Assembly: GCA_020629635.1 (NCBI GenBank)
Contig: JAHDCX010000007.1
Coordinates: 178,632-231,072, forward strand
Source: Acidimicrobiales bacterium
Lineage (GTDB): Bacteria > Actinomycetota > Acidimicrobiia > Acidimicrobiales > SHLQ01
Direction of reading: 5' to 3'
Length of the DNA: 52,441 nt
The notes beneath the pieces were generated by a model. That model was not told the DNA's origin, searched no databases, and was given only the letters and a program-made list of their open reading frames with translations. The stretch's first letter is position 1, and each line of letters opens with the position of its first letter. The position numbers and the translations under genes were made by a program. Shown here piece by piece: positions 1-52,441 of the stretch.

Positions 1-76
1 CCGGCTCCGCCGGTCGTTGCGGAGGACCCGCTAGGCAACCGCAGCGCGAGCCTTTCGCGAGCCGTGCGGAAAAAAC

Positions 77-1078
77 TCAGCGCCCGCCGATGAACATGGC
101 CTTGAGGGCGTCGAAGTCTTCGATGCAGCGGCCGGCGCCGTGCACGACGCATTCGAGCGCCGAATCGACGATGTGCACATCGACCTTCGTCTCGCTTCGG
201 AGCCGAATGTCGAGTCCGCGGAGCAGGCCACCGCCGCCGACAAGGTGAATGCCTTGCACGATGAGGTCTTGGGACAGTTCGGGTGGCGCCTGCGCGATGC
301 AGGACAGCACCGAGTCGATGATGGCCGAGACGGGCTCATCGATCGCGCCGCGGATCTCTTCGGGCGAGAGCACGATGGTCTTCGGCAAGCCCGACATGAG
401 CTCTCGTCCTCGAACCTCGGCTCGGACCTCGTTCGGGGTGGGGGCGGCCGAGCCGATGGTCAACTTGATGTCCTCGGCGGTGCGTTCGCCGATCGCGATG
501 CCGTACTCTCGGCGGACCCATGCCTGGATCGCCGCATCGATGTCGAAGGAGCCGACGCGGATCGCTTCGATCGCAACGACGCCGCCGAGGCTCAGAATGG
601 CTGACTCCGAGGTGCCGCCACCCACGTCGACAACCATGTTCCCGAGCGGTTCGTTGATGGGCAGATTGGCTCCGATCGCCGCGGCGACGGGCTGTTCGAT
701 CAGCTGAGCGTCACTTGCGCCGGCGCGGCGAGCGGCTTCGGTCACGGCGCGCCGTTCGACGGCGGTGATCGCGGACGGGACGCACACGATGACGCGGGGC
801 CGATTGAAACGCGAAACACCGACCTGTTCGAGGACGAGGCGAATCATCCGTTGCGTCACGTCGAAGTCGGTGATGGCGCCTTTGCGGAGTGGACGGACGG
901 CCACGATGTGGCTCGGCGTCCGGCCGATCATCTCCCACGCCTCTTGGCCGATTGCGAGCACGTCGTTGGTCTGGCTGTTCATCGCGATGACGGACGGCTC
1001 GTTGAGCACGATGCCTTCGCCGCGCACGTAGACGAGCGTGTTGGCCGTCCCCAGATCGATGGCGAGATCGCGTGCCAT
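77..1078 (-). CDS. mreB: Rod-shape actin homologue MreB
   Basis: 333-residue actin-fold ATPase that should polymerise under the membrane and direct lateral wall synthesis. The phosphate-1 loop (DLGTANTLVY, about residues 8-17), the phosphate-2 loop (VDVGGGTSES, about 150-159) and the C-terminal adenosine loop (LVGGGGLLRG, about 280-289) are all present. The length is slightly short of the usual 340-350. No mreC, mreD or rodA lies beside it; the gene upstream on the same strand is a small membrane protein 11 nt away, preceded by moaE, so the three probably form one transcript. AGCAGG lies just before the ATG. The family call is firm; whether it is the principal MreB or a paralogue (Mbl-like) cannot be told here. 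Confidence 0.93.
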   Translation of the reverse strand: MARDLAIDLGTANTLVYVRGEGIVLNEPSVIAMNSQTNDVLAIGQEAWEMIGRTPSHIVAVRPLRKGAITDFDVTQRMIRLVLEQVGVSRFNRPRVIVCVPSAITAVERRAVTEAARRAGASDAQLIEQPVAAAIGANLPINEPLGNMVVDVGGGTSESAILSLGGVVAIEAIRVGSFDIDAAIQAWVRREYGIAIGERTAEDIKLTIGSAAPTPNEVRAEVRGRELMSGLPKTIVLSPEEIRGAIDEPVSAIIDSVLSCIAQAPPELSQDLIVQGIHLVGGGGLLRGLDIRLRSETKVDVHIVDSALECVVHGAGRCIEDFDALKAMFIGGR

Positions 1079-1089
1079 GGGTTACCTGC

Positions 1090-1377
1090 TCAGCTGGCGG
1101 GCGGCTGCTGTCGCTGCCGCGGGCCGGGCTTGGGACGGGGACCGGGCGACGCTTCGGGCGCGGCGGGCCGGCGGGCGCCGGTCGAGACGGGGCGTCGACG
1201 CATGTCGCGTTGCGGGCGACGTTGTCCTGGTGGCGCCAAGGCGTTGAGGTCGTTGCTGAAGCTGTTGATGGTCGATCCGAATCGCTCTCGCCGGGGGCGG
1301 CTTGCGATCCAGACGCCGAGTGCGCCGAGCGCCGCCAACGCGGCGGCACCGATGAGGAACTGAACGGCAACCGTCAT
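1090..1377 (-). CDS. Small membrane protein with basic proline-rich tail
   Basis: 95 residues: one N-terminal hydrophobic segment (about 4-24), then a cytoplasmic-type tail rich in Arg, Pro and Gln with no recognisable domain. The start ATG overlaps the moaE stop (ATGA) and the gene ends 11 nt before mreB, so it is translationally coupled to moaE and probably co-transcribed with mreB. The layout suggests a single-pass protein with its tail in the cytoplasm. I do not recognise the family; a link to MreB is only positional. Confidence 0.6.
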   Translation of the reverse strand: MTVAVQFLIGAAALAALGALGVWIASRPRRERFGSTINSFSNDLNALAPPGQRRPQRDMRRRPVSTGARRPAAPEASPGPRPKPGPRQRQQPPAS

Positions 1378-1907
1378 GACGCGACCTCGCTGTTGTCAGA
1401 TTGGCTGGTGACCGAGCCTGGAGTGGGCGCATCGAGGTCGAACTCGTCGACTTCGCGGGCGTCGAGTCCCCAGGACTCACCGCCCTCCCACACTTCACGC
1501 TTCCAGATGGGGGCTGTCGCCTTGAGCCGATCGATGCCGTGCCGGGCGGTTTCGAACGCGACGTCGCGGTGCGGCGAGCTCGTGACGATAACCACGGACG
1601 ACTCACCGATCGGGACTTCACCGGAGCGATGCATGATGGCAATCCTGCGCACATCCGGCCACCGGTTGCGAATCTCCGTCGCCAGGGAGGCGAAGCGTTC
1701 GAGGAGAACTTCCTCGTACACCTCATAGGCGAGTTGCGTGACGCCCGGGCGGCCGTCGCTGTGATCGCGCGCCGTCCCGGAGAACACGACAACGGCTCCA
1801 CAGTCGGGGCGGACCGCCCACGAGTAGGCGTCAGCGATTGAGGGCTCCTCGGTCGTGATCTCGAGCCACGTGTCGGCGTCCGAGGACCAATTCGTCGGCG
1901 TGGACAT
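1374..1907 (-). CDS. moaE: Molybdopterin synthase catalytic subunit MoaE
   Basis: 177 residues. MoaE transfers sulfur from thiocarboxylated MoaD to precursor Z to make molybdopterin. The hallmark segment KATAPIWKREVWEGG, with two conserved lysines, is near residues 130-145, and the central VVFSGTARD and YEVYEE blocks match the family. The ATG at 1907 is chosen because the upstream extension is unrelated and a TACCAT hexamer lies 8 nt before it, suggesting a leaderless transcript. No moaD or other moa gene is in the window. The C-terminus carries a short Ser/Glu-rich tail and overlaps the next gene by 4 nt. Confidence 0.88.
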   Translation of the reverse strand: MSTPTNWSSDADTWLEITTEEPSIADAYSWAVRPDCGAVVVFSGTARDHSDGRPGVTQLAYEVYEEVLLERFASLATEIRNRWPDVRRIAIMHRSGEVPIGESSVVIVTSSPHRDVAFETARHGIDRLKATAPIWKREVWEGGESWGLDAREVDEFDLDAPTPGSVTSQSDNSEVAS

Positions 1908-1915
1908 CGTGCAAC

Positions 1916-1921
1916 ATGGTA
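1916..1921 (-). promoter_or_regulatory. Candidate -10 element for moaE (leaderless)
   Basis: TACCAT on the minus strand, 8 nt before the ATG at 1907, with no Shine-Dalgarno sequence between. It fits the TANNNT-N6-8-start pattern seen at many genes of this window. No clear -35. Confidence 0.45.
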
Positions 1922-1968
1922 GGCCGTCAAGGCCACAAGGCCGCGATCGGCACGTCGCACCCCTTGGG

Positions 1969-1974
1969 TACCAT
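1969..1974 (+). promoter_or_regulatory. Candidate -10 element for the HtrA-like gene (leaderless)
   Basis: TACCAT 8 nt before the GTG at 1983. No ribosome-binding site is visible, so transcription probably starts at or next to the GTG. No convincing -35. Confidence 0.4.
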
Positions 1975-1982
1975 GGCGGTCT

Positions 1983-3215
1983 GTGGAGGGACATGACGAC
2001 GACATCGACGCGGCGGGCGGTACGCCCGTGCCCGCAGACGACCGTCTGTGGCGTCATCCCGCCGAGCGCGGCGCCGAACAGGCGGCCGCCAACCTCGCCG
2101 CCCGACGCACGCACGGACGCCGTTGGCCGACCAATGTGATGTCGTTCCTGGCGGGCGCGTCGCTCGTCGGCCTGGCGTGGCTGCTGCAGGACAACGAGCC
2201 GTCGGTGATCGAAGAAACCGTCGTCCAGCAGATCACGCCCACGACGGCGACCATTCCGATCGACGGTCCGCTGCGCTTCGATGACTGGGCCGAAGAGGTC
2301 GCGATGACCAACATCAACAGCGTCATCGGGCTCGAGTTCGGGGACGGCGCGATGGTGCAGTCTGCGAACGCCGTGCTGTACGCCGATGACGGCCACCTCA
2401 TCACCACCGCCCATGCGATTGGAACGACCGAGGACATCACTGCGGTGTTGCCGAGCGGGGCGAGCATTCCCGCCCGCATCGTGGCGATCGACGCGGTGTC
2501 GGGCGTGGCGGTGCTGCGTATCAACTCACCCGAGCTGCCGCCGCCGAGCTTCGGCGATGAGCGGTCGGTGCGGCGAGGCGACCGGCTCGTGGCCATTGGA
2601 CGCAACGACATGTCGTCGGCCTCGATCCGCACGGTCGACGTCGTCGCCAAGGAATACGTTGCTCCCGCCGGCGAGAAGCACACGTTGACCGGTCTCATGC
2701 GCCTCACCGAGGAGATCGACCACTCGTTCACCGGCGCCCCGATCGTCGACGAGCATGGTGGGATCGTCGCGATGGCGGTCGGGGCGGACAACGGGTCGAC
2801 CCATGCGATGCCGATCACGCGGGTTCGGGCCGTCGCCGCCGAGCTGATCGAGACCGGCGAGACAGCCCACCGGGCGTGGATGGGGGTCAAGACCGAGCCG
2901 GTCAACTCGGCTCTCCGGGAACGCCGTGACCTGCGTGGTGGTGTCCTCGTGTCGCGCGTGTGGGAGCGCACTCCGGCGGCGCGGGCTGGCCTCCAGGCGG
3001 GCGACGTCATCGTCGCGGCGGGTACGGCCAACATCGTCGGCTTCGCGGATCTGTCGACGATCCTTCGTGCAGCGTCACCGGGCGATTCGATCGAGATCCT
3101 CGTGTCCCGAGTCCGGACCCTCAACGCGCAAGACGACGCCGCAGAGCCTCCGGAGCCCGAACTGTTGACGATCGTCGTGACCCTCGAAGCAACCAGCACG
3201 CATCTGACGCGCTGA
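1983..3215 (+). CDS. Membrane-anchored HtrA/trypsin-fold PDZ protein, probably catalytically dead
   Basis: 410 residues from a GTG start. The N-terminal cytoplasmic part holds DDRLWRHPAE (about 19-28), a motif I recall from actinobacterial HtrA-like proteins and the reason for choosing this start. A transmembrane helix follows (about 53-70), then a trypsin-like domain (about 85-285) and a PDZ domain (about 300-400, with RAGLQAGDVIVAAG). The HtrA His is present (H144 in TTAHAIG), but the Asp position reads Gly174 (SGVAVLRI where TDLAVL is usual) and the Ser position reads Thr250 (SFTGAP where GNSGGP is usual). Spacings of 30 and 76 residues match the HtrA triad, so this is not misalignment. 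The likely role is extracytoplasmic peptide binding or scaffolding rather than proteolysis. Confidence 0.87.
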   Translation: MEGHDDDIDAAGGTPVPADDRLWRHPAERGAEQAAANLAARRTHGRRWPTNVMSFLAGASLVGLAWLLQDNEPSVIEETVVQQITPTTATIPIDGPLRFDDWAEEVAMTNINSVIGLEFGDGAMVQSANAVLYADDGHLITTAHAIGTTEDITAVLPSGASIPARIVAIDAVSGVAVLRINSPELPPPSFGDERSVRRGDRLVAIGRNDMSSASIRTVDVVAKEYVAPAGEKHTLTGLMRLTEEIDHSFTGAPIVDEHGGIVAMAVGADNGSTHAMPITRVRAVAAELIETGETAHRAWMGVKTEPVNSALRERRDLRGGVLVSRVWERTPAARAGLQAGDVIVAAGTANIVGFADLSTILRAASPGDSIEILVSRVRTLNAQDDAAEPPEPELLTIVVTLEATSTHLTR

Positions 3216-3223
3216 TTCGCCGT

Positions 3224-4282
3224 TCAGCGCCGCCGGATCAGCCATCGAACGAGGGCGACCACACCGATTCCCGTGCCCGCAAGGAGCGCTCCCGCAATCC
3301 CGAGTGCAAGCTCCTGACGACGTTTGGCCGTCACCCCGTCGAAGCGTGACGGAGCGCTGCCGGACACGTAGGCCTCCTCGTTGGAGAACTCCGGCTCCCA
3401 GCCCAACGACCGCAGCCGATCGTTCGCCACGACCCACGGATGTTGCAGGTACGGGGTGATCCCGGGGTGAGTCGTGGCGCCGAGTCGACGCCGCGCATCG
3501 GACACGGCGGAGAGAACGAAGGCCGGCACCCGAAGCGGATTCGGCGGCGTACCGCGCAGCGCTTCGAGCTCGGCGGCGCGGAGCCATCCGTCGGCGGCGA
3601 CGTTGAAGACGCCACCGTGACGCCCAACGACGACCACCTCGACGGCATGGGCAAAGTCCTCGGCGTGCACGAACTGCGCCGGTGCGTCACCCTCGGCGAG
3701 GCGAACGGCGGCGGAGTCGCGCAACAGCACGGCGAGACCGTTCTCGCGCCCCCGAGCGAGCACCGTCGCGGCGCGCAGAATGGTGAGCGTTCCGCCGGTG
3801 TCGTCGGCCCACGCCTCGCCCATGACCTCGATCTCGGCTCGGACATGCCCGAACCGGAACTCGGGGTTGGGTCGCACGGGCGCGGCCTCGGTGAGCGGAA
3901 GCGGGTTGTCGGGCCAGGCGCCGTAGACCATCGCGGAGGAGGCGATGACCACCTGCGCCACGCCGCTCTCGGCGGCGGCGTCGAACACTCGCTCGGCGAG
4001 CAGCAGATCGGCCTTTGCGGCCGCACCGTCGCCGGCGAATCGGACCGGCGTGCCCGCGAGGTGAACGATGACGTCGCCGGGGCGACACTGCGCAGCGAGG
4101 TCGTCGCGCTCGAGCTCGAACGCGATCACCCCGTCCCCGGCGACCCGGTCAAGGCCGATGACCTCGCCGAAGTCGTCGAGGTGAGCGAGACGGTCGGCCA
4201 CGTGACGACCGACGGCACCCGATGCGCCGGTCACGATGACACGGGATGCAGTCTCCGTGCCGAGGTTCGGCGAGTCCGACAT
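3224..4282 (-). CDS. NAD(P)-binding SDR-family (epimerase-like) protein with altered active site and C-terminal anchor
   Basis: 352 residues. The Rossmann motif TGASGAVG is at about 18-25, followed by VIVHLAG and the SSAMVYGAWPDNP strand-loop of extended SDRs. The YxxxK pair is replaced: the aligned segment reads FRFGHVRAEIE, so Phe stands for Tyr and Arg for Lys. The C-terminus holds a hydrophobic helix followed by WLIRRR, suggesting membrane attachment. It converges on the HtrA-like gene, ending 9 nt from it. The ATG at 4282 lies 6 nt after CATGGT and is divergent from the DUF2342 gene with only 17 nt between starts. Substrate unknown; it could be an atypical SDR that binds NAD(P) without classical catalysis. 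Confidence 0.8.
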   Translation of the reverse strand: MSDSPNLGTETASRVIVTGASGAVGRHVADRLAHLDDFGEVIGLDRVAGDGVIAFELERDDLAAQCRPGDVIVHLAGTPVRFAGDGAAAKADLLLAERVFDAAAESGVAQVVIASSAMVYGAWPDNPLPLTEAAPVRPNPEFRFGHVRAEIEVMGEAWADDTGGTLTILRAATVLARGRENGLAVLLRDSAAVRLAEGDAPAQFVHAEDFAHAVEVVVVGRHGGVFNVAADGWLRAAELEALRGTPPNPLRVPAFVLSAVSDARRRLGATTHPGITPYLQHPWVVANDRLRSLGWEPEFSNEEAYVSGSAPSRFDGVTAKRRQELALGIAGALLAGTGIGVVALVRWLIRRR

Positions 4283-4287
4283 CCCTC

Positions 4288-4294
4288 TACCATG
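4288..4294. promoter_or_regulatory. Shared symmetric -10 region of a divergent leaderless promoter pair
   Basis: TACCATG. Read rightwards, TACCAT (4288-4293) lies 6 nt before the GTG at 4300. Read leftwards, CATGGT (4289-4294) lies 6 nt before the ATG at 4282. No Shine-Dalgarno sequence fits in either gap. The two start codons are 18 bp apart, so one -10 region probably fires both ways. Confidence 0.5.
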
Positions 4295-4299
4295 CACTC

Positions 4300-5583
4300 G
4301 TGAGCGATCCCGGTCCATTCGATGACGACGACCTGCCTGAGGGCTTCGACGCGCTCTTCGGCGGTGACCCTGCGGCCATGCTTCAGAACCTGATGAATCT
4401 GCTCGGTGGACTCGGGTCGGGAGGCGCCAATGCCGGTGCACAGATGGCCATGCAGATCGCCACGGGCGGGGCGAGCGAACCCAACGTCGACCCGGTCGAT
4501 CGCATGGCAATCGAACAACTCGCCCGCGTGGCCGAGCTCCGAATCGCGGACGCCACCGGCCTCCGATTGAGCGACGCCAATGCGCTGACCGTCGAGGCCG
4601 TGACCCGTTCCGAATGGGTTCGCCGGTCGATGGACGCGTATCGGCCCGTGGTCGAACGGGTTGCCGGCGGTTTGACCTCACCGGTCGTCGATGAATCGCT
4701 GAGTTCCGACCCTCAGTTCGCGATGCTCGAACAGCTGATGTCGTCGTTCCGGCCGATGATGGTTTCGACGACGACGTCGTCGATGATCGGCCATCTCGGC
4801 GCATCCACGCTGAGTTCGTACGCGCTGCCGATTCCTCGCGGCGCCGATGACACGTTGATGATCGTCATTCCTGCGGTCGACGAGCTCGTGAACGACTGGA
4901 GCCTGGACGCCAACGATGTCCGAATGTGGGTCACGCTCAACGATGTCGCCCACCATGGCGTGCTTCGAGTTCCTCACGTGCGCGACCGCATCCTCCACCT
5001 GCTCGGTGCCTACGCCGACGCCTTCCGGAACGATCCGTCGGCGATCGAAGAGATGATCGGCGACGTCGAGCCCACGAGCGACCCGATGGCCCTTCAGCAG
5101 CAGCTCCAGTCGATGTTCGGCGATCCCACGGCCATGCTCGGCTCGATGCGCTCGGACGAGCAGCGAGCGCTTCTGCCGGAGATCCATGCCGCGATCGCCG
5201 TCGTGGTCGGCGTGGTCGACCACGTGATGGATCAGGTCGGCAACGGCCTGATCGCCGGCTACGCCCAGATCACCGAGGCGCTCCGCCGCCGTCGAGTGAC
5301 CGCATCGGCGTCAGATCGATTCGTGGATCGGCTTTTGGGCCTGGAGCTCGATCAACCGCTGTATGACCGTGGCCGTGCCTTCGTCGACGGCGTCATCGAA
5401 CGCGCCGGCGAGGACGGACTGGCGGCGTTGTGGAGCGACGCCGAACATCTCCCGACGGCCAACGAGATCGAGGCTCCCGGTCTCTGGCTCGCTCGGGTCG
5501 GGATCGATTTCGAACTCCCTCTCGACGCACTCGGTGAAGACCCTCTCGGGCTCGACGAGCTCGGCGACTCCGAAGAGGAATAG
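4300..5583 (+). CDS. DUF2342 / zincin_2-family protein with degenerate metal motif
   Basis: 427 residues from a GTG start. It resembles the actinobacterial DUF2342 family ('putative hydrolase', sometimes called F420-biosynthesis associated): a short acidic N-terminus, a helical body, and a core with VIPAVDEL and VPHVRDRILHL. The position of the zinc-binding HExxH reads N214-D-V-A-H218-H. Family members on this branch, as I recall, often have RExxHH, so the ligand set here is even less canonical. The C-terminus is acidic. The start is set by the shared -10 with the divergent SDR gene. Soluble, no signal peptide. Function unknown; metalloprotease activity is doubtful. Confidence 0.77.
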   Translation: MSDPGPFDDDDLPEGFDALFGGDPAAMLQNLMNLLGGLGSGGANAGAQMAMQIATGGASEPNVDPVDRMAIEQLARVAELRIADATGLRLSDANALTVEAVTRSEWVRRSMDAYRPVVERVAGGLTSPVVDESLSSDPQFAMLEQLMSSFRPMMVSTTTSSMIGHLGASTLSSYALPIPRGADDTLMIVIPAVDELVNDWSLDANDVRMWVTLNDVAHHGVLRVPHVRDRILHLLGAYADAFRNDPSAIEEMIGDVEPTSDPMALQQQLQSMFGDPTAMLGSMRSDEQRALLPEIHAAIAVVVGVVDHVMDQVGNGLIAGYAQITEALRRRRVTASASDRFVDRLLGLELDQPLYDRGRAFVDGVIERAGEDGLAALWSDAEHLPTANEIEAPGLWLARVGIDFELPLDALGEDPLGLDELGDSEEE

Positions 5584-5584
5584 C

Positions 5585-7294
5585 TCAGTCCCAGAGCCGG
5601 TACTGGCCCTCGTCATCGGGCCGGGGAGGAAGGTCGACCGTCGTGGTCGGGTCGTCGGCGCCTGCGGGCGCAGGTAGCGGTGCCACGACGGTGGGATCGA
5701 GCGGTTCGTCGGGCGTGACCCCCACGTCGTGCTCAGGTGAGTCCGCAACCTCGCTCGGCGACGAGTCGTCCCGTCGGGCAGGCGACGGGAGGGCCTCGAA
5801 ATGTGGGGCGACGCGATCTCGCGCGCGGGCGATCGTGGCCATGAGTGGACGGACCTTGGCGACCGCTGGGTGCTGCTCGAAGCGTTCGACCGTCTCGGAC
5901 GGGACACGTTCTCGCAGCGCTTGGCGCACTCGAGAGGAACGCTGGACACGATCGGTGCGACGACCGAGCTCGTAGCTGGTCGCGGAGAATCCGGCGGCGA
6001 TCGCGATGAGCAGCGCGCCGACTTCGACCGGCAGGCGGAACACGACGGCGAGAAATGCACCGACGGCCCACGTGAGCTGAAATCGGCCCTCGAAGACGGC
6101 GAAGGCGCGGCCATGATTGGCTCGGGGCGCGTCACGTTGAACCAGCGCGTCGAAGCCGAGCTTGGCCACGGCGGCCGCACCACCGATCCCGAAGGCGAGC
6201 AATGCGGTTCCGGTGATGCCACCACCCCAGGCGGCGAGGAGGGCGGTCACGGCCGTCCAGATGAGGGCGCCGAAGACGAGGCGCTCTTCGGGGATTCGGT
6301 CGCGCAGGTCCGGTGCGTAGCGGGCGCCGAGCAGGGCGCCCACACCGGCCGCCAGTGCGGCAACGCCGAAATGCCACGAAGGGGGTCCCGGCTCGCCGAT
6401 CACATCGATGTCTCTGATCGTGCCGAGAGCGGCGCCGAGCGCCGCGCCGGGTTCGGAGCGTTCGACGCCGTCGTCTCCCGCGCGGAGATGGAAGGCGAGC
6501 AGGAAGGTGGTGAAGCCGACGATTCCTCGAAGCACGCCGACCGCGGTTGCGCCGAGCACGATGTTTGCGCCCCGAACCTCGAGTCGCTCGGTGATGTCGG
6601 CGGGCTCCGCGGCGATCTGCACCTGCGGAAGACGCGTCGCCGTCGTTGCCCCGAAGAGGTAGACGATCATGGCGAGGAACGTGGCGGCCGGACCGCCGAT
6701 CAATGCCACGAGGATGCCGCCGATCGCTGCGCCCGTCAGGCCACCGATCGAGCTCAGCAGGGCGAGCTTCGAGTTCGCTTCGATGAGTTCGTCTTCGCGC
6801 GGACAGACGGCGGGCACCATGGCGATCCGCGAAACCGCGTATCCCTTCTGCAGCACGAGCATGGCGAAGGCCTCGGGAAACAGAAGGAGCGAGTCGATGT
6901 GGCGGGTCATGAAGAACGCCACCAACGCCCGCGCGGCGAGCGAGCCGATGATCATGCCGCGGCGGCCGCCCTTGGCACGGTCGATCGCCGGACCGAGCAA
7001 AGGGGTCACGACCGCAAAGGGCGCGATCGTCAGGATCAGGTAGAGCGCAACACGCCAGCGGGCGTCGGACGGGTCGACCTGGAAGAAGATCGACCCGGCG
7101 AGTGCCACGGTAATGAGGCCGTCGGCCACCACGGACAGCCCGTGGACGCGAGCGAGCTGGGTGAACGGTGTGGTCCGGAGGCCATTGCCAAGACTCGATG
7201 GGCGCCGGGCACCGGTACGCGATCGGGGCCCCGACGTATCCAGCTCAGACCATCCCGACGACGACATCGCCTCTGAGTCTAAGTCGTCGGTCAA
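5585..7294 (-). CDS. MFS transporter
   Basis: 569 residues with about 12 hydrophobic segments between residues 50 and 430, and the conserved loop GPAIDRAKGGRRG after the second. A long hydrophilic tail of about 130 residues, rich in Pro, Asp, Glu and Thr, follows. The TTG start at 7294 overlaps the regX3 stop by 4 nt; an ATG nine codons downstream is an alternative. It is the last gene of the phosphate operon, which hints at phosphate-linked expression, but the substrate is unknown. Confidence 0.82.
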   Translation of the reverse strand: MTDDLDSEAMSSSGWSELDTSGPRSRTGARRPSSLGNGLRTTPFTQLARVHGLSVVADGLITVALAGSIFFQVDPSDARWRVALYLILTIAPFAVVTPLLGPAIDRAKGGRRGMIIGSLAARALVAFFMTRHIDSLLLFPEAFAMLVLQKGYAVSRIAMVPAVCPREDELIEANSKLALLSSIGGLTGAAIGGILVALIGGPAATFLAMIVYLFGATTATRLPQVQIAAEPADITERLEVRGANIVLGATAVGVLRGIVGFTTFLLAFHLRAGDDGVERSEPGAALGAALGTIRDIDVIGEPGPPSWHFGVAALAAGVGALLGARYAPDLRDRIPEERLVFGALIWTAVTALLAAWGGGITGTALLAFGIGGAAAVAKLGFDALVQRDAPRANHGRAFAVFEGRFQLTWAVGAFLAVVFRLPVEVGALLIAIAAGFSATSYELGRRTDRVQRSSRVRQALRERVPSETVERFEQHPAVAKVRPLMATIARARDRVAPHFEALPSPARRDDSSPSEVADSPEHDVGVTPDEPLDPTVVAPLPAPAGADDPTTTVDLPPRPDDEGQYRLWD

Positions 7295-7995
7295 TCCTCG
7301 TACTTGTAGCCGAGACCACGAATCGTGACGATGCGCGTCGGTTTCTTGGGGTCGGTCTCGACCTTGGACCGGAGCCGCTTGATGTGCACGTCGAGCGTCT
7401 TCGTGTCGCCGACGTAGTCCGCACCCCAGACCCGGTCGATGAGGACGTCGCGGGTCAGGACTCGTCCGGCGTTGCGCATCAGCAGCGCAAGGAGCTCGAA
7501 CTCCTTGAGCGGAAGGCTCTGTTGTTCGCCACGGATGACCACCTCGTGCCGGTCGATGTCGACGGTGACGTCACCAACCGAGATCGGCTCGGCATCTGTC
7601 TCGGCGGGTACCGCCTCGTCGTCGGACTCGAAGCGTCGCATGACCGCTCGGATGCGGGCGACGAGTTCTCGCAGCCGGTACGGCTTGGTCACGTAGTCGT
7701 CGGCGCCAACCTCGAGCCCGACGACCGTGTCGACCTCCTCGCCTTTCGCCGTGACCATGATGATCGGTGTGTTCGACTTGCTCCGGATGGCTCGACAGAC
7801 GTCGATGCCCGACATCGTCGGCAACATCACGTCGAGCAGGACGAGGTCGGGGCTGACCTCATCGAAACGACGGAGGGCTTCTGCACCATCAGAGGCGACG
7901 GTCACCGAGAAACCCTCACGACCCAGCCCCACGGTCAATGCTTCGGCGAAGCTCGACTCGTCCTCGACGACGAGCACGGACAGCTCGCGGCTCAT
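7291..7995 (-). CDS. regX3: OmpR/PhoB-family response regulator, RegX3-like
   Basis: 234 residues. The receiver domain (about 6-118) has the acidic pair ED at 11-12, phosphoacceptor Asp55 (LVLLDVMLPT) and the TKPY lysine. The winged-helix domain (about 135-230) ends RIVTIRGLGYKYED, typical of PhoB/RegX3. It lies directly downstream of its kinase gene (4-nt ATGA overlap) and of pst-phoU, so it should activate the pst genes under phosphate limitation; the PHO-box-like repeat before pstS is the likely target. PhoP of the Streptomyces type is the alternative name. Confidence 0.9.
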   Translation of the reverse strand: MSRELSVLVVEDESSFAEALTVGLGREGFSVTVASDGAEALRRFDEVSPDLVLLDVMLPTMSGIDVCRAIRSKSNTPIIMVTAKGEEVDTVVGLEVGADDYVTKPYRLRELVARIRAVMRRFESDDEAVPAETDAEPISVGDVTVDIDRHEVVIRGEQQSLPLKEFELLALLMRNAGRVLTRDVLIDRVWGADYVGDTKTLDVHIKRLRSKVETDPKKPTRIVTIRGLGYKYED

Positions 7996-9221
7996 CCCGT
8001 ACCCCCAGTCACTGCCTCGAGATCGACCTGGGTGGTCGCTCGGGTCGGCAGGATCAGCGTGAAGGTCGACCCGACCCCCTCCTGGGAGACGACCTCGACG
8101 CGACCCCCATGATTGGCGGCCACGTGCCGGACGATCGAGAGACCCAGTCCGGTGCCTCCGGTCTCGCTGCTGCGGGCTCGATCAACCCGGTAGAACCGCT
8201 CGAAGATGCGATGCAGGTCTCGTTGAGGAATGCCGACTCCCTCATCAGCGACGGCGATCGCGCAGTCTCCTGCGAGAACGGCCACCCGGACGTGTACGGC
8301 GCCACCGTCCGGCGAGTACTTGAGTGCGTTGTCGATGAGGTTCGAGAGCGCAGAGAACAGCTGGGCTCGATCGCCGATCACCTCGGGGCTCGCCGATGCA
8401 TGCTCGACCTGGAGCGAGACGCCGGATCGTTCGGCGCTTGCACGAAGCGCGGCGACGACGTCGTCGATCAGGGGGTCGATGGCGACCTCTTCGAGGTGAT
8501 CTCCTGCTCCCGCCTCGATCCTGCTGAGATCGAGAAGGTCGTCGATGAGGCGAGACAAGCGAGTCGTCTCCTTCTGAATGCGACCGAGGAAGTTGGCGAC
8601 GACAACCGGGTCGTCCTCCCCTTCGAGCGTCTCGGCCAGAAGTGAGAGTGCTCCGACCGGCGTGCGAAGCTCATGACTCACGTTGGCGACGAAATCCCGG
8701 CGCATCGCGTCGAGGCGCTGCTCCTCGGAGACGTCGTCGATGAGCACGATGGCGCCGATCACCTCGGCATCGACGACGAGCGGCGAACCAACGATGAACA
8801 GCATTCGTTCGGGCGGCCCGTGGAGTCGAACCTCGGCATCGGTCACCTCACCGCCAAGTGCGTCGGTGAGCCGCGCCTGAATCTCGGCCTCGACCAGCGC
8901 GTCGCCGTGGCGACCCGTGGCGAAAGGTGCGGCCATGCGGTTTCGCATCACGATGGAGCCGGTCTCGTCGGCGAGCACGGCGCCGGTGCTCATCTGGTCG
9001 AGGGCGGCCATTGCCCGCCGCGGCGTCAGGTCTTCCTCGACGGTCGCGGCCCGCTCGAGTCGGTCGAGGGCAGCATCGATGGTCTGCGGCGGCACGCCAT
9101 CGTCGCCGGTGGTGCGAAGCGTCGCCGACACCTTGTCGAGCCACGTCGCTTCTCGTCGCCGGGTTGCGGTCAGGACACCCGCCAACACGACGCAGAGGAT
9201 GAGGGTGGTCGCCAGCCACAT
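7992..9221 (-). CDS. senX3: Phosphate-sensing histidine kinase, SenX3-like
   Basis: 409 residues: one N-terminal membrane helix (about 2-20), a PAS-like domain (about 72-168), a HisKA domain with phosphoacceptor His183 (VSHELRTPVGAL), and an ATPase domain with N-box NLIDNALKYSPDGG, G1 VADEGVGIPQ and G2 GGTGLGLSIV. There is no extracytoplasmic sensor, which fits kinases that read phosphate status through PhoU and the Pst transporter. Only one membrane span is visible, where mycobacterial SenX3 has two. The gene starts 4 nt after phoU ends and overlaps regX3. Confidence 0.89.
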   Translation of the reverse strand: MWLATTLILCVVLAGVLTATRRREATWLDKVSATLRTTGDDGVPPQTIDAALDRLERAATVEEDLTPRRAMAALDQMSTGAVLADETGSIVMRNRMAAPFATGRHGDALVEAEIQARLTDALGGEVTDAEVRLHGPPERMLFIVGSPLVVDAEVIGAIVLIDDVSEEQRLDAMRRDFVANVSHELRTPVGALSLLAETLEGEDDPVVVANFLGRIQKETTRLSRLIDDLLDLSRIEAGAGDHLEEVAIDPLIDDVVAALRASAERSGVSLQVEHASASPEVIGDRAQLFSALSNLIDNALKYSPDGGAVHVRVAVLAGDCAIAVADEGVGIPQRDLHRIFERFYRVDRARSSETGGTGLGLSIVRHVAANHGGRVEVVSQEGVGSTFTLILPTRATTQVDLEAVTGGTG

Positions 9222-9225
9222 CGAT

Positions 9226-9960
9226 CTAGTCCGCCTCGTCCTCCGGCTCGATCAGCCGGGCGATGTCGTCGTCGGAGATGGCTCCTTCGTCCGCGCGGGC
9301 GGCACCGATCGCCTCGGGCGATTCGCCGGTGACCATGTACTGGACGCGCTCGCCGATGTTGACCGCGTGATCGCCGATGCGTTCGTAGTACCGAGCGATC
9401 AGCGCGAGCTGCACCGTTTCCTGGATGCTCAGTTCGCCAGAGGCTGCCGCGGCAAAGATCGCTTCGATGAAGTCGCTCTGCAGATCGTCGAGCCGGTCGT
9501 CGATGTCGCCGAGCGCAGCAGCAAGCCCCACATGCCCCTCGGCGTAGGCGTCGATCGACAGGCGAGTGAGACGGACGGCTTCTTCGCTCATCGACGTGAT
9601 GAGCCCTCGCAGGGTGGGCGTGAGCGCCATGCCGTAGCTGCGGCGCACTCCCTTGCAGATGTTGACCGCCAGATCGCCGGATCGTTCGTACTCGCCGTTG
9701 ATCTTCATGGCCGTGACGATGCGACGCATGTCCGATCCCATCGGACCTTGCAGCGCGATCAACGAGTAGCACCGCTCTTCGATCTGGACGGACAGAAGGT
9801 CGAGAACGTCATCGCCTGCGATGACGTTCTGGGCGAGCTCGAGATTGTTCTCGACGAGCGCCTCAGTCGCCCGAGGGATGGCCTCGGTCACGTGCGCCGC
9901 AAGCGTGACGAGCATCCCTCGGATCGAATCGAGGTCCTCGTGAAATCCGGTCATCGACAC
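9226..9960 (-). CDS. phoU: Phosphate signalling protein PhoU
   Basis: 244 residues forming two similar three-helix bundles. Each has the metal-binding signature: MKINGEYERSGDLAVNI (about 86-102) and ARYYERIGDHAVNIGE (about 188-203). PhoU links the Pst transporter to the SenX3-type kinase and keeps the regulon off when phosphate is ample. It sits between pstB (1 nt gap) and senX3. An ATG two codons downstream is an equally good start. Confidence 0.93.
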   Translation of the reverse strand: MSMTGFHEDLDSIRGMLVTLAAHVTEAIPRATEALVENNLELAQNVIAGDDVLDLLSVQIEERCYSLIALQGPMGSDMRRIVTAMKINGEYERSGDLAVNICKGVRRSYGMALTPTLRGLITSMSEEAVRLTRLSIDAYAEGHVGLAAALGDIDDRLDDLQSDFIEAIFAAAASGELSIQETVQLALIARYYERIGDHAVNIGERVQYMVTGESPEAIGAARADEGAISDDDIARLIEPEDEAD

Positions 9961-9961
9961 G

Positions 9962-10861
9962 TCAGCCGAACCTGCCGGTGATGTAGTTCTCGGTGCGCTC
10001 GTCGTCGGGGTTGGAGAACAGCTTGGCGGTGTCGGTGTACTCGACCAGAAGGCCGGTGCGACGGTCGTTGTGCTCGTCGAGTTCGACGCTGAAGAACGCG
10101 GTGCGGTCCGAGACGCGTGCGGCCTGTTGCATGTTGTGCGTGACGATCAGGATCGTGTACTCGGACTTGATCTCGGCCATCAGCTCTTCGATCCGAGCTG
10201 TCGCGATCGGGTCGAGCGCCGAGCAGGGCTCGTCCATGAGGAGCACCTCGGGCTGCGTGGCGATCGCTCGAGCGATCGACAAGCGCTGCTGCTGACCGCC
10301 GGAAAGTCCGATGGCCGAATCACCCAGGCGATCCTTCACCTCGTCCCACAGGGCGGCCTTGCGAAGACTCGACTCGACGACCTCATCGAGACCCTTCTTC
10401 TGACCAGCGATCCGCGGGCCGTAGGCAACGTTGTCGTAGATCGACTTGGGGAACGGGTTCGGCTTCTGGAACACCATGCCGATCCGTCGACGAACCTCGA
10501 CAGGGTCGACCCGAGGGTCATAGAGGTCGACGCCGCGGTAGATCAGATCGCCGGTCACCCGGGCGGTGGGGATCAGGTCGTTCATGCGATTGAACGATCG
10601 AAGCACCGTCGACTTGCCGCAGCCTGATGGGCCGATGAGGGCGGTGATCTGGTTGCGTTCGACGGTCATGTTCACGTCGCGCACCGCGCGGAAGTCGCCG
10701 TAGTAGACGCTCAGGTCCGACACGTCGAAGACGAGGTCGGCCGGGTCGACGGGCGTCGAGGCTGGTGCTGCCTCGGGCGCAGCGGCGGTCGGCGCCTCGA
10801 CCGTGATGTCGGAAGTTGTCTCGTCGGTCACGCTGACCCCTGTATCGGTGGTATTGGCCAT
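9962..10861 (-). CDS. pstB: Phosphate ABC transporter ATP-binding protein PstB
   Basis: 299 residues. Walker [10 protein letters not shown] (about 77-85), Q-loop [18 protein letters not shown], signature LSGGQQQR, Walker [14 protein letters not shown] and the switch His in VTHNMQQA are all present. About 42 Thr/Glu/Ala/Pro-rich residues precede the domain, making the protein longer than the usual 250-260. Its place in pstSCAB-phoU makes the assignment secure. Confidence 0.96.
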
Positions 10862-10866
10862 CGGAT

Positions 10867-11817
10867 TCAGCCCCTCTTCTTCTCGAAGCGATTGCGGAGT
10901 GTCACGGCGATGGAATTCATCAAGATAACGAAGACCAGCAGCACGACGATCGCCGCGCCAGCTGCGGGGCCAAATCCTTGGTCACGCCCGGACTCCTGAA
11001 CCCAGCCCACGATGACAATCGGCATTGCGGTGAACCGATCAAAGATCTGGTCGAGGGACAGAAGGCCGTCGCCGCGTGGGGCAAGGCGGTCCGTGATCGC
11101 TCCGACGAGGATCAACGGTGCCGCTTCGCCAATCGCACGGGCGAGCGAGAGCAGCGTGCCGGTCAGGATGCCTGGGGCGGCATACGGCAGGATCTGCGTC
11201 CGAATGACGTCCCACTGCGTCGCACCCACGCCGTAGGCGCCCTCGCGAAGACTCGACGGCACCGCTCGAATGGCCTCGGCAGCGGTGATCACGACGATCG
11301 GCAGCACGAGAATGGCAAGCGTGACACCTCCAGCGAACAGCGTGGAGTTGCCATCTCTGGTGGCGACGAACAGGGCCAGGCCGAGCAGGCCGTAGACCAC
11401 CGACGGCACGCCGGCGAGGTTGCGAATCGCCACGTCGATGACCGAGGTGATGAAGTTCTCCGAGGCGTACTCCTCGAGGTACACCGCCGCGGCGATGCCG
11501 ATCGGAAAGGACAGCGCAATCACGAAGATCGCGATCCAGAAGGTTCCGGCGAGGCCCTGACCAATGCCGAGTGCGTCGTCACTCGAGCGCGAGCGGAGCG
11601 TGCCGGTGAAGAAGTCGACGAAGCGTTCGCTCAACACGGGCCAGCCATCGGTGAGCACCTGAATGAGCAGCGTGATGAGAAACAGCGAGGCGAGGAAGAG
11701 CGCCGAGAGCAACAGATACTGAAAGCCGCGGCCCTTGAGGTCGCGTCCTTGCCGATAGATCTCGGCGTCGACTCGAGCAGTCGTTCGCCCGTTGCCGCCG
11801 ATGGTGGAGAGCGCCAT
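10867..11817 (-). CDS. pstA: Phosphate ABC transporter permease PstA
   Basis: 316 residues with about six membrane helices. [15 protein letters not shown] and the EAA coupling loop ([19 protein letters not shown]) are typical of PstA, and [13 protein letters not shown] is the conserved helix after the loop. It lies 5 nt before pstB. It forms the membrane channel with PstC. Confidence 0.94.
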
Positions 11818-11828
11818 GGTCGGTCCTC

Positions 11829-13007
11829 CTAGTACTTCTCACGGACGTTTCGCACGAAGCGAGCGCCGATGACGTTGAGGGTGAGCGTGATCAAGAACAG
11901 GACGAAACCCACAAAGTAGAGGCTCTGGAAGGTGAGCCCTTCGCCGACCACGTTGTCGGTGCCGGTGGCGAGTGACGCCATCCCAGCGGTCATGGTGAGC
12001 CCGCCTTCGAATGGCGAGTCGGTGAAGCGCGCGGCGTCGGCTGCGCCGCCGGCCATGAAGACGACCATGGTTTCGCCAATCACGCGGGACACGCCGATGA
12101 TGAAGGCGGCGACGATTCCGGACACCGCCGCAGGCAGCACGATCTGTGTGGTCGTGGTGACCTTGCGGGCGCCGAGGCCCGCCGAAGCCTCTCGGAGTTC
12201 GCGTGGCACCGACGCCAGGGCGTCTTCGGAGATGGAGGCGACAAGCGGGATGGTGAGGATGCCGACGCCGATCGATGCGGCTGCGAGCTGACCGGACCGC
12301 TTGACCTGGAAGAAGTTGGCCGCACCCGCGTCGCCGGACCCCGCGGTGCGCAGAATCCACCAGACCATGACCAGCCCCACGAGCACGAAGAGGGTGAGCA
12401 CGATGATCCGGGTGAACATCTGCGCAGCGCTGGTGCTGGCCTCTCGCTGCAGCGTCCGGCGTACCCAGATCACCATCATGGCGACGTAGCCGGTCAGGAT
12501 CACGGCGCCGATGATCAGCCAGCCGGAGCGGCTGATCCGCTCGACGATCTGGGGGCTCAAGAAGAACAGCGCAAAGAATCCGAGGACGACCGACGGTACG
12601 CCGGCAAGCACTTCGAGCACGGGCTTGAGGATCGACCGGGTGCGGCGCGAGGCGTACTCGCTGAGATAGATCGCCGAGCCGAGGCCGATGGGGCCGGCGA
12701 CGAGCATCGAGATCACGGTGACGATCAGCGATGCGACGAGCAGGGTCGGCATGTCGTAGAGACCCTGCCGGGGGAACCAGCCGTTCTGGCCCCAGGTGTT
12801 GGCCCACTCGACCTCGGTGATGAACACCCAGGCCTCACGCACGAGGCTCCACACGATGGCGGCCGAGACGATGATGCTCACCGTCGCGGCAAGAAAGAAG
12901 ACCGCCTTGATGGCGCCTTCCTTGCGAGCTCGAGCGGCGGGGCCGGAGAGGGCGTCGAGCGAGAGAGTCGTACCAGACGATCGTGTCGGCACGGTGATGT
13001 CAGACAT
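11829..13007 (-). CDS. pstC: Phosphate ABC transporter permease PstC with an internal insertion
   Basis: 392 residues from the ATG at 13007. [15 protein letters not shown], the EAA loop (EDALASVPRELREASAGLGA) and GVSRVIGETMVV identify PstC. Between the GVPSVV helix and the conserved GVGILTIPLVAS helix there is an insertion of about 70-90 residues with two further hydrophobic segments (WLIIGAVILTGYVAMMVIWV and IIVLTLFVLVGLVMVWWIL). This gives about eight spans rather than six. The gene follows pstS after an 85-nt gap holding a strong hairpin. Confidence 0.93.
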   Translation of the reverse strand: MSDITVPTRSSGTTLSLDALSGPAARARKEGAIKAVFFLAATVSIIVSAAIVWSLVREAWVFITEVEWANTWGQNGWFPRQGLYDMPTLLVASLIVTVISMLVAGPIGLGSAIYLSEYASRRTRSILKPVLEVLAGVPSVVLGFFALFFLSPQIVERISRSGWLIIGAVILTGYVAMMVIWVRRTLQREASTSAAQMFTRIIVLTLFVLVGLVMVWWILRTAGSGDAGAANFFQVKRSGQLAAASIGVGILTIPLVASISEDALASVPRELREASAGLGARKVTTTTQIVLPAAVSGIVAAFIIGVSRVIGETMVVFMAGGAADAARFTDSPFEGGLTMTAGMASLATGTDNVVGEGLTFQSLYFVGFVLFLITLTLNVIGARFVRNVREKY

Positions 13008-13035
13008 GGGGTACCACCCAATCAGATCAGCCGCC

Positions 13036-13071
13036 GGGGGAACGAGTCCGCAGGATGCGAACCCGTCCCCC
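13036..13071 (-). terminator. Hairpin between pstS and pstC (attenuator or mRNA stabiliser)
   Basis: Arms gggggaacgagt (13036-13047) and acccgtccccc (13061-13071) pair with one bulge and one G-T wobble around a 13-nt loop. No T-run follows on the minus strand, so full termination is unlikely. Such structures after pstS commonly protect the pstS message and reduce downstream transcription, giving excess binding protein. The structure is seen in the sequence; the role is inferred. Confidence 0.5.
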
Positions 13072-13092
13072 GGATGGCTTTGGTGGAGGGGA

Positions 13093-14058
13093 TCAGCTGC
13101 CCCAGGCAGCCCGAACCTCGGCCTTGCTGTCGTCGGCGAGCGGCACGTAGCCGACCTCGCCAACCGCAATGTCGAGACCATCAGCGACGTAGAAGTCGAC
13201 GTAGGCCTGGAGGGCGGGGTTCTCCGCCGCCTTGCCGTCGTTCACGTAGATGTAGAGGTTGCGCGAGATCGGGTACTCGTTGGAGGCGATCGTGTCGGCG
13301 TTGGGAGCGATACAACCGTCGCCGCCGTCGACCTCGATCAGCTTGACGTCGGCGCTCTCGGCGAAGGCGAAGCCGACCCAACCAAGACTCGTGTCGGAGC
13401 TCTGGATGCCCTGGAGGATCAGGTTGTCTTCGGCCGACGGGTTGTAGTCGGTCCGGGTCGTGGCCTCAACGCCAGCTTCTTCGGCGAGGTCCTCGAGCAC
13501 GATCTCGATGAACGAGTCGTAGGTACCTGACTCGGCACCCGGCCCGAAGATGTCGAGCGGTGCATCCGGCAGCGACGAATCGGCGGCTGCCCAGGTGGAG
13601 GCGCCTTCGCCATTCGGGCCGATCAGGTTGAACAGGTTCTCGAAGGTGAGGCACTCGATCGGGCTGTTGGAGTTGGACATCACCGCGATGCCGTCGATGC
13701 CAACGAGGATCTCGGTGAACTCGATGCCGTTGGCAGCGCAATCCTCGGCCTCCGCGTCCTTGATCTGGCGAGATGCATCAGAGATGTCGGTCTCACCGGA
13801 GCAGAACTTCTTGAAGCCGTCGCCGGTTCCCGGGCCTTCGACGTCGACCCGGACCCCGGGCTCGACGTCTTCGAACAGCTCGGCCACCCGGGTTGAGATT
13901 GGGGCAACAGTCGACGATCCAGAGATGAAGACGTCGCCGGTGAGGCCACTGTCGTCGGTCGCGGTGTCGTCGGAGTCGCTACCGCAGGCTGCCGCCACGA
14001 GCGACAGCGTCATCATCAGGGCCAGAAGCTGGAGCAACCGGCGAATTCCACGTGTCAC
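13093..14058 (-). CDS. pstS: Phosphate-binding lipoprotein PstS
   Basis: 321 residues from a GTG start. GAGGAGGG (14064-14071) ends 5 nt before the GTG, a strong ribosome-binding site that decides the start. The signal peptide ends in a lipobox-like VAAAC, so the mature protein begins at Cys about residue 26 and is lipid-anchored. GDVFISGSSTVAPIS and GTGDGFKKFCSGETDISDASR are the phosphate-binding loops of PstS. It delivers phosphate to PstCA-PstB and is the first gene of the operon, downstream of a PHO-box-like repeat. Confidence 0.95.
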   Translation of the reverse strand: MTRGIRRLLQLLALMMTLSLVAAACGSDSDDTATDDSGLTGDVFISGSSTVAPISTRVAELFEDVEPGVRVDVEGPGTGDGFKKFCSGETDISDASRQIKDAEAEDCAANGIEFTEILVGIDGIAVMSNSNSPIECLTFENLFNLIGPNGEGASTWAAADSSLPDAPLDIFGPGAESGTYDSFIEIVLEDLAEEAGVEATTRTDYNPSAEDNLILQGIQSSDTSLGWVGFAFAESADVKLIEVDGGDGCIAPNADTIASNEYPISRNLYIYVNDGKAAENPALQAYVDFYVADGLDIAVGEVGYVPLADDSKAEVRAAWGS

Positions 14059-14148
14059 AGAAACCCTCCTCAGGGATGCCGGGCGAACCTCTCGCCCATC
14101 TGCAGTTCCGAACGGTAGAAAGCGCGTCTGGCGCGAATGTGGGGGCGA

Positions 14149-14166
14149 GGTGAACTTCGGGTGAAC
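14149..14166 (-). promoter_or_regulatory. PHO-box-like direct repeat upstream of pstS
   Basis: On the minus strand GTTCACC occurs twice exactly 11 bp apart (plus-strand GGTGAAC at 14149 and 14160). This is the spacing and core of actinobacterial PhoP/RegX3 direct-repeat operators (GTTCACC-type units). A weaker GTTCA lies further upstream. It is 91 bp from the pstS start, in front of an operon that encodes its own RegX3-like regulator. Confidence 0.7.
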
Positions 14167-14227
14167 GAGCTGAGTGACATGAACAACAGGTGACACGGGC
14201 AACGGCGTGCCGTTCGTCACATTCGGC

Positions 14228-14689
14228 TCAGGCGCGTTCGATGCGTTCCCGTCCGCCAGTCGCCGTCCAGAAGTCGATGACGAGCAAGGTGCCGTCGTCG
14301 TTGGGCTTGGTGAAGACGACTTCGTCCACGTCGAGCACGAATCGGTGGCCCATCACCTCGCCGTCGACCTCGATCGGGCCGTCGTCGACGGCCACGCCCG
14401 AGATCTTCGCCTCGCCCTCCCAATCCGCTTCTTCGCCAGGAGCCGGATGCACCGTCGGTCCGTGAATGGCGACGCGGCCATCACGGCGGAGATCGGCAAG
14501 CTTTCGTGCACCGGGCATCGACCCGATCCATGCCTCGCCGTCCCCGTCGAACTCGCACTCGATCCCCGAGATCCGTGGCGACCCGTCCGCTCGCAACGTC
14601 GCCATGGTCTTGTGTCGGCCCGACTCGAACGAGGTCCGTACGCGGGCCGCGAGGTCGGGTTGCTCGGAGGCGAAGTCGTTCCAGCGCAT
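14228..14689 (-). CDS. Pyridoxamine 5'-phosphate oxidase-fold protein
   Basis: 153 residues with the split-barrel pattern of PNPOx/F420- or FMN-binding proteins: HKTMATLRADGSPRISGIE, then GSMPGARKLADLRRDGRVAI. No separate cofactor motif is decisive, so FMN, F420 or haem binding are all open. It starts 3 nt after the NUDIX gene ends and is the last gene of the ppk1 transcript. Confidence 0.78.
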   Translation of the reverse strand: MRWNDFASEQPDLAARVRTSFESGRHKTMATLRADGSPRISGIECEFDGDGEAWIGSMPGARKLADLRRDGRVAIHGPTVHPAPGEEADWEGEAKISGVAVDDGPIEVDGEVMGHRFVLDVDEVVFTKPNDDGTLLVIDFWTATGGRERIERA

Positions 14690-14692
14690 GGG

Positions 14693-15292
14693 TTACAGGA
14701 CGAATCGATCGAGCTCGCCGGACGCGATCAGCCGCTCGAAGAGCCGTCGGTCCTTCCCGTAGGAGAGCCGATCGGTCACCTTGTTCCAGCGGAGCCACGC
14801 AATGCGATCGACCTCGTCGTTGGCGACAAACTCGCCCGACTCGGCCACCATCAGCCAATACCGAACTTCCTTCGTTCGGCCACGATTGTCGGTGTAGCGA
14901 AGCTCTGGTAAGCGAGGCTTGAGCGGCGTGCACACGAAGCCGGTCTCCTCCTCGACCTCGCGCAGCGCAGCCTCCTTGAAGGTCTCGCCATCATCGAGCT
15001 TGCCTTTCGGAAAGCTCCAGTCGTCGTAGTTCGGCCGATGGACGAGCAGGACCTTCGGACCCTTCTTCGTCGTCTTGACGACGATGCCTCCCGCAGCACG
15101 AACCTGCGCAGGACCAACGGCTCGACGCCGTTGCGTCCGCTTGTTCGACGTCGACGTTCGTCTTTTCGACGCGGCCGACGACGCGCTCGTCTGACGCGAC
15201 GTCTTGGCCTTTCGCTTGACCTTGGCCTTCCCCTTGGCCATCGGCTTCGCCTTCTTCGACGTCTTCGACTTGGTGGCGGTTCGGGACCCCAC
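14693..15292 (-). CDS. NUDIX hydrolase (MutT1-like) with lysine-rich histone-like N-terminal tail
   Basis: 199 residues. The NUDIX domain (about 65-190) has a perfect Nudix box, G-x5-E-x7-REVEEETGF, and the run VHRPNYDDWSFPKGK seen in mycobacterial MutT1 and diadenosine polyphosphate hydrolases. The first ~60 residues are Lys/Arg/Ser/Ala-rich and disordered, like a histone H1 or HupB tail, which could bind DNA, RNA or polyphosphate. It follows ppk1 by 6 nt, the neighbourhood known for mycobacterial mutT1, but the C-terminal histidine-phosphatase domain of MutT1 is absent. Likely substrates: oxidised nucleotides or ApnA. Confidence 0.85.
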   Translation of the reverse strand: MGSRTATKSKTSKKAKPMAKGKAKVKRKAKTSRQTSASSAASKRRTSTSNKRTQRRRAVGPAQVRAAGGIVVKTTKKGPKVLLVHRPNYDDWSFPKGKLDDGETFKEAALREVEEETGFVCTPLKPRLPELRYTDNRGRTKEVRYWLMVAESGEFVANDEVDRIAWLRWNKVTDRLSYGKDRRLFERLIASGELDRFVL

Positions 15293-15298
15293 GTCAGC

Positions 15299-17428
15299 TC
15301 AACCCCCGGCTGCCGGATGCACGGCCTCCCGGCGTTCGATGGCGTCGATCTCGAAGGCCCGATGAAGGTCGGGCAGCCCCGGCGTCGCCGTGCGCGTCCA
15401 GGATCCGTCGGGTTCCAGATTCCACGTCTGAAGGTTAGGGCTCAACTCTCGCTCGAGGCTCTCCTGGAGGCGATCGGCGACGTCGACGTCGGAGACCGCA
15501 ACCACGGCTTCGACGCGACGGTCGAGGTTGCGCTGCATGAGATCGGCCGAACCGAACAACACCATCGACTCGCCGGTCCCGGTGCCGTTGGCGAAGTACC
15601 AGAGACGCGAATGTTCGAGATACCGGCCGATGATCGAGCGCACCCGAATGTTGTCGGACAACCCGGGCACACCCGCCCGAAGACAGCAGATGCCGCGCAC
15701 GATCAGATCGATCTCGACCCCTGCCTGGCTCGCTTCGTAGAGCAAGCCGATCATCCCGGGGTCGACAAGCGAGTTCATCTTCATGATGATCCGGCCGTGC
15801 TCTGCCGCCATCTCGTTGCGAATGAGCTCGCTCAGACGCGGCCGAAGCGAGTTCGGGGCCACGAGAAGATCGTCGTACGCCACGTCACCGCCGTAACCGG
15901 TGAGCGTATTGAACAGAATGGCGAGCTCGTCGCCGAGCTTCTCCGACGCCGTCAACAGACCAAAGTCGGTGTACAGCTTGGCGGTTCCGCCGTTGTAGTT
16001 GCCCGTCCCGAGGTGGCAATAGCGAACCATCCGGCCGCCCTCACGGCGCACGATCATGGTGAGCTTGGCGTGGATCTTGAGCCCCGGCAGCCCGTAGGTG
16101 ACGTGCACGCCGGCCTGTTCGAGACGCTTGGCCCACTCGATGTTCGCTCGCTCGTCGAAGCGCGCCTTGAGCTCGATCAGGACCGCAACCTGTTTGCCGT
16201 GCTCGGCGGCGCGGACCAGGTAGCGGATGATCGGCGAGTCCGCAGAGGTGCGGTACAGCGTCATCTTGATCCCGACCACATCGGGATCCTGCGAGGCGCG
16301 GCGAATCAGTTCCTGAGTGGTCGCGCTGAACGACTCGTACGGGTGATGGACGAGCAGGTCTCGGGTGCGCAGCTCGGCGAAGAGGTCGACGTCCTCGCCG
16401 GTCCGAGGTGATACCCGTGCCGGAACGACGGGCGAGAACTCGTCGAACTCGAGTTCGGGCCGGTCGAGTCGGGTGAGGGCCCAGAGGTCCGACATCGCGA
16501 GAAACGACGTGTCGGTGTAGATGTCGTCATCGTCGAGCTCGAGTTCTTCGCGAAGCAACGACCGGATCGAGTCTCCCGTCGAGGCGCCGACTTCGAGGCG
16601 GACCGCCCCGCCGAGCCGGCGCCGACGCAGCTCCATCTCGACATGCTCGAGCAGGTCGTCCGCTTCTTCGTCGCGGTAGTTGAGGTCGGCGTTGCGCGTG
16701 ACCCGGAACGCGAGATGCTCGACGATCTGCAGCCCCGGAAACAGCTGGTCGAGGTGCGCGACGATGAGATCTTCGATCCGGATGTGTGCCCCAGGGGTGC
16801 TCAGCGCGACGAGACGACCGAGCGTGTCCGGCACCTTCACCCGGGCGAAGCGCGCACGTTCTTCGCCCGAACGCCGCACTCGGACGCCGAGGTTGAGCGA
16901 GAGGTCCGAGATGTACGGAAACGGATGGCCCGGATCGACGGCGAGCGGCGTCAGGATCGGGAAGACCTGCTCGTCGAAGTAGCTGTCCGCGATCTTGGCG
17001 TCCTCGGGGCCGAGCTCGGCGTACCGGAGGATCGAGATGCCTTCGGCACGCAGCTGCGGGATCAGCTGAGACGAGAAGATCGCCTGTCGCTCGTGTTCGA
17101 GGCTCGGGATCGCTCGACGGATCGCGTCGAGCTGATCCTGTGGAGTCCGACCGTCGGGCGTCCGGACCCGGACTCCGGCCGCCACCTGGTCGCGGAGACC
17201 CGCCACACGGACCTGAAAGAACTCGTCGAGGTTGCTCGCATAGATGGCGAGAAACTTGACGCGTTCGAGCAGCGGCAGCTCATCGTCGGAGGCCAACGCG
17301 AGCACACGGGCGTTGAAACTCAGCCAGCTCAGCTCACGATTCGAGTAGTTCGTCGGATTCGAGTCGAGGGGCGCAATGGTGAAGCGGCGACCGTCAACCG
17401 AGATTGTCGGCTCGACAGGTTCTTCCAT
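15299..17428 (-). CDS. ppk1: Polyphosphate kinase 1
   Basis: 709 residues from the ATG at 17428, chosen because GGAG lies 8 nt before it; a longer reading from 17581 would overlap the upstream gene and adds a low-complexity leader. YSNRELSWLSFNARVL opens the N domain, LVHHPYESF opens the first phospholipase-D-like domain, and the two active-site histidines are in KIHAKLTMI and YCHLGTGNYN. It transfers ATP phosphate to polyphosphate reversibly. Its place next to the pst operon makes a phosphate-storage neighbourhood. Confidence 0.95.
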   Translation of the reverse strand: MEEPVEPTISVDGRRFTIAPLDSNPTNYSNRELSWLSFNARVLALASDDELPLLERVKFLAIYASNLDEFFQVRVAGLRDQVAAGVRVRTPDGRTPQDQLDAIRRAIPSLEHERQAIFSSQLIPQLRAEGISILRYAELGPEDAKIADSYFDEQVFPILTPLAVDPGHPFPYISDLSLNLGVRVRRSGEERARFARVKVPDTLGRLVALSTPGAHIRIEDLIVAHLDQLFPGLQIVEHLAFRVTRNADLNYRDEEADDLLEHVEMELRRRRLGGAVRLEVGASTGDSIRSLLREELELDDDDIYTDTSFLAMSDLWALTRLDRPELEFDEFSPVVPARVSPRTGEDVDLFAELRTRDLLVHHPYESFSATTQELIRRASQDPDVVGIKMTLYRTSADSPIIRYLVRAAEHGKQVAVLIELKARFDERANIEWAKRLEQAGVHVTYGLPGLKIHAKLTMIVRREGGRMVRYCHLGTGNYNGGTAKLYTDFGLLTASEKLGDELAILFNTLTGYGGDVAYDDLLVAPNSLRPRLSELIRNEMAAEHGRIIMKMNSLVDPGMIGLLYEASQAGVEIDLIVRGICCLRAGVPGLSDNIRVRSIIGRYLEHSRLWYFANGTGTGESMVLFGSADLMQRNLDRRVEAVVAVSDVDVADRLQESLERELSPNLQTWNLEPDGSWTRTATPGLPDLHRAFEIDAIERREAVHPAAGG

Positions 17429-17504
17429 CCGAAACGCTCCATGAGTCGTTCTGCGTACAGAGACAGCATCGGATGGGTGGGCACCGGGTTGAGGCGCCGC
17501 CGGA

Positions 17505-17786
17505 TCAACGACGTTCGTCGTCTTCCTCTTCCTCGTAGCCGAGGTCCCATTCGATGTAGATGCGCTCGCGCTCACCGTCACGGTTCACCCGCTCGCGGTT
17601 GCGACGGAACTGCGGATCGTGCGGCGGCAGGAGCAGCAGGCGGGCGTTGACCCGGTCGCGGAAACCGTCCATGAGCGCCTGATCACCGGAGATCGCACGG
17701 ATCTCCCAGTGCGGCGCGATCGGACCGAGATACACGATCTTGGCGTGTCCCTGGGCCGGCAGTTGTTCTTCCATGGTGTCGGTCAT
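17505..17786 (-). CDS. Small protein of unknown function upstream of ppk1
   Basis: 93 residues from the ATG at 17786; no signal peptide or membrane helix. The middle (AKIVYLGPIAPHWEIRAISG, then RVNARLLLLPPHDPQFRRNR) looks folded, and the last 15 residues are strongly acidic (GYEEEEDDERR). It ends 76 nt before ppk1 on the same strand, so co-transcription is likely. I do not recognise the family. A second ATG lies four codons in. Confidence 0.6.
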   Translation of the reverse strand: MTDTMEEQLPAQGHAKIVYLGPIAPHWEIRAISGDQALMDGFRDRVNARLLLLPPHDPQFRRNRERVNRDGERERIYIEWDLGYEEEEDDERR

Positions 17787-17933
17787 CGCGGTCTTTCTCG
17801 CGTTCTGTCGGTGGCCGGTCGAGCGTTGACGGGGGCCAATTCCCGCATGCCGGGCGCACGTCAGGCTAGCGTTCGGGAACAGCGGAGGGGCACTACAGGT
17901 TTGACCCATGTGGGCCGAATGACCCCCTTTACG

Positions 17934-17960
17934 GGAACTTTCGGTCTGGTCTGGGCGTAT
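17934..17960 (+). promoter_or_regulatory. Possible ECF-sigma promoter before the whiB-like gene
   Basis: GGAAC (17934-17938), an 18-bp spacer, then GTAT (17957-17960). This resembles SigR/SigH-type ECF promoters (GGAAT-N18-GTT). It lies 33 bp before the whiB-like start. The match is partial. Confidence 0.3.
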
Positions 17961-17993
17961 TACCATCGAGAACATGCGGAGGTGATCCCATTG

Positions 17994-18263
17994 ATGGAAC
18001 CCAATTGGATGGCACGAGGGCTCTGTGCCAACCAACCCCCCGAGACGTTTTTCCCCAGCGATGGCGTTGGGGTGGAGGTCGCCAAGCGCATCTGCGCAAC
18101 GTGCCCGGTGGCCGAGCCGTGCCTCGAGTACGCACTCGAGAACCGCATCGACCACGGCGTCTGGGGCGGCTGCTCTGAACGTCAGCGGCGCCGGATCCTC
18201 AAGGCTCGCCGCAAAGAGGCCGAGCGCGCCGAGAAGGGCGGACGCCGGGTGAGCTTCCGCTAG
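17994..18263 (+). CDS. WhiB-like iron-sulfur transcription regulator
   Basis: 89 residues. Four cysteines in the Wbl pattern (GLCANQ, then CATCPVAEPC) bind a 4Fe-4S cluster; the turn GVWGG and a basic C-terminus (RQRRRILKARRKEAER) follow. Wbl proteins bind the primary sigma factor and control cell division, stress or redox genes. GGAGG at 17979-17983 supports the ATG; the TTG just before it is also possible. It is divergent from the small gene upstream of ppk1 and ends in a strong terminator. Closest to WhiB1/WhiB2-type, not settled. Confidence 0.9.
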   Translation: MEPNWMARGLCANQPPETFFPSDGVGVEVAKRICATCPVAEPCLEYALENRIDHGVWGGCSERQRRRILKARRKEAERAEKGGRRVSFR

Positions 18264-18318
18264 ACCCGCCGGGACCCGGCATGGCGTGTTCGTGCCTCAC
18301 CGTCTCGACAAAACGTGC

Positions 18319-18355
18319 AACGACCGCCGGTTCGCCGGCGGTCGTTCGGGTTTTT
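18319..18355. terminator. Intrinsic terminator between whiB-like gene and tatA
   Basis: A perfect 12-bp stem (aacgaccgccgg / ccggcggtcgtt) closed by a TTCG tetraloop, followed on the plus strand by cggg and TTTTT (18351-18355). On the minus strand a TTTT lies 4-5 nt past the stem, so it may also stop leftward transcripts from tatA. Confidence 0.85.
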
Positions 18356-18394
18356 CGGGGACGAGTCCTCCGCCGATCCAGTCGGCGGTGAAAC

Positions 18395-18559
18395 TCAGGC
18401 CTCGTTCTTCTCGTCCTCAGTCACGCCTTCGGCGAGACCATCCTTGAACTCCTTCTGCGCCTGGCCGAGCGAGCGGGCCAGATTGGGGAGCTTGGCGCCG
18501 CCGAACAGCACCAGGATGATGACGAGAACGATGATGAGCTCTGTTGGGCCGACGTTCAT
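18395..18559 (-). CDS. tatA: Twin-arginine translocase subunit TatA/E
   Basis: 54 residues. A short periplasmic N-terminus (MNVGPTE), one membrane helix (LIIVLVIILVLFGGAKLP), the FGG hinge and an amphipathic helix (NLARSLGQAQKEFKDG) define TatA/E. It forms the pore used by folded Tat substrates such as the DUF1501 protein at 45910. It is shorter than most TatA (60-90), with little tail after the amphipathic helix. It lies 61 nt downstream of the second whiB-like gene on the same strand. Confidence 0.9.
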   Translation of the reverse strand: MNVGPTELIIVLVIILVLFGGAKLPNLARSLGQAQKEFKDGLAEGVTEDEKNEA

Positions 18560-18620
18560 GGTGCAGAGGGTACCTGATCGAGGGGCCGAGGGCGATCGCG
18601 CCCCGAGCAAATTCGCCGGA

Positions 18621-18905
18621 TCAACCGCTCGCTTCGGCCGCGGCGGCGGCACGCGCCAACGCTCGCTGGCGGCGGATGCGGCGACGCTCGCGTTCGCTCA
18701 TCCCACCCCAGATGCCGAACTTCTCGCCGTTCTGCAGGGCGTATTCGAGGCAGTCCTCACGGACAACGCAGCCGCGGCACACCTCTTTGGCCTCTCGGGT
18801 GGACGCACCTCGCTCGGGAAAGAACAGGTCGGGGTCCACACCGAGGCAGTTGGCAAAGTCGTGCCACGTCGGTTCTTCTTTTTCGACCGCGCCGAAAACT
18901 GCCAT
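18621..18905 (-). CDS. WhiB-like iron-sulfur transcription regulator (WhiB1/WhiB2 type)
   Basis: 94 residues. Cysteines in NCLGVDP and CRGCVVREDC make the cluster site; GIWGGMSERERRRIRRQRA is the conserved turn and basic segment. The N-terminus (TWHDFANC) and the WGGMSERER run are like WhiB2/WhmD and WhiB1. It is read towards tatA. A 226-nt divergent region separates it from the LOG-family gene and holds a perfect inverted repeat, with TTTACA-N18-TGTAAT on the minus strand as a possible sigma-A promoter. Confidence 0.9.
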   Translation of the reverse strand: MAVFGAVEKEEPTWHDFANCLGVDPDLFFPERGASTREAKEVCRGCVVREDCLEYALQNGEKFGIWGGMSERERRRIRRQRALARAAAAAEASG

Positions 18906-19039
18906 GTCTCGAATGCTCCTCGGGATCCGCCCCTACCAGCCCGCGACCCCAGCGCAGTTCACCCGACTTGAGCGAACAGGCGCGCTGATCGGCGATGACT
19001 TCGAATCGTTTGCTGACCCGACGTCATCGCCGTATGCCA

Positions 19040-19068
19040 CTGGCGTAATTACAACACTGTTACGCCAG
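19040..19068. promoter_or_regulatory. Inverted repeat operator in the whiB-like / LOG divergent region
   Basis: Perfect 9-bp arms, CTGGCGTAA (19040-19048) and TTACGCCAG (19060-19068), with an 11-bp spacer: two half-sites about two helical turns apart. It overlaps the best candidate promoter for the minus-strand whiB-like gene (TTTACA about 35 bp upstream, TGTAAT inside the spacer). The flanking 19069-19131 holds no other clear element. Confidence 0.5.
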
Positions 19069-19131
19069 CAATGTAAAGCCGGAAACCTCGAAACACCGGG
19101 TTTTTCGTTGCTCACCAACCACACTGGCAAC

Positions 19132-20271
19132 ATGAGCCGCGCCGACCACACCGAGCCCACGAGCACCACCGACTGCGCCGAAATCACCGAGGTCGATGCC
19201 TTTCTCGCGCGAGCCGAGATCGAGACGAGCTGGAAAGACGTTGTGGTTCGGGGGCTCGATCTGCGGCCCGTCGACCAGCACGTTCACACGATCGACTGGA
19301 ACGGGGTGACGCTGCTCGGCTGCGAACTGCACCCTGATGCCAGACGCCACGTCCGCGACACGGGCGGCGTGTTGTTCCCTCGGTTCGACGATCTGCCCTA
19401 CCGACCATGGCGCCGAACGCTGTACAGCGTGGCTGAGCTCGCCACGAACGATCTCGACCGAGCGATCTACGAGCATCAGCACGGGTTCCGAGTCCGTGGC
19501 GACGTTCCGATCCTCGAAGCCCTGGCGCAGCGGATCCACGACCACGCGATCGACCGGGCGCTCGACGACCACCTCAACCGCTTCGACCAGGTCGTTGCGA
19601 TCATGGGCGGGCACTCCCTGGCCCGCAGCGCGCCGACCTATCGGACCGTTGCAACCGTCGCTCGGCAGCTCGCCACCGCGGGCTATCACGTCGTGACGGG
19701 AGGCGGCCCCGGCGCCATGGAGGCCGGCAATCTCGGCGCCTGGATGGCCGCACACGACGACGCCGCCTTTGACGATGCCCTCGCGTCGCTCGCGACGATC
19801 GACGACTATTCGGCGCCCGGGTACATGGAACTCGCCGACGACGTGCTCGCCCGGCACCCCGACGGTGTCGAGAGTCTTGCGATCCCGACCTGGTTCTACG
19901 GCCACGAGCCGACCAACGCCTTTGCCACCGCCGTTGCGAAGTACTTCTCGAACTCGATTCGAGAGGACGGTCTGCTCGCCATCGCCACCCACGGCGTCGT
20001 GTACACCCCGGGCGCTGCCGGCACCGTCCAAGAGGTCTTCATGGACGCCACGCAGAACCACTACGTGACCTTCGACGTGATCTCGCCGATGGTCTTCCTC
20101 GACTCGGCGTACTGGGCCGACGACCGCCTCGCCGCTCCCCTGCTTCTCCGTCAACTCGCCGGCGAACGGCCGTACGCGGAGATGGTTGCCGTCCTCGACG
20201 ACGCCGACGCCATCGTCGAGTTCATCCGCAATCACCCACCGGTCGACCCGGCGGACGGTCTCAACGGCTGA
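19132..20271 (+). CDS. LOG-family (lysine decarboxylase-like / nucleotide nucleosidase) protein
   Basis: 379 residues. The Rossmann-like LOG core has VVTGGGPGAMEAGNLGAW (about 186-203) and, in place of PGGxGT, the motif TPGAAGTVQE (about 292-301). The family includes cytokinin-activating LOG and PpnN, which release the base from nucleoside monophosphates. The 130-residue N-terminal extension and overall size are nearer to PpnN/YgdH than to the ~190-residue LOG. Gly-to-Ala in the PGG turn may alter activity. The start is the first ATG after the regulatory region, with CACACT 6 nt upstream. It overlaps the end of the convergent phosphatase-like gene by 11 nt. Confidence 0.8.
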   Translation: MSRADHTEPTSTTDCAEITEVDAFLARAEIETSWKDVVVRGLDLRPVDQHVHTIDWNGVTLLGCELHPDARRHVRDTGGVLFPRFDDLPYRPWRRTLYSVAELATNDLDRAIYEHQHGFRVRGDVPILEALAQRIHDHAIDRALDDHLNRFDQVVAIMGGHSLARSAPTYRTVATVARQLATAGYHVVTGGGPGAMEAGNLGAWMAAHDDAAFDDALASLATIDDYSAPGYMELADDVLARHPDGVESLAIPTWFYGHEPTNAFATAVAKYFSNSIREDGLLAIATHGVVYTPGAAGTVQEVFMDATQNHYVTFDVISPMVFLDSAYWADDRLAAPLLLRQLAGERPYAEMVAVLDDADAIVEFIRNHPPVDPADGLNG

Positions 20272-21292
20272 GCGCGAGCCGCATCACATCCGCCCAATCG
20301 GTGGCGCACGGTGATGTCGACTCGAGCCAGGCGGCGAGCCGTTGTACCTCCGGGTGGCCGCCAGTCACCGCAGCAACCTGGGTCGCCGTCCGTGGCGAGC
20401 CGTGTTGGCCGTTGATCGTCTTGTGGCTTGTGCCGAAGACTCGACCGCGCTCCGACCAGACGAGCGTGTGTTTCGGATCGAGGGTTCGAGCCCCCTCGAG
20501 CTCGTCGACGCGGATCAGGGTGTCGACGTCGGGCCCGTCGACGATGAGTCCGATGGTGCCTTCGTCATGCGCGTGGCCCGGCAGGCCTTCGCGGTCGAGC
20601 ACGTCCGAGAGCCGAATTGGAGCGAGGTTGTGGTCGACCTGTTCCTGATCGTGGTCGCTGACGACACAGACGACGGTCTCGTCCCAGCGGGGTCGCAACA
20701 GGTCGAGCATCGAGGCGAGGTCGGCGTCGACCTCGCGGACCCTCTGCTTGGCGTCCGGATCGTCGGGCCCGAGGGCGTGGAGCGTGGAGTCCGGGTCATT
20801 GACGTGCGCCACGGCGAGGTCACAGTCGAGTGCACCCGAGCTCGCAAGCTCGTTGAGTACCGCCGCGTTTGTCGGGTAGCCGAGGATGTCGCGTTCGATC
20901 GCTGGCCCTCCGTCGTCGGGTGGCGGCCAATGAACGTCGGCAGCGAGGCCGCCCATGCACTCGACCATCGTGTGAGCACCCGTGATGATGGCGCTCGACC
21001 GACCGACGCTGCGGGCCTCGTCGAACACGGTGGGCGCCTGTGGGCCGATCGACCCCGCAGGCACGAACGCTTCGCCATCCCAGACCTTGTTGCTGAAGAG
21101 TCGGTGCACGTCGACGTCTTCCCCGGTCACGAATGAGGCGTGGTTGGGATAGGTCGACGACGCCAGCACCGACCGGCCACCGGCTGGGTGCCACCCGCCG
21201 CAGCCGGTGATCTCGGCCCACAGCGTCGGGGTGAGGTCGGGGCCCACCCATGCGTTGGGCAGGCTGTCGAGCACGATGAATGCGACACGCAT
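20261..21292 (-). CDS. Alkaline-phosphatase-superfamily (NPP-like) hydrolase
   Basis: 343 residues. FIVLDSLPNAW near the start gives the first metal-binding Asp, SSTYPNHASF carries the nucleophile Thr of nucleotide pyrophosphatase/phosphodiesterases, HVNDPDSTLH and SDHDQEQVDH give further metal ligands, and GTSHKTINGQHGS the last His region. No signal peptide, so cytoplasmic. Possible substrates are nucleotides, phosphodiesters or phosphonoacetate (PhnA belongs to this superfamily); the PhnZ-like gene immediately upstream makes the last worth testing. Start at the ATG at 21292, 20 nt after the HD gene's stop. Confidence 0.78.
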   Translation of the reverse strand: MRVAFIVLDSLPNAWVGPDLTPTLWAEITGCGGWHPAGGRSVLASSTYPNHASFVTGEDVDVHRLFSNKVWDGEAFVPAGSIGPQAPTVFDEARSVGRSSAIITGAHTMVECMGGLAADVHWPPPDDGGPAIERDILGYPTNAAVLNELASSGALDCDLAVAHVNDPDSTLHALGPDDPDAKQRVREVDADLASMLDLLRPRWDETVVCVVSDHDQEQVDHNLAPIRLSDVLDREGLPGHAHDEGTIGLIVDGPDVDTLIRVDELEGARTLDPKHTLVWSERGRVFGTSHKTINGQHGSPRTATQVAAVTGGHPEVQRLAAWLESTSPCATDWADVMRLALSR

Positions 21293-21311
21293 CGGCAACC
21301 CCGGCGACCTG

Positions 21312-21857
21312 TTACTTGTTGAGACTTGACCCCAGGAGGGGGCGGTAGTGGTCGAGGGGCGGGATGCGGAGTCCGGCGACCTTGCCGTCGTCGTCCCAGC
21401 GCCGGAGTCGAACTGCGTCATCCGCGCCGGGCAGGGATCCCCACGCATCGGCTTCGGTGTCGGAGAAGACGCCTCCCTGGGCGATCAAGCTGGCCTTGGA
21501 GGCTGCGGAGAGCGTGTCGTGGTAGCCCGGGTCGGTGGCGCACAGCCAACGTTTGGCGTCGACGTGTCCCGCAACGGCGTCGGCGACCGCATCGCCGAAC
21601 CGGGGTCGTAGCCACTCGGCGGCAACCGCATCGTGGCACCACTCGGTGGAGGTGTAGTCGTGGTTGCCGCGGGCGTCAGACTCGAGCACGTGGCCGATGT
21701 CGTGGAGCAGCGCCGCAACGACGAGATGGTCAGGTGCCTCCGCATGGAGCGCCAGCGCGGCGGTCTGGAGCGAATGCTCCTCGAGCGTGACCGCTTCGTC
21801 GTAGGTGACCGATCCCCCACGGGCGAAGAGGTCGAACACCTCGGCGACGGCATTCAT
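21312..21857 (-). CDS. HD-domain oxygenase, PhnZ-like (phosphonate catabolism)
   Basis: 181 residues. From memory of PhnZ, the mixed-valent di-iron oxygenase that cleaves 2-amino-1-hydroxyethylphosphonate, all six metal ligands have counterparts at constant offset: H28, H52, D53, H75, H98 and D155. LEEHSLQTAALA, GHVDAKRW (Lys102) and LRRWDDDGK also match; the substrate-gating Glu is at E21 and a Tyr at 19. It overlaps the upstream hydrolase gene by 4 nt. Its last residues (GSSLNK) and stop are encoded by an intergenic repeat (21316-21333). Other members of the HD oxygenase family, such as TmpB, are alternatives. Confidence 0.8.
   Translation of the reverse strand: MNAVAEVFDLFARGGSVTYDEAVTLEEHSLQTAALALHAEAPDHLVVAALLHDIGHVLESDARGNHDYTSTEWCHDAVAAEWLRPRFGDAVADAVAGHVDAKRWLCATDPGYHDTLSAASKASLIAQGGVFSDTEADAWGSLPGADDAVRLRRWDDDGKVAGLRIPPLDHYRPLLGSSLNK
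21316..21333. repeat. Dispersed repeat, 18-bp copy 1 (TTGTTGAGAC type)
   Basis: TTGTTGAGACTTGACCCC. It matches 17 of 18 bases with 27810-27827. It encodes the C-terminus of the PhnZ-like protein on the minus strand. The GGGGTCA core is shared with the 31-bp elements elsewhere in the window. Confidence 0.6.
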
Positions 21858-22777
21858 GGAGTGCCGTCGACGAAGTCGGCGATCAGCTCGGCAAGCTCGA
21901 TCGGCGTGTCGCCCTGCACGCTGTGTCCGGCCTCTTCGACGTGCTCGATACGCGCATCGGGCCGGCGACGGCGTGTCTCGGCCTCGTCGTCATCGTCGAC
22001 AACCGATTGCGGGCGCATGCCACGAACGAGCATCAGCGGGCCGGCGTGATTCTCGAGCGCATCCCACAACGCGCCGTGGTCGCGTTCGACCCGGTCGACG
22101 CTGTCGCGCTCGAACACGCGGTGCCGGGCATGGCGCCACACCCACGACCCATCCTCTCGCTGCTCGGCGTTGTGGAGGATGCCGCGCCGAAGCGACGACT
22201 CGGTGCGAGTTGGGTTGAACTCCATCGTGCGCGCCAACAGCTCGTCGAAGTTCGGGAAGCTCTCCGGTCCGTTGACGAAGGCGGCGATGTCTTTGGCCTT
22301 GTCGTGGTTGACCCCCGGCGTGATGTCGACCAGCACCATCTTCGGCACGAGTTCGGGCGCGTGGGCGGACAGCGCAAGCGTGGTCAGCCCGCCCAGGCTC
22401 ATGCCGACGACACAGGACGCATTCGGGGCGAGCGCCCGGATGACGTGGGCGATATCTTCGGCGTTTCTCACGACGTTGGCGGCTCCGTCTGCGGGAGCGT
22501 CGCTGTGGCCGTGCCCGGGCATGTCGACGGCGAGCATCGGCCGATCGAGGGCGAGCGCGACCGTGTCCCACGTGTGGGCGTTCTGGGCGCCGCCATGAAT
22601 GAGCACGAGCTCCGGCGAGGCATCCCCCCAGACGAGCGCCGAATGCGTTCGGCCGTCGGACATGTCCACCGACGCACGCCGCACCACCGGCGGACCGTCC
22701 CATTCGATGCCGAACTCTGCGGCGTTGTCCTGAAAGAAGGAGAACTCGTCGTAGGGAACGCGCTCGACGTCGGTCAT
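21854..22777 (-). CDS. Alpha/beta hydrolase
   Basis: 307 residues with the usual fold markers: LVLIHGGAQNAHTWD (oxyanion loop), nucleophile elbow GMSLGG with the catalytic Ser, and C-terminal GHSVQGDTPIELAELI with the catalytic His. The acid is probably in the MLVRGMRPQ region. Cytoplasmic. Co-transcribed with the PhnZ-like gene (ATGA overlap). CATACT lies 7 nt before the ATG, suggesting a leaderless start. Substrate unknown. Confidence 0.85.
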   Translation of the reverse strand: MTDVERVPYDEFSFFQDNAAEFGIEWDGPPVVRRASVDMSDGRTHSALVWGDASPELVLIHGGAQNAHTWDTVALALDRPMLAVDMPGHGHSDAPADGAANVVRNAEDIAHVIRALAPNASCVVGMSLGGLTTLALSAHAPELVPKMVLVDITPGVNHDKAKDIAAFVNGPESFPNFDELLARTMEFNPTRTESSLRRGILHNAEQREDGSWVWRHARHRVFERDSVDRVERDHGALWDALENHAGPLMLVRGMRPQSVVDDDDEAETRRRRPDARIEHVEEAGHSVQGDTPIELAELIADFVDGTP

Positions 22778-22784
22778 GCCCGCG

Positions 22785-22790
22785 AGTATG
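22785..22790 (-). promoter_or_regulatory. Candidate -10 for the alpha/beta hydrolase operon
   Basis: CATACT on the minus strand, 7 nt before the ATG at 22777; no Shine-Dalgarno sequence. It would drive hydrolase, PhnZ-like and NPP-like genes together. It falls in the 13-nt gap after the VWA gene stop. Confidence 0.35.
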
Positions 22791-24818
22791 TCACCCGGCC
22801 CGGCGGATCATCTTTCGTTTTTGCTCGACGAAGTCGACGAGCACGAAGTCGCCGATGTCCTGGTTGGTCGTGAAGAATGCCCGGCCGCCGTTCATCTTCG
22901 TGATCTGCTCGATGAACGCAGTGAGGTACGGGGTGGCGTCGAGCATGAAGACGTTGATGCGGATCTGGTCCCGGGTGCACTTGTGGACCTCGGCGAGCGT
23001 CAGATCCACCGTCTCGCGGGTCGGCGGGTAGTTGAACACCGGCTGACCGAACGCGTTGATGTGCGCGGTCGGCTCGCCGTCGGTGACCATCAGAATCTGC
23101 TTCGTGCCCGACTGACGAGACAGCATCTGGCGAGCGAGCTGGAAGCCGTGCTGCATGTTGGTGCCGTACACGTAGTCCCAAGACAGCTCGGCCAGCTCGT
23201 GGTTCTTCACCTCGCGGGCGACCTCGGAGAACGTGACGATGCCGAGGTAGTCCTGCGGGTATTGGCCTGAGATGAGCGACTCGAGCGCCAACGCCACCTT
23301 CTTGGCGGGAATGAAGTTGTCGCGCATCGGCATCGACAGCGACAGGTCGAGCATCAAGACGGTGGAGGTTCGGGTGGTGCGTTCGGTCCGCTCCACCTCG
23401 AAGTCCTCCGGCGTCAATCGGACGGGCGTGCCGCCGCCGGTGCGACGGATGGCGTTGCGGACGGTGCGTTCGATGTTGAGCGAGAACGGATCGCCGAACT
23501 CATAGGGCTTGGTCTCGAAGTTCCGCTCGTGGCCGATCCCCGAGACGCTCACGTTGTGGCGACCCAAACGATCCGCACTGAGCTTCGTATAGAGATCGTC
23601 AAGAACGTTCTGGCCCACTTTGCGAAGGGCTCTTGGGGTCAGCTCCAGTCCGTTCTCGGTGCGGTTGATCAAGCCGGCGTCCTCGAGCATCTGCGTGAAC
23701 TGCGACATGCGCTCCATCGAGCGGGCGGTGTCGTCGCCCAGCAGCTCACGAGCCCGTTCGAAGTCGAGCTCGGCGAGTGCACCCGGGTTGGTGGCGCCAC
23801 GGAGCATCTGTTCGATCTGGTCGAGATCGCCGAGGTCGTTCATCAGGTCCATCGCCTGCCCGAAGTTGAGCGGGTCCACGCCGGACGTGTCGTACGACTG
23901 GCCCCAGTTGAGATCAGGGAAAGCGGCCTGGAGGTTGTCGCTCAGCTGGTTCATCTGCCATTGCAGGTCCATGTCGGACAGGAGCTGGTCGCTCAGCTCC
24001 TGGAGCTGGGCCCGCTGCTCGGGCGTCATCGAGTTGAGCATCGCCTGCGCGGCGGCCATCCGCTGCGCCATGGTTTCGAGCAGCTCGTCGAGCGTCTCGG
24101 GATTCTCGGGGAAGAAGTCGCCGTGCTTGTCCATGAACCCGTCGAAGTCGGGCTCCTCCCCGTTCGCCCGCTGCTCGAGCATCTCGTTGAGATCGGCGAA
24201 CATGTCCTTCATGGCGGCCATGTCTTCGTGGGTCATCGATTGCATGGCGTCACTCATGCCATCGACGGTCTGTTGCATCAGCTGACTGCGCAGTTCATCC
24301 AGGAGATCGTCGAAGTCCTGCTGGGCCTTCTTCGATGTGAAGTCGTAGTCCTGGAGCGACCGGACCTGACCGGGCAGGTCGGGCGGCAACATGTCGAGCC
24401 GGAGGTTGCGTTCGGCTTCTGCCGCCTGATCGCGCGCCGCTTGGGCGGCGTCGTCGCCGCCGGCGGAGTACTCGGCTTGCGCGGCGAGGTTGTCGCGCTC
24501 GGACTGGACGATGTCGCGCAGCTTCTCGGCGATCTCACCGAAGACGCCACCAACGTCGCCTGATTCGAGCAGCTGCTCGCGCTGTTCGCGGAGGCGGTCA
24601 AGCATCTCGCGCAGACCCTGGAAGCGCTCGCCGTCAGCGTCGAAGCCGTTCTGCAGCATGTTGCGCAGCGCCGCGTTGGGGTCGCCGTGGTGCGCGAGGT
24701 CGTCGGTCATCTGACGGAACAAGTCGTCCGCCGTCATTGGATAGTCGGCCTGGGTTCCGTCCCATGCCGAGTAGGAGAACCGGGGAGCACGGCGTCTGCG
24801 ACCGCGGCGAAGCACCAT
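22791..24818 (-). CDS. VWA-domain protein (magnesium-chelatase ChlD-like)
   Basis: 675 residues. The N-terminus RRAPRFSYSAWDGTQ is like actinobacterial VWA proteins paired with MoxR/ChlI-type ATPases. A long helical, Met/Gln/Asp-rich central part (about 40-430, much of it coiled-coil-like) precedes the VWA domain (about 480-670). Its MIDAS motif is DLSLS (about residue 490), with the later TDGEPT. It probably works with the AAA+ ATPase at 29817 as a metal-dependent remodelling or insertion machine. The ATG at 24818 is supported by TATGGT 6 nt upstream; longer readings upstream run through unrelated sequence. Confidence 0.85.
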   Translation of the reverse strand: MVLRRGRRRRAPRFSYSAWDGTQADYPMTADDLFRQMTDDLAHHGDPNAALRNMLQNGFDADGERFQGLREMLDRLREQREQLLESGDVGGVFGEIAEKLRDIVQSERDNLAAQAEYSAGGDDAAQAARDQAAEAERNLRLDMLPPDLPGQVRSLQDYDFTSKKAQQDFDDLLDELRSQLMQQTVDGMSDAMQSMTHEDMAAMKDMFADLNEMLEQRANGEEPDFDGFMDKHGDFFPENPETLDELLETMAQRMAAAQAMLNSMTPEQRAQLQELSDQLLSDMDLQWQMNQLSDNLQAAFPDLNWGQSYDTSGVDPLNFGQAMDLMNDLGDLDQIEQMLRGATNPGALAELDFERARELLGDDTARSMERMSQFTQMLEDAGLINRTENGLELTPRALRKVGQNVLDDLYTKLSADRLGRHNVSVSGIGHERNFETKPYEFGDPFSLNIERTVRNAIRRTGGGTPVRLTPEDFEVERTERTTRTSTVLMLDLSLSMPMRDNFIPAKKVALALESLISGQYPQDYLGIVTFSEVAREVKNHELAELSWDYVYGTNMQHGFQLARQMLSRQSGTKQILMVTDGEPTAHINAFGQPVFNYPPTRETVDLTLAEVHKCTRDQIRINVFMLDATPYLTAFIEQITKMNGGRAFFTTNQDIGDFVLVDFVEQKRKMIRRAG

Positions 24819-24824
24819 GAACCG

Positions 24825-24830
24825 ACCATA
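24825..24830 (-). promoter_or_regulatory. Candidate -10 for the VWA gene (leaderless)
   Basis: TATGGT on the minus strand, 6 nt before the ATG at 24818, with no ribosome-binding site between. Confidence 0.45.
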
Positions 24831-24941
24831 CCGGTGCGTGCTCCGCCGCGCCGGTCGGAGGTGCTTACCTCGCTGGCCGAATACCACGCCCCGGCCATCA
24901 CTACTGCCCGCTTTGGCGTGGTTTTCGGAGAGACTGCCGAA

Positions 24942-26120
24942 GTGAGCGCGCTGAGCGAAGTCTTCTTCGGGACGATGGCCTCCGCCGAGTCGATGCTCGG
25001 GGCCGGACGGCGGTCCGACTGGCACCGATGGGAGAGCACGGGGCGAGCAGCCGAATCGAGGACGGGCTCCGGGTTCGGTGAGCGCTACGCCGATGACCTC
25101 GGCGTCCTTGCCACGCTCGGCCTGACGCACCTTGCCCTCCCCGTCGATTGGTCGCGGGTCGAACCTCATGCCGACCGCATCGACGGCGCCGAGCTCGAAT
25201 GGCTCGATCAGGTCATCGCTGCCGCGACCGACCTCGGCGTGCACCTCTGGCCGGTGATGCACCACACGTCGCTGCCCGGATGGTTCGGAGACGACACCGA
25301 CGGCTTCCGCACCACCGACGGACCCTCGATCCACTGGTCCCGCCACGTCGACCGAATGGCCGAGTTCTTCGACGACCGCGTGGCCGGCTGGTACCCCATG
25401 GTCGATCCGATCGGCTGGGCCATCCGCTCGCACTTCAGCGGCGTGATCCCGCCCGGCCGACAATCACTCGAGGACGCCCACGACGCCATCGAAGGGGTCG
25501 TCGATGCACAGATCGAAGCGGCTCGGCTGCTCTCGTCCGGCTCAAAACCCGTCGTCGGGGCACTCACGATCCCCACGTACGGCTCGGCGAGCCCCGAGGC
25601 GGACGCCCAACGCCGAACGTGGGATCAGACCTCGGCAATGGCCTGGATCGAGGGTGTCCGGGACGGCGTGCTTCGCTGGCCGTGGCGCGGCCCCCGACAC
25701 CGGGAGGACATGGCCAAGGCCTTCGATGCGATCTCGATCGGCTACGCATCGACGTGGACGGTCGACCGAGCCGGGGGTCTGACCCCGCACGGGGACCGGT
25801 TCGACGGAGCCGGCCGCGACCACGAACCCCAACGCTTCGGAGACGTTCTCCATCGTGTCATCGACGAACTCGGCGACCACGAAATCTTCGTGCACGGTTT
25901 GGGCGTCGCCTCCACCGACGATGCGTGGCGCCGGGATCTCCACACGGCGTGGCTCGACCAGCTGGCGATGGCCACCAATGACGGGCTGAAACTGCGGGGG
26001 GTCTTCTTCGAGCCCGGCATCGACGGCTACGACCACCGCACCGGGTTCGACCATCCCTCCGGGCTTCTCGACCGGAGCCGGGATCCAAAGGCGAGCTTCG
26101 ACTGGATCGACGCCCAGTGA
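24942..26120 (+). CDS. Glycoside-hydrolase family 1-like protein lacking catalytic glutamates
   Basis: 392 residues from a GTG preceded by GGAGAG. The GH1 barrel is recognisable: EVFFGTMASAES (for FLWGxATSAxQ), LALPVDWSRVEP (for SISWSRIxP), LWPVMHHTSLPGWF, and SHFSGVIPPG (for GxxAPG). The acid/base motif NEP reads VDP, with Asp155 in place of Glu. The nucleophile motif TENG reads HGLG, with Gly319 in place of Glu. So normal retaining glycosidase activity is unlikely; it may be a sugar-binding or repurposed protein. No signal peptide. The stop overlaps the start of the methyltransferase gene. Confidence 0.75.
   Translation: MSALSEVFFGTMASAESMLGAGRRSDWHRWESTGRAAESRTGSGFGERYADDLGVLATLGLTHLALPVDWSRVEPHADRIDGAELEWLDQVIAAATDLGVHLWPVMHHTSLPGWFGDDTDGFRTTDGPSIHWSRHVDRMAEFFDDRVAGWYPMVDPIGWAIRSHFSGVIPPGRQSLEDAHDAIEGVVDAQIEAARLLSSGSKPVVGALTIPTYGSASPEADAQRRTWDQTSAMAWIEGVRDGVLRWPWRGPRHREDMAKAFDAISIGYASTWTVDRAGGLTPHGDRFDGAGRDHEPQRFGDVLHRVIDELGDHEIFVHGLGVASTDDAWRRDLHTAWLDQLAMATNDGLKLRGVFFEPGIDGYDHRTGFDHPSGLLDRSRDPKASFDWIDAQ
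25774..25788. repeat. GGGGTCTGACCCCGC 15-mer inside the GH1-like gene
   Basis: Near-palindromic 15-mer identical to 33696-33710, which lies in another gene in a different reading frame. It shares the TGACCCC core of the intergenic repeats. It may be a captured repeat or chance. Confidence 0.3.
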
Positions 26121-26914
26121 GCGGCGGGGAACGCCAAGTCACGGACCCGGATGACCCTCGGCTGACGCCATTCCTCGGACTCCGCGACCAAGCCACCCGC
26201 AAACGGCGCGAAGCCCCCGGCGGCGACATGGCGGACGTGTTCATCGCCGAAGGCGATCTGGTCATCGAGAGGGGACTCGAGGCCGGACTGCGCCTCCGTG
26301 CGGTGCTGGTCGACGACGCACGGGCCAAGCCGCTCGAACTTCCGACCGACGCCGAGGTCTTACGAGCCGCACCGAACGTGCTCGACGTGGTCGCCGGATG
26401 GCCGACCCTCCGGGACCCGATCGCCTGTTTCGAGCGGCCAACCCTCCCCGACCCAACCAGTCTCCTGCAGATGGCCAAGCGGGTCGCCGTTCTCGAAGGC
26501 ATCAACAACCCCAACAATCTCGGCGTCATCATGCGCAACGCAGCAGGCCTCGGACTCGACGCCGTCCTGCTCGACCCAACGTGCGGGGACCCGCTCTACC
26601 GGCGGGCCATCCGGGCGTCCATGGGCCAGGTGTTCGCCATCCCTCACGCTCGCATCGACGCATTGCCGTCGGCGCTGTCGACTCTGCATGACGCCGGCTT
26701 CGACACGATCGCGTTGACGCCGAGTGCGGACGCTCAGCTCCATGAGCTCGAGCTGGGACCACGCCGTGCGATTCTTCTCGGCGCTGAAGGACCCGGCCTG
26801 ACCGACGCCACCATCTCCGCCTGCGGGTACGCCGGCCGCATCGACATGGCCAGATCCGTCGACTCGCTCAACGTCGGCTCCGCAGCAGCCATCGCCTTCC
26901 ACGCGCTGCGCTGA
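26117..26914 (+). CDS. TrmH/SpoU-family RNA 2'-O-methyltransferase
   Basis: 265 residues. The three SPOUT motifs are clear: motif 1 GINNPNNLGVIMRNAAGLG, motif 2 ILLGAEGPGLT, motif 3 DSLNVGSAAAIAF, which together make the knotted SAM site. The N-terminal ~95 residues are a SpoU substrate-binding domain. It methylates ribose in rRNA or tRNA; the exact target cannot be read. GTG start overlapping the GH1-like stop (GTGA). Confidence 0.9.
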   Translation: MSGGERQVTDPDDPRLTPFLGLRDQATRKRREAPGGDMADVFIAEGDLVIERGLEAGLRLRAVLVDDARAKPLELPTDAEVLRAAPNVLDVVAGWPTLRDPIACFERPTLPDPTSLLQMAKRVAVLEGINNPNNLGVIMRNAAGLGLDAVLLDPTCGDPLYRRAIRASMGQVFAIPHARIDALPSALSTLHDAGFDTIALTPSADAQLHELELGPRRAILLGAEGPGLTDATISACGYAGRIDMARSVDSLNVGSAAAIAFHALR

Positions 26915-26932
26915 CGGCAACTCACCGCGGGC

Positions 26933-26938
26933 TACGGT
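26933..26938 (+). promoter_or_regulatory. Candidate -10 for the PhyH-type gene (leaderless)
   Basis: TACGGT 6 nt before the ATG at 26945; no ribosome-binding site. Identical in sequence and spacing to the element at 37821. Confidence 0.45.
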
Positions 26939-26944
26939 CGACCC

Positions 26945-27790
26945 ATGCTCGTGGTCTCGCCGACCGACGCCATAGCTCGCGCCGACGCGCTGGCCGACGC
27001 ACTTCTCGATGACGACGGCGCGATCCGTATCGCAGAGGCGGTTGATCACGCGCTGCTCAGTGAGGCGCTTGAGCGGATTCGCCAGGCACCGGCGGATCGC
27101 GATGGCGAGCGATATCGGACCTGGAACGTGCTGGCGCTGGGTGACGTGTTCGCCCAACTCGTCCAGCTCCCATCGGTGCTTGCCGTGGTGGATGCGTTGC
27201 TTGGCGATCAAGCGATCCTTGGTTCGATCGGCGCCAACCGGGTCCTGCCCGGCGGCCGCGGCCAGGGCGCACACATCGACTACCCGTACTGGGACATCTA
27301 CAACGCGGCGGCCTATCCACGCCGTTTCTCGGCCTCCTACGCGCTCAACTGCCAGGTGACGATTCTGCTCGACGACTTCACCGCCGAGTCCGGGGCCACC
27401 GCCTGGGCACCGGGCACGCAGGGCCTGATGCGCTTTCCGGACTCACGGGCCGAGTTCGACGCCCGCGCCCAACGGATGCTTGGCGAGGCGGGAGATGTCG
27501 TGATCTTCAACGGCGCCTGCTGGCACTGTGCGATGCCGAACGAGTCAGCCCAAGAACGCACGGGCCTGCTTCTCCAGTACCTACCGAAGTTCGTGAAGCC
27601 GATGGAAGATCTGCACGCCACTCTGCCGGCCGGCTTCGTCGACGCAGCGACGCCGACGATGCGACGTCTGCTCGGGCTGCACGGCCGGGTGGTCGATACG
27701 GCGGATCTGCCGGACGATTGCCCGGAGGTTCCGGAGCCACCTCGGACCGGGGCAGCCCGCACCGACGCCGGCCACAGCTCGGGCAACTGA
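26945..27790 (+). CDS. Phytanoyl-CoA dioxygenase (PhyH)-family Fe(II)/2-oxoglutarate oxygenase
   Basis: 281 residues. The iron triad is H110-x-D112 (GQGAHIDYPYWD) and the distal H193 (ACWHCAMPNES); the Arg in QERTGLLLQ probably binds 2-oxoglutarate. The family hydroxylates small molecules and includes PhnY, which makes the substrate of PhnZ. A PhnZ-like gene lies 5 kb away, so a split PhnY/PhnZ pathway is possible but unproven. The last ~30 residues look disordered. Leaderless-type start. Confidence 0.83.
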   Translation: MLVVSPTDAIARADALADALLDDDGAIRIAEAVDHALLSEALERIRQAPADRDGERYRTWNVLALGDVFAQLVQLPSVLAVVDALLGDQAILGSIGANRVLPGGRGQGAHIDYPYWDIYNAAAYPRRFSASYALNCQVTILLDDFTAESGATAWAPGTQGLMRFPDSRAEFDARAQRMLGEAGDVVIFNGACWHCAMPNESAQERTGLLLQYLPKFVKPMEDLHATLPAGFVDAATPTMRRLLGLHGRVVDTADLPDDCPEVPEPPRTGAARTDAGHSSGN

Positions 27791-27809
27791 GTCTCACTAG
27801 CCAGTTGCG

Positions 27810-27827
27810 TTGTTGAGACCTGACCCC
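27810..27827. repeat. Dispersed repeat, 18-bp copy 2 (TTGTTGAGAC type)
   Basis: TTGTTGAGACCTGACCCC, in the 45-bp gap between the convergent ends of the PhyH-type gene and trpS. One mismatch from the copy at 21316-21333. Confidence 0.6.
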
Positions 27828-27835
27828 ACGGGGGA

Positions 27836-28819
27836 TCAGCCGGGGAGGAGTCCCACGTTGGTCTTGGCGCGATCGAGGACGTCGGCGGCGATTGCCTCGG
27901 CCTTGTCGGCGCCGACCTTCAGGAGACGCTCGGTCTCGGCCGGGTCCGCCTGGAGCTCGGCGAAGCGCTCCTGGATCGGGCGGAGGAGCTCGATGACCGC
28001 GGCTGCGGTGTCTGCCTTGAGCGGGCCGTACTGCTCGTAGTTCTCGGCGAGGGCGCGCGGATCGCCACCCGTCGCACCGGCGAGAATCGACAAGAGATTC
28101 GACACGCCGGGTTTGGCGTCGAGGTCATAGCGCACCTCCATGTCCGAATCGGTCACGGCCCGCTTGAACTTCTTCTCGACGGCCTTGAAGTCCTCGAGCA
28201 CGTTGACCGTGCCGGCACCCTCTTCGGACTTGGACATCTTGCGGTCGGGGTGCTGAAGGTCCATCACGCGGGCACCGGCAGGAGGAATGACATGTTCGGG
28301 AACGACGAACGTGTCGCCGTAGCGACCGTTGAATCGCTCGGCGATGTCTCGAGTGATCTCCACATGCTGACGTTGGTCATCGCCAACCGGCACGAAGTCG
28401 GTGTCGTACAGCAGGATGTCGGCGGCTTGGAGCGCGGGATAGGTGAACAGACCCGCGGAGATGAACTTCGTGCCGTCGCGATTCGACTTGTCCTTGAACG
28501 CGGTCATGCGGCTGAGCTCGCCGTAGCTCACTGTGCATTCCATCAACCACGCAAGCTGCGGGTGCTGCGGCACATGGGACTGCACGAACAGGATTGCCTT
28601 CTCCGGGTCAATGCCGACGGCGATGAGCAGTTGCGCAAGCTCAATCGTGTTGCGACGAAGTTCGTCAGGGTCGTGACGCAACGTCAGCGCATGCAGATCG
28701 ACAACGCAGTAGATCGAATCGTGTTCGTGCTGCATGTCGGCCCACTTGATGAGCGCACCGAGCAGGTTGCCGAGGTGAAGGTCGCCCGAGGGCTGAATTC
28801 CGCTGAAGACACGACTCAT
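27836..28819 (-). CDS. trpS: Tryptophanyl-tRNA synthetase
   Basis: 327 residues, the usual length for the bacterial short form. FSGIQPSGDLHLGNLLGA carries the HIGH-type motif (HLGN), RKMSKSEE is the KMSKS loop, and VPVGDDQRQHVEITRDIA is typical of TrpRS. It charges tRNA-Trp with tryptophan. The ATG at 28819 is preceded by TAGCCT 8 nt upstream. The gene ends against the 18-bp repeat. Confidence 0.96.
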   Translation of the reverse strand: MSRVFSGIQPSGDLHLGNLLGALIKWADMQHEHDSIYCVVDLHALTLRHDPDELRRNTIELAQLLIAVGIDPEKAILFVQSHVPQHPQLAWLMECTVSYGELSRMTAFKDKSNRDGTKFISAGLFTYPALQAADILLYDTDFVPVGDDQRQHVEITRDIAERFNGRYGDTFVVPEHVIPPAGARVMDLQHPDRKMSKSEEGAGTVNVLEDFKAVEKKFKRAVTDSDMEVRYDLDAKPGVSNLLSILAGATGGDPRALAENYEQYGPLKADTAAAVIELLRPIQERFAELQADPAETERLLKVGADKAEAIAADVLDRAKTNVGLLPG

Positions 28820-28827
28820 GACGGACG

Positions 28828-28833
28828 AGGCTA
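28828..28833 (-). promoter_or_regulatory. Candidate -10 for trpS (leaderless)
   Basis: TAGCCT on the minus strand, 8 nt before the ATG at 28819; no Shine-Dalgarno sequence. Confidence 0.4.
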
Positions 28834-28848
28834 GCGAGCGCGATGCGA

Positions 28849-28861
28849 GGGTCTGACCCCG
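28849..28861. repeat. Partial dispersed repeat upstream of trpS
   Basis: GGGTCTGACCCCG, matching the core of the 31-bp elements, just past the stop side of the EamA-type gene. A short cccgcgctttcggg hairpin follows (28864-28877) and may act as a weak terminator. Confidence 0.45.
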
Positions 28862-28878
28862 AACCCGCGCTTTCGGGA

Positions 28879-29736
28879 TCAGCCGATGGCGATCATGACG
28901 GTGGCGATGACGGCGAGGCCGGCGCCGAGGCGTTGTGTGACAGCGATGCGTTCGCCGAGGACGACTGCCGCCAACGCAATGGTGGCGATCGGATACAACG
29001 ACGTGAGCACCGACACGGTGGTGAGATCGCCGACATCGACGGCGTAGAGGAAGAGCACGTTGGCCAGCGTGTCGAGCACACCCGTTGCGAGGACCAGCTT
29101 GCCGAGCCCCTCCCCCCTCGGGATCGCTGCACGTCCGGCGATCGCCAACGAGACGAGCAGCACCGACGACGTCAGGGTTCGTGCGCCGACGATCGTCCAC
29201 GGCGCCGACGCCTCGTCCGCCGCGTCGATGAAGATGAAGAACAGACCAAAACCGGCGCCAGCTCCGAGTGCCCCGAGCAGCGCTGCCGCATCGAAGCGGG
29301 ACGATTCGGTGTCCTGGCCGTCCAGCGGTTCGTCGTCGCTGCTCGACACGAGCCAGATCGCCACCATCGCCACGGTGATCCCGACCCACGTCCCGAAACC
29401 CGGTCGATCGCCGGTGAGGACCCCCCACGTCGCCGGCACAAAGGCAGACGTGACTGCGGTGACCGGAGCGACGATCGACATCGGGCCGCGGGCGAGGCCG
29501 CGATAGAGCAAGGCGACCCCTACGCCGCCGCACGCTCCGCCGATCGCGCCCAGCCCAACGTCGCGCCAGATGAACTCGTTCTCGATCACGATCGCCGCGA
29601 TGAGGACTCCCCCGAGCCCGACGAGGTGCGACCACGCCACGACCCGGACGACCGCGGTCTTCTTCGCGGCCAGGCCACCGACGAAATCACCGCTACCGAA
29701 GACGGCAGCAACGATCAGACTCAGAACAATCGCCAT
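28879..29736 (-). CDS. EamA/DMT-family permease
   Basis: 285 residues with ten hydrophobic segments in two similar halves, the EamA arrangement (for example SHLVGLGGVLIAAIVI in the first half and VLTSLYPIATIALAAVVLGERI near the end). SLYPIATIALAAVVLGE is a family hallmark. Substrate unknown. The start region overlaps GGTGG about 7 nt upstream. Repeats flank both ends. Confidence 0.87.
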   Translation of the reverse strand: MAIVLSLIVAAVFGSGDFVGGLAAKKTAVVRVVAWSHLVGLGGVLIAAIVIENEFIWRDVGLGAIGGACGGVGVALLYRGLARGPMSIVAPVTAVTSAFVPATWGVLTGDRPGFGTWVGITVAMVAIWLVSSSDDEPLDGQDTESSRFDAAALLGALGAGAGFGLFFIFIDAADEASAPWTIVGARTLTSSVLLVSLAIAGRAAIPRGEGLGKLVLATGVLDTLANVLFLYAVDVGDLTTVSVLTSLYPIATIALAAVVLGERIAVTQRLGAGLAVIATVMIAIG

Positions 29737-29749
29737 GAGCGTTCCACCA

Positions 29750-29814
29750 GGTCACTCGGGTGTCTGACCCCGAAGTGACCGGTGGTCACGTTGGTGTCTG
29801 ACCCCAACGTGACC
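29750..29814. repeat. Two tandem 31-bp REP-like elements
   Basis: Copies at 29750-29780 and 29784-29814, 3 bp apart. Each begins GGTCAC, has GTGTCTGACCCC in the middle and ends GTGACC, so the outer 6 bp are inverted repeats. They fill the gap between the EamA-type gene and the end of the MoxR-like gene. Confidence 0.8.
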
Positions 29815-29816
29815 GC

Positions 29817-31244
29817 TCAGGTGCGGCCGCGGTAGGACGCGTTCGGGCCGAGGGTGTTCTTGTTGAGGCGTTTGCTGAGGTGGAGGCCCTCCAGCACCAG
29901 CTCGATCGCGCTCGCCCGTACCGCAGGAATCGACGCGTCGACCTCGTCGCCGTCAAGCAGGGCATCGACCGCGTCGTTCAGCGCAGGGATCCGATCGGCG
30001 AGCCCGACGTAGTCCTCGACGGAGATGTCCGCACCGACCTCGACCGTCTCGCCGTTCTCGAACGCGTCGACGATCGGGCCGTGCAGGACCGGATCGACCG
30101 AATCGAGGAATGTCTCGTGCACGGCGGAACGAACCAACGCATCGATCACGCGTCCCTCGCTGCCGTCCTCAAAAGCTTCGACCTCGATCTTGCCCGACGT
30201 TGTGGCAGCGATCGCCGACAGGTCGCCGATCCTCGGCACGGCGATGTCTTCGCCGTTCGACAACGAACGCCGAACCGCGTTGGCGACCATCGCCTCGTGA
30301 TTCGACACGGTCAGTCGAACCGACACACCGGATCGCTGACTGATCTGGCTCGACTGGCGGGCCTGCTGAGAGAACTCGGCCACGATCTCGAGCATGAACT
30401 CGGGCACCCGAACATCGACCACTTCGGCCGGCGGAAGCACGGCCTCTTGCTGGGCGATGATCATCTCGGTCTCGACGTCGAGGGGATAGTGGGTCCGGAT
30501 CTGCGAGCCGAACCGGTCCTTCAACGGCGTGATGATGCGGCCACGATTCGTGTAGTCCTCCGGGTTGGCCGACGCGAACAGAACCACGTCGAGCGGGAGC
30601 CGCACCTTGTATCCCCGGATCTGGACATCGCGCTCCTCGAGAACGTTGAGCAGACCGACCTGGATTCGCTCCGAAAGGTCGGGCAGCTCGTTCATGGCGA
30701 AGATCCCGCGGTTGGTGCGCGGGACGAGCCCATAGTGGAGTGTCAGCTCGTCGGAGAGGTACCGGCCTTCGGCCACCTTGATCGGGTCGACCTCTCCGAT
30801 GAGATCGGCAATCGACGTGTCCGGGGTGGCGAGCTTCTCGCCGTAGCGCTCGTCGCGATGCACCCAGTCGATCGGCGTGTCGTCGCCGTGTTCGGCGACG
30901 AGCGCTTTCGCCTGCGCCGAGATCGGGTTGTACGGATCGTCGTTGATCTCCGAACCCGCGATGATCGGCATCCACTCGTCGAGAAGTTCTGTGAGACCGC
31001 GGATCATCCGCGTCTTCGCCTGCCCTCGCTCGCCGAGAAAGATGACGTCGTGGCCAGCCAGCAATGCGTTCTCGAGCTGTGGCAGAACGGTGTTCTCGTA
31101 GCCGAGCACGCTTTCGACGAGCGGCTCGCCCGCACGGATCCGAGCGACCGCGTTTCGGCGCAGCTCTTCGGCGACGGGCACGGACGCCCATCCGCTCTCC
31201 CGAAGCGCTCCGAGGGTGGTGGGCCGATCCGCAGTCGAAGTCAT
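29817..31244 (-). CDS. MoxR/magnesium-chelatase-type AAA+ ATPase
   Basis: 475 residues. The P-loop GERGQAKT is at 71-78, with Ala where Gly is usual. Walker B/sensor region: GIFAMNELPDLSERIQVGLLN; sensor 1: ASANPEDYTNRGRI; arginine-finger helix: PLKDRFGSQIRTHYP. It resembles ChlI/BchI-type ATPases that partner with VWA proteins; the VWA gene lies 5 kb away on the same strand rather than next door. GATACA lies 8 nt before the ATG. Confidence 0.87.
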   Translation of the reverse strand: MTSTADRPTTLGALRESGWASVPVAEELRRNAVARIRAGEPLVESVLGYENTVLPQLENALLAGHDVIFLGERGQAKTRMIRGLTELLDEWMPIIAGSEINDDPYNPISAQAKALVAEHGDDTPIDWVHRDERYGEKLATPDTSIADLIGEVDPIKVAEGRYLSDELTLHYGLVPRTNRGIFAMNELPDLSERIQVGLLNVLEERDVQIRGYKVRLPLDVVLFASANPEDYTNRGRIITPLKDRFGSQIRTHYPLDVETEMIIAQQEAVLPPAEVVDVRVPEFMLEIVAEFSQQARQSSQISQRSGVSVRLTVSNHEAMVANAVRRSLSNGEDIAVPRIGDLSAIAATTSGKIEVEAFEDGSEGRVIDALVRSAVHETFLDSVDPVLHGPIVDAFENGETVEVGADISVEDYVGLADRIPALNDAVDALLDGDEVDASIPAVRASAIELVLEGLHLSKRLNKNTLGPNASYRGRT

Positions 31245-31266
31245 GGGCTGTGTGTATCACGACCAA

Positions 31267-31284
31267 CCGCGGTCGACACCGCGG
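31267..31284. promoter_or_regulatory. Inverted repeat between the MoxR-like and HLD-I genes
   Basis: CCGCGGT-CGAC-ACCGCGG, 7-bp perfect arms, in the 64-bp divergent region. It is placed to repress or activate either gene. No regulator gene is adjacent. Confidence 0.4.
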
Positions 31285-31308
31285 AACGGAACGTGTTGGG
31301 ATGGACGC

Positions 31309-32223
31309 ATGGAACTCCTGCGCACGCCAGACGAACACTTCACCGATCTGCCCGGCTACCCCTTCGAACCCCACTACGTCGAGGTCGCCAACACTGACGG
31401 TGGCGAGGCGATCCGGGTCCATCATCTCGACGAAGGCCCGAGCGACGGTCCCGTCGCGCTGCTCATGCACGGCGAACCGTCCTGGAGCTACCTGTATCGC
31501 CACATGATTCCGCTTCTGGTCGATCGCGGATTCCGATGTGTTGCGCCGGACCTCGTCGGCTTCGGGCGTTCCGACAAGCCGGCGGATCGCAACGATCACA
31601 CGTACGCGCGGCACGTCGCCTGGATGAGCGAGGCGTTGTTCGGTCATCTCGACCTCCAAGGAATCACGATGTTCTGCCAGGACTGGGGTGGACTGATCGG
31701 GTTGCGGCTCGCGTCGGCCGAACCCGATCGCTTCCGGGCGATCGTGGCGTCCAACACCGGTATGCCCACTGGAGCCGGGACGCCATCGGAGGCGTTCGAG
31801 AACTGGAAGGTGTTTTCCCAGACGGTTCCTGACTTCGACTCCGGCGTGATCGTGCAGATGGCCACCAACACCGAGTTGAGCGATGCGGAAGTGGCGGCGT
31901 ACAACGCTCCCTTCCCCGACGACGCCTACAAGGAGGGCGCTCGAGTGATGCCGACACTCGTGCCAACGACCGCCGACGATCCCGGGGCCGTCGACAACCG
32001 AGAGGCGTGGACGACCCTTGCGAGGTTCGCTGGGCCGTTCATCACCGCCTTTGGAAGCGACGACCCGGTCACTGTCGGAGGGGACCGCTACTTCCAGGAG
32101 AACGTGGCCGGCGCAGAGGGTCAGCCGCACCGAACGGTCGAGGGCGGCCACCACTTCATCCAAGAGGATGCGGCCCCCGCATTGGTCGAGGCGATGGTGG
32201 ACGCGTTCGAACGGGGCGCGTGA
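31309..32223 (+). CDS. Haloalkane dehalogenase, subfamily HLD-I (DhlA-type)
   Basis: 304 residues. HGEPSW (about 54-59) supplies the oxyanion/halide site, nucleophile D125 with halide-binding W126 lies in CQDWGGLIGLR, the acid is in AFGSDDPVT and the base in GGHHFIQED. The Asp-His-Asp layout and Trp after the nucleophile are the HLD-I pattern. It hydrolyses carbon-halogen bonds to alcohol and halide. Cytoplasmic. The start is the ATG at 31309; an out-of-frame ATG lies 8 nt upstream. A second dehalogenase of another subfamily is at 37833. Confidence 0.88.
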   Translation: MELLRTPDEHFTDLPGYPFEPHYVEVANTDGGEAIRVHHLDEGPSDGPVALLMHGEPSWSYLYRHMIPLLVDRGFRCVAPDLVGFGRSDKPADRNDHTYARHVAWMSEALFGHLDLQGITMFCQDWGGLIGLRLASAEPDRFRAIVASNTGMPTGAGTPSEAFENWKVFSQTVPDFDSGVIVQMATNTELSDAEVAAYNAPFPDDAYKEGARVMPTLVPTTADDPGAVDNREAWTTLARFAGPFITAFGSDDPVTVGGDRYFQENVAGAEGQPHRTVEGGHHFIQEDAAPALVEAMVDAFERGA

Positions 32224-32235
32224 TCGCACCATCCG

Positions 32236-33987
32236 ATGCGTTTCGCCTCGCTGATCTTCTTCGCCTTCGTTGCGGTCGACCCCTGGGGATGGGACCGGTT
32301 CGGGCCGCTTCGCTTCGCCGTGCTTTCGGCCTTGGGGTTCGGCATCGTCGCGGCGACGCTTCGCGAACGCGACGAACGCCGCCTCCCGTTCTGGTTCGTC
32401 GCAGGATGGACTGCCCTGCTCGTCACGTTGGCGACCAGCGCCGCCTTCTCGGCGGATCGATGGCATGGCCTGGTCGGCACTCCTGATCGGCACTTCGGCT
32501 GGTTGACCTGGACGCTCTGTGGCCTGCTCGCCCTCGTGGCGTCGGGACGGGCTCGCTCGATCCGAGCTCCGGTCGTCTGGTCGCTCGCGGCCGGAGTCGC
32601 GGTCGCCGGCCTCTGGACAGTGGCGGAACGTGCCGGGGTCGACGCAGTTGCGACCGGGTTCGCCGATGGCCGCGCCGGCGGACCGTTCGGCCAGCCGGCG
32701 TACTTGGGCGCCGCCGCCGCACTTGCGCTTCCGGCTGCCGTCGGGGTCGTGTTGCACGCCGAGCGCCGCACCACGGCGCTCGCCGGCGCGGTGGCCGCCC
32801 TGCTCGGACTCGGTGCGCTCGTCGGCTCGGGATCACGTGGCGCAATGGTGGGGGTGTTCGTCGCCGCGGTCATCGCCGGCGCAGCCCGCATTCGTCCCTC
32901 GACGCCCCGGCGCCCGGTGATCTTTCTGGGACTCACCGGGCTCGCGAGCCTCGCCCTTGCCGGGCCGCGACTGGCAACTCTCCTCGACGCCAACGGCGTT
33001 GTCGCGGGGCGCATCGACGAGTGGCAGGTGGGGCTCCGGGCCATGTCGGGCGCGCCTGCACTCGGTCTTGTTGGCTGGGGCCCCGAGTCCTACCGAATCG
33101 TCTTCGGCGAATTCGTCGACGATCAGTACGTGATCGACCACGGTCGACGAGCGATCACCGACCGGTCACACAACGGACTCCTCGACGTGGCTTTGGCAGG
33201 GGGCTGGATCGCCGCGGCTGCCTACGCCGCGCTGTCCCTCGGCGCCGGTTGGGTCGCCTGGCGTTGCCTGCGTACCGGCGACGCGATCGACGTCGGCCTG
33301 GGCGTCGGTGTGATCGCCTACCTCGTCCAGCAACAGTTCCTCTTTCCGCTCGCAGAGGTCGACCCGATCCTCTGGATCGTTGTCGGCGTCCTGATCGGAC
33401 GACACCCGCCAGAGGTTCCCGTCACGCCGCTCGGAGGACGCGCCGGAACGGCCCTCGCCGTCATGGCCGGCACGACCGCCCTCATTGCGGCAGTCGCTGG
33501 CATCGCGGACGTGGCTGCCGACCGACAGATCGCCTCCGCGATCAATCGCGACGAGCCGGCTTCGTCCGAACGAGGCGACCGGGCACGTTCGCTTCGTCCC
33601 GACTCAATCCGGTACCACTTCGTCGCCGCACGTCTCTCGGCGAGCAACGGAGTCGATGCTCAGCTCGAGCGCGTGACCGACGGGCTCGCTCGATCGGGGT
33701 CTGACCCCGCGCTCCGGGCCGAAGAGGCGCGGCTGCTGCTCGACCGTGCCCGCGAGACCGACGACCCGCAAGACCTCGACGTCGCGACGACCGCCCTGGT
33801 CGAACGCGCACGGGTCGACCCGCGCCATCCAGAAACACTCATGCAGCTGGGCATCGCGCTCGCGCTCGACGGCCAGCTCGACGACGCCCGCATCCAGCTG
33901 CAACGCGCCGTCGCCTTGGCGCCCGGCGAGCGGGAGCCGCGCCAGAACCTCGCCGAGGTCGAACGCCTGCTCGGACTCGATGGCTGA
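32236..33987 (+). CDS. O-antigen ligase/polymerase-family membrane protein with C-terminal TPR domain
   Basis: 583 residues. About 10-12 membrane helices occupy 1-430, with the Wzy/WaaL-type loop (GRIDEWQVGLRAMSGAPALG, GWGPESY, then RSHNGLLDVALAGG with the conserved His-Asn). A soluble C-terminal region (about 440-583) has TPR-like helices (HPETLMQLGIALALDGQLDDA). It may polymerise or ligate a surface glycan. It begins 12 nt after the HLD-I gene and its stop overlaps the ECF sigma start. Confidence 0.8.
   Translation: MRFASLIFFAFVAVDPWGWDRFGPLRFAVLSALGFGIVAATLRERDERRLPFWFVAGWTALLVTLATSAAFSADRWHGLVGTPDRHFGWLTWTLCGLLALVASGRARSIRAPVVWSLAAGVAVAGLWTVAERAGVDAVATGFADGRAGGPFGQPAYLGAAAALALPAAVGVVLHAERRTTALAGAVAALLGLGALVGSGSRGAMVGVFVAAVIAGAARIRPSTPRRPVIFLGLTGLASLALAGPRLATLLDANGVVAGRIDEWQVGLRAMSGAPALGLVGWGPESYRIVFGEFVDDQYVIDHGRRAITDRSHNGLLDVALAGGWIAAAAYAALSLGAGWVAWRCLRTGDAIDVGLGVGVIAYLVQQQFLFPLAEVDPILWIVVGVLIGRHPPEVPVTPLGGRAGTALAVMAGTTALIAAVAGIADVAADRQIASAINRDEPASSERGDRARSLRPDSIRYHFVAARLSASNGVDAQLERVTDGLARSGSDPALRAEEARLLLDRARETDDPQDLDVATTALVERARVDPRHPETLMQLGIALALDGQLDDARIQLQRAVALAPGEREPRQNLAEVERLLGLDG
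33696..33710. repeat. GGGGTCTGACCCCGC 15-mer inside the O-antigen-ligase-like gene
   Basis: Identical to 25774-25788, in a different reading frame, within the TPR-coding part. See the GH1-like gene. Confidence 0.3.
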
Positions 33988-34588
33988 AGAAAATTCTGAA
34001 TCGATGGAACCGAATGCGCGTGATGCACGTTTGGAGGGCATGCAGAACGCAGAACGCAGGGCCGGTCGACCGGCACGAACCACGGCCGGTCCGCGTCTGT
34101 CCATCGTCGACACCTCGGCATCGTTCGAGACGTTCTACGACTCGGCCTACCCCGATCTGGTCCGTGCGCTGAGCCTCACACTCGGCGACGCCGGTTGGGG
34201 TCGCGAGGCAGCCGATGAGGCGATGACCCGGGCCTACGACCGATGGAACGACGTGTCGACGTACACCAACCCGGCCGGTTGGACCTATCGGGTCGGCCTC
34301 AACTGGGCACGAAGCTGGCATCGAAAGCTGGCGCGCCGCCTGCCGTGGTCCGACACCGACGTGTCGCTTCCCCACGCTGCCGACCCCGAGCTCGAAGCCG
34401 CCTTGGCCGAACTCGAGCTCAAGTACCGGACCGTCGTCGTGTGTCGATACCTCCTCGACTGGTCAACCGAAGAAACCGCCGCAGCGCTCGACATCGCTCC
34501 GGGCACTGTCAAAAGCCGACTTTCCCGGGGGCTCGATCGCCTCCGATCCGCACTCGAACCCTCCACTCCCCAGGACGCCGCATCATGA
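33980..34588 (+). CDS. ECF RNA polymerase sigma factor
   Basis: 202 residues. Region 2 (about 53-120: FETFYDSAYPDLVRAL ... AADEAMTRAYDRW) and region 4 (about 140-195: RTVVVCRYLLDWSTEETAAALDI, then PGTVKSRLSRGLDRL) are clear; it is nearest to the SigE/SigM-type actinobacterial ECF group. About 45 variable residues precede region 2, so ATGs at 34004 or 34040 could be the true start. It overlaps the gene on both sides (8 nt and ATGA), so it is coupled to its membrane partner. Confidence 0.85.
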   Translation: MAEENSESMEPNARDARLEGMQNAERRAGRPARTTAGPRLSIVDTSASFETFYDSAYPDLVRALSLTLGDAGWGREAADEAMTRAYDRWNDVSTYTNPAGWTYRVGLNWARSWHRKLARRLPWSDTDVSLPHAADPELEAALAELELKYRTVVVCRYLLDWSTEETAAALDIAPGTVKSRLSRGLDRLRSALEPSTPQDAAS

Positions 34589-36624
34589 GCATCGAAAACC
34601 GACTCCGAAACCACCTCCACGACCAGGGCGACGCCATCGACATCGACAGCGACGGCCTTCGGTCAGTCGCGGCCCGGTCCCGCGCTCGCCGCCAGCGCCG
34701 TCAGGGCCTCGCCTTCGCCACGATCGCCGTGACGATCGCCGCCGTCGGCGGCTGGCTCGTCGGCACACTCGGGGGCAACCCCTCCACCCTCGAGGTGGCC
34801 GGCGACGCCGACAGCTCGACCACCACCGTTGGCGAGCTGGCGACCGAGACGGTCGGCGATGACACCGGCGCCGCGCTCGGCACCATCGCTGGCGCGGCAG
34901 ATCCAGCCATCGAGATCGACGAACTCGTTCGACCCGAACCGGGCACACCGCTCGCCTTCGCGCCCATCGGCTCGGCCGACGCACCCGGTGGCTACAACGT
35001 GTACCAGAACGGCTTCTCCGACGGTCTCTACTACGTCGTCTCGACCGGACCGGGTGTCACCTACGAAGACGCGATCGACCGTGGGCTCGACTTCCCACGC
35101 AACGACACGCTCTACACCTGGGCGGGCGATGCGTGGGCGATCGGTTCATTCGGTGATCGCTTCGTGTCGTCGATCACCGGTGCCAACGACCTGCTGTACA
35201 CCGTCAGTACCGGTCGACCGGGTGGTGCAGCGCTCGAAGTCGGGACGTCTGGAGACGGCGGCGCGTCGTGGTCGTGGCAGGAGATCGATCTGTCGGCCCA
35301 GTTCGGCGACGATCCGTCGACGTGGCCGGCGTATCGTGCGCTGGCGGCGAACTCCGATGACGGCCGGCTCGTCGTCGTCTCCAAGTCGCCCGGCGCCGAC
35401 TGGGACCAGGCGATTCGTCTCGCCCAACAGGCCGGCCTCGACATCTCGTGGGAGAACAACTCGATCCACAACGTGACCTCGCAAGGCATCACCTACGGCG
35501 ACTCGTGGGAAGACCTTCGGGGCCCGTGCGCAATCGAGTACGAGGATCATGTCTTCGGGCCGATCCTCGACGGCGTCGACTACCCCGGAGACGATGCGTC
35601 CGAGGAAGCGATCGCCGCCTTCGCTGCCGCCATGGACGCCCAGGAAGCCGAGTTTGACGCTCGGGAAGCGGAGATCCTCGACGAACTGGCCGGCCGCGCC
35701 GAGTGTGGCGACTTCGTGGCATGCCGCCAGGCCGCCGGTGCACACGAGGATGCGTTCAACGACGGCTATGAGGCGCTGTTCGAGTCGTTCGGCGTCAACC
35801 AGTACTCAGACTTCTGGGGCGACCTGACCGACGAACAACTCGCGGCGGTCGAGGAGCTCGAGGCGTCGCTCTCCGACCTCGAGCCCGACTACCCCGACGG
35901 CATCGACTGCGAGCTGGAGCTGTATGGCTGGTCAGAGAACGTCGAGTTCGACACGATCACCGCCACGTGGGAGTCGCTCGGCGTGACCCCACCGCAAGCC
36001 TGGGAAGGCTCGATCGGCGCCTACCTCGTGACCGACGACGGTGTCGAAGTTCTCGACACGCCGTTCGATGCCGGATATCTCGAGTCGGTCGAGTCCGGCT
36101 CGGATGGATTCGTGGTCACGATCTCGGACCTCGGTTTCGACCTGCGGTCCACCGAGGTGATCGAGGAGCCGTTCATCCCCGAGGCAACCCGCTGGAGCGG
36201 TGGGGTCGACGGCTGGACGAGCAGCGTCGGCGAGCAGCCGTTCGGCGTGGCCGAATTCGGCAGGGCGCAGTTCTCGGTTTCGTGGGACGAGTCGAGTCCA
36301 GCAGGGGGATCGATCCTCGTGCGGAGCGACGCCGCAGGGTCGGTCGGCATGCAGCTCGAAGACCTGGCGCCCGAGATCGACACCAGCGGGCACGACCTCT
36401 TTCAGGTGAAGAGCGGCGATTTCGGTGTCGTGGCGATCGCGGTCGAGTGGTCACCAGCGGGCACCAACTCGATCGTGCTGTACAGCTCGGACGGCATGAG
36501 CTGGGGAGCCACGGAGCTCGCCGGCGTCGAGGCCGTCGATGCGATCGTCGGCGACGACGGCGTCATGGTCTTCACCACCTCACCGGGGAGCGACAGTCCC
36601 GCCGTCGTGCTGCTCGGTAGCTGA
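34585..36624 (+). CDS. Single-pass membrane protein with large ectodomain, probable anti-sigma partner
   Basis: 679 residues: about 40 cytoplasmic residues with a basic end (RSRARRQRRQ), one membrane helix (about 41-60), a Thr/Gly/Asp-rich linker, then some 600 extracellular residues. The ectodomain is acidic, with beta-propeller-like repeats (TSGDGGASWSWQEID, YSSDGMSWGATEL), a helical Ala/Glu stretch (about 345-375) and several cysteines. Its coupling to the ECF gene suggests it holds the sigma factor at the membrane, although the cytoplasmic segment is too short for a typical zinc anti-sigma domain. No family recognised for the ectodomain. Confidence 0.7.
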   Translation: MSIENRLRNHLHDQGDAIDIDSDGLRSVAARSRARRQRRQGLAFATIAVTIAAVGGWLVGTLGGNPSTLEVAGDADSSTTTVGELATETVGDDTGAALGTIAGAADPAIEIDELVRPEPGTPLAFAPIGSADAPGGYNVYQNGFSDGLYYVVSTGPGVTYEDAIDRGLDFPRNDTLYTWAGDAWAIGSFGDRFVSSITGANDLLYTVSTGRPGGAALEVGTSGDGGASWSWQEIDLSAQFGDDPSTWPAYRALAANSDDGRLVVVSKSPGADWDQAIRLAQQAGLDISWENNSIHNVTSQGITYGDSWEDLRGPCAIEYEDHVFGPILDGVDYPGDDASEEAIAAFAAAMDAQEAEFDAREAEILDELAGRAECGDFVACRQAAGAHEDAFNDGYEALFESFGVNQYSDFWGDLTDEQLAAVEELEASLSDLEPDYPDGIDCELELYGWSENVEFDTITATWESLGVTPPQAWEGSIGAYLVTDDGVEVLDTPFDAGYLESVESGSDGFVVTISDLGFDLRSTEVIEEPFIPEATRWSGGVDGWTSSVGEQPFGVAEFGRAQFSVSWDESSPAGGSILVRSDAAGSVGMQLEDLAPEIDTSGHDLFQVKSGDFGVVAIAVEWSPAGTNSIVLYSSDGMSWGATELAGVEAVDAIVGDDGVMVFTTSPGSDSPAVVLLGS

Positions 36625-36646
36625 GCAAGGCGCGCTCCATTGGCGG

Positions 36647-36664
36647 ACTGAACGATTGTTCAGT
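36647..36664. promoter_or_regulatory. TetR-type operator palindrome before the DmdA-like gene
   Basis: ACTGAAC-GATT-GTTCAGT, 7-bp perfect arms. TGAACNNNNGTTCA is a common TetR-family operator form. It covers the expected -35 region of the candidate promoter whose -10 is at 36673, so binding should repress. No TetR gene lies beside it. Confidence 0.55.
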
Positions 36665-36672
36665 TTTCGTGT

Positions 36673-36678
36673 CAGACT
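36673..36678 (+). promoter_or_regulatory. Candidate -10 for the DmdA-like gene (leaderless)
   Basis: CAGACT 6 nt before the ATG at 36685; only the two key bases (A at 2, T at 6) match. No ribosome-binding site, which supports a leaderless start. Confidence 0.3.
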
Positions 36679-36684
36679 GCAGTC

Positions 36685-37797
36685 ATGTTTCGCATCACGA
36701 TGAGCCCACGCATCCGGATGACGCCGTTCCACGACTCGACCGTGGCAGCGGGCATGACCGACATCACCGTCTACAACAAGATGGTCTTGCCCACGTCGTA
36801 TGGCGATCTCAAGGCCGAATACGACCGGCTCATCGAGGGCGTCGCCATGTGGGACGTCTCGGTCGAACGGCAGGTGCAGCTCGAAGGACCCGACGCACAC
36901 GAGCTCGCCCAAGCGCTCACGGCTCGAGACCTGACGAACCTCAAGGAAGGCCAGGGCAAGTACGTGGCGATGTGCGACCACGACGGGCGGCTGCTCAACG
37001 ACCCGGTCCTGATGAAGCTGTCGGGCAACCGCTACTGGTTCAGCCTTGCCGACAACGACATGCTGCTGTGGTGCAAGGCGATCGCTGCCGAACGCGGACT
37101 CGAGGTCGCCGTCACCGAACCCGACGTGTCGCCGCTCGCCGTCCAAGGCCCGAAAGCCGAGGACCTCATCGCCGAGCTGTTCGGCGAGCACATTCGCGAT
37201 CTCAAGTACTTCTGGTTCACCGAGACCGACCTCGACGGTATTCCGCTCGTGCTGTGCCGGTCGGGTTGGTCGAAGCAGGGTGGCTTTGAGCTGTTTCTTC
37301 AGGACGGAAGCCGCGGCGACGAGCTGTGGGCCAAGATCGCCGACGCTGGCGCCAAGTACGACATCGGACCGGGCGCGCCGAACCACGTCGAACGGGTCGA
37401 GAGCGGCTTGCTCAGCTGGGGTGGCGACAACACCCCCGACTCCAACCCGCTCGAGTGCGGAATGCAGCGCTTCGTCAACGTCGACTGCGAACCCGACTAC
37501 ATCGGCAAAGCCGCTTTGCAGCAGGTGATGGCCAGCGGCGGACCGGAACGACTCTTCGTCGGGCTCAACATCGACTCTGATGTCGCCAACGCCTGGCCGC
37601 TCCCCGGGCGCACGCCGATCACCCTCGACGGCCAACAGGTCGGCACCCTGGCAGCCGTCGTGTACAGCCACCGCCTCGAGCGGACCATCGGCCTCGGTCA
37701 GGTGAAACGAACCGTGGTCGAAGCCGACGCCACCGTCGAGGTGCAGGGCCCCAACGGCACGCAGACAGCCACGATCCAGCAGCTGCCGTTCATCTGA
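36685..37797 (+). CDS. dmdA: Glycine-cleavage T-family protein, DmdA-like (DMSP demethylase candidate)
   Basis: 370 residues, the DmdA length. From memory of Pelagibacter DmdA, blocks run almost colinearly: TPFHDSTVAAG, TVYNKMVLPT, MWDVSVERQVQLEGPDA, RDLTNL, LLNDPVLMKLS, YWFSLADNDMLLW, TEPDVSPLAVQGPKAEDL, CRSGWSKQGGFEL and PNHVERVESGLLSWG. DmdA moves a methyl group from dimethylsulfoniopropionate to tetrahydrofolate. A true T-protein would usually be near gcvH/gcvP, which are absent. Another C1-transfer enzyme of this family (sarcosine or dimethylglycine type) is the alternative. Preceded by a TetR-type palindrome. Confidence 0.75.
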   Translation: MFRITMSPRIRMTPFHDSTVAAGMTDITVYNKMVLPTSYGDLKAEYDRLIEGVAMWDVSVERQVQLEGPDAHELAQALTARDLTNLKEGQGKYVAMCDHDGRLLNDPVLMKLSGNRYWFSLADNDMLLWCKAIAAERGLEVAVTEPDVSPLAVQGPKAEDLIAELFGEHIRDLKYFWFTETDLDGIPLVLCRSGWSKQGGFELFLQDGSRGDELWAKIADAGAKYDIGPGAPNHVERVESGLLSWGGDNTPDSNPLECGMQRFVNVDCEPDYIGKAALQQVMASGGPERLFVGLNIDSDVANAWPLPGRTPITLDGQQVGTLAAVVYSHRLERTIGLGQVKRTVVEADATVEVQGPNGTQTATIQQLPFI

Positions 37798-37820
37798 ACC
37801 CGGGCGACCAAACCCCCAAG

Positions 37821-37826
37821 TACGGT
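37821..37826 (+). promoter_or_regulatory. Candidate -10 for the HLD-II gene (leaderless)
   Basis: TACGGT 6 nt before the ATG at 37833. It decides between that ATG and the one at 37839. Confidence 0.45.
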
Positions 37827-37832
37827 CGGGGA

Positions 37833-38708
37833 ATGGCGATGAGCAAACGGTTCGACACCATCCACGGCCTCGATCTCGCTGCCGTCGAACGAGGCTCCGG
37901 CGGCCCGATCGTCTTCCTCCACGGCAACCCGACCTCGTCCTACGTGTGGCGGAACGTCATCCCACACGTCGAAGAGCTCGGCCGGTGCATCGCCCCCGAT
38001 CTGATCGGCTTCGGCGACTCGGCGAAGCTGCCAGACTCCGGGCCGGGCTCGTACCGCTTCATCGAGACCCGTTCGTACCTCGATGCCCACCTGGAGGCCC
38101 TGGGGGTCACCGACAACGTCATCTTGGTGCTGCACGACTGGGGTTCGGGGCTCGGCTTCGACTGGGCGTACCGCCACGCTGACCGCATCTCGGGCATCGC
38201 CTACTTCGAAGCGATCGTCGCACCGCGGTCGTGGTCACAGCTCAGCGAGGACGGACTCCACTTCTTCGAACGACTCCGCACCGAAGCAGGTGAGGAGATA
38301 GCGCTCGTCGACAACGTCTTCATCGAGATGGGCCTGCCCGGTGGGGTGATCCGCACCCTGACCGACGACGAGCACGCCGAGTACCGTCGGCCGTTTCTGC
38401 AGGCGGGCGAGGATCGACGCCCGACATTGACGTGGCCCAGGGAGATCCCCTTCGACGGCGAACCCGCCGACGTCCACGACATCGTTAGGGCCTACTCACA
38501 GTGGCTGGCCGAAGCGACCTTCCCCAAGCTGCTGATCGACATCTCCGATGGCGACACACTCAGCGGCGACCTGCTCGCCTTCGCCCGGACGTTCCCCAAC
38601 CAAACCGAGGCGAAGGCCATCGGCCGTCACTTCGCCCAAGAGGACAGCCCCGACGAGATCGGCGCAGCCATCGCCGACTGGATCCGTACCGTCGTACGAC
38701 CGGCCTGA
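37833..38708 (+). CDS. Haloalkane dehalogenase, subfamily HLD-II (LinB/DhaA-type)
   Basis: 291 residues. HGNPTSSYVWRNVIPHV gives halide-binding Asn32; nucleophile D102 with W103 lies in LHDWGSGLGFDWAYRH; the acid is Glu126 (YFEAI) and the base is His in AIGRHFAQED. The Asp-His-Glu triad and Asn/Trp halide pair are HLD-II; blocks match LinB closely from memory. Start at 37833 by leaderless spacing; 37839, with GGGGA 6 nt upstream, is the alternative. It lies 35 nt after the DmdA-like gene and may share its control. Confidence 0.92.
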   Translation: MAMSKRFDTIHGLDLAAVERGSGGPIVFLHGNPTSSYVWRNVIPHVEELGRCIAPDLIGFGDSAKLPDSGPGSYRFIETRSYLDAHLEALGVTDNVILVLHDWGSGLGFDWAYRHADRISGIAYFEAIVAPRSWSQLSEDGLHFFERLRTEAGEEIALVDNVFIEMGLPGGVIRTLTDDEHAEYRRPFLQAGEDRRPTLTWPREIPFDGEPADVHDIVRAYSQWLAEATFPKLLIDISDGDTLSGDLLAFARTFPNQTEAKAIGRHFAQEDSPDEIGAAIADWIRTVVRPA

Positions 38709-38726
38709 CCAACGAGAAGCGCTCGC

Positions 38727-39392
38727 CTACTCCTCTTCGCCGATGCCCACCGGGTCATCGTCCGGTGCGGCGATCCAGCGGAGGATCTCGTAGAGCGCTC
38801 CGATTGCGGGCTCGTCGGGTTCGGCACGATCCGCGAGCGGCAGGTCGAACACGAGCACCTCTCGATCGCTGAGTTCGGCGTTGCGCGCCGCGCCGAGATC
38901 GAGGACGAGGTCGCGCATCCGTCGGTTCTCGGCAAGTGTCTCGAAGCGGAGGTACTCGACGCCGGTGTCGATCGCCGTCGTAATCAAGAGATCGAGGAGC
39001 AGCCGCCCATAGCCACGGCCCTGCGCATCGTCGATGACTGCGACGGCACCCTCGGCCACCTTGGGGTCGTCGTCGACGACAACCAGTCGCGCCACAGCGA
39101 TGCCGCGACCCTCGTCGGTGCCGGCATCGCTCGGCGCGTCGGGGTCGCCGACGACCCATGCTCGATGCCGGTCGTGGTCGATGTCGGTGAGTGCGTCGAC
39201 CAGCGCCTCACCCAACCGCTCCCGCACCGTGAAGAACCGCAGATATCGAGTGCGAGCCGACATCTGTGCGAAGGCGGCCTCGAGGGCCGGACCATCGCTT
39301 CGACGGATCGGGCGGATGACGAAGCGCGTGCCGTCGTCGAGCTCACCCTTCACGCCCTCCGCGGTGAGCGGCAGCTCCCAGTCGATGCGCAT
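38727..39392 (-). CDS. GNAT-family acetyltransferase
   Basis: 221 residues. The acetyl-CoA loop is QGRGYGRLLLDLLITTA (about 132-148), followed by EYLRFETLAENRRMRDLVLDLGA, the usual second half of GNAT. The first part (FVIRPIRRSDGPALEAAF, SARTRYLRFF) resembles the GNAT domain of protein lysine acetyltransferases. Acidic C-terminus. It begins 1 nt after the LLM gene ends, so the two are one transcript. Confidence 0.85.
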   Translation of the reverse strand: MRIDWELPLTAEGVKGELDDGTRFVIRPIRRSDGPALEAAFAQMSARTRYLRFFTVRERLGEALVDALTDIDHDRHRAWVVGDPDAPSDAGTDEGRGIAVARLVVVDDDPKVAEGAVAVIDDAQGRGYGRLLLDLLITTAIDTGVEYLRFETLAENRRMRDLVLDLGAARNAELSDREVLVFDLPLADRAEPDEPAIGALYEILRWIAAPDDDPVGIGEEE

Positions 39393-39393
39393 C

Positions 39394-40356
39394 TCAGCCG
39401 ATGACGGCGTTGGCGACCTCACCGAGGAGCGCGATCCGCTCCGGCTTGTGGCCGTTGACGACGAGATTGATGGTGATCCCGTCGAGGCCGTAGTCCATCC
39501 ATTCCTTGAGCGTCTCGCCGAAGCTGTCGGCGTCGCCCATGAGGCCGACCGACTTGAGCAGCTCGAACGCCTCCGGCGGCCATCCCTTGGTCTCGGCCAT
39601 CTCGGCGAAGTCCGCTTCGAGCTCTTCCATCGTGGGGGCGATGCCGCCCATCACGAGCTTGGTGACCTTGATCTCGCTGCGATCGCGCCCGAGGCGCTCG
39701 CAGTGGCCGGCCAGAGCCTCCAGCTTGCGGGGCGTCTCCTCGATGGGGCCGGTCAGATTCGACTCGTCCGCGTACTGGGCGACCATGCGCAAGGTCTTCT
39801 TCTCGCCCGAGCCGCCGATCATGATCGGAATCTTCGTCAGTGGCGCCGGGACGTTGTGGGCATTCGACGCCCGGTAGTACTTGCCGTCCAACGTCGCCGG
39901 CTCACCGTTGAGCATCGGAATGATGATCTGGAGCGCCTCTTCGAGCTTCTCGAAACGCTCGGTGAACGTGTTGAACTCGAAGCCGAGCTCGTCGTGCTCG
40001 AGTTCGAACCAGCCCGATCCGATGCCGAGCGTGGCCCGCCCGCCAGAGATGACGTCGAGTGCCGTGATCGTCTTCGCCAGCAGTGTCGGGTTGCGGTAGG
40101 TGTTGCCCGTGACGAGCGCCGAGAGACCGATGGTCGACGTGTGCTGGGCCAGCGCACCGAGCAGCGTGTAGCACTCGAGCATCGGCTCGTACGGCTCGCC
40201 GAGACCGGGGAGTTGGTAGAAGTGGTCCATGACGAAGAGGCGATCGAAACCGGCCTCCTCGGCGGCCTTTGCCTGGGTCACGATTGCTCCGAAGAGATCC
40301 TCGGGAGCGACGCCGGGATAGGTGAAGTTGGGGATCTGGTAACCGAGCTTCGTCAT
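39394..40356 (-). CDS. LLM-class F420-dependent oxidoreductase
   Basis: 320 residues with the luciferase-like TIM barrel: FDRLFVMDHFYQLPG, LSALVTGNTYRNPTLLAK, LDVISGGRATLGIGSGWFELEHDELGF and PIMIGGSGEKKTLRMVAQYAD. The set is typical of actinobacterial F420-dependent enzymes. Substrate unknown. TAGTGT lies 7 nt before the ATG, giving a leaderless start. It is read into the GNAT gene. Confidence 0.9.
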   Translation of the reverse strand: MTKLGYQIPNFTYPGVAPEDLFGAIVTQAKAAEEAGFDRLFVMDHFYQLPGLGEPYEPMLECYTLLGALAQHTSTIGLSALVTGNTYRNPTLLAKTITALDVISGGRATLGIGSGWFELEHDELGFEFNTFTERFEKLEEALQIIIPMLNGEPATLDGKYYRASNAHNVPAPLTKIPIMIGGSGEKKTLRMVAQYADESNLTGPIEETPRKLEALAGHCERLGRDRSEIKVTKLVMGGIAPTMEELEADFAEMAETKGWPPEAFELLKSVGLMGDADSFGETLKEWMDYGLDGITINLVVNGHKPERIALLGEVANAVIG

Positions 40357-40363
40357 GACGACG

Positions 40364-40369
40364 ACACTA
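40364..40369 (-). promoter_or_regulatory. Candidate -10 for the LLM gene (leaderless)
   Basis: TAGTGT on the minus strand, 7 nt before the ATG at 40356. It lies in the 10-nt gap and the last codon of the MFS gene. Confidence 0.45.
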
Positions 40370-41530
40370 TGTCGTCGCCGGCTCCGGTGCCGCGCCTTCG
40401 CCAATGTCCCACCCATGGGTGACGCGGATCCGTGCGGCGAGGCCGAACAGAACCCCGACCCCGGCCGTCGCGAGGAACACCCCCGCATCGAGCGCGCCGT
40501 ACCCGAGCGGGCCGACGAAGGCGGCGACTCCCGCAGCGGTCAACCCAGCCGCCTCGAGAAGGGCGCTGCCGACCGCAGCCCGCTCCGCACCCGTGACCTC
40601 GAGGGTCAGGATCTGGGCGGAGATCGTGGCGAACGACTCACCGAGGCCGTGGAGTGCACCGACCAAACCCGCGAGGATCAGCGACGTCACGATTCCGTAT
40701 CCCGCCATGACCGGTATCAGCAGTGCCAGCGCCGGGAGGATGATCGCGGCGCCGCCTCGTGCTTCGGCCATCCCGCCAGCGATTCGCGGAAAGACGAGCA
40801 TCGGGGCTCCCGTAGCCACGATGACCCAGGCCACCTGCGACGTCGAGGCTCCAAGATCGGTGAGCCAGCGATCGAGCACCGCGTCGTACACACCGATGTA
40901 GCCCCACACGATCGCCTGCACGATCATCGCGGCCTGGACCTTCGGCCGCCGGACGAGTGTTGCGAGGTCGCTCCAGTCGACGGGGGCGACGGCGATCGGC
41001 GTGTGGCGAATCGTTCGAAGCGCCGGCAGTCCGACCAGAAGGAAGCCGATCCCGACGATGAGGAATGGCGCCTCGAATCCCAACGGCTCGAAGGCGGCGC
41101 CAATCAGCGGCCCCATGATGAAGCCGGCCACCCCGACCGACAGCAACTGCCCGAGTGCCGTGCCCGAACCCTGTGTGTCGAGACCGATCAGGGCCTTGCG
41201 AGCGACGAGGCCGAACATCGCAAAGCCAATGCCGGTGAGCCCGCGGGTGAAGGCGAGCAGTGGCAGCCCCTCGGCGAAGGCAAACCCGACCGGACCGATG
41301 CCGCCGGCGAGGACCGCGACCAAGCCGAGCGTGGCGATACCACCGCGATCGCCGAGCGGGCTGAGCACGAGGTGCGCAACGAGCGCAGTCGCGAAGCCGA
41401 CCCCTGCGATGATCCCCATGTCGAGGTCCGAGAGCCCCTGGGCGCGCTGGATGTCTTCGAAGAAAACAAACACGACGCCGAGCCCCGACGTCGACAAGAA
41501 CTGCGCCGCATAGATCGGCAACGTACGCAC
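40367..41530 (-). CDS. MFS transporter
   Basis: 387 residues, 12 hydrophobic segments in two halves, with the cytoplasmic loop LSPLGDRGGIATLG after the second. N-in, no tail. Probably drug or metabolite efflux; substrate unknown. GTG start at 41530, with TAGCGT 6 nt upstream. The upstream gap to the WYL gene is filled by a 22-bp inverted repeat. Confidence 0.87.
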   Translation of the reverse strand: MRTLPIYAAQFLSTSGLGVVFVFFEDIQRAQGLSDLDMGIIAGVGFATALVAHLVLSPLGDRGGIATLGLVAVLAGGIGPVGFAFAEGLPLLAFTRGLTGIGFAMFGLVARKALIGLDTQGSGTALGQLLSVGVAGFIMGPLIGAAFEPLGFEAPFLIVGIGFLLVGLPALRTIRHTPIAVAPVDWSDLATLVRRPKVQAAMIVQAIVWGYIGVYDAVLDRWLTDLGASTSQVAWVIVATGAPMLVFPRIAGGMAEARGGAAIILPALALLIPVMAGYGIVTSLILAGLVGALHGLGESFATISAQILTLEVTGAERAAVGSALLEAAGLTAAGVAAFVGPLGYGALDAGVFLATAGVGVLFGLAARIRVTHGWDIGEGAAPEPATT

Positions 41531-41536
41531 CCGGCC

Positions 41537-41542
41537 ACGCTA
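41537..41542 (-). promoter_or_regulatory. Candidate -10 for the MFS gene (leaderless)
   Basis: TAGCGT on the minus strand, 6 nt before the GTG at 41530. Confidence 0.45.
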
Positions 41543-41556
41543 CGCCCCATTGCCTA

Positions 41557-41612
41557 GGGGTCAGACACCAACGTGACCATCGGTCACGTTGGTGTCTGAC
41601 CCCGAAGTGACT
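41557..41612. repeat. REP-like element pair forming a perfect 22-bp inverted repeat
   Basis: Left arm 41557-41578, 3-nt loop, right arm 41582-41603; the arms are perfect reverse complements beginning GGGGTCAGACACC. The right arm extends to 41612 as a full 31-bp element (ends GAAGTGACT). It could form a 47-nt hairpin. The WYL gene ends inside it at 41584. Confidence 0.85.
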
Positions 41613-42588
41613 CGGAGAGGTTGACGAGACCGGCGCGGACTCGTTCGGCGGTGTCGTCGTCGCCGAGGACGGAGACGTCTCCGCGGATGGCGAAGCGGGC
41701 CACCATGGCGACGAGCTGTTCGATCTGGCGCCCTTGCAGCGCCAGGTCGGTGGAGGTGGAGCCGCGCTCGACGATTCGTTGTTCGAGCCACGGTTGTTCG
41801 GCGCGGAGAACATCGGTGGCCACGCCCAGGCGGACGACGATCTCGTAGGGCTGCGGGGCACGGCCGAGGTTGTTTGCGACATAGGAGGCTGGGTCGCCGC
41901 CGGGGACGGTTCGCAATTCGAATCGAACGCCAGCGCGGCGCGGGTTGACCAGCCGGTCGAGGCGGAACGTGCGCCAGTCGTCTCGGCGGACGTCCCAGGC
42001 CACGAGGTACCAGCGTTCGTCCACAGCGACGAGATGGTGGGGTTCGACGAGCCGTCGGGTCGAGGCTCCCTCCCGGTCGACGTAGTCGAAGCGCAGCTGC
42101 TCCTGGTCGCGGCAGGTCTCGGTGAGGATGGTGATCGACGCGATGTCGACCGACGCCCGCTCGCCGCCCCATCGATACGTCGTGATGTTGGACGTGATCG
42201 CGGCGGTCCGTCGGCGGACCCGCTCTGGCAGGAGGGCTTCGATCTTGGCGCGTGCTCGCAGGGCGGTCTCTTCGATCCCGTCGAGCGGTGCCGTCGTGGC
42301 GGACCAAAGGCCGACGGCGATTGCGACCGCTTCGTCATCGTCGAACATCAGCGGGGGCAAGTGGCTGCCGGCGGCCAGCCGGTAGCCACCCTCACGCCCT
42401 GGAAGCGCGTCGACGTCGTAGCCCAGGACCCGGAGTCGCTCGATGTCTCGACGGACCGTGCGCGTGGTGACCCCGAGCTCGGTGGCCAGCTGCGTGCTGC
42501 TCCATCGGCGATGAGTCTGAAGCAACGACAGCAACGCGAGCACCCGACCGGTTGGGTCGGCGGCATCGGCCGGCTCGAGTTGCGACAT
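41584..42588 (-). CDS. WYL-domain transcription regulator (HTH_11 + WYL)
   Basis: 334 residues. The N-terminal winged helix (about 14-75: RVLALLSLLQTHRRWSSTQL, TTRTVRRDIERLRVLGYDVD) precedes the WYL domain (about 140-220: EPHHLVAVDERWYLVAWDVR, DDWRTFRLDRLVNPR) and a WCX-type C-terminus. WYL regulators respond to ligands, often nucleic acids. It is divergent from drrAB, with a palindrome between, so it probably controls that exporter and itself. The last six residues (RGQTPT) and stop come from the repeat at 41582. Confidence 0.9.
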   Translation of the reverse strand: MSQLEPADAADPTGRVLALLSLLQTHRRWSSTQLATELGVTTRTVRRDIERLRVLGYDVDALPGREGGYRLAAGSHLPPLMFDDDEAVAIAVGLWSATTAPLDGIEETALRARAKIEALLPERVRRRTAAITSNITTYRWGGERASVDIASITILTETCRDQEQLRFDYVDREGASTRRLVEPHHLVAVDERWYLVAWDVRRDDWRTFRLDRLVNPRRAGVRFELRTVPGGDPASYVANNLGRAPQPYEIVVRLGVATDVLRAEQPWLEQRIVERGSTSTDLALQGRQIEQLVAMVARFAIRGDVSVLGDDDTAERVRAGLVNLSESLRGQTPT

Positions 42589-42594
42589 CTCTTC

Positions 42595-42600
42595 ACCCTA
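42595..42600 (-). promoter_or_regulatory. Candidate -10 for the WYL gene (leaderless)
   Basis: TAGGGT on the minus strand, 6 nt before the ATG at 42588. Mirror counterpart of the drrA element. Confidence 0.5.
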
Positions 42601-42610
42601 TGGCGCAATG

Positions 42611-42627
42611 CGGACAGATCTTGTCCG
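42611..42627. promoter_or_regulatory. Operator palindrome between WYL gene and drrAB
   Basis: CGGACA-GATCT-TGTCCG, 6-bp arms. It overlaps the -35 regions expected for both divergent promoters (-10s at 42595-42600 and 42638-42643), so one bound dimer could control both. Confidence 0.5.
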
Positions 42628-42637
42628 TATTGCTGTC

Positions 42638-42643
42638 TAGGGT
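42638..42643 (+). promoter_or_regulatory. Candidate -10 for drrA (leaderless)
   Basis: TAGGGT, 7 nt before the ATG at 42651. Confidence 0.5.
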
Positions 42644-42650
42644 TCGGTCC

Positions 42651-43664
42651 ATGAACTCCACGACTGCCATCGAGGCGCACGGCCTCGCCAAAAGATTCGG
42701 GGAGGTCGAGGCCCTCTCGGGACTCGACCTGACCGTTCCTACCGGAGGCGTACTCGGGCTCCTCGGCCCGAACGGCGCCGGCAAGACCACCGCTGTCTCC
42801 ATCCTCACGACGCTGCTCGAGCCCGACGAGGGCGAGGCGACCATCGCCGGCGCCGACCTACGGACCGAGCCCGCACTCGTTCGCCAACGCATCGGTCTCT
42901 CGGGCCAATACGCGGCCGTCGATGAGATCCTGACCGCCACCGAGAACCTCGTGATGGTCGGACGCCTCTACGGGCTCGACAAGAAGACGGCGCGACGTCG
43001 AGCCGACGAACTGCTGCAGCGGTTCCGCCTCGACGATGCTGCCGACCGGCCGCTCAAGGGATTCTCCGGCGGCATGCGTCGACGCCTCGACCTCGCGGCC
43101 GCCCTCGTCGCATCGCCGCCAGTGCTATTCCTCGACGAGCCGACCACCGGCCTGGACCCGCGCAGCCGTACCGAGCTCTGGGACGTCATCCGAGAACTCG
43201 TGGCGGACGGCTCGACCCTGCTGCTCACCACGCAGTACCTCGAAGAGGCCGATCAGCTGGCCGACGAGATCGTCGTCATCGACAAGGGCCGGGCCATCGC
43301 CCAAGGTACGTCCGACGAGCTGAAGACCCAGGTCGGCGGCGAACGCCTCGAACTGACCACCGCGACGACGGAGGGGTTGGATCGGGCGGTCGACGTCGTG
43401 CTCCCCCACACGGTCACTGGCAATCGAGACGACATCGAACTCAAGCCGGCGTCTCGCACGTTGCTCGCACCCGTCACCGGAGGCATCACCGCCTTGTCTG
43501 CCGTCGTCGACGATCTCGGCCAGGCCGAACTCACCATCACCGACATCGGACTTCGCCGACCGACCCTCGACGACGTCTTCATGACCCTGACCGGACACGA
43601 CACCTCGGCCGCAGACACCGACCCCGCCGAAGAACCCACCGCGACCCCGGAGCCAACCCGATGA
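42651..43664 (+). CDS. DrrA-type ABC exporter ATP-binding protein
   Basis: 337 residues. Walker A GPNGAGKTT, signature FSGGMRRRLDLAAAL, Walker B VLFLDEPTTGLDP and a DrrA-like C-terminal domain ending in TLDDVFMTLTGHDT, the daunorubicin-resistance hallmark. With the next gene it forms a two-component drug or lipid exporter. ATGA overlap with the permease. Divergent WYL regulator. Confidence 0.92.
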   Translation: MNSTTAIEAHGLAKRFGEVEALSGLDLTVPTGGVLGLLGPNGAGKTTAVSILTTLLEPDEGEATIAGADLRTEPALVRQRIGLSGQYAAVDEILTATENLVMVGRLYGLDKKTARRRADELLQRFRLDDAADRPLKGFSGGMRRRLDLAAALVASPPVLFLDEPTTGLDPRSRTELWDVIRELVADGSTLLLTTQYLEEADQLADEIVVIDKGRAIAQGTSDELKTQVGGERLELTTATTEGLDRAVDVVLPHTVTGNRDDIELKPASRTLLAPVTGGITALSAVVDDLGQAELTITDIGLRRPTLDDVFMTLTGHDTSAADTDPAEEPTATPEPTR

Positions 43665-44497
43665 CCACGTCCAACCCCATCACCATCCCGGAGCGATCCG
43701 GACTCGGCGCCACCCTGTCGGACATCGCCGTGATCGCGCAGCGCAACGTCATCAAGATCGTGCGCGTCCCCGACGTGCTCGTCTTCGTCCTCCTCTCGCC
43801 GATCATGTTCGTCCTGCTCTTTGCCTACGTATTCGGCGGGTCGATCGAGATCGAAGGCGGCAGCTACCGCGAGTTCCTGATCGCCGGCACGTTCGCCCAG
43901 ACCGTCGCGTTCGGTGCCACGTTCACCGGTGCGGGCATCGCCGAAGACATGCAGAAGGGCATCATCAACCGGTTCCGGTCTCTCCCGATGTCTCGGATTG
44001 CCGTGCTCGCGGGCCGGACCCTCAGCGACGTGATCTACAACGCGCTCTCGCTCATCATCATGTCGCTCACCGGCCTGCTCGTCGGTTGGCGGATCCGCGG
44101 CTCGATCCTCGAAGCCCTCGCCGGATTCCTGCTGCTGTTGGTGTTCGCCTACGCACTGTCGTGGATCATGGCCTACGTCGCCCTCAACGTGCCGAGCCCC
44201 GAAGTGATCGCAAACGCCTCGTTCATGGTGATCTTCCCGCTCACCTTCATCGCCAACACGTTCGTGCCGTCCGACAACCTGCCCGGCCCGCTCAAGGTGT
44301 TCGCCGAATGGAACCCGGTGTCCGCAGTGACCCAAGCGTCGAGAGAGTTCTTCGGCAACATCCCGGCCGGCACACCCGAGCCGACCGCGTGGTCGCTGCA
44401 GAACCCGGCGATCTACACGCTGCTCTGGTCGGCGCTGATCGTGGCGATCTTCGCCCCGCTCGCCGTACGCCGCTACGGCGCCGCCGCCAAGAACTGA
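43661..44497 (+). CDS. DrrB-type ABC-2 permease
   Basis: 278 residues, six membrane helices. RNVIKIVRVPDVLVFVLLSP, the EDMQKGIINRFRSLPMSRIAVLAGR loop and TFIANTFVPSDNLPGPLKVFAEWNPVSA are typical of the DrrB/ABC-2 family. It works with the upstream ATPase. Exported compound unknown. Confidence 0.92.
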   Translation: MTTSNPITIPERSGLGATLSDIAVIAQRNVIKIVRVPDVLVFVLLSPIMFVLLFAYVFGGSIEIEGGSYREFLIAGTFAQTVAFGATFTGAGIAEDMQKGIINRFRSLPMSRIAVLAGRTLSDVIYNALSLIIMSLTGLLVGWRIRGSILEALAGFLLLLVFAYALSWIMAYVALNVPSPEVIANASFMVIFPLTFIANTFVPSDNLPGPLKVFAEWNPVSAVTQASREFFGNIPAGTPEPTAWSLQNPAIYTLLWSALIVAIFAPLAVRRYGAAAKN

Positions 44498-44547
44498 GTC
44501 ATCCAGGGGTCTGCGGGCGCCTCACGAAATCCTCACGAATGGCTCCG

Positions 44548-44553
44548 TATGAC
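44548..44553 (+). promoter_or_regulatory. Candidate -10 for the DUF1800 operon (leaderless)
   Basis: TATGAC, 7 nt before the ATG at 44561; the final T is replaced by C. A CTCACGAA direct repeat (44521 and 44533) lies upstream and may be an activator site. Confidence 0.3.
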
Positions 44554-44560
44554 GTGAGCC

Positions 44561-45913
44561 ATGCCTGACAACTCGCCGTCCAACGCGGCGCACCTGTTGC
44601 GTCGTGCCGCTTGGGGCGGTCGCCCCGAAGAGATCGAAGCTGCCGTCGACGCCGGGATCGACGCAACCGTCGACGCCCTCCTTGACGCGAGCGACGCGCC
44701 AACCGTCGGCGAACCAATGCGTGACCCGGAGGTGCACAGCTATTCGATCGACGAGTTGATGAGCTGGTTTGTCCGGCTGTGCGCAACGTCGCCGACCCCC
44801 GCGATCGAACGGCTGACCTGGTTCTGGTCCGGCCACTTCGCCACGAGCGTCGAGAAGGTCGAATGGGCCGACCTGATGCACCGCCAGTACGTGACGTGCC
44901 GGCGCCTCGGTCTCGGCAGATTCGACGAGCTGCTCAAGGCGATCACCCGCGATCCGGCGATGATCATCTTCCTCGACCTCGATCAATCGATCGCCGGCCG
45001 CCCCAACGAGAACTTCGCCCGAGAACTCCTCGAGCTGTTCACGATGGGGGCGAGCAATGGCTACACCCAAGACGACGTGGTCGCCGCCGCGAGGGCGTTG
45101 ACAGGCCACGGTGTCGAGTTCGTCTACGAACGTCCTGCTGCGCTTCGACTCAACCCCGGTACGCACGACCATGGCCGCAAGACGTTCCTCGGGCGGTCCG
45201 GGAACTTCGACGGCGACGACATCATCGACATCGTCACGGAGCGACGCGAATGCCACGAGTTCATCGCTCGGCGATTCTGGCTCCGCTACGCCGGAACGAC
45301 TGCGAGTCCGGCGATCGTCGCTCGCCTGGCGGACGCGTTCGGCGACCGACTGCGCATCGACGACCTGCTGCGGACCATGTGGACGCTGGATGCGTTCTAC
45401 GAGAACGACGTGACCTCGGGACTCGTCAGCCAACCGTTCGAGGTGCTCATCCGAACGGTCCGAGGGTTCGACCTTCCGCTTTGGGACTCCGAGTCGATCC
45501 ACGCCGGCGCCGCCGAAGACGACGAAGACGGCCCCTTCGCCCTCGAACCGTGGTTCGTTGCAGACAACGCCTTCGCCATGGGTCAGCCTCTCGGCGTTCC
45601 CCCGAACGTCGCAGGCTGGCCACACAACGAGCCGTGGCTCGACAGCAATCGTGCCGCGTCCCGGCTCGTCGCTGGGGTGGCGCTCGGCCACCTGATCGCC
45701 GACCTCGATCTCGAGGTCTCGGAGACGCTCCGCCAACGAGCACACGACCCGGACGCACTCGCCAGCTCGTTGTTCGAACGATTCGGCGTGGTCGACGTCT
45801 CGTCGCAGACCGTCGACGCCATCACCGCTGCCACCCGAGGCCTCGCTCCCATCGAATCCGTCGCTTCGGCATTCGCCGTTGCCTTCACGTCACCGGAGGT
45901 GACGCTCGCATGA
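44561..45913 (+). CDS. DUF1800 protein
   Basis: 450 residues. HLLRRAAWGGRPEEI near the start, LTWFWSGHFATS, GRPNENFARELLELFTMG (the most conserved DUF1800 block), YTQDDVVAAARALTG, HDHGRKTFLGR and PPNVAGWPHNEPWLDS all match. Function unknown; the family nearly always sits next to DUF1501. No signal peptide is visible, although the partner has a Tat signal, so export may depend on it. First gene of a five-gene operon with the overlap ATGA. Confidence 0.9.
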   Translation: MPDNSPSNAAHLLRRAAWGGRPEEIEAAVDAGIDATVDALLDASDAPTVGEPMRDPEVHSYSIDELMSWFVRLCATSPTPAIERLTWFWSGHFATSVEKVEWADLMHRQYVTCRRLGLGRFDELLKAITRDPAMIIFLDLDQSIAGRPNENFARELLELFTMGASNGYTQDDVVAAARALTGHGVEFVYERPAALRLNPGTHDHGRKTFLGRSGNFDGDDIIDIVTERRECHEFIARRFWLRYAGTTASPAIVARLADAFGDRLRIDDLLRTMWTLDAFYENDVTSGLVSQPFEVLIRTVRGFDLPLWDSESIHAGAAEDDEDGPFALEPWFVADNAFAMGQPLGVPPNVAGWPHNEPWLDSNRAASRLVAGVALGHLIADLDLEVSETLRQRAHDPDALASSLFERFGVVDVSSQTVDAITAATRGLAPIESVASAFAVAFTSPEVTLA

Positions 45914-47247
45914 CCGTCCCACCCTCACCCCGACCACCCACACCCTTTGGGCGATCACGGCCCACGTCACGCCGCCACTTCTTGCGGATGGGAGGAGCCG
46001 GTGTGCTCGCCGGCGCAGCGACCGTCGCCGGCGGCGGCGCTCTCGAACGACTCCTTCGAGCGGGCGTCAGTCCGGCCGAAGCGGTCTATGTGCCGGGAGT
46101 CGATGTGTCCGACACCGGACGGATCCTGGTGATGATCCAACTCGACGGTGGCCTCGACTTCCTCAACACGATCGTGCCCACCGGCTCCCGCTACCGCGAT
46201 CTCCGGCGAGGTGGCGGAGCGCTGAACGACGACGAACTCCTCCGTCTCGACTCCCACTACGACATCAACGCCAACCTGCCGGGCCTGGCCGCGAGCTGGA
46301 CGGCGGGCGAACTCGCCGTGGTGCACGGCGTTGGCTTGCCGCAGAGCAGCCTCAGCCACTTCGTCGACCACGACGCCTGGGCTCGCGGGCGCCTCGAGGT
46401 CGCTGACGGATCCGGGTGGCTTGGTCGCACCCTCGACGCGCTGGCGGTCGACGCCGACCCGATGATCGGAATCAGCGTCGGCGGACTCACGCCGGCCATG
46501 TCCGGGCCACGCTTCAATTCGGTGGCGCTGCCCGACGACGGACAGCTGCCATGGTCGGCAGCCTTCGTCGAGGGCAACCCCGGCATTGTCGCGGCGTTTC
46601 AACAGATGCTCACCGACGCAGGGCAGACCGGTGCCACGCAGACGCTCGCCGACCGAGTGCGCACGAGCCAGCACCTCGTCCGCGACGTCGCTGCCGCCGT
46701 GTCGGGCGCGACCGACCTCGACGCGCTCGCCGAAGCCGCGGAGATCTTCGGCGAAGACGACGACGCATTCGAGGGCGCCGGACCGCTCGCCAACCAACTT
46801 CGCCTCGTGGCCGACCTCATCAACGGAGGTCTCCCAACCCGGGCGTACCACACACGATTCGGCGATTTCGACACACACGCTGGCCAACAGGGCCGTCTGC
46901 CGATTCTGCTCGGAGAGGTCGACCAAGCCATCTCAACATTTCGCAACGCATTGGGCGCCAACGCGGACCGGGTCGTGATCGCCACGTGGACCGAATTCGG
47001 CCGTCGGCCAGACTGGAACGGCGACGGCACCGACCACGGCACGGCCGGCACCCAGTTCGTGCTCGGCGCAGGGGTGAGCGGCGGCCACTACGGCGAGCAT
47101 GTCTCGCTCGACCGATTCGACCGAGACGACAACTTCCGGGTCACAACCGACTTCTCGACCTACCTCAGCGGTCTCGCCCAGAGCGTGCTCGGCGTCGATG
47201 CATCCGTGGCCATCCCCGGCCAGCGCACCCCCATGGAGTTCACGTGA
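45910..47247 (+). CDS. DUF1501 protein with Tat signal
   Basis: 445 residues. The twin-arginine motif TSRRHFLRM (about 19-27) is followed by a hydrophobic stretch (GGAGVLAGAATVAGGGA), so it should be exported folded through the Tat pore. ILVMIQLDGGLDFLNTIVP, LSHFVDHDAWARG and VVIATWTEFGRR are DUF1501 blocks; the fold is related to sulfatases and alkaline phosphatases. Overlaps neighbours at both ends (ATGA, GTGA). Its role with DUF1800 is unknown. Confidence 0.9.
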   Translation: MTVPPSPRPPTPFGRSRPTSRRHFLRMGGAGVLAGAATVAGGGALERLLRAGVSPAEAVYVPGVDVSDTGRILVMIQLDGGLDFLNTIVPTGSRYRDLRRGGGALNDDELLRLDSHYDINANLPGLAASWTAGELAVVHGVGLPQSSLSHFVDHDAWARGRLEVADGSGWLGRTLDALAVDADPMIGISVGGLTPAMSGPRFNSVALPDDGQLPWSAAFVEGNPGIVAAFQQMLTDAGQTGATQTLADRVRTSQHLVRDVAAAVSGATDLDALAEAAEIFGEDDDAFEGAGPLANQLRLVADLINGGLPTRAYHTRFGDFDTHAGQQGRLPILLGEVDQAISTFRNALGANADRVVIATWTEFGRRPDWNGDGTDHGTAGTQFVLGAGVSGGHYGEHVSLDRFDRDDNFRVTTDFSTYLSGLAQSVLGVDASVAIPGQRTPMEFT

Positions 47248-47861
47248 GCAACCCCCACGAACCAGAGACATCAGCGCCACAGTGGCGAGCGTCAGCCGGG
47301 ATCTTCGTCCTCGCCCTTGCGGTGACCGCGGCGCTCGGCCTCGGCGTCACGCGTTGGGGATCTGCCGAAGCCTCGCCCCGACTTCCCGACCCTGCAGAGT
47401 CGATGGCTGTGCCAACCACCGTGGCCGAGACTTCGGTGGACGAGGACGAGGCTGCAGCGGAGGATGGCGATCTGGATCCACCGGAGGTCGATGCCCCCGG
47501 ACCAGTCGACCAATGCGAGGCACTCGAGCAGGAGCTCTGGGACCGCGAAGAAGACGACCGCATCGACTGGGACGAGTTCGAGCTGCCCGAGCTCACCGAA
47601 GAAGAGCTCGAACGGGTCGAGGTGGATCCGATTCCGTTCGATGGCACGGTGCTCGACGCCGACTCGGAGCCACAACCCGTCGCCGGGTTCGACGACACGC
47701 TCGATGTGGATGCGCTCGACAACGCGCTGCTCGTGGCAGCGATGGACGCGTGCTGGGAGTCGGAGATTCTCATCGACGTCGACGCACCCGCCGAAGAAGA
47801 GGAAGACGACGCGGCGTTTGACGACGAGGTGCTCGACAAAGCCGATGAGGACGAGGAGTAG
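47244..47861 (+). CDS. Highly acidic membrane-anchored protein
   Basis: 205 residues from a GTG overlapping the previous stop. One membrane helix (about 17-35), then an extracellular part in which about one residue in three is Asp or Glu, with only two Cys (PVDQCEALEQ, DACWESEIL), which could pair. The C-terminus is almost entirely acidic. No domain recognised. Such a chain could bind Ca2+ or other cations. It lies between the DUF1501 gene and a two-component system whose kinase also has an acidic ectodomain, so it might be a ligand or regulator of that kinase. Confidence 0.7.
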   Translation: MSNPHEPETSAPQWRASAGIFVLALAVTAALGLGVTRWGSAEASPRLPDPAESMAVPTTVAETSVDEDEAAAEDGDLDPPEVDAPGPVDQCEALEQELWDREEDDRIDWDEFELPELTEEELERVEVDPIPFDGTVLDADSEPQPVAGFDDTLDVDALDNALLVAAMDACWESEILIDVDAPAEEEEDDAAFDDEVLDKADEDEE

Positions 47862-47872
47862 GGTCCGGAACG

Positions 47873-48544
47873 ATGCGCATCCTGGTGATCGAAGACGATC
47901 CCGACATCCGCACGTCGGTGGAGCGGGCGCTGCGTGGCGACGGATTCGCCGTCGACACGGTCGACGATCTGGTCGATGCCGAGGTCAACCTGTCGGTGAA
48001 TGGGTACGACACGGTCGTGGCCGACCGAATGGTCCCATCGGGCGATACGACCACCTTGGTCTCGGCCATTCGACGGGAGGGCCGGTCGGTCCCGGTGCTG
48101 TTCTTGACGGCACGTGACTCTGTCGAAGACCGCGTCGAGGGCTTCGAGGTCGGCGGCGACGACTATCTGGTGAAGCCGTTCGCCATGGACGAGCTGATCG
48201 TCCGAGTCCGCGCCCTCTGTCGACGAGCGCAACACACCTCCGCCCCATCCACGCTCGTCGTCGGCGACCTCGAGTTCGACCGTGGCCGCGCCGAAGTTCG
48301 CCGCAACGGCGTGCTGCTTCCACTCACCGGCAAGGAACGCTGCATCCTCACGCAGCTCGCCGATACACCCGGCGTTGCCGTGTCTCGAACGGCGTTGATC
48401 GAGCATTGCTGGGACGAGCATCACGACCCGATGTCGAACGTCGTCGATGCGCATGTGGCCACGTTGCGACGCAAGCTCGGCTCGCCCAATCCCATTCGCA
48501 CGGTGCGAGGAGTCGGGTTCGTGCTCGAATCCGAGCTCGAATGA
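47873..48544 (+). CDS. OmpR-family response regulator
   Basis: 223 residues. The receiver has acidic ED (about 7-8), phosphoacceptor Asp51 (TVVADRMVPS) and the lysine in LVKPF; the winged-helix domain has LPLTGKERCILTQLADTPG and ends RTVRGVGFVLE. The start is supported by TAGGGT 8 nt upstream, which uses the preceding stop codon; there is no Shine-Dalgarno. ATGA overlap with the kinase. Target unknown, possibly this operon. Confidence 0.92.
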   Translation: MRILVIEDDPDIRTSVERALRGDGFAVDTVDDLVDAEVNLSVNGYDTVVADRMVPSGDTTTLVSAIRREGRSVPVLFLTARDSVEDRVEGFEVGGDDYLVKPFAMDELIVRVRALCRRAQHTSAPSTLVVGDLEFDRGRAEVRRNGVLLPLTGKERCILTQLADTPGVAVSRTALIEHCWDEHHDPMSNVVDAHVATLRRKLGSPNPIRTVRGVGFVLESELE

Positions 48545-50037
48545 CGACACCGAGGCCGGCGACCAACCGAGAACTGCGCCGGCTCCGCTGGCGGATCACC
48601 TTCTTGATCACGTTGCTCGCGACCGTGGCGGTGGTCGTGTTCGCCGTCGTCGCGATCCGGCTCGACCGAAACCTGCGCGACGAACAACTTGACGCCGAGT
48701 TGCTTCGGCTGACCACCCGTACGGCTGGGCTCGTGACCTTCACCGATGGCGACCTCGACCTCACCGACGCACAACCGCTCGACCCGGACGTCATCATCGG
48801 GGTGCGCAAGCCGTTCGACGTGTTCGCGATTGTCGAGGACCAGGACCTCTGGGACGAGATCCCCGAAATCTCCGACGAGGAAGAAGCTGAGCGCATCATC
48901 GAGGTGGTCGACGGTCTCGACATCGTCGACATGCGCGGCATCCTCGAATTCGATCTCGGATACGAGGACGCCGATGGCTTCGACCGCGAGGAGATGCGCG
49001 AGATCCTGCTCGACGAGGTGCCGGAGGATCTGACCAACGAGGCCTACCGAGCGTTTCTGCTCGATGTCGCTCGCGACGAGGGCTTCGACCTGGCGATGGC
49101 GACCGACATCATCAGTGACGAACCGTTCGGCCTGGACTCGCCGACCGCGGCGTTCGGCGTTCGACTCGTCGCCGACGAGGACGAGACGGACCTGTTCGAA
49201 CTCGACGACACCGGGCTGCTGGTCCGGGGCGTACCGTTGCGTTCGGGCGCCGAGATCCGCGGCGCGATTCTGGCGGTCGGGGACCCATCATTCGGTGATG
49301 CAGACCACGCCGACTTCCGACAGTCACTTCTCCTGACCGGAGCGCTACTCGTGCTCGGCTCGGCGATCGCCGCATGGCTGGTCGCGGGGAGAACGATTCA
49401 GCCCGCCGCCCGAGCGCTCGCCCAGCAGGAGCGGTTTCTGTCCGACGCCGCACACGAGCTGCGGACCCCGATCGCCGCCATCCGAGCAACCGCCGAAACG
49501 GGGGCCGACGCACCCGGGGAAGCGCTCGATCGCGTCGCCGTGCTCGCGGGTGGTGCAGCGCAGCTGACCGATGACTTGTTGACCCTTGCCCGCATGGACG
49601 CGGACCGCCTGACGCTGGAGAAACAGCCAACCCGTCTCGACCTGCTGGTCGAAGCGCTGATCGACGACGACCCAGCCTTTGTGGTCGACGCAAGCGAGTC
49701 GATCGTCGACTGCGATCCGCGGCTCGTCCAACGCGCCGTCGACAATCTGCTCCGCAACGCACGGCGACATGGCCAGGCGACAGCGAACACGCCAGCCACC
49801 GTCATCGTCCTCGACGGGATGGTTCGTGTGACGGATCGGGGGCCGGGCATCGACCCGAACGTCGCCAACGAGCTCTTCGAGCGATTCCGCTCGAGCAGTC
49901 GCTCATCCGGTCACGGGTTGGGCCTCCCCCTCGCCCGATGGATCGCCCAAGCCCACGACGGTGACCTCGTTGTCGTGCCGACTGACAACGGCGCCTCCTT
50001 CGAGCTACGGCTGACTTCCGGTCACGTTGGTGTCTGA
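48541..50037 (+). CDS. Sensor histidine kinase with acidic extracellular domain
   Basis: 498 residues: membrane helix (about 19-40), an ectodomain of about 215 residues very rich in Asp and Glu, a second helix (about 262-284), then HisKA with phosphoacceptor His in SDAAHELRTPIAAIR and an ATPase domain (NLLRNARRHG, VTDRGPGID, GHGLGLPLAR). HAMP is short or absent. The acidic sensor suggests cation, pH or peptide sensing. The final GHVGV and stop are encoded by a 31-bp repeat at 50020. Confidence 0.9.
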   Translation: MTTPRPATNRELRRLRWRITFLITLLATVAVVVFAVVAIRLDRNLRDEQLDAELLRLTTRTAGLVTFTDGDLDLTDAQPLDPDVIIGVRKPFDVFAIVEDQDLWDEIPEISDEEEAERIIEVVDGLDIVDMRGILEFDLGYEDADGFDREEMREILLDEVPEDLTNEAYRAFLLDVARDEGFDLAMATDIISDEPFGLDSPTAAFGVRLVADEDETDLFELDDTGLLVRGVPLRSGAEIRGAILAVGDPSFGDADHADFRQSLLLTGALLVLGSAIAAWLVAGRTIQPAARALAQQERFLSDAAHELRTPIAAIRATAETGADAPGEALDRVAVLAGGAAQLTDDLLTLARMDADRLTLEKQPTRLDLLVEALIDDDPAFVVDASESIVDCDPRLVQRAVDNLLRNARRHGQATANTPATVIVLDGMVRVTDRGPGIDPNVANELFERFRSSSRSSGHGLGLPLARWIAQAHDGDLVVVPTDNGASFELRLTSGHVGV

Positions 50038-50050
50038 CCCCGAAGTGACC
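50020..50050. repeat. 31-bp REP-like element at the end of the kinase gene
   Basis: Begins GGTCACGTTGGTGTCTG and ends CCCGAAGTGACC; the outer 6 bp are inverted. Identical over at least 30 bp to the right element at 41582. It provides the last codons and stop of the kinase gene and lies between convergent genes. Confidence 0.8.
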
Positions 50051-50057
50051 GGGGAGG

Positions 50058-51173
50058 TCAGTCGAAGGTGTGCGTTGGGGCGCCGAATTGGGTGGCGTCG
50101 ATCAGGAGGCCGAGGCCGGGTCCGCCGGCGGGGATCGTGACGCGGCCGTCGACGATGCGGGGGCCGTTGAGCTCGTCGTAGTGGGTTTGGTGGTACGGAT
50201 GGGCGAGCCAGGTTCCGCGGTGGAGGCGAGGGTCGACGGTGGCGCCGAGGTGGGCGCAGGCGGCGGCCATGATGTCGCCGCCCCAGGCGTCGTCGGTACT
50301 CATCGGGACCCGGGCCGAGGCGCACAGCTCGCGGAGCCCCATGACCGGGGACAGACCTCCGACTCGAGACAACTTGATCCCGAACGCCGATGCGGTGCCA
50401 TCGGCGATGAGTCCGGCGGACACTGCGAGATCGGTCGAGCTCTCATCGATGATCAGCGGGTGACGAAGCCGGTCACGGATCGATCGAAGGTCTGCCGCCG
50501 AGTCACACGGCTGCTCGATCGACATCCGGACGTTGGCACAACCGTTCGAGAACTGGATCGCCTCGGCCGTCGTCCACCCTCGGTTGACGTCGACGGCGAG
50601 TTCGGTCGTGGGCTCGAGCACGTCTGCGACTGCGTGAGCAGCGGCGACATCGTCGGCGATCGGCCGGCCTCCCGCTTTGAGCTGCAGTCGGTTGTGGCCT
50701 TCGGACTGCAAACGCACCGCGTCGGCGGCTGCCTCATCGGGCGAACCGATCCCGATCACGTGATACGTACCCACGGTCTCGGCGTCGTGGGCGCCTCCGA
50801 CGAGCTCGTGCATCGGTACCCCGAGGCGATGCCCGGCGAGGTCCCACAGTGCGATCTCGATCGCGGCCTTCGCGCCTGGTTGTCCGAGCATCGCGGCATC
50901 GAGCAGGCGGCGACACGAGCCGATGCTCGAGGCGTCGGCTCCGAGCAAAGCGGGCGCCAGTGCGGCGACACCTGCCTGCACTCCGGCGTTGTGCTCCGGC
51001 TGGTACACCGCACTCGCCAGGCACACCTCGCCCCAGCCGACGCGCCCGGCCTCATCGGTGATCTCGACGATGGTCGCCTCGGGGTCGGCGACCGCCGAAC
51101 TCGACATCGTGTAGCGGTTGGCGGCCGAGAGCCGTTGGGCGAAGACCCGGATGCGGGCGATGCGCGAGCTCAC
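50058..51173 (-). CDS. Enolase-superfamily (mandelate racemase/muconate lactonizing) enzyme
   Basis: 371 residues from a GTG. The capping domain has VGWGEVCLAS and AIEIALWDLAGHRLGVP; the barrel has the Lys in LQLKAGG, metal ligands in AVDVNRGWT (Asp), SIEQPC (Glu) and LIIDES (Asp/Glu), and the second base in IKLSRVGG. The pattern is like cis-3-hydroxyproline dehydratase or hydroxyproline-betaine epimerase, from memory. It abstracts a proton alpha to a carboxylate with Mg2+. Co-transcribed with the MDR gene (1-nt gap). Confidence 0.85.
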   Translation of the reverse strand: MSSRIARIRVFAQRLSAANRYTMSSSAVADPEATIVEITDEAGRVGWGEVCLASAVYQPEHNAGVQAGVAALAPALLGADASSIGSCRRLLDAAMLGQPGAKAAIEIALWDLAGHRLGVPMHELVGGAHDAETVGTYHVIGIGSPDEAAADAVRLQSEGHNRLQLKAGGRPIADDVAAAHAVADVLEPTTELAVDVNRGWTTAEAIQFSNGCANVRMSIEQPCDSAADLRSIRDRLRHPLIIDESSTDLAVSAGLIADGTASAFGIKLSRVGGLSPVMGLRELCASARVPMSTDDAWGGDIMAAACAHLGATVDPRLHRGTWLAHPYHQTHYDELNGPRIVDGRVTIPAGGPGLGLLIDATQFGAPTHTFD

Positions 51174-51174
51174 G

Positions 51175-52275
51175 TCAGTCGATCGGTGGGGGGATCAAGA
51201 CGAGCTTGCCGGTGAAGGTCTTGTTGAGAAACGCTTGTTGGGCCTCGACGATCTGGTCGAGCGGCCAGGTTGCCGATACAACCGGACGAACCTCGCCACG
51301 TTCGATGTAGCCGACCAGATTCTCGAAGACCTCCGGAGGTTGATACGTGCCCCCGAGCAGGGCAAGGTCCTTCAGGTAGAGGGTACGCACGTCGAGATCG
51401 ACGATCGGGCCGCCGATCGCACCCGACGTGACGTAGCGGCCGCCCGGCTTGAGAACGTCGAGCAAGGCCGGAAAGTTGGGTCCGGCCACGAGGTCCACCA
51501 CAACGTCGACCGAGTCCGCACCGAGCTCGGCGACGACATCGTCGTTTCGATCGAGCATTTGGTCTGCGCCGAGTGGTTCGACATCGGCCCACTTCGCCTT
51601 GCTGGCGACGGCAATCACCTCGGCACCACGACGCTTGACCAACTGCACCGCTGCGGATCCCACACCGCCGGACGCACCGGTGATGAGCACTCGCTCGCCG
51701 GCGCCGACCGACGACCGGTGGAGCATGTTCTCCGCCGTCGACCAGGCGCACGGGAACGAGGCGAGCTCGGCGTCGGTGAGGTCACAGTCGATGGCGAATG
51801 CGTGCACGGCGCCGATCACCGCGAATTGGGCGAAGCCACCGTCGGATTCGGATCCGACACAGAAGCTGGCGACCGGGGAGTCGCTGGTCGGGTTCTCGAG
51901 CATGGTGCGCACGAGGACCCGTTCGCCCACACGACGCTCGTCGATCCCCTCCCCGACCGCGACGATCCGGCCGGCGATGTCGGCGCCCTGGATTCGCGGG
52001 AACTGCAGTGGCGTGCCGCCCCAGCTGCCGTCGTCGTCGACATCGTCGTCCACACCCTCCGTTGCGTCGGCGTTGGTACCTTCGGTGACCTTCTTCGAGT
52101 ACCAGCCAATGCGTGTGTTGATGTCGGTGTTGTTGACTCCGGCGGCCGTGACGTTGATCAGCACCTCGCCCGGACCCGGCGACGGCACGGGCACATCGGT
52201 CCGGTAGTCGAGCATCTCGAAGCCGCCGTGACCGGTCAGCAAAACGGCGTGCATGGTGGACGGGATGTCGGGCAT
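51175..52275 (-). CDS. MDR-family zinc-type alcohol dehydrogenase/quinone oxidoreductase
   Basis: 366 residues. PSPGPGEVLINVTAAGVNNTDINTR and FPRIQGADIAGRIVAVGEG form the GroES-like domain; the nucleotide fold has VLITGASGGVGSAAVQLVKRRGA. The usual catalytic-zinc cysteine near residue 40 is replaced (NNTD), so it is more like a zinc-free quinone reductase. An acidic insert (about 70-85, with DDDVDDDG) is unusual. GGGAGG 7 nt before the ATG supports the start. First gene of the pair with the enolase-superfamily gene. Confidence 0.87.
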   Translation of the reverse strand: MPDIPSTMHAVLLTGHGGFEMLDYRTDVPVPSPGPGEVLINVTAAGVNNTDINTRIGWYSKKVTEGTNADATEGVDDDVDDDGSWGGTPLQFPRIQGADIAGRIVAVGEGIDERRVGERVLVRTMLENPTSDSPVASFCVGSESDGGFAQFAVIGAVHAFAIDCDLTDAELASFPCAWSTAENMLHRSSVGAGERVLITGASGGVGSAAVQLVKRRGAEVIAVASKAKWADVEPLGADQMLDRNDDVVAELGADSVDVVVDLVAGPNFPALLDVLKPGGRYVTSGAIGGPIVDLDVRTLYLKDLALLGGTYQPPEVFENLVGYIERGEVRPVVSATWPLDQIVEAQQAFLNKTFTGKLVLIPPPID

Positions 52276-52350
52276 TGGCGGGCCTCCCGGGCGTCGCAGT
52301 GACGAGAACGTACACCCCGCACTACCCGCGATCCATCGCCAGAAACGAGG

Positions 52351-52379
52351 TTGCTAACAGAGTCTCGGTTCAGTAAAAT
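52351..52379 (+). promoter_or_regulatory. Sigma-A promoter of the terminal gene
   Basis: -35 TTGCTA (52351-52356), 17-bp spacer, -10 TAAAAT (52374-52379). Transcription should start about 7-8 nt on, at the ATG at 52387, giving a leaderless mRNA. Confidence 0.7.
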
Positions 52380-52394
52380 CGAACATATGTTCGA
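52379..52394. promoter_or_regulatory. LexA (SOS) box
   Basis: TCGAACATATGTTCGA, a perfect 16-bp palindrome matching the actinobacterial/Gram-positive LexA operator (CGAAC-N4-GTTCG). It overlaps the last base of the -10 and the start codon, so bound LexA blocks initiation. Confidence 0.85.
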
Positions 52395-52441
52395 GGCCGG
52401 GAACAGTGCGATGAGTGGAACGCTCGCCACCGCCGTCACCA
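52387..52441 (+). CDS. Start of an SOS-controlled gene, cut by the window end
   Basis: Only 18 codons are visible (MFEAGNSAMSGTLATAVT), with no stop before the window end. The ATG lies inside the LexA box and at the expected transcription start. In actinobacteria, DUF222/HNH (13E12-type) genes are known for exactly this arrangement of LexA box over the start codon and an N-terminal Met-Phe-Glu/Asp; that identity is a guess from context, not from the protein. Confidence 0.55.
   Translation, partial: MFEAGNSAMSGTLATAVT

Follow-up and report, generated by a model that had tools for sequence, protein, structure and literature searches.

The window, a 52,441-nucleotide stretch of an Acidimicrobiales genome, contains five co-directional genes (44561-50037, all on the forward strand) that gene order and sequence comparison mark as one conserved unit, and the sensor-regulator pair encoded within this set very probably switches on all five genes itself. 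In order, the genes encode a DUF1800 protein, a DUF1501 protein, an acidic membrane-anchored protein, a response regulator and a sensor histidine kinase. The initial annotation had described a coupled operon, and its junctions bear this out: three of the four overlap by 4 nt, and the order of spacings is -4 (ATGA), -4 (GTGA), +11 and -4 (ATGA) nt. Conservation of the five-gene order, which had been proposed as a check, was followed in relatives and was found in each of the four orthologous loci whose contigs extend far enough (G226, G403, G407 and G415); a fifth orthologous contig ends inside DUF1501 and was left out of this count. The orthologous loci come from another family of the same order, with DUF1800 identities of 54-58%. 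The operon is sporadic, since the genus and GTDB family to which the window belongs yielded no other orthologue.

The first gene (44561..45913, +) encodes a 450-aa DUF1800 protein, assigned by the PF08811 profile (E 3.5e-91; 306.9 bits against a gathering score of 26.1). As had been recognized earlier, it carries no signal peptide, the domain having no N-terminal extension ahead of it. Its AF2 model is confident (pLDDT 90, pTM 0.90); searches with this model returned no meaningful related solved structure (best Foldseek E 0.93 in the PDB; best VIA Z 3.5), and sequence searches of the PDB, whether with single proteins or with profiles, yielded no useful match for DUF1800 or for DUF1501. An automated leader scan, which is a lower bound as many domain starts are uncertain, found a Tat-like leader on DUF1800 itself in a few relatives, and at least there the protein therefore works outside the membrane. 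For the leaderless protein, co-export on its Tat-borne DUF1501 partner is possible. This partner, the 445-aa product of the second gene (45910..47247, +), matches PF07394 (E 2.5e-24; 86.6 bits against a gathering score of 27) and has at its N terminus the Tat-type motif SRRHFLRM, which is kept in 6/6 sequences of the class defined by this layout (class A). Its best VIA-align match was a nucleotide pyrophosphatase/phosphodiesterase (Z 18.6 over 239 residues, rmsd 3.4), and a total of 492 chains scoring at Z 8 or above place the fold in the alkaline phosphatase superfamily; Foldseek matched a sulfatase at 1.8e-5. Residues D83, S149-H150, D321, H323 and H376 are invariant. DUF1501 is thus supported as an exported enzyme of the alkaline phosphatase superfamily, with a candidate active site matched by fold and invariant residues.

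The last two genes encode an OmpR/PhoB-type two-component system, in which a regulator with receiver and winged-helix domains (47873..48544, +; PF00072, Response_reg, and PF00486, Trans_reg_C) adjoins a HisKA/HATPase_c kinase (48541..50037, +). The kinase has two TM segments (21 and 263) that flank an ectodomain of 222 aa. Regulator sequences are 67-76% identical in the orthologues and kinase sequences 47-52%, with kinase conservation highest in the cytoplasmic part. In a phylogenetic tree, the class A regulators are sister (support 97/92) to those of a second group, class C, and together the two form one clade, apart from the genome's other OmpR-type regulators included in the tree. Class A and class C regulators have a common recognition helix, SNVVD-x-H-x3-LRRKL, which differs from that of the genome's PhoB.

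A putative response-regulator box, TCACGAA-ATCC-TCACGAA, lies at the -35 position of the operon (44522..44539, +) and consists of a direct repeat of 7 bp, its copies separated by 4 bp, which gives an 11-bp period; it recurs in class A and class C. It is followed by a putative -10 box, TATGAC (44548..44553, +), which is conserved in position, reads TACAAC in most orthologues and stands 7 nt before the ATG, a placement that suggests a leaderless transcript. In 6/6 class A members the box is found 39-40 nt upstream of the leaderless-looking start, and only 1 in 20,000 shuffles yielded any window as conserved. Among DUF1800 promoters, the box was present in 14/15 of those of classes A and C and in 1/103 of the others (p = 4e-16). 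Because this A/C-specific box is shared by systems whose regulators form one clade with a common recognition helix, we infer that it is bound by the operon's own regulator, which would then control its own operon. Searching with the window's exact box, allowing up to 3 mismatches, gave no convincing second site; a relaxed motif gave 12 sites, several of which fall within genes, and its reversed control gave 1.

In the class C layout, the sister two-component system and DUF1800-DUF1501 are divergently oriented, and the box is found on both arms, with 15 sites against a shuffled mean of 0.007 and only at spacing 11. These boxes lie 39-40 nt from DUF1800 and, mostly, the same distance from the regulator start. 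At L076, a Chloroflexota locus that also has its two-component system in divergent orientation, the intergenic region contains no box. In the same genome as the window, the gene for a 610-aa lipoprotein has a box, again 39 nt away, whose sequence agrees at 18/18 bases with the box of one class A orthologue; a related box is present at a third DUF1800/DUF1501 pair. These sites raise the idea, which we regard as a serious possibility short of an even chance, of an order-specific regulator family dedicated to DUF1800/DUF1501, acting in cis (co-operonic with the anchor protein, or divergent) and probably in trans (the 610-aa lipoprotein and the third pair). If so, a dedicated envelope-sensing pathway would have this enzyme pair as its output.

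The reading we favour, and consider probable, is that of a self-regulated envelope enzyme operon in which the anchored protein modulates the kinase and DUF1501/DUF1800 are the output. The kinase ectodomain would sense the condition of the cell wall or of the membrane's outer face, whereupon a tandem dimer of the phosphorylated regulator would bind the TTCAY-N6-TTCAY box and activate a single leaderless transcript spanning the five genes, amounting to positive autoregulation. Tat-exported DUF1501, acting with DUF1800, would then act on a polymer of the envelope or the extracellular space by phosphoryl or sulfuryl transfer or hydrolysis, while the two-cysteine anchor protein would modulate the kinase from outside, as suggested for CseA on CseC. 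Within the genus, a second DUF1800/DUF1501 pair would be under the sister system with the same box. That the window encodes an envelope enzyme system equipped with a sensor of its own had been put forward from its sequence, and this is now well supported by the conserved order, the class-specific box at a fixed distance and the sister system with the same box.

The role of the anchored protein admits other explanations. Its gene (47244..47861, +; GTG start) encodes 205 aa with one TM segment, at residue 18, and a C-terminal extracytoplasmic region with two cysteines (C91 and C170); no Pfam or NCBIfam match was found. With a D+E fraction of 0.317 it is the most acidic product of the 46 called genes in the window (median 0.153, next 0.213), and the kinase ectodomain is 28% D+E, so that the extreme acidity described initially holds for this genome. 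That charge had led to the proposal that the pair senses Ca2+ or another cation for the exported complex. In three of the four orthologues, however, the D+E fraction of the anchor drops to 0.19-0.22, while the TM segment and both cysteines (spacing 76-81) are kept in all four, and searches of Pfam and NCBIfam matched no Ca2+-binding motif family. The Ca2+ idea was rejected because the anchor's acidity varies, and cation sensing of this kind now appears quite improbable. It is less unlikely, though still doubtful, that the anchored two-cysteine protein serves DUF1501/DUF1800 as substrate, inhibitor or anchoring subunit, with the kinase sensing a wall or polymer signal unaided. Its gene is translationally coupled to DUF1501 in 4/5 loci, with a gap ahead of the regulator gene, and identities between orthologues of 20-43% indicate fast divergence, as expected of a surface or substrate-like protein; sequence searches within the genus found no relatives, and the orthologues were recovered by position alone in the orthologous operons. 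Against such a role, the protein is confined to class A; class C, with otherwise comparable enzymes and regulators, lacks it. As the anchor exists just in class A, the modulator role that we favour is itself drawn from gene position and topology.

Control could also lie outside the operon, with PhoB (window 7291-7995) binding the box at phosphate starvation, DUF1501 serving as a secreted phosphate-scavenging phosphatase or phosphodiesterase and the linked two-component system serving other genes. The box does resemble the Streptomyces coelicolor PHO box motif GTTCACC (PMC4415409), the DUF1501 fold is that of NPPs, sulfatases and phosphatases, and a close PHO box match, TTCACCCGAAGTTCAC, precedes pstS in the window, where PhoB could therefore act. 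The box is nevertheless confined to DUF1800 promoters linked to class A and C regulators, occurs ahead of the class C regulator genes themselves and is paired with a recognition helix unlike PhoB's, which leaves Pho control of the operon unlikely. A chance neighbourhood of unrelated genes is hardly credible. It would fit the cross-phylum sample, in which most DUF1800/DUF1501 pairs stand without an adjacent two-component system (present at 2/57 loci), but it is contradicted by the gene order kept across genera, by the common box and by a linkage that recurs in three layouts; in this genome, 3/6 DUF1800/DUF1501 pairs adjoin a two-component system, with just 23 OmpR-type domains above cut-off in 4.45 Mb.

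DUF1800 and DUF1501 co-occur across many phyla, and in the literature searched, where few papers mention either, no biochemical function for them was found. As the same order is kept in distant relatives, the trigger and role of the enzyme pair can now be tested: the box, the linked regulator and kinase and the DUF1501 fold allow direct tests of what triggers the kinase, which genes the box controls and which phosphate or sulfate ester DUF1501 acts upon.

Among known systems, the DUF1800-DUF1501 adjacent pair, with a Tat motif on DUF1501, has been described in bacterial chitin synthase clusters (PMC5122149); unlike those, the present operon has no chitin synthase and adds a two-component system and an anchored protein. 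DUF1501 shares its fold with nucleotide pyrophosphatase/phosphodiesterases and sulfatases and has an invariant Asp/His/Ser set that may correspond to their active site, but its identity to them is 10-15%. OmpR/PhoB regulators bind direct repeats, and Mycobacterium tuberculosis PhoP requires 7-bp motifs that are 4 bp apart (PMC4832192). The box has the same 7-bp repeat, 4-bp spacer and TCAC core as the M. tuberculosis and Streptomyces PhoP sites (PMC4832192, PMC4415409), whereas the regulator belongs to another subfamily and the box is tied to DUF1800/DUF1501 and to its own regulator genes. The closest parallel in layout is Streptomyces sigE-cseA-cseB-cseC, where output gene or genes are likewise followed by a membrane-anchored extracytoplasmic protein, an OmpR-type regulator and a kinase, and where the regulator acts as an activator at its own operon's promoter (PMC6767563). 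Here the place of the sigma factor as output is taken by an exported enzyme pair, no sigma gene being present in the operon, and the anchor has a TM segment where CseA is a lipoprotein. With scores of 159.5 bits for the CseB model (cut-off 350) and 70.9 for CseC (cut-off 700), the operon is not a member of the CseABC/sigma-E family, but by analogy it may work like CseABC.

All five genes of the operon described in the initial annotation were found: a DUF1800 protein (44561-45913), a DUF1501 protein (45910-47247), an acidic protein with one transmembrane segment and a GTG start (47244-47861), an OmpR-type response regulator (47873-48544), and a histidine kinase (48541-50037). Intergenic junctions, from gene 1 to gene 5, are -4, -4, +11, and -4 nt. 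The genome, a 4.45-Mb draft, contains 6 DUF1800 and 6 DUF1501 copies. Across the genus and GTDB family, other DUF1800 proteins are at most 38% identical to that of the window; at the order level, a clear orthologue clade (tree support 100/100; 49-59% identity) could be identified in five genomes (G226, G403, G407, G415, and G223). The order DUF1800, DUF1501, small transmembrane protein, regulator, kinase was uninterrupted in all four orthologous loci with sufficient contig, G223 being left out of this count with a contig ending inside DUF1501. Among 57 loci sampled across phyla, pairing of DUF1800 with DUF1501 was nearly universal, and a two-component system was nearby in only 2. Conservation of gene order, which had been set as a test, is thus seen within the orthologue clade but not outside it.

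In the genome of the window, where only 23 OmpR-type DNA-binding domains scored above cut-off, a two-component system adjoins three of the six DUF1800/DUF1501 pairs. Class A is the window layout. Class B (L173, L176-L181) was seen in seven fully read genomes of the genus and starts with an OmpA/fasciclin membrane protein, then regulator and kinase, then DUF1800 and DUF1501. Class C (L174, L182-L188), which occurs in the genus and in one sister genus, has a regulator-kinase pair divergent from DUF1800-DUF1501; an M1-peptidase-like protein follows DUF1501 in several of these loci. Class A and C regulators form a single clade (support 97/92), apart from the genome's other regulators included in the tree, and class B regulators lie on a different branch; for this reason, the linkage appears to have arisen at least twice.

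Upstream of the window operon lies a 7-bp direct repeat with a 4-bp spacer, TCACGAA-ATCC-TCACGAA (44522-44539). This box was the most conserved stretch in an ATG-anchored comparison (an equally high window occurred in 1 of 20,000 shuffles), and its start is 39-40 nt from the ATG in 6/6 class A members. A -10-like element (TACAAC/TATGAC) follows about 10 nt before the ATG, which suggests a leaderless transcript. In class C intergenic regions, both strands carry the same TTCAY-N6-TTCAY element; the 15 sites, where shuffled sequences gave a mean of 0.007, all have period 11, and no other period from 6 to 16 yielded any. The class C box is 39-40 nt from DUF1800 and, in 5 of 8 loci, also from the regulator start; at L184 the regulator-side copy is duplicated. 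Overall, the box occupies this position in 14 of 15 class A/C DUF1800 promoters versus 1 of 103 others (p = 4e-16 for unique loci, related genomes not being fully independent), and no such box was found in the class B loci. Regulators of the OmpR/PhoB type occupy direct repeats as tandem dimers; for Mycobacterium tuberculosis PhoP, 7-bp motifs separated by 4 bp are a strict requirement (PMC4832192). Class A and C regulators have the recognition helix SNVVD-x-H-x3-LRRKL in common, and we infer that each would bind this box and drive both the enzyme pair and its own genes. Shortly before the regulator start, the orthologues L139 (7560-7590) and L162 have matching stretches, TTGTACTCT, that may be an internal promoter.

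A relaxed motif gave 12 sites in the window's genome and 1 for the reversed control; two of the 12 are class C sites. One further site, TTCACGAAACCTTCACGG, on contig C33 (L225, 3176-3191, minus strand), shares 18 bases without mismatch with the box of the G226 operon and is followed, at a distance of exactly 39 nt, by the ATG of a gene encoding a 610-aa lipoprotein in which no Pfam family was found; this gene is a candidate for control in trans by the window's regulator. A related repeat, CTTCAGG-N4-CTTCATC, is present 49-50 nt before the DUF1800 start of a third pair, with no adjacent two-component system, in three genomes (L038, L027, and L030). The window also contains a complete Pho cluster (7291-14165: PhoB-like regulator, kinase, phoU, pstB/A/C, and pstS), and another of the 12 sites, TTCACCCGAAGTTCAC (14150-14165), is a PHO-box-like repeat 92 nt before pstS that looks like a true PHO box. 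Given the similarity of PHO boxes to the operon box, Pho control of the DUF1800/DUF1501 operon is possible; however, the operon box is restricted to classes A and C, and their recognition helix diverges from that of the genome's PhoB.

The predicted DUF1501 structure has a mean pLDDT of 76, with most of its core >85, and its fold corresponds to that of the alkaline phosphatase superfamily, with hits to a sulfatase (Foldseek 1.8e-5) and a nucleotide pyrophosphatase/phosphodiesterase (VIA-align Z 18.6 over 239 residues). Its invariant residues (D83, S149-H150, D321, H323, and H376) are of the kind from which this superfamily builds its nucleophile and metal site. A Tat-type SRRxFL-like motif begins the DUF1501 protein in 6/6 class A members. 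The DUF1800 model is confident and mostly helical (pLDDT 90, pTM 0.90), and structure comparison found no solved relative. As initially noted, the window DUF1800 has no leader; a few relatives, including a paralogue in the same genome, have Tat-like leaders, which supports an extracytoplasmic role, possibly reached by Tat hitchhiking. On contig C34 of the window's genome, L171 (3305-9405) encodes an 811-aa DUF1800 protein with a Tat-lipoprotein-like leader, then DUF1501, followed by genes judged by eye to be CotH-like and DUF4956-like.

The middle protein has the highest D+E fraction of the 46 genes called in the window (0.317; median 0.153), so the extreme acidity reported initially stands for this protein, but not for its orthologues (0.19-0.22 in three, 0.28 in the fourth). 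With acidity this variable, the proposed sensing of Ca2+ by the acidic pair is unsupported. The orthologues share only 20-43% identity, a divergence at which most sequence searches miss them. They retain a single transmembrane segment at the N terminus, a linker of Pro/Ala/acidic composition, and a cysteine pair with a spacing of 76-81 residues; in most, the second cysteine has a CWE/CFE-like context. These features point to an outer domain with a disulfide bond. The anchored protein may work for the enzyme pair rather than the kinase, a reading that also fits the coupling of its gene, which is closer with DUF1501 than with the regulator.

DUF1800/DUF1501 have been tied to chitin synthase clusters, with the Tat motif noted and no function given (PMC5122149); the literature searched yielded no account in which a two-component system is linked to the pair. 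The best precedent is Streptomyces sigE-cseA-cseB-cseC, comprising an output gene, an extracytoplasmic membrane-attached modulator, a regulator, and a kinase, with the operon's own promoter activated by its regulator (PMC6767563). The window operon is not a CseABC/sigma-E member, because its regulator and kinase score far under the cut-off of the CseB/CseC models and it has no sigma factor; it shares the gene order of the Streptomyces system, with an exported enzyme pair as its proposed output.
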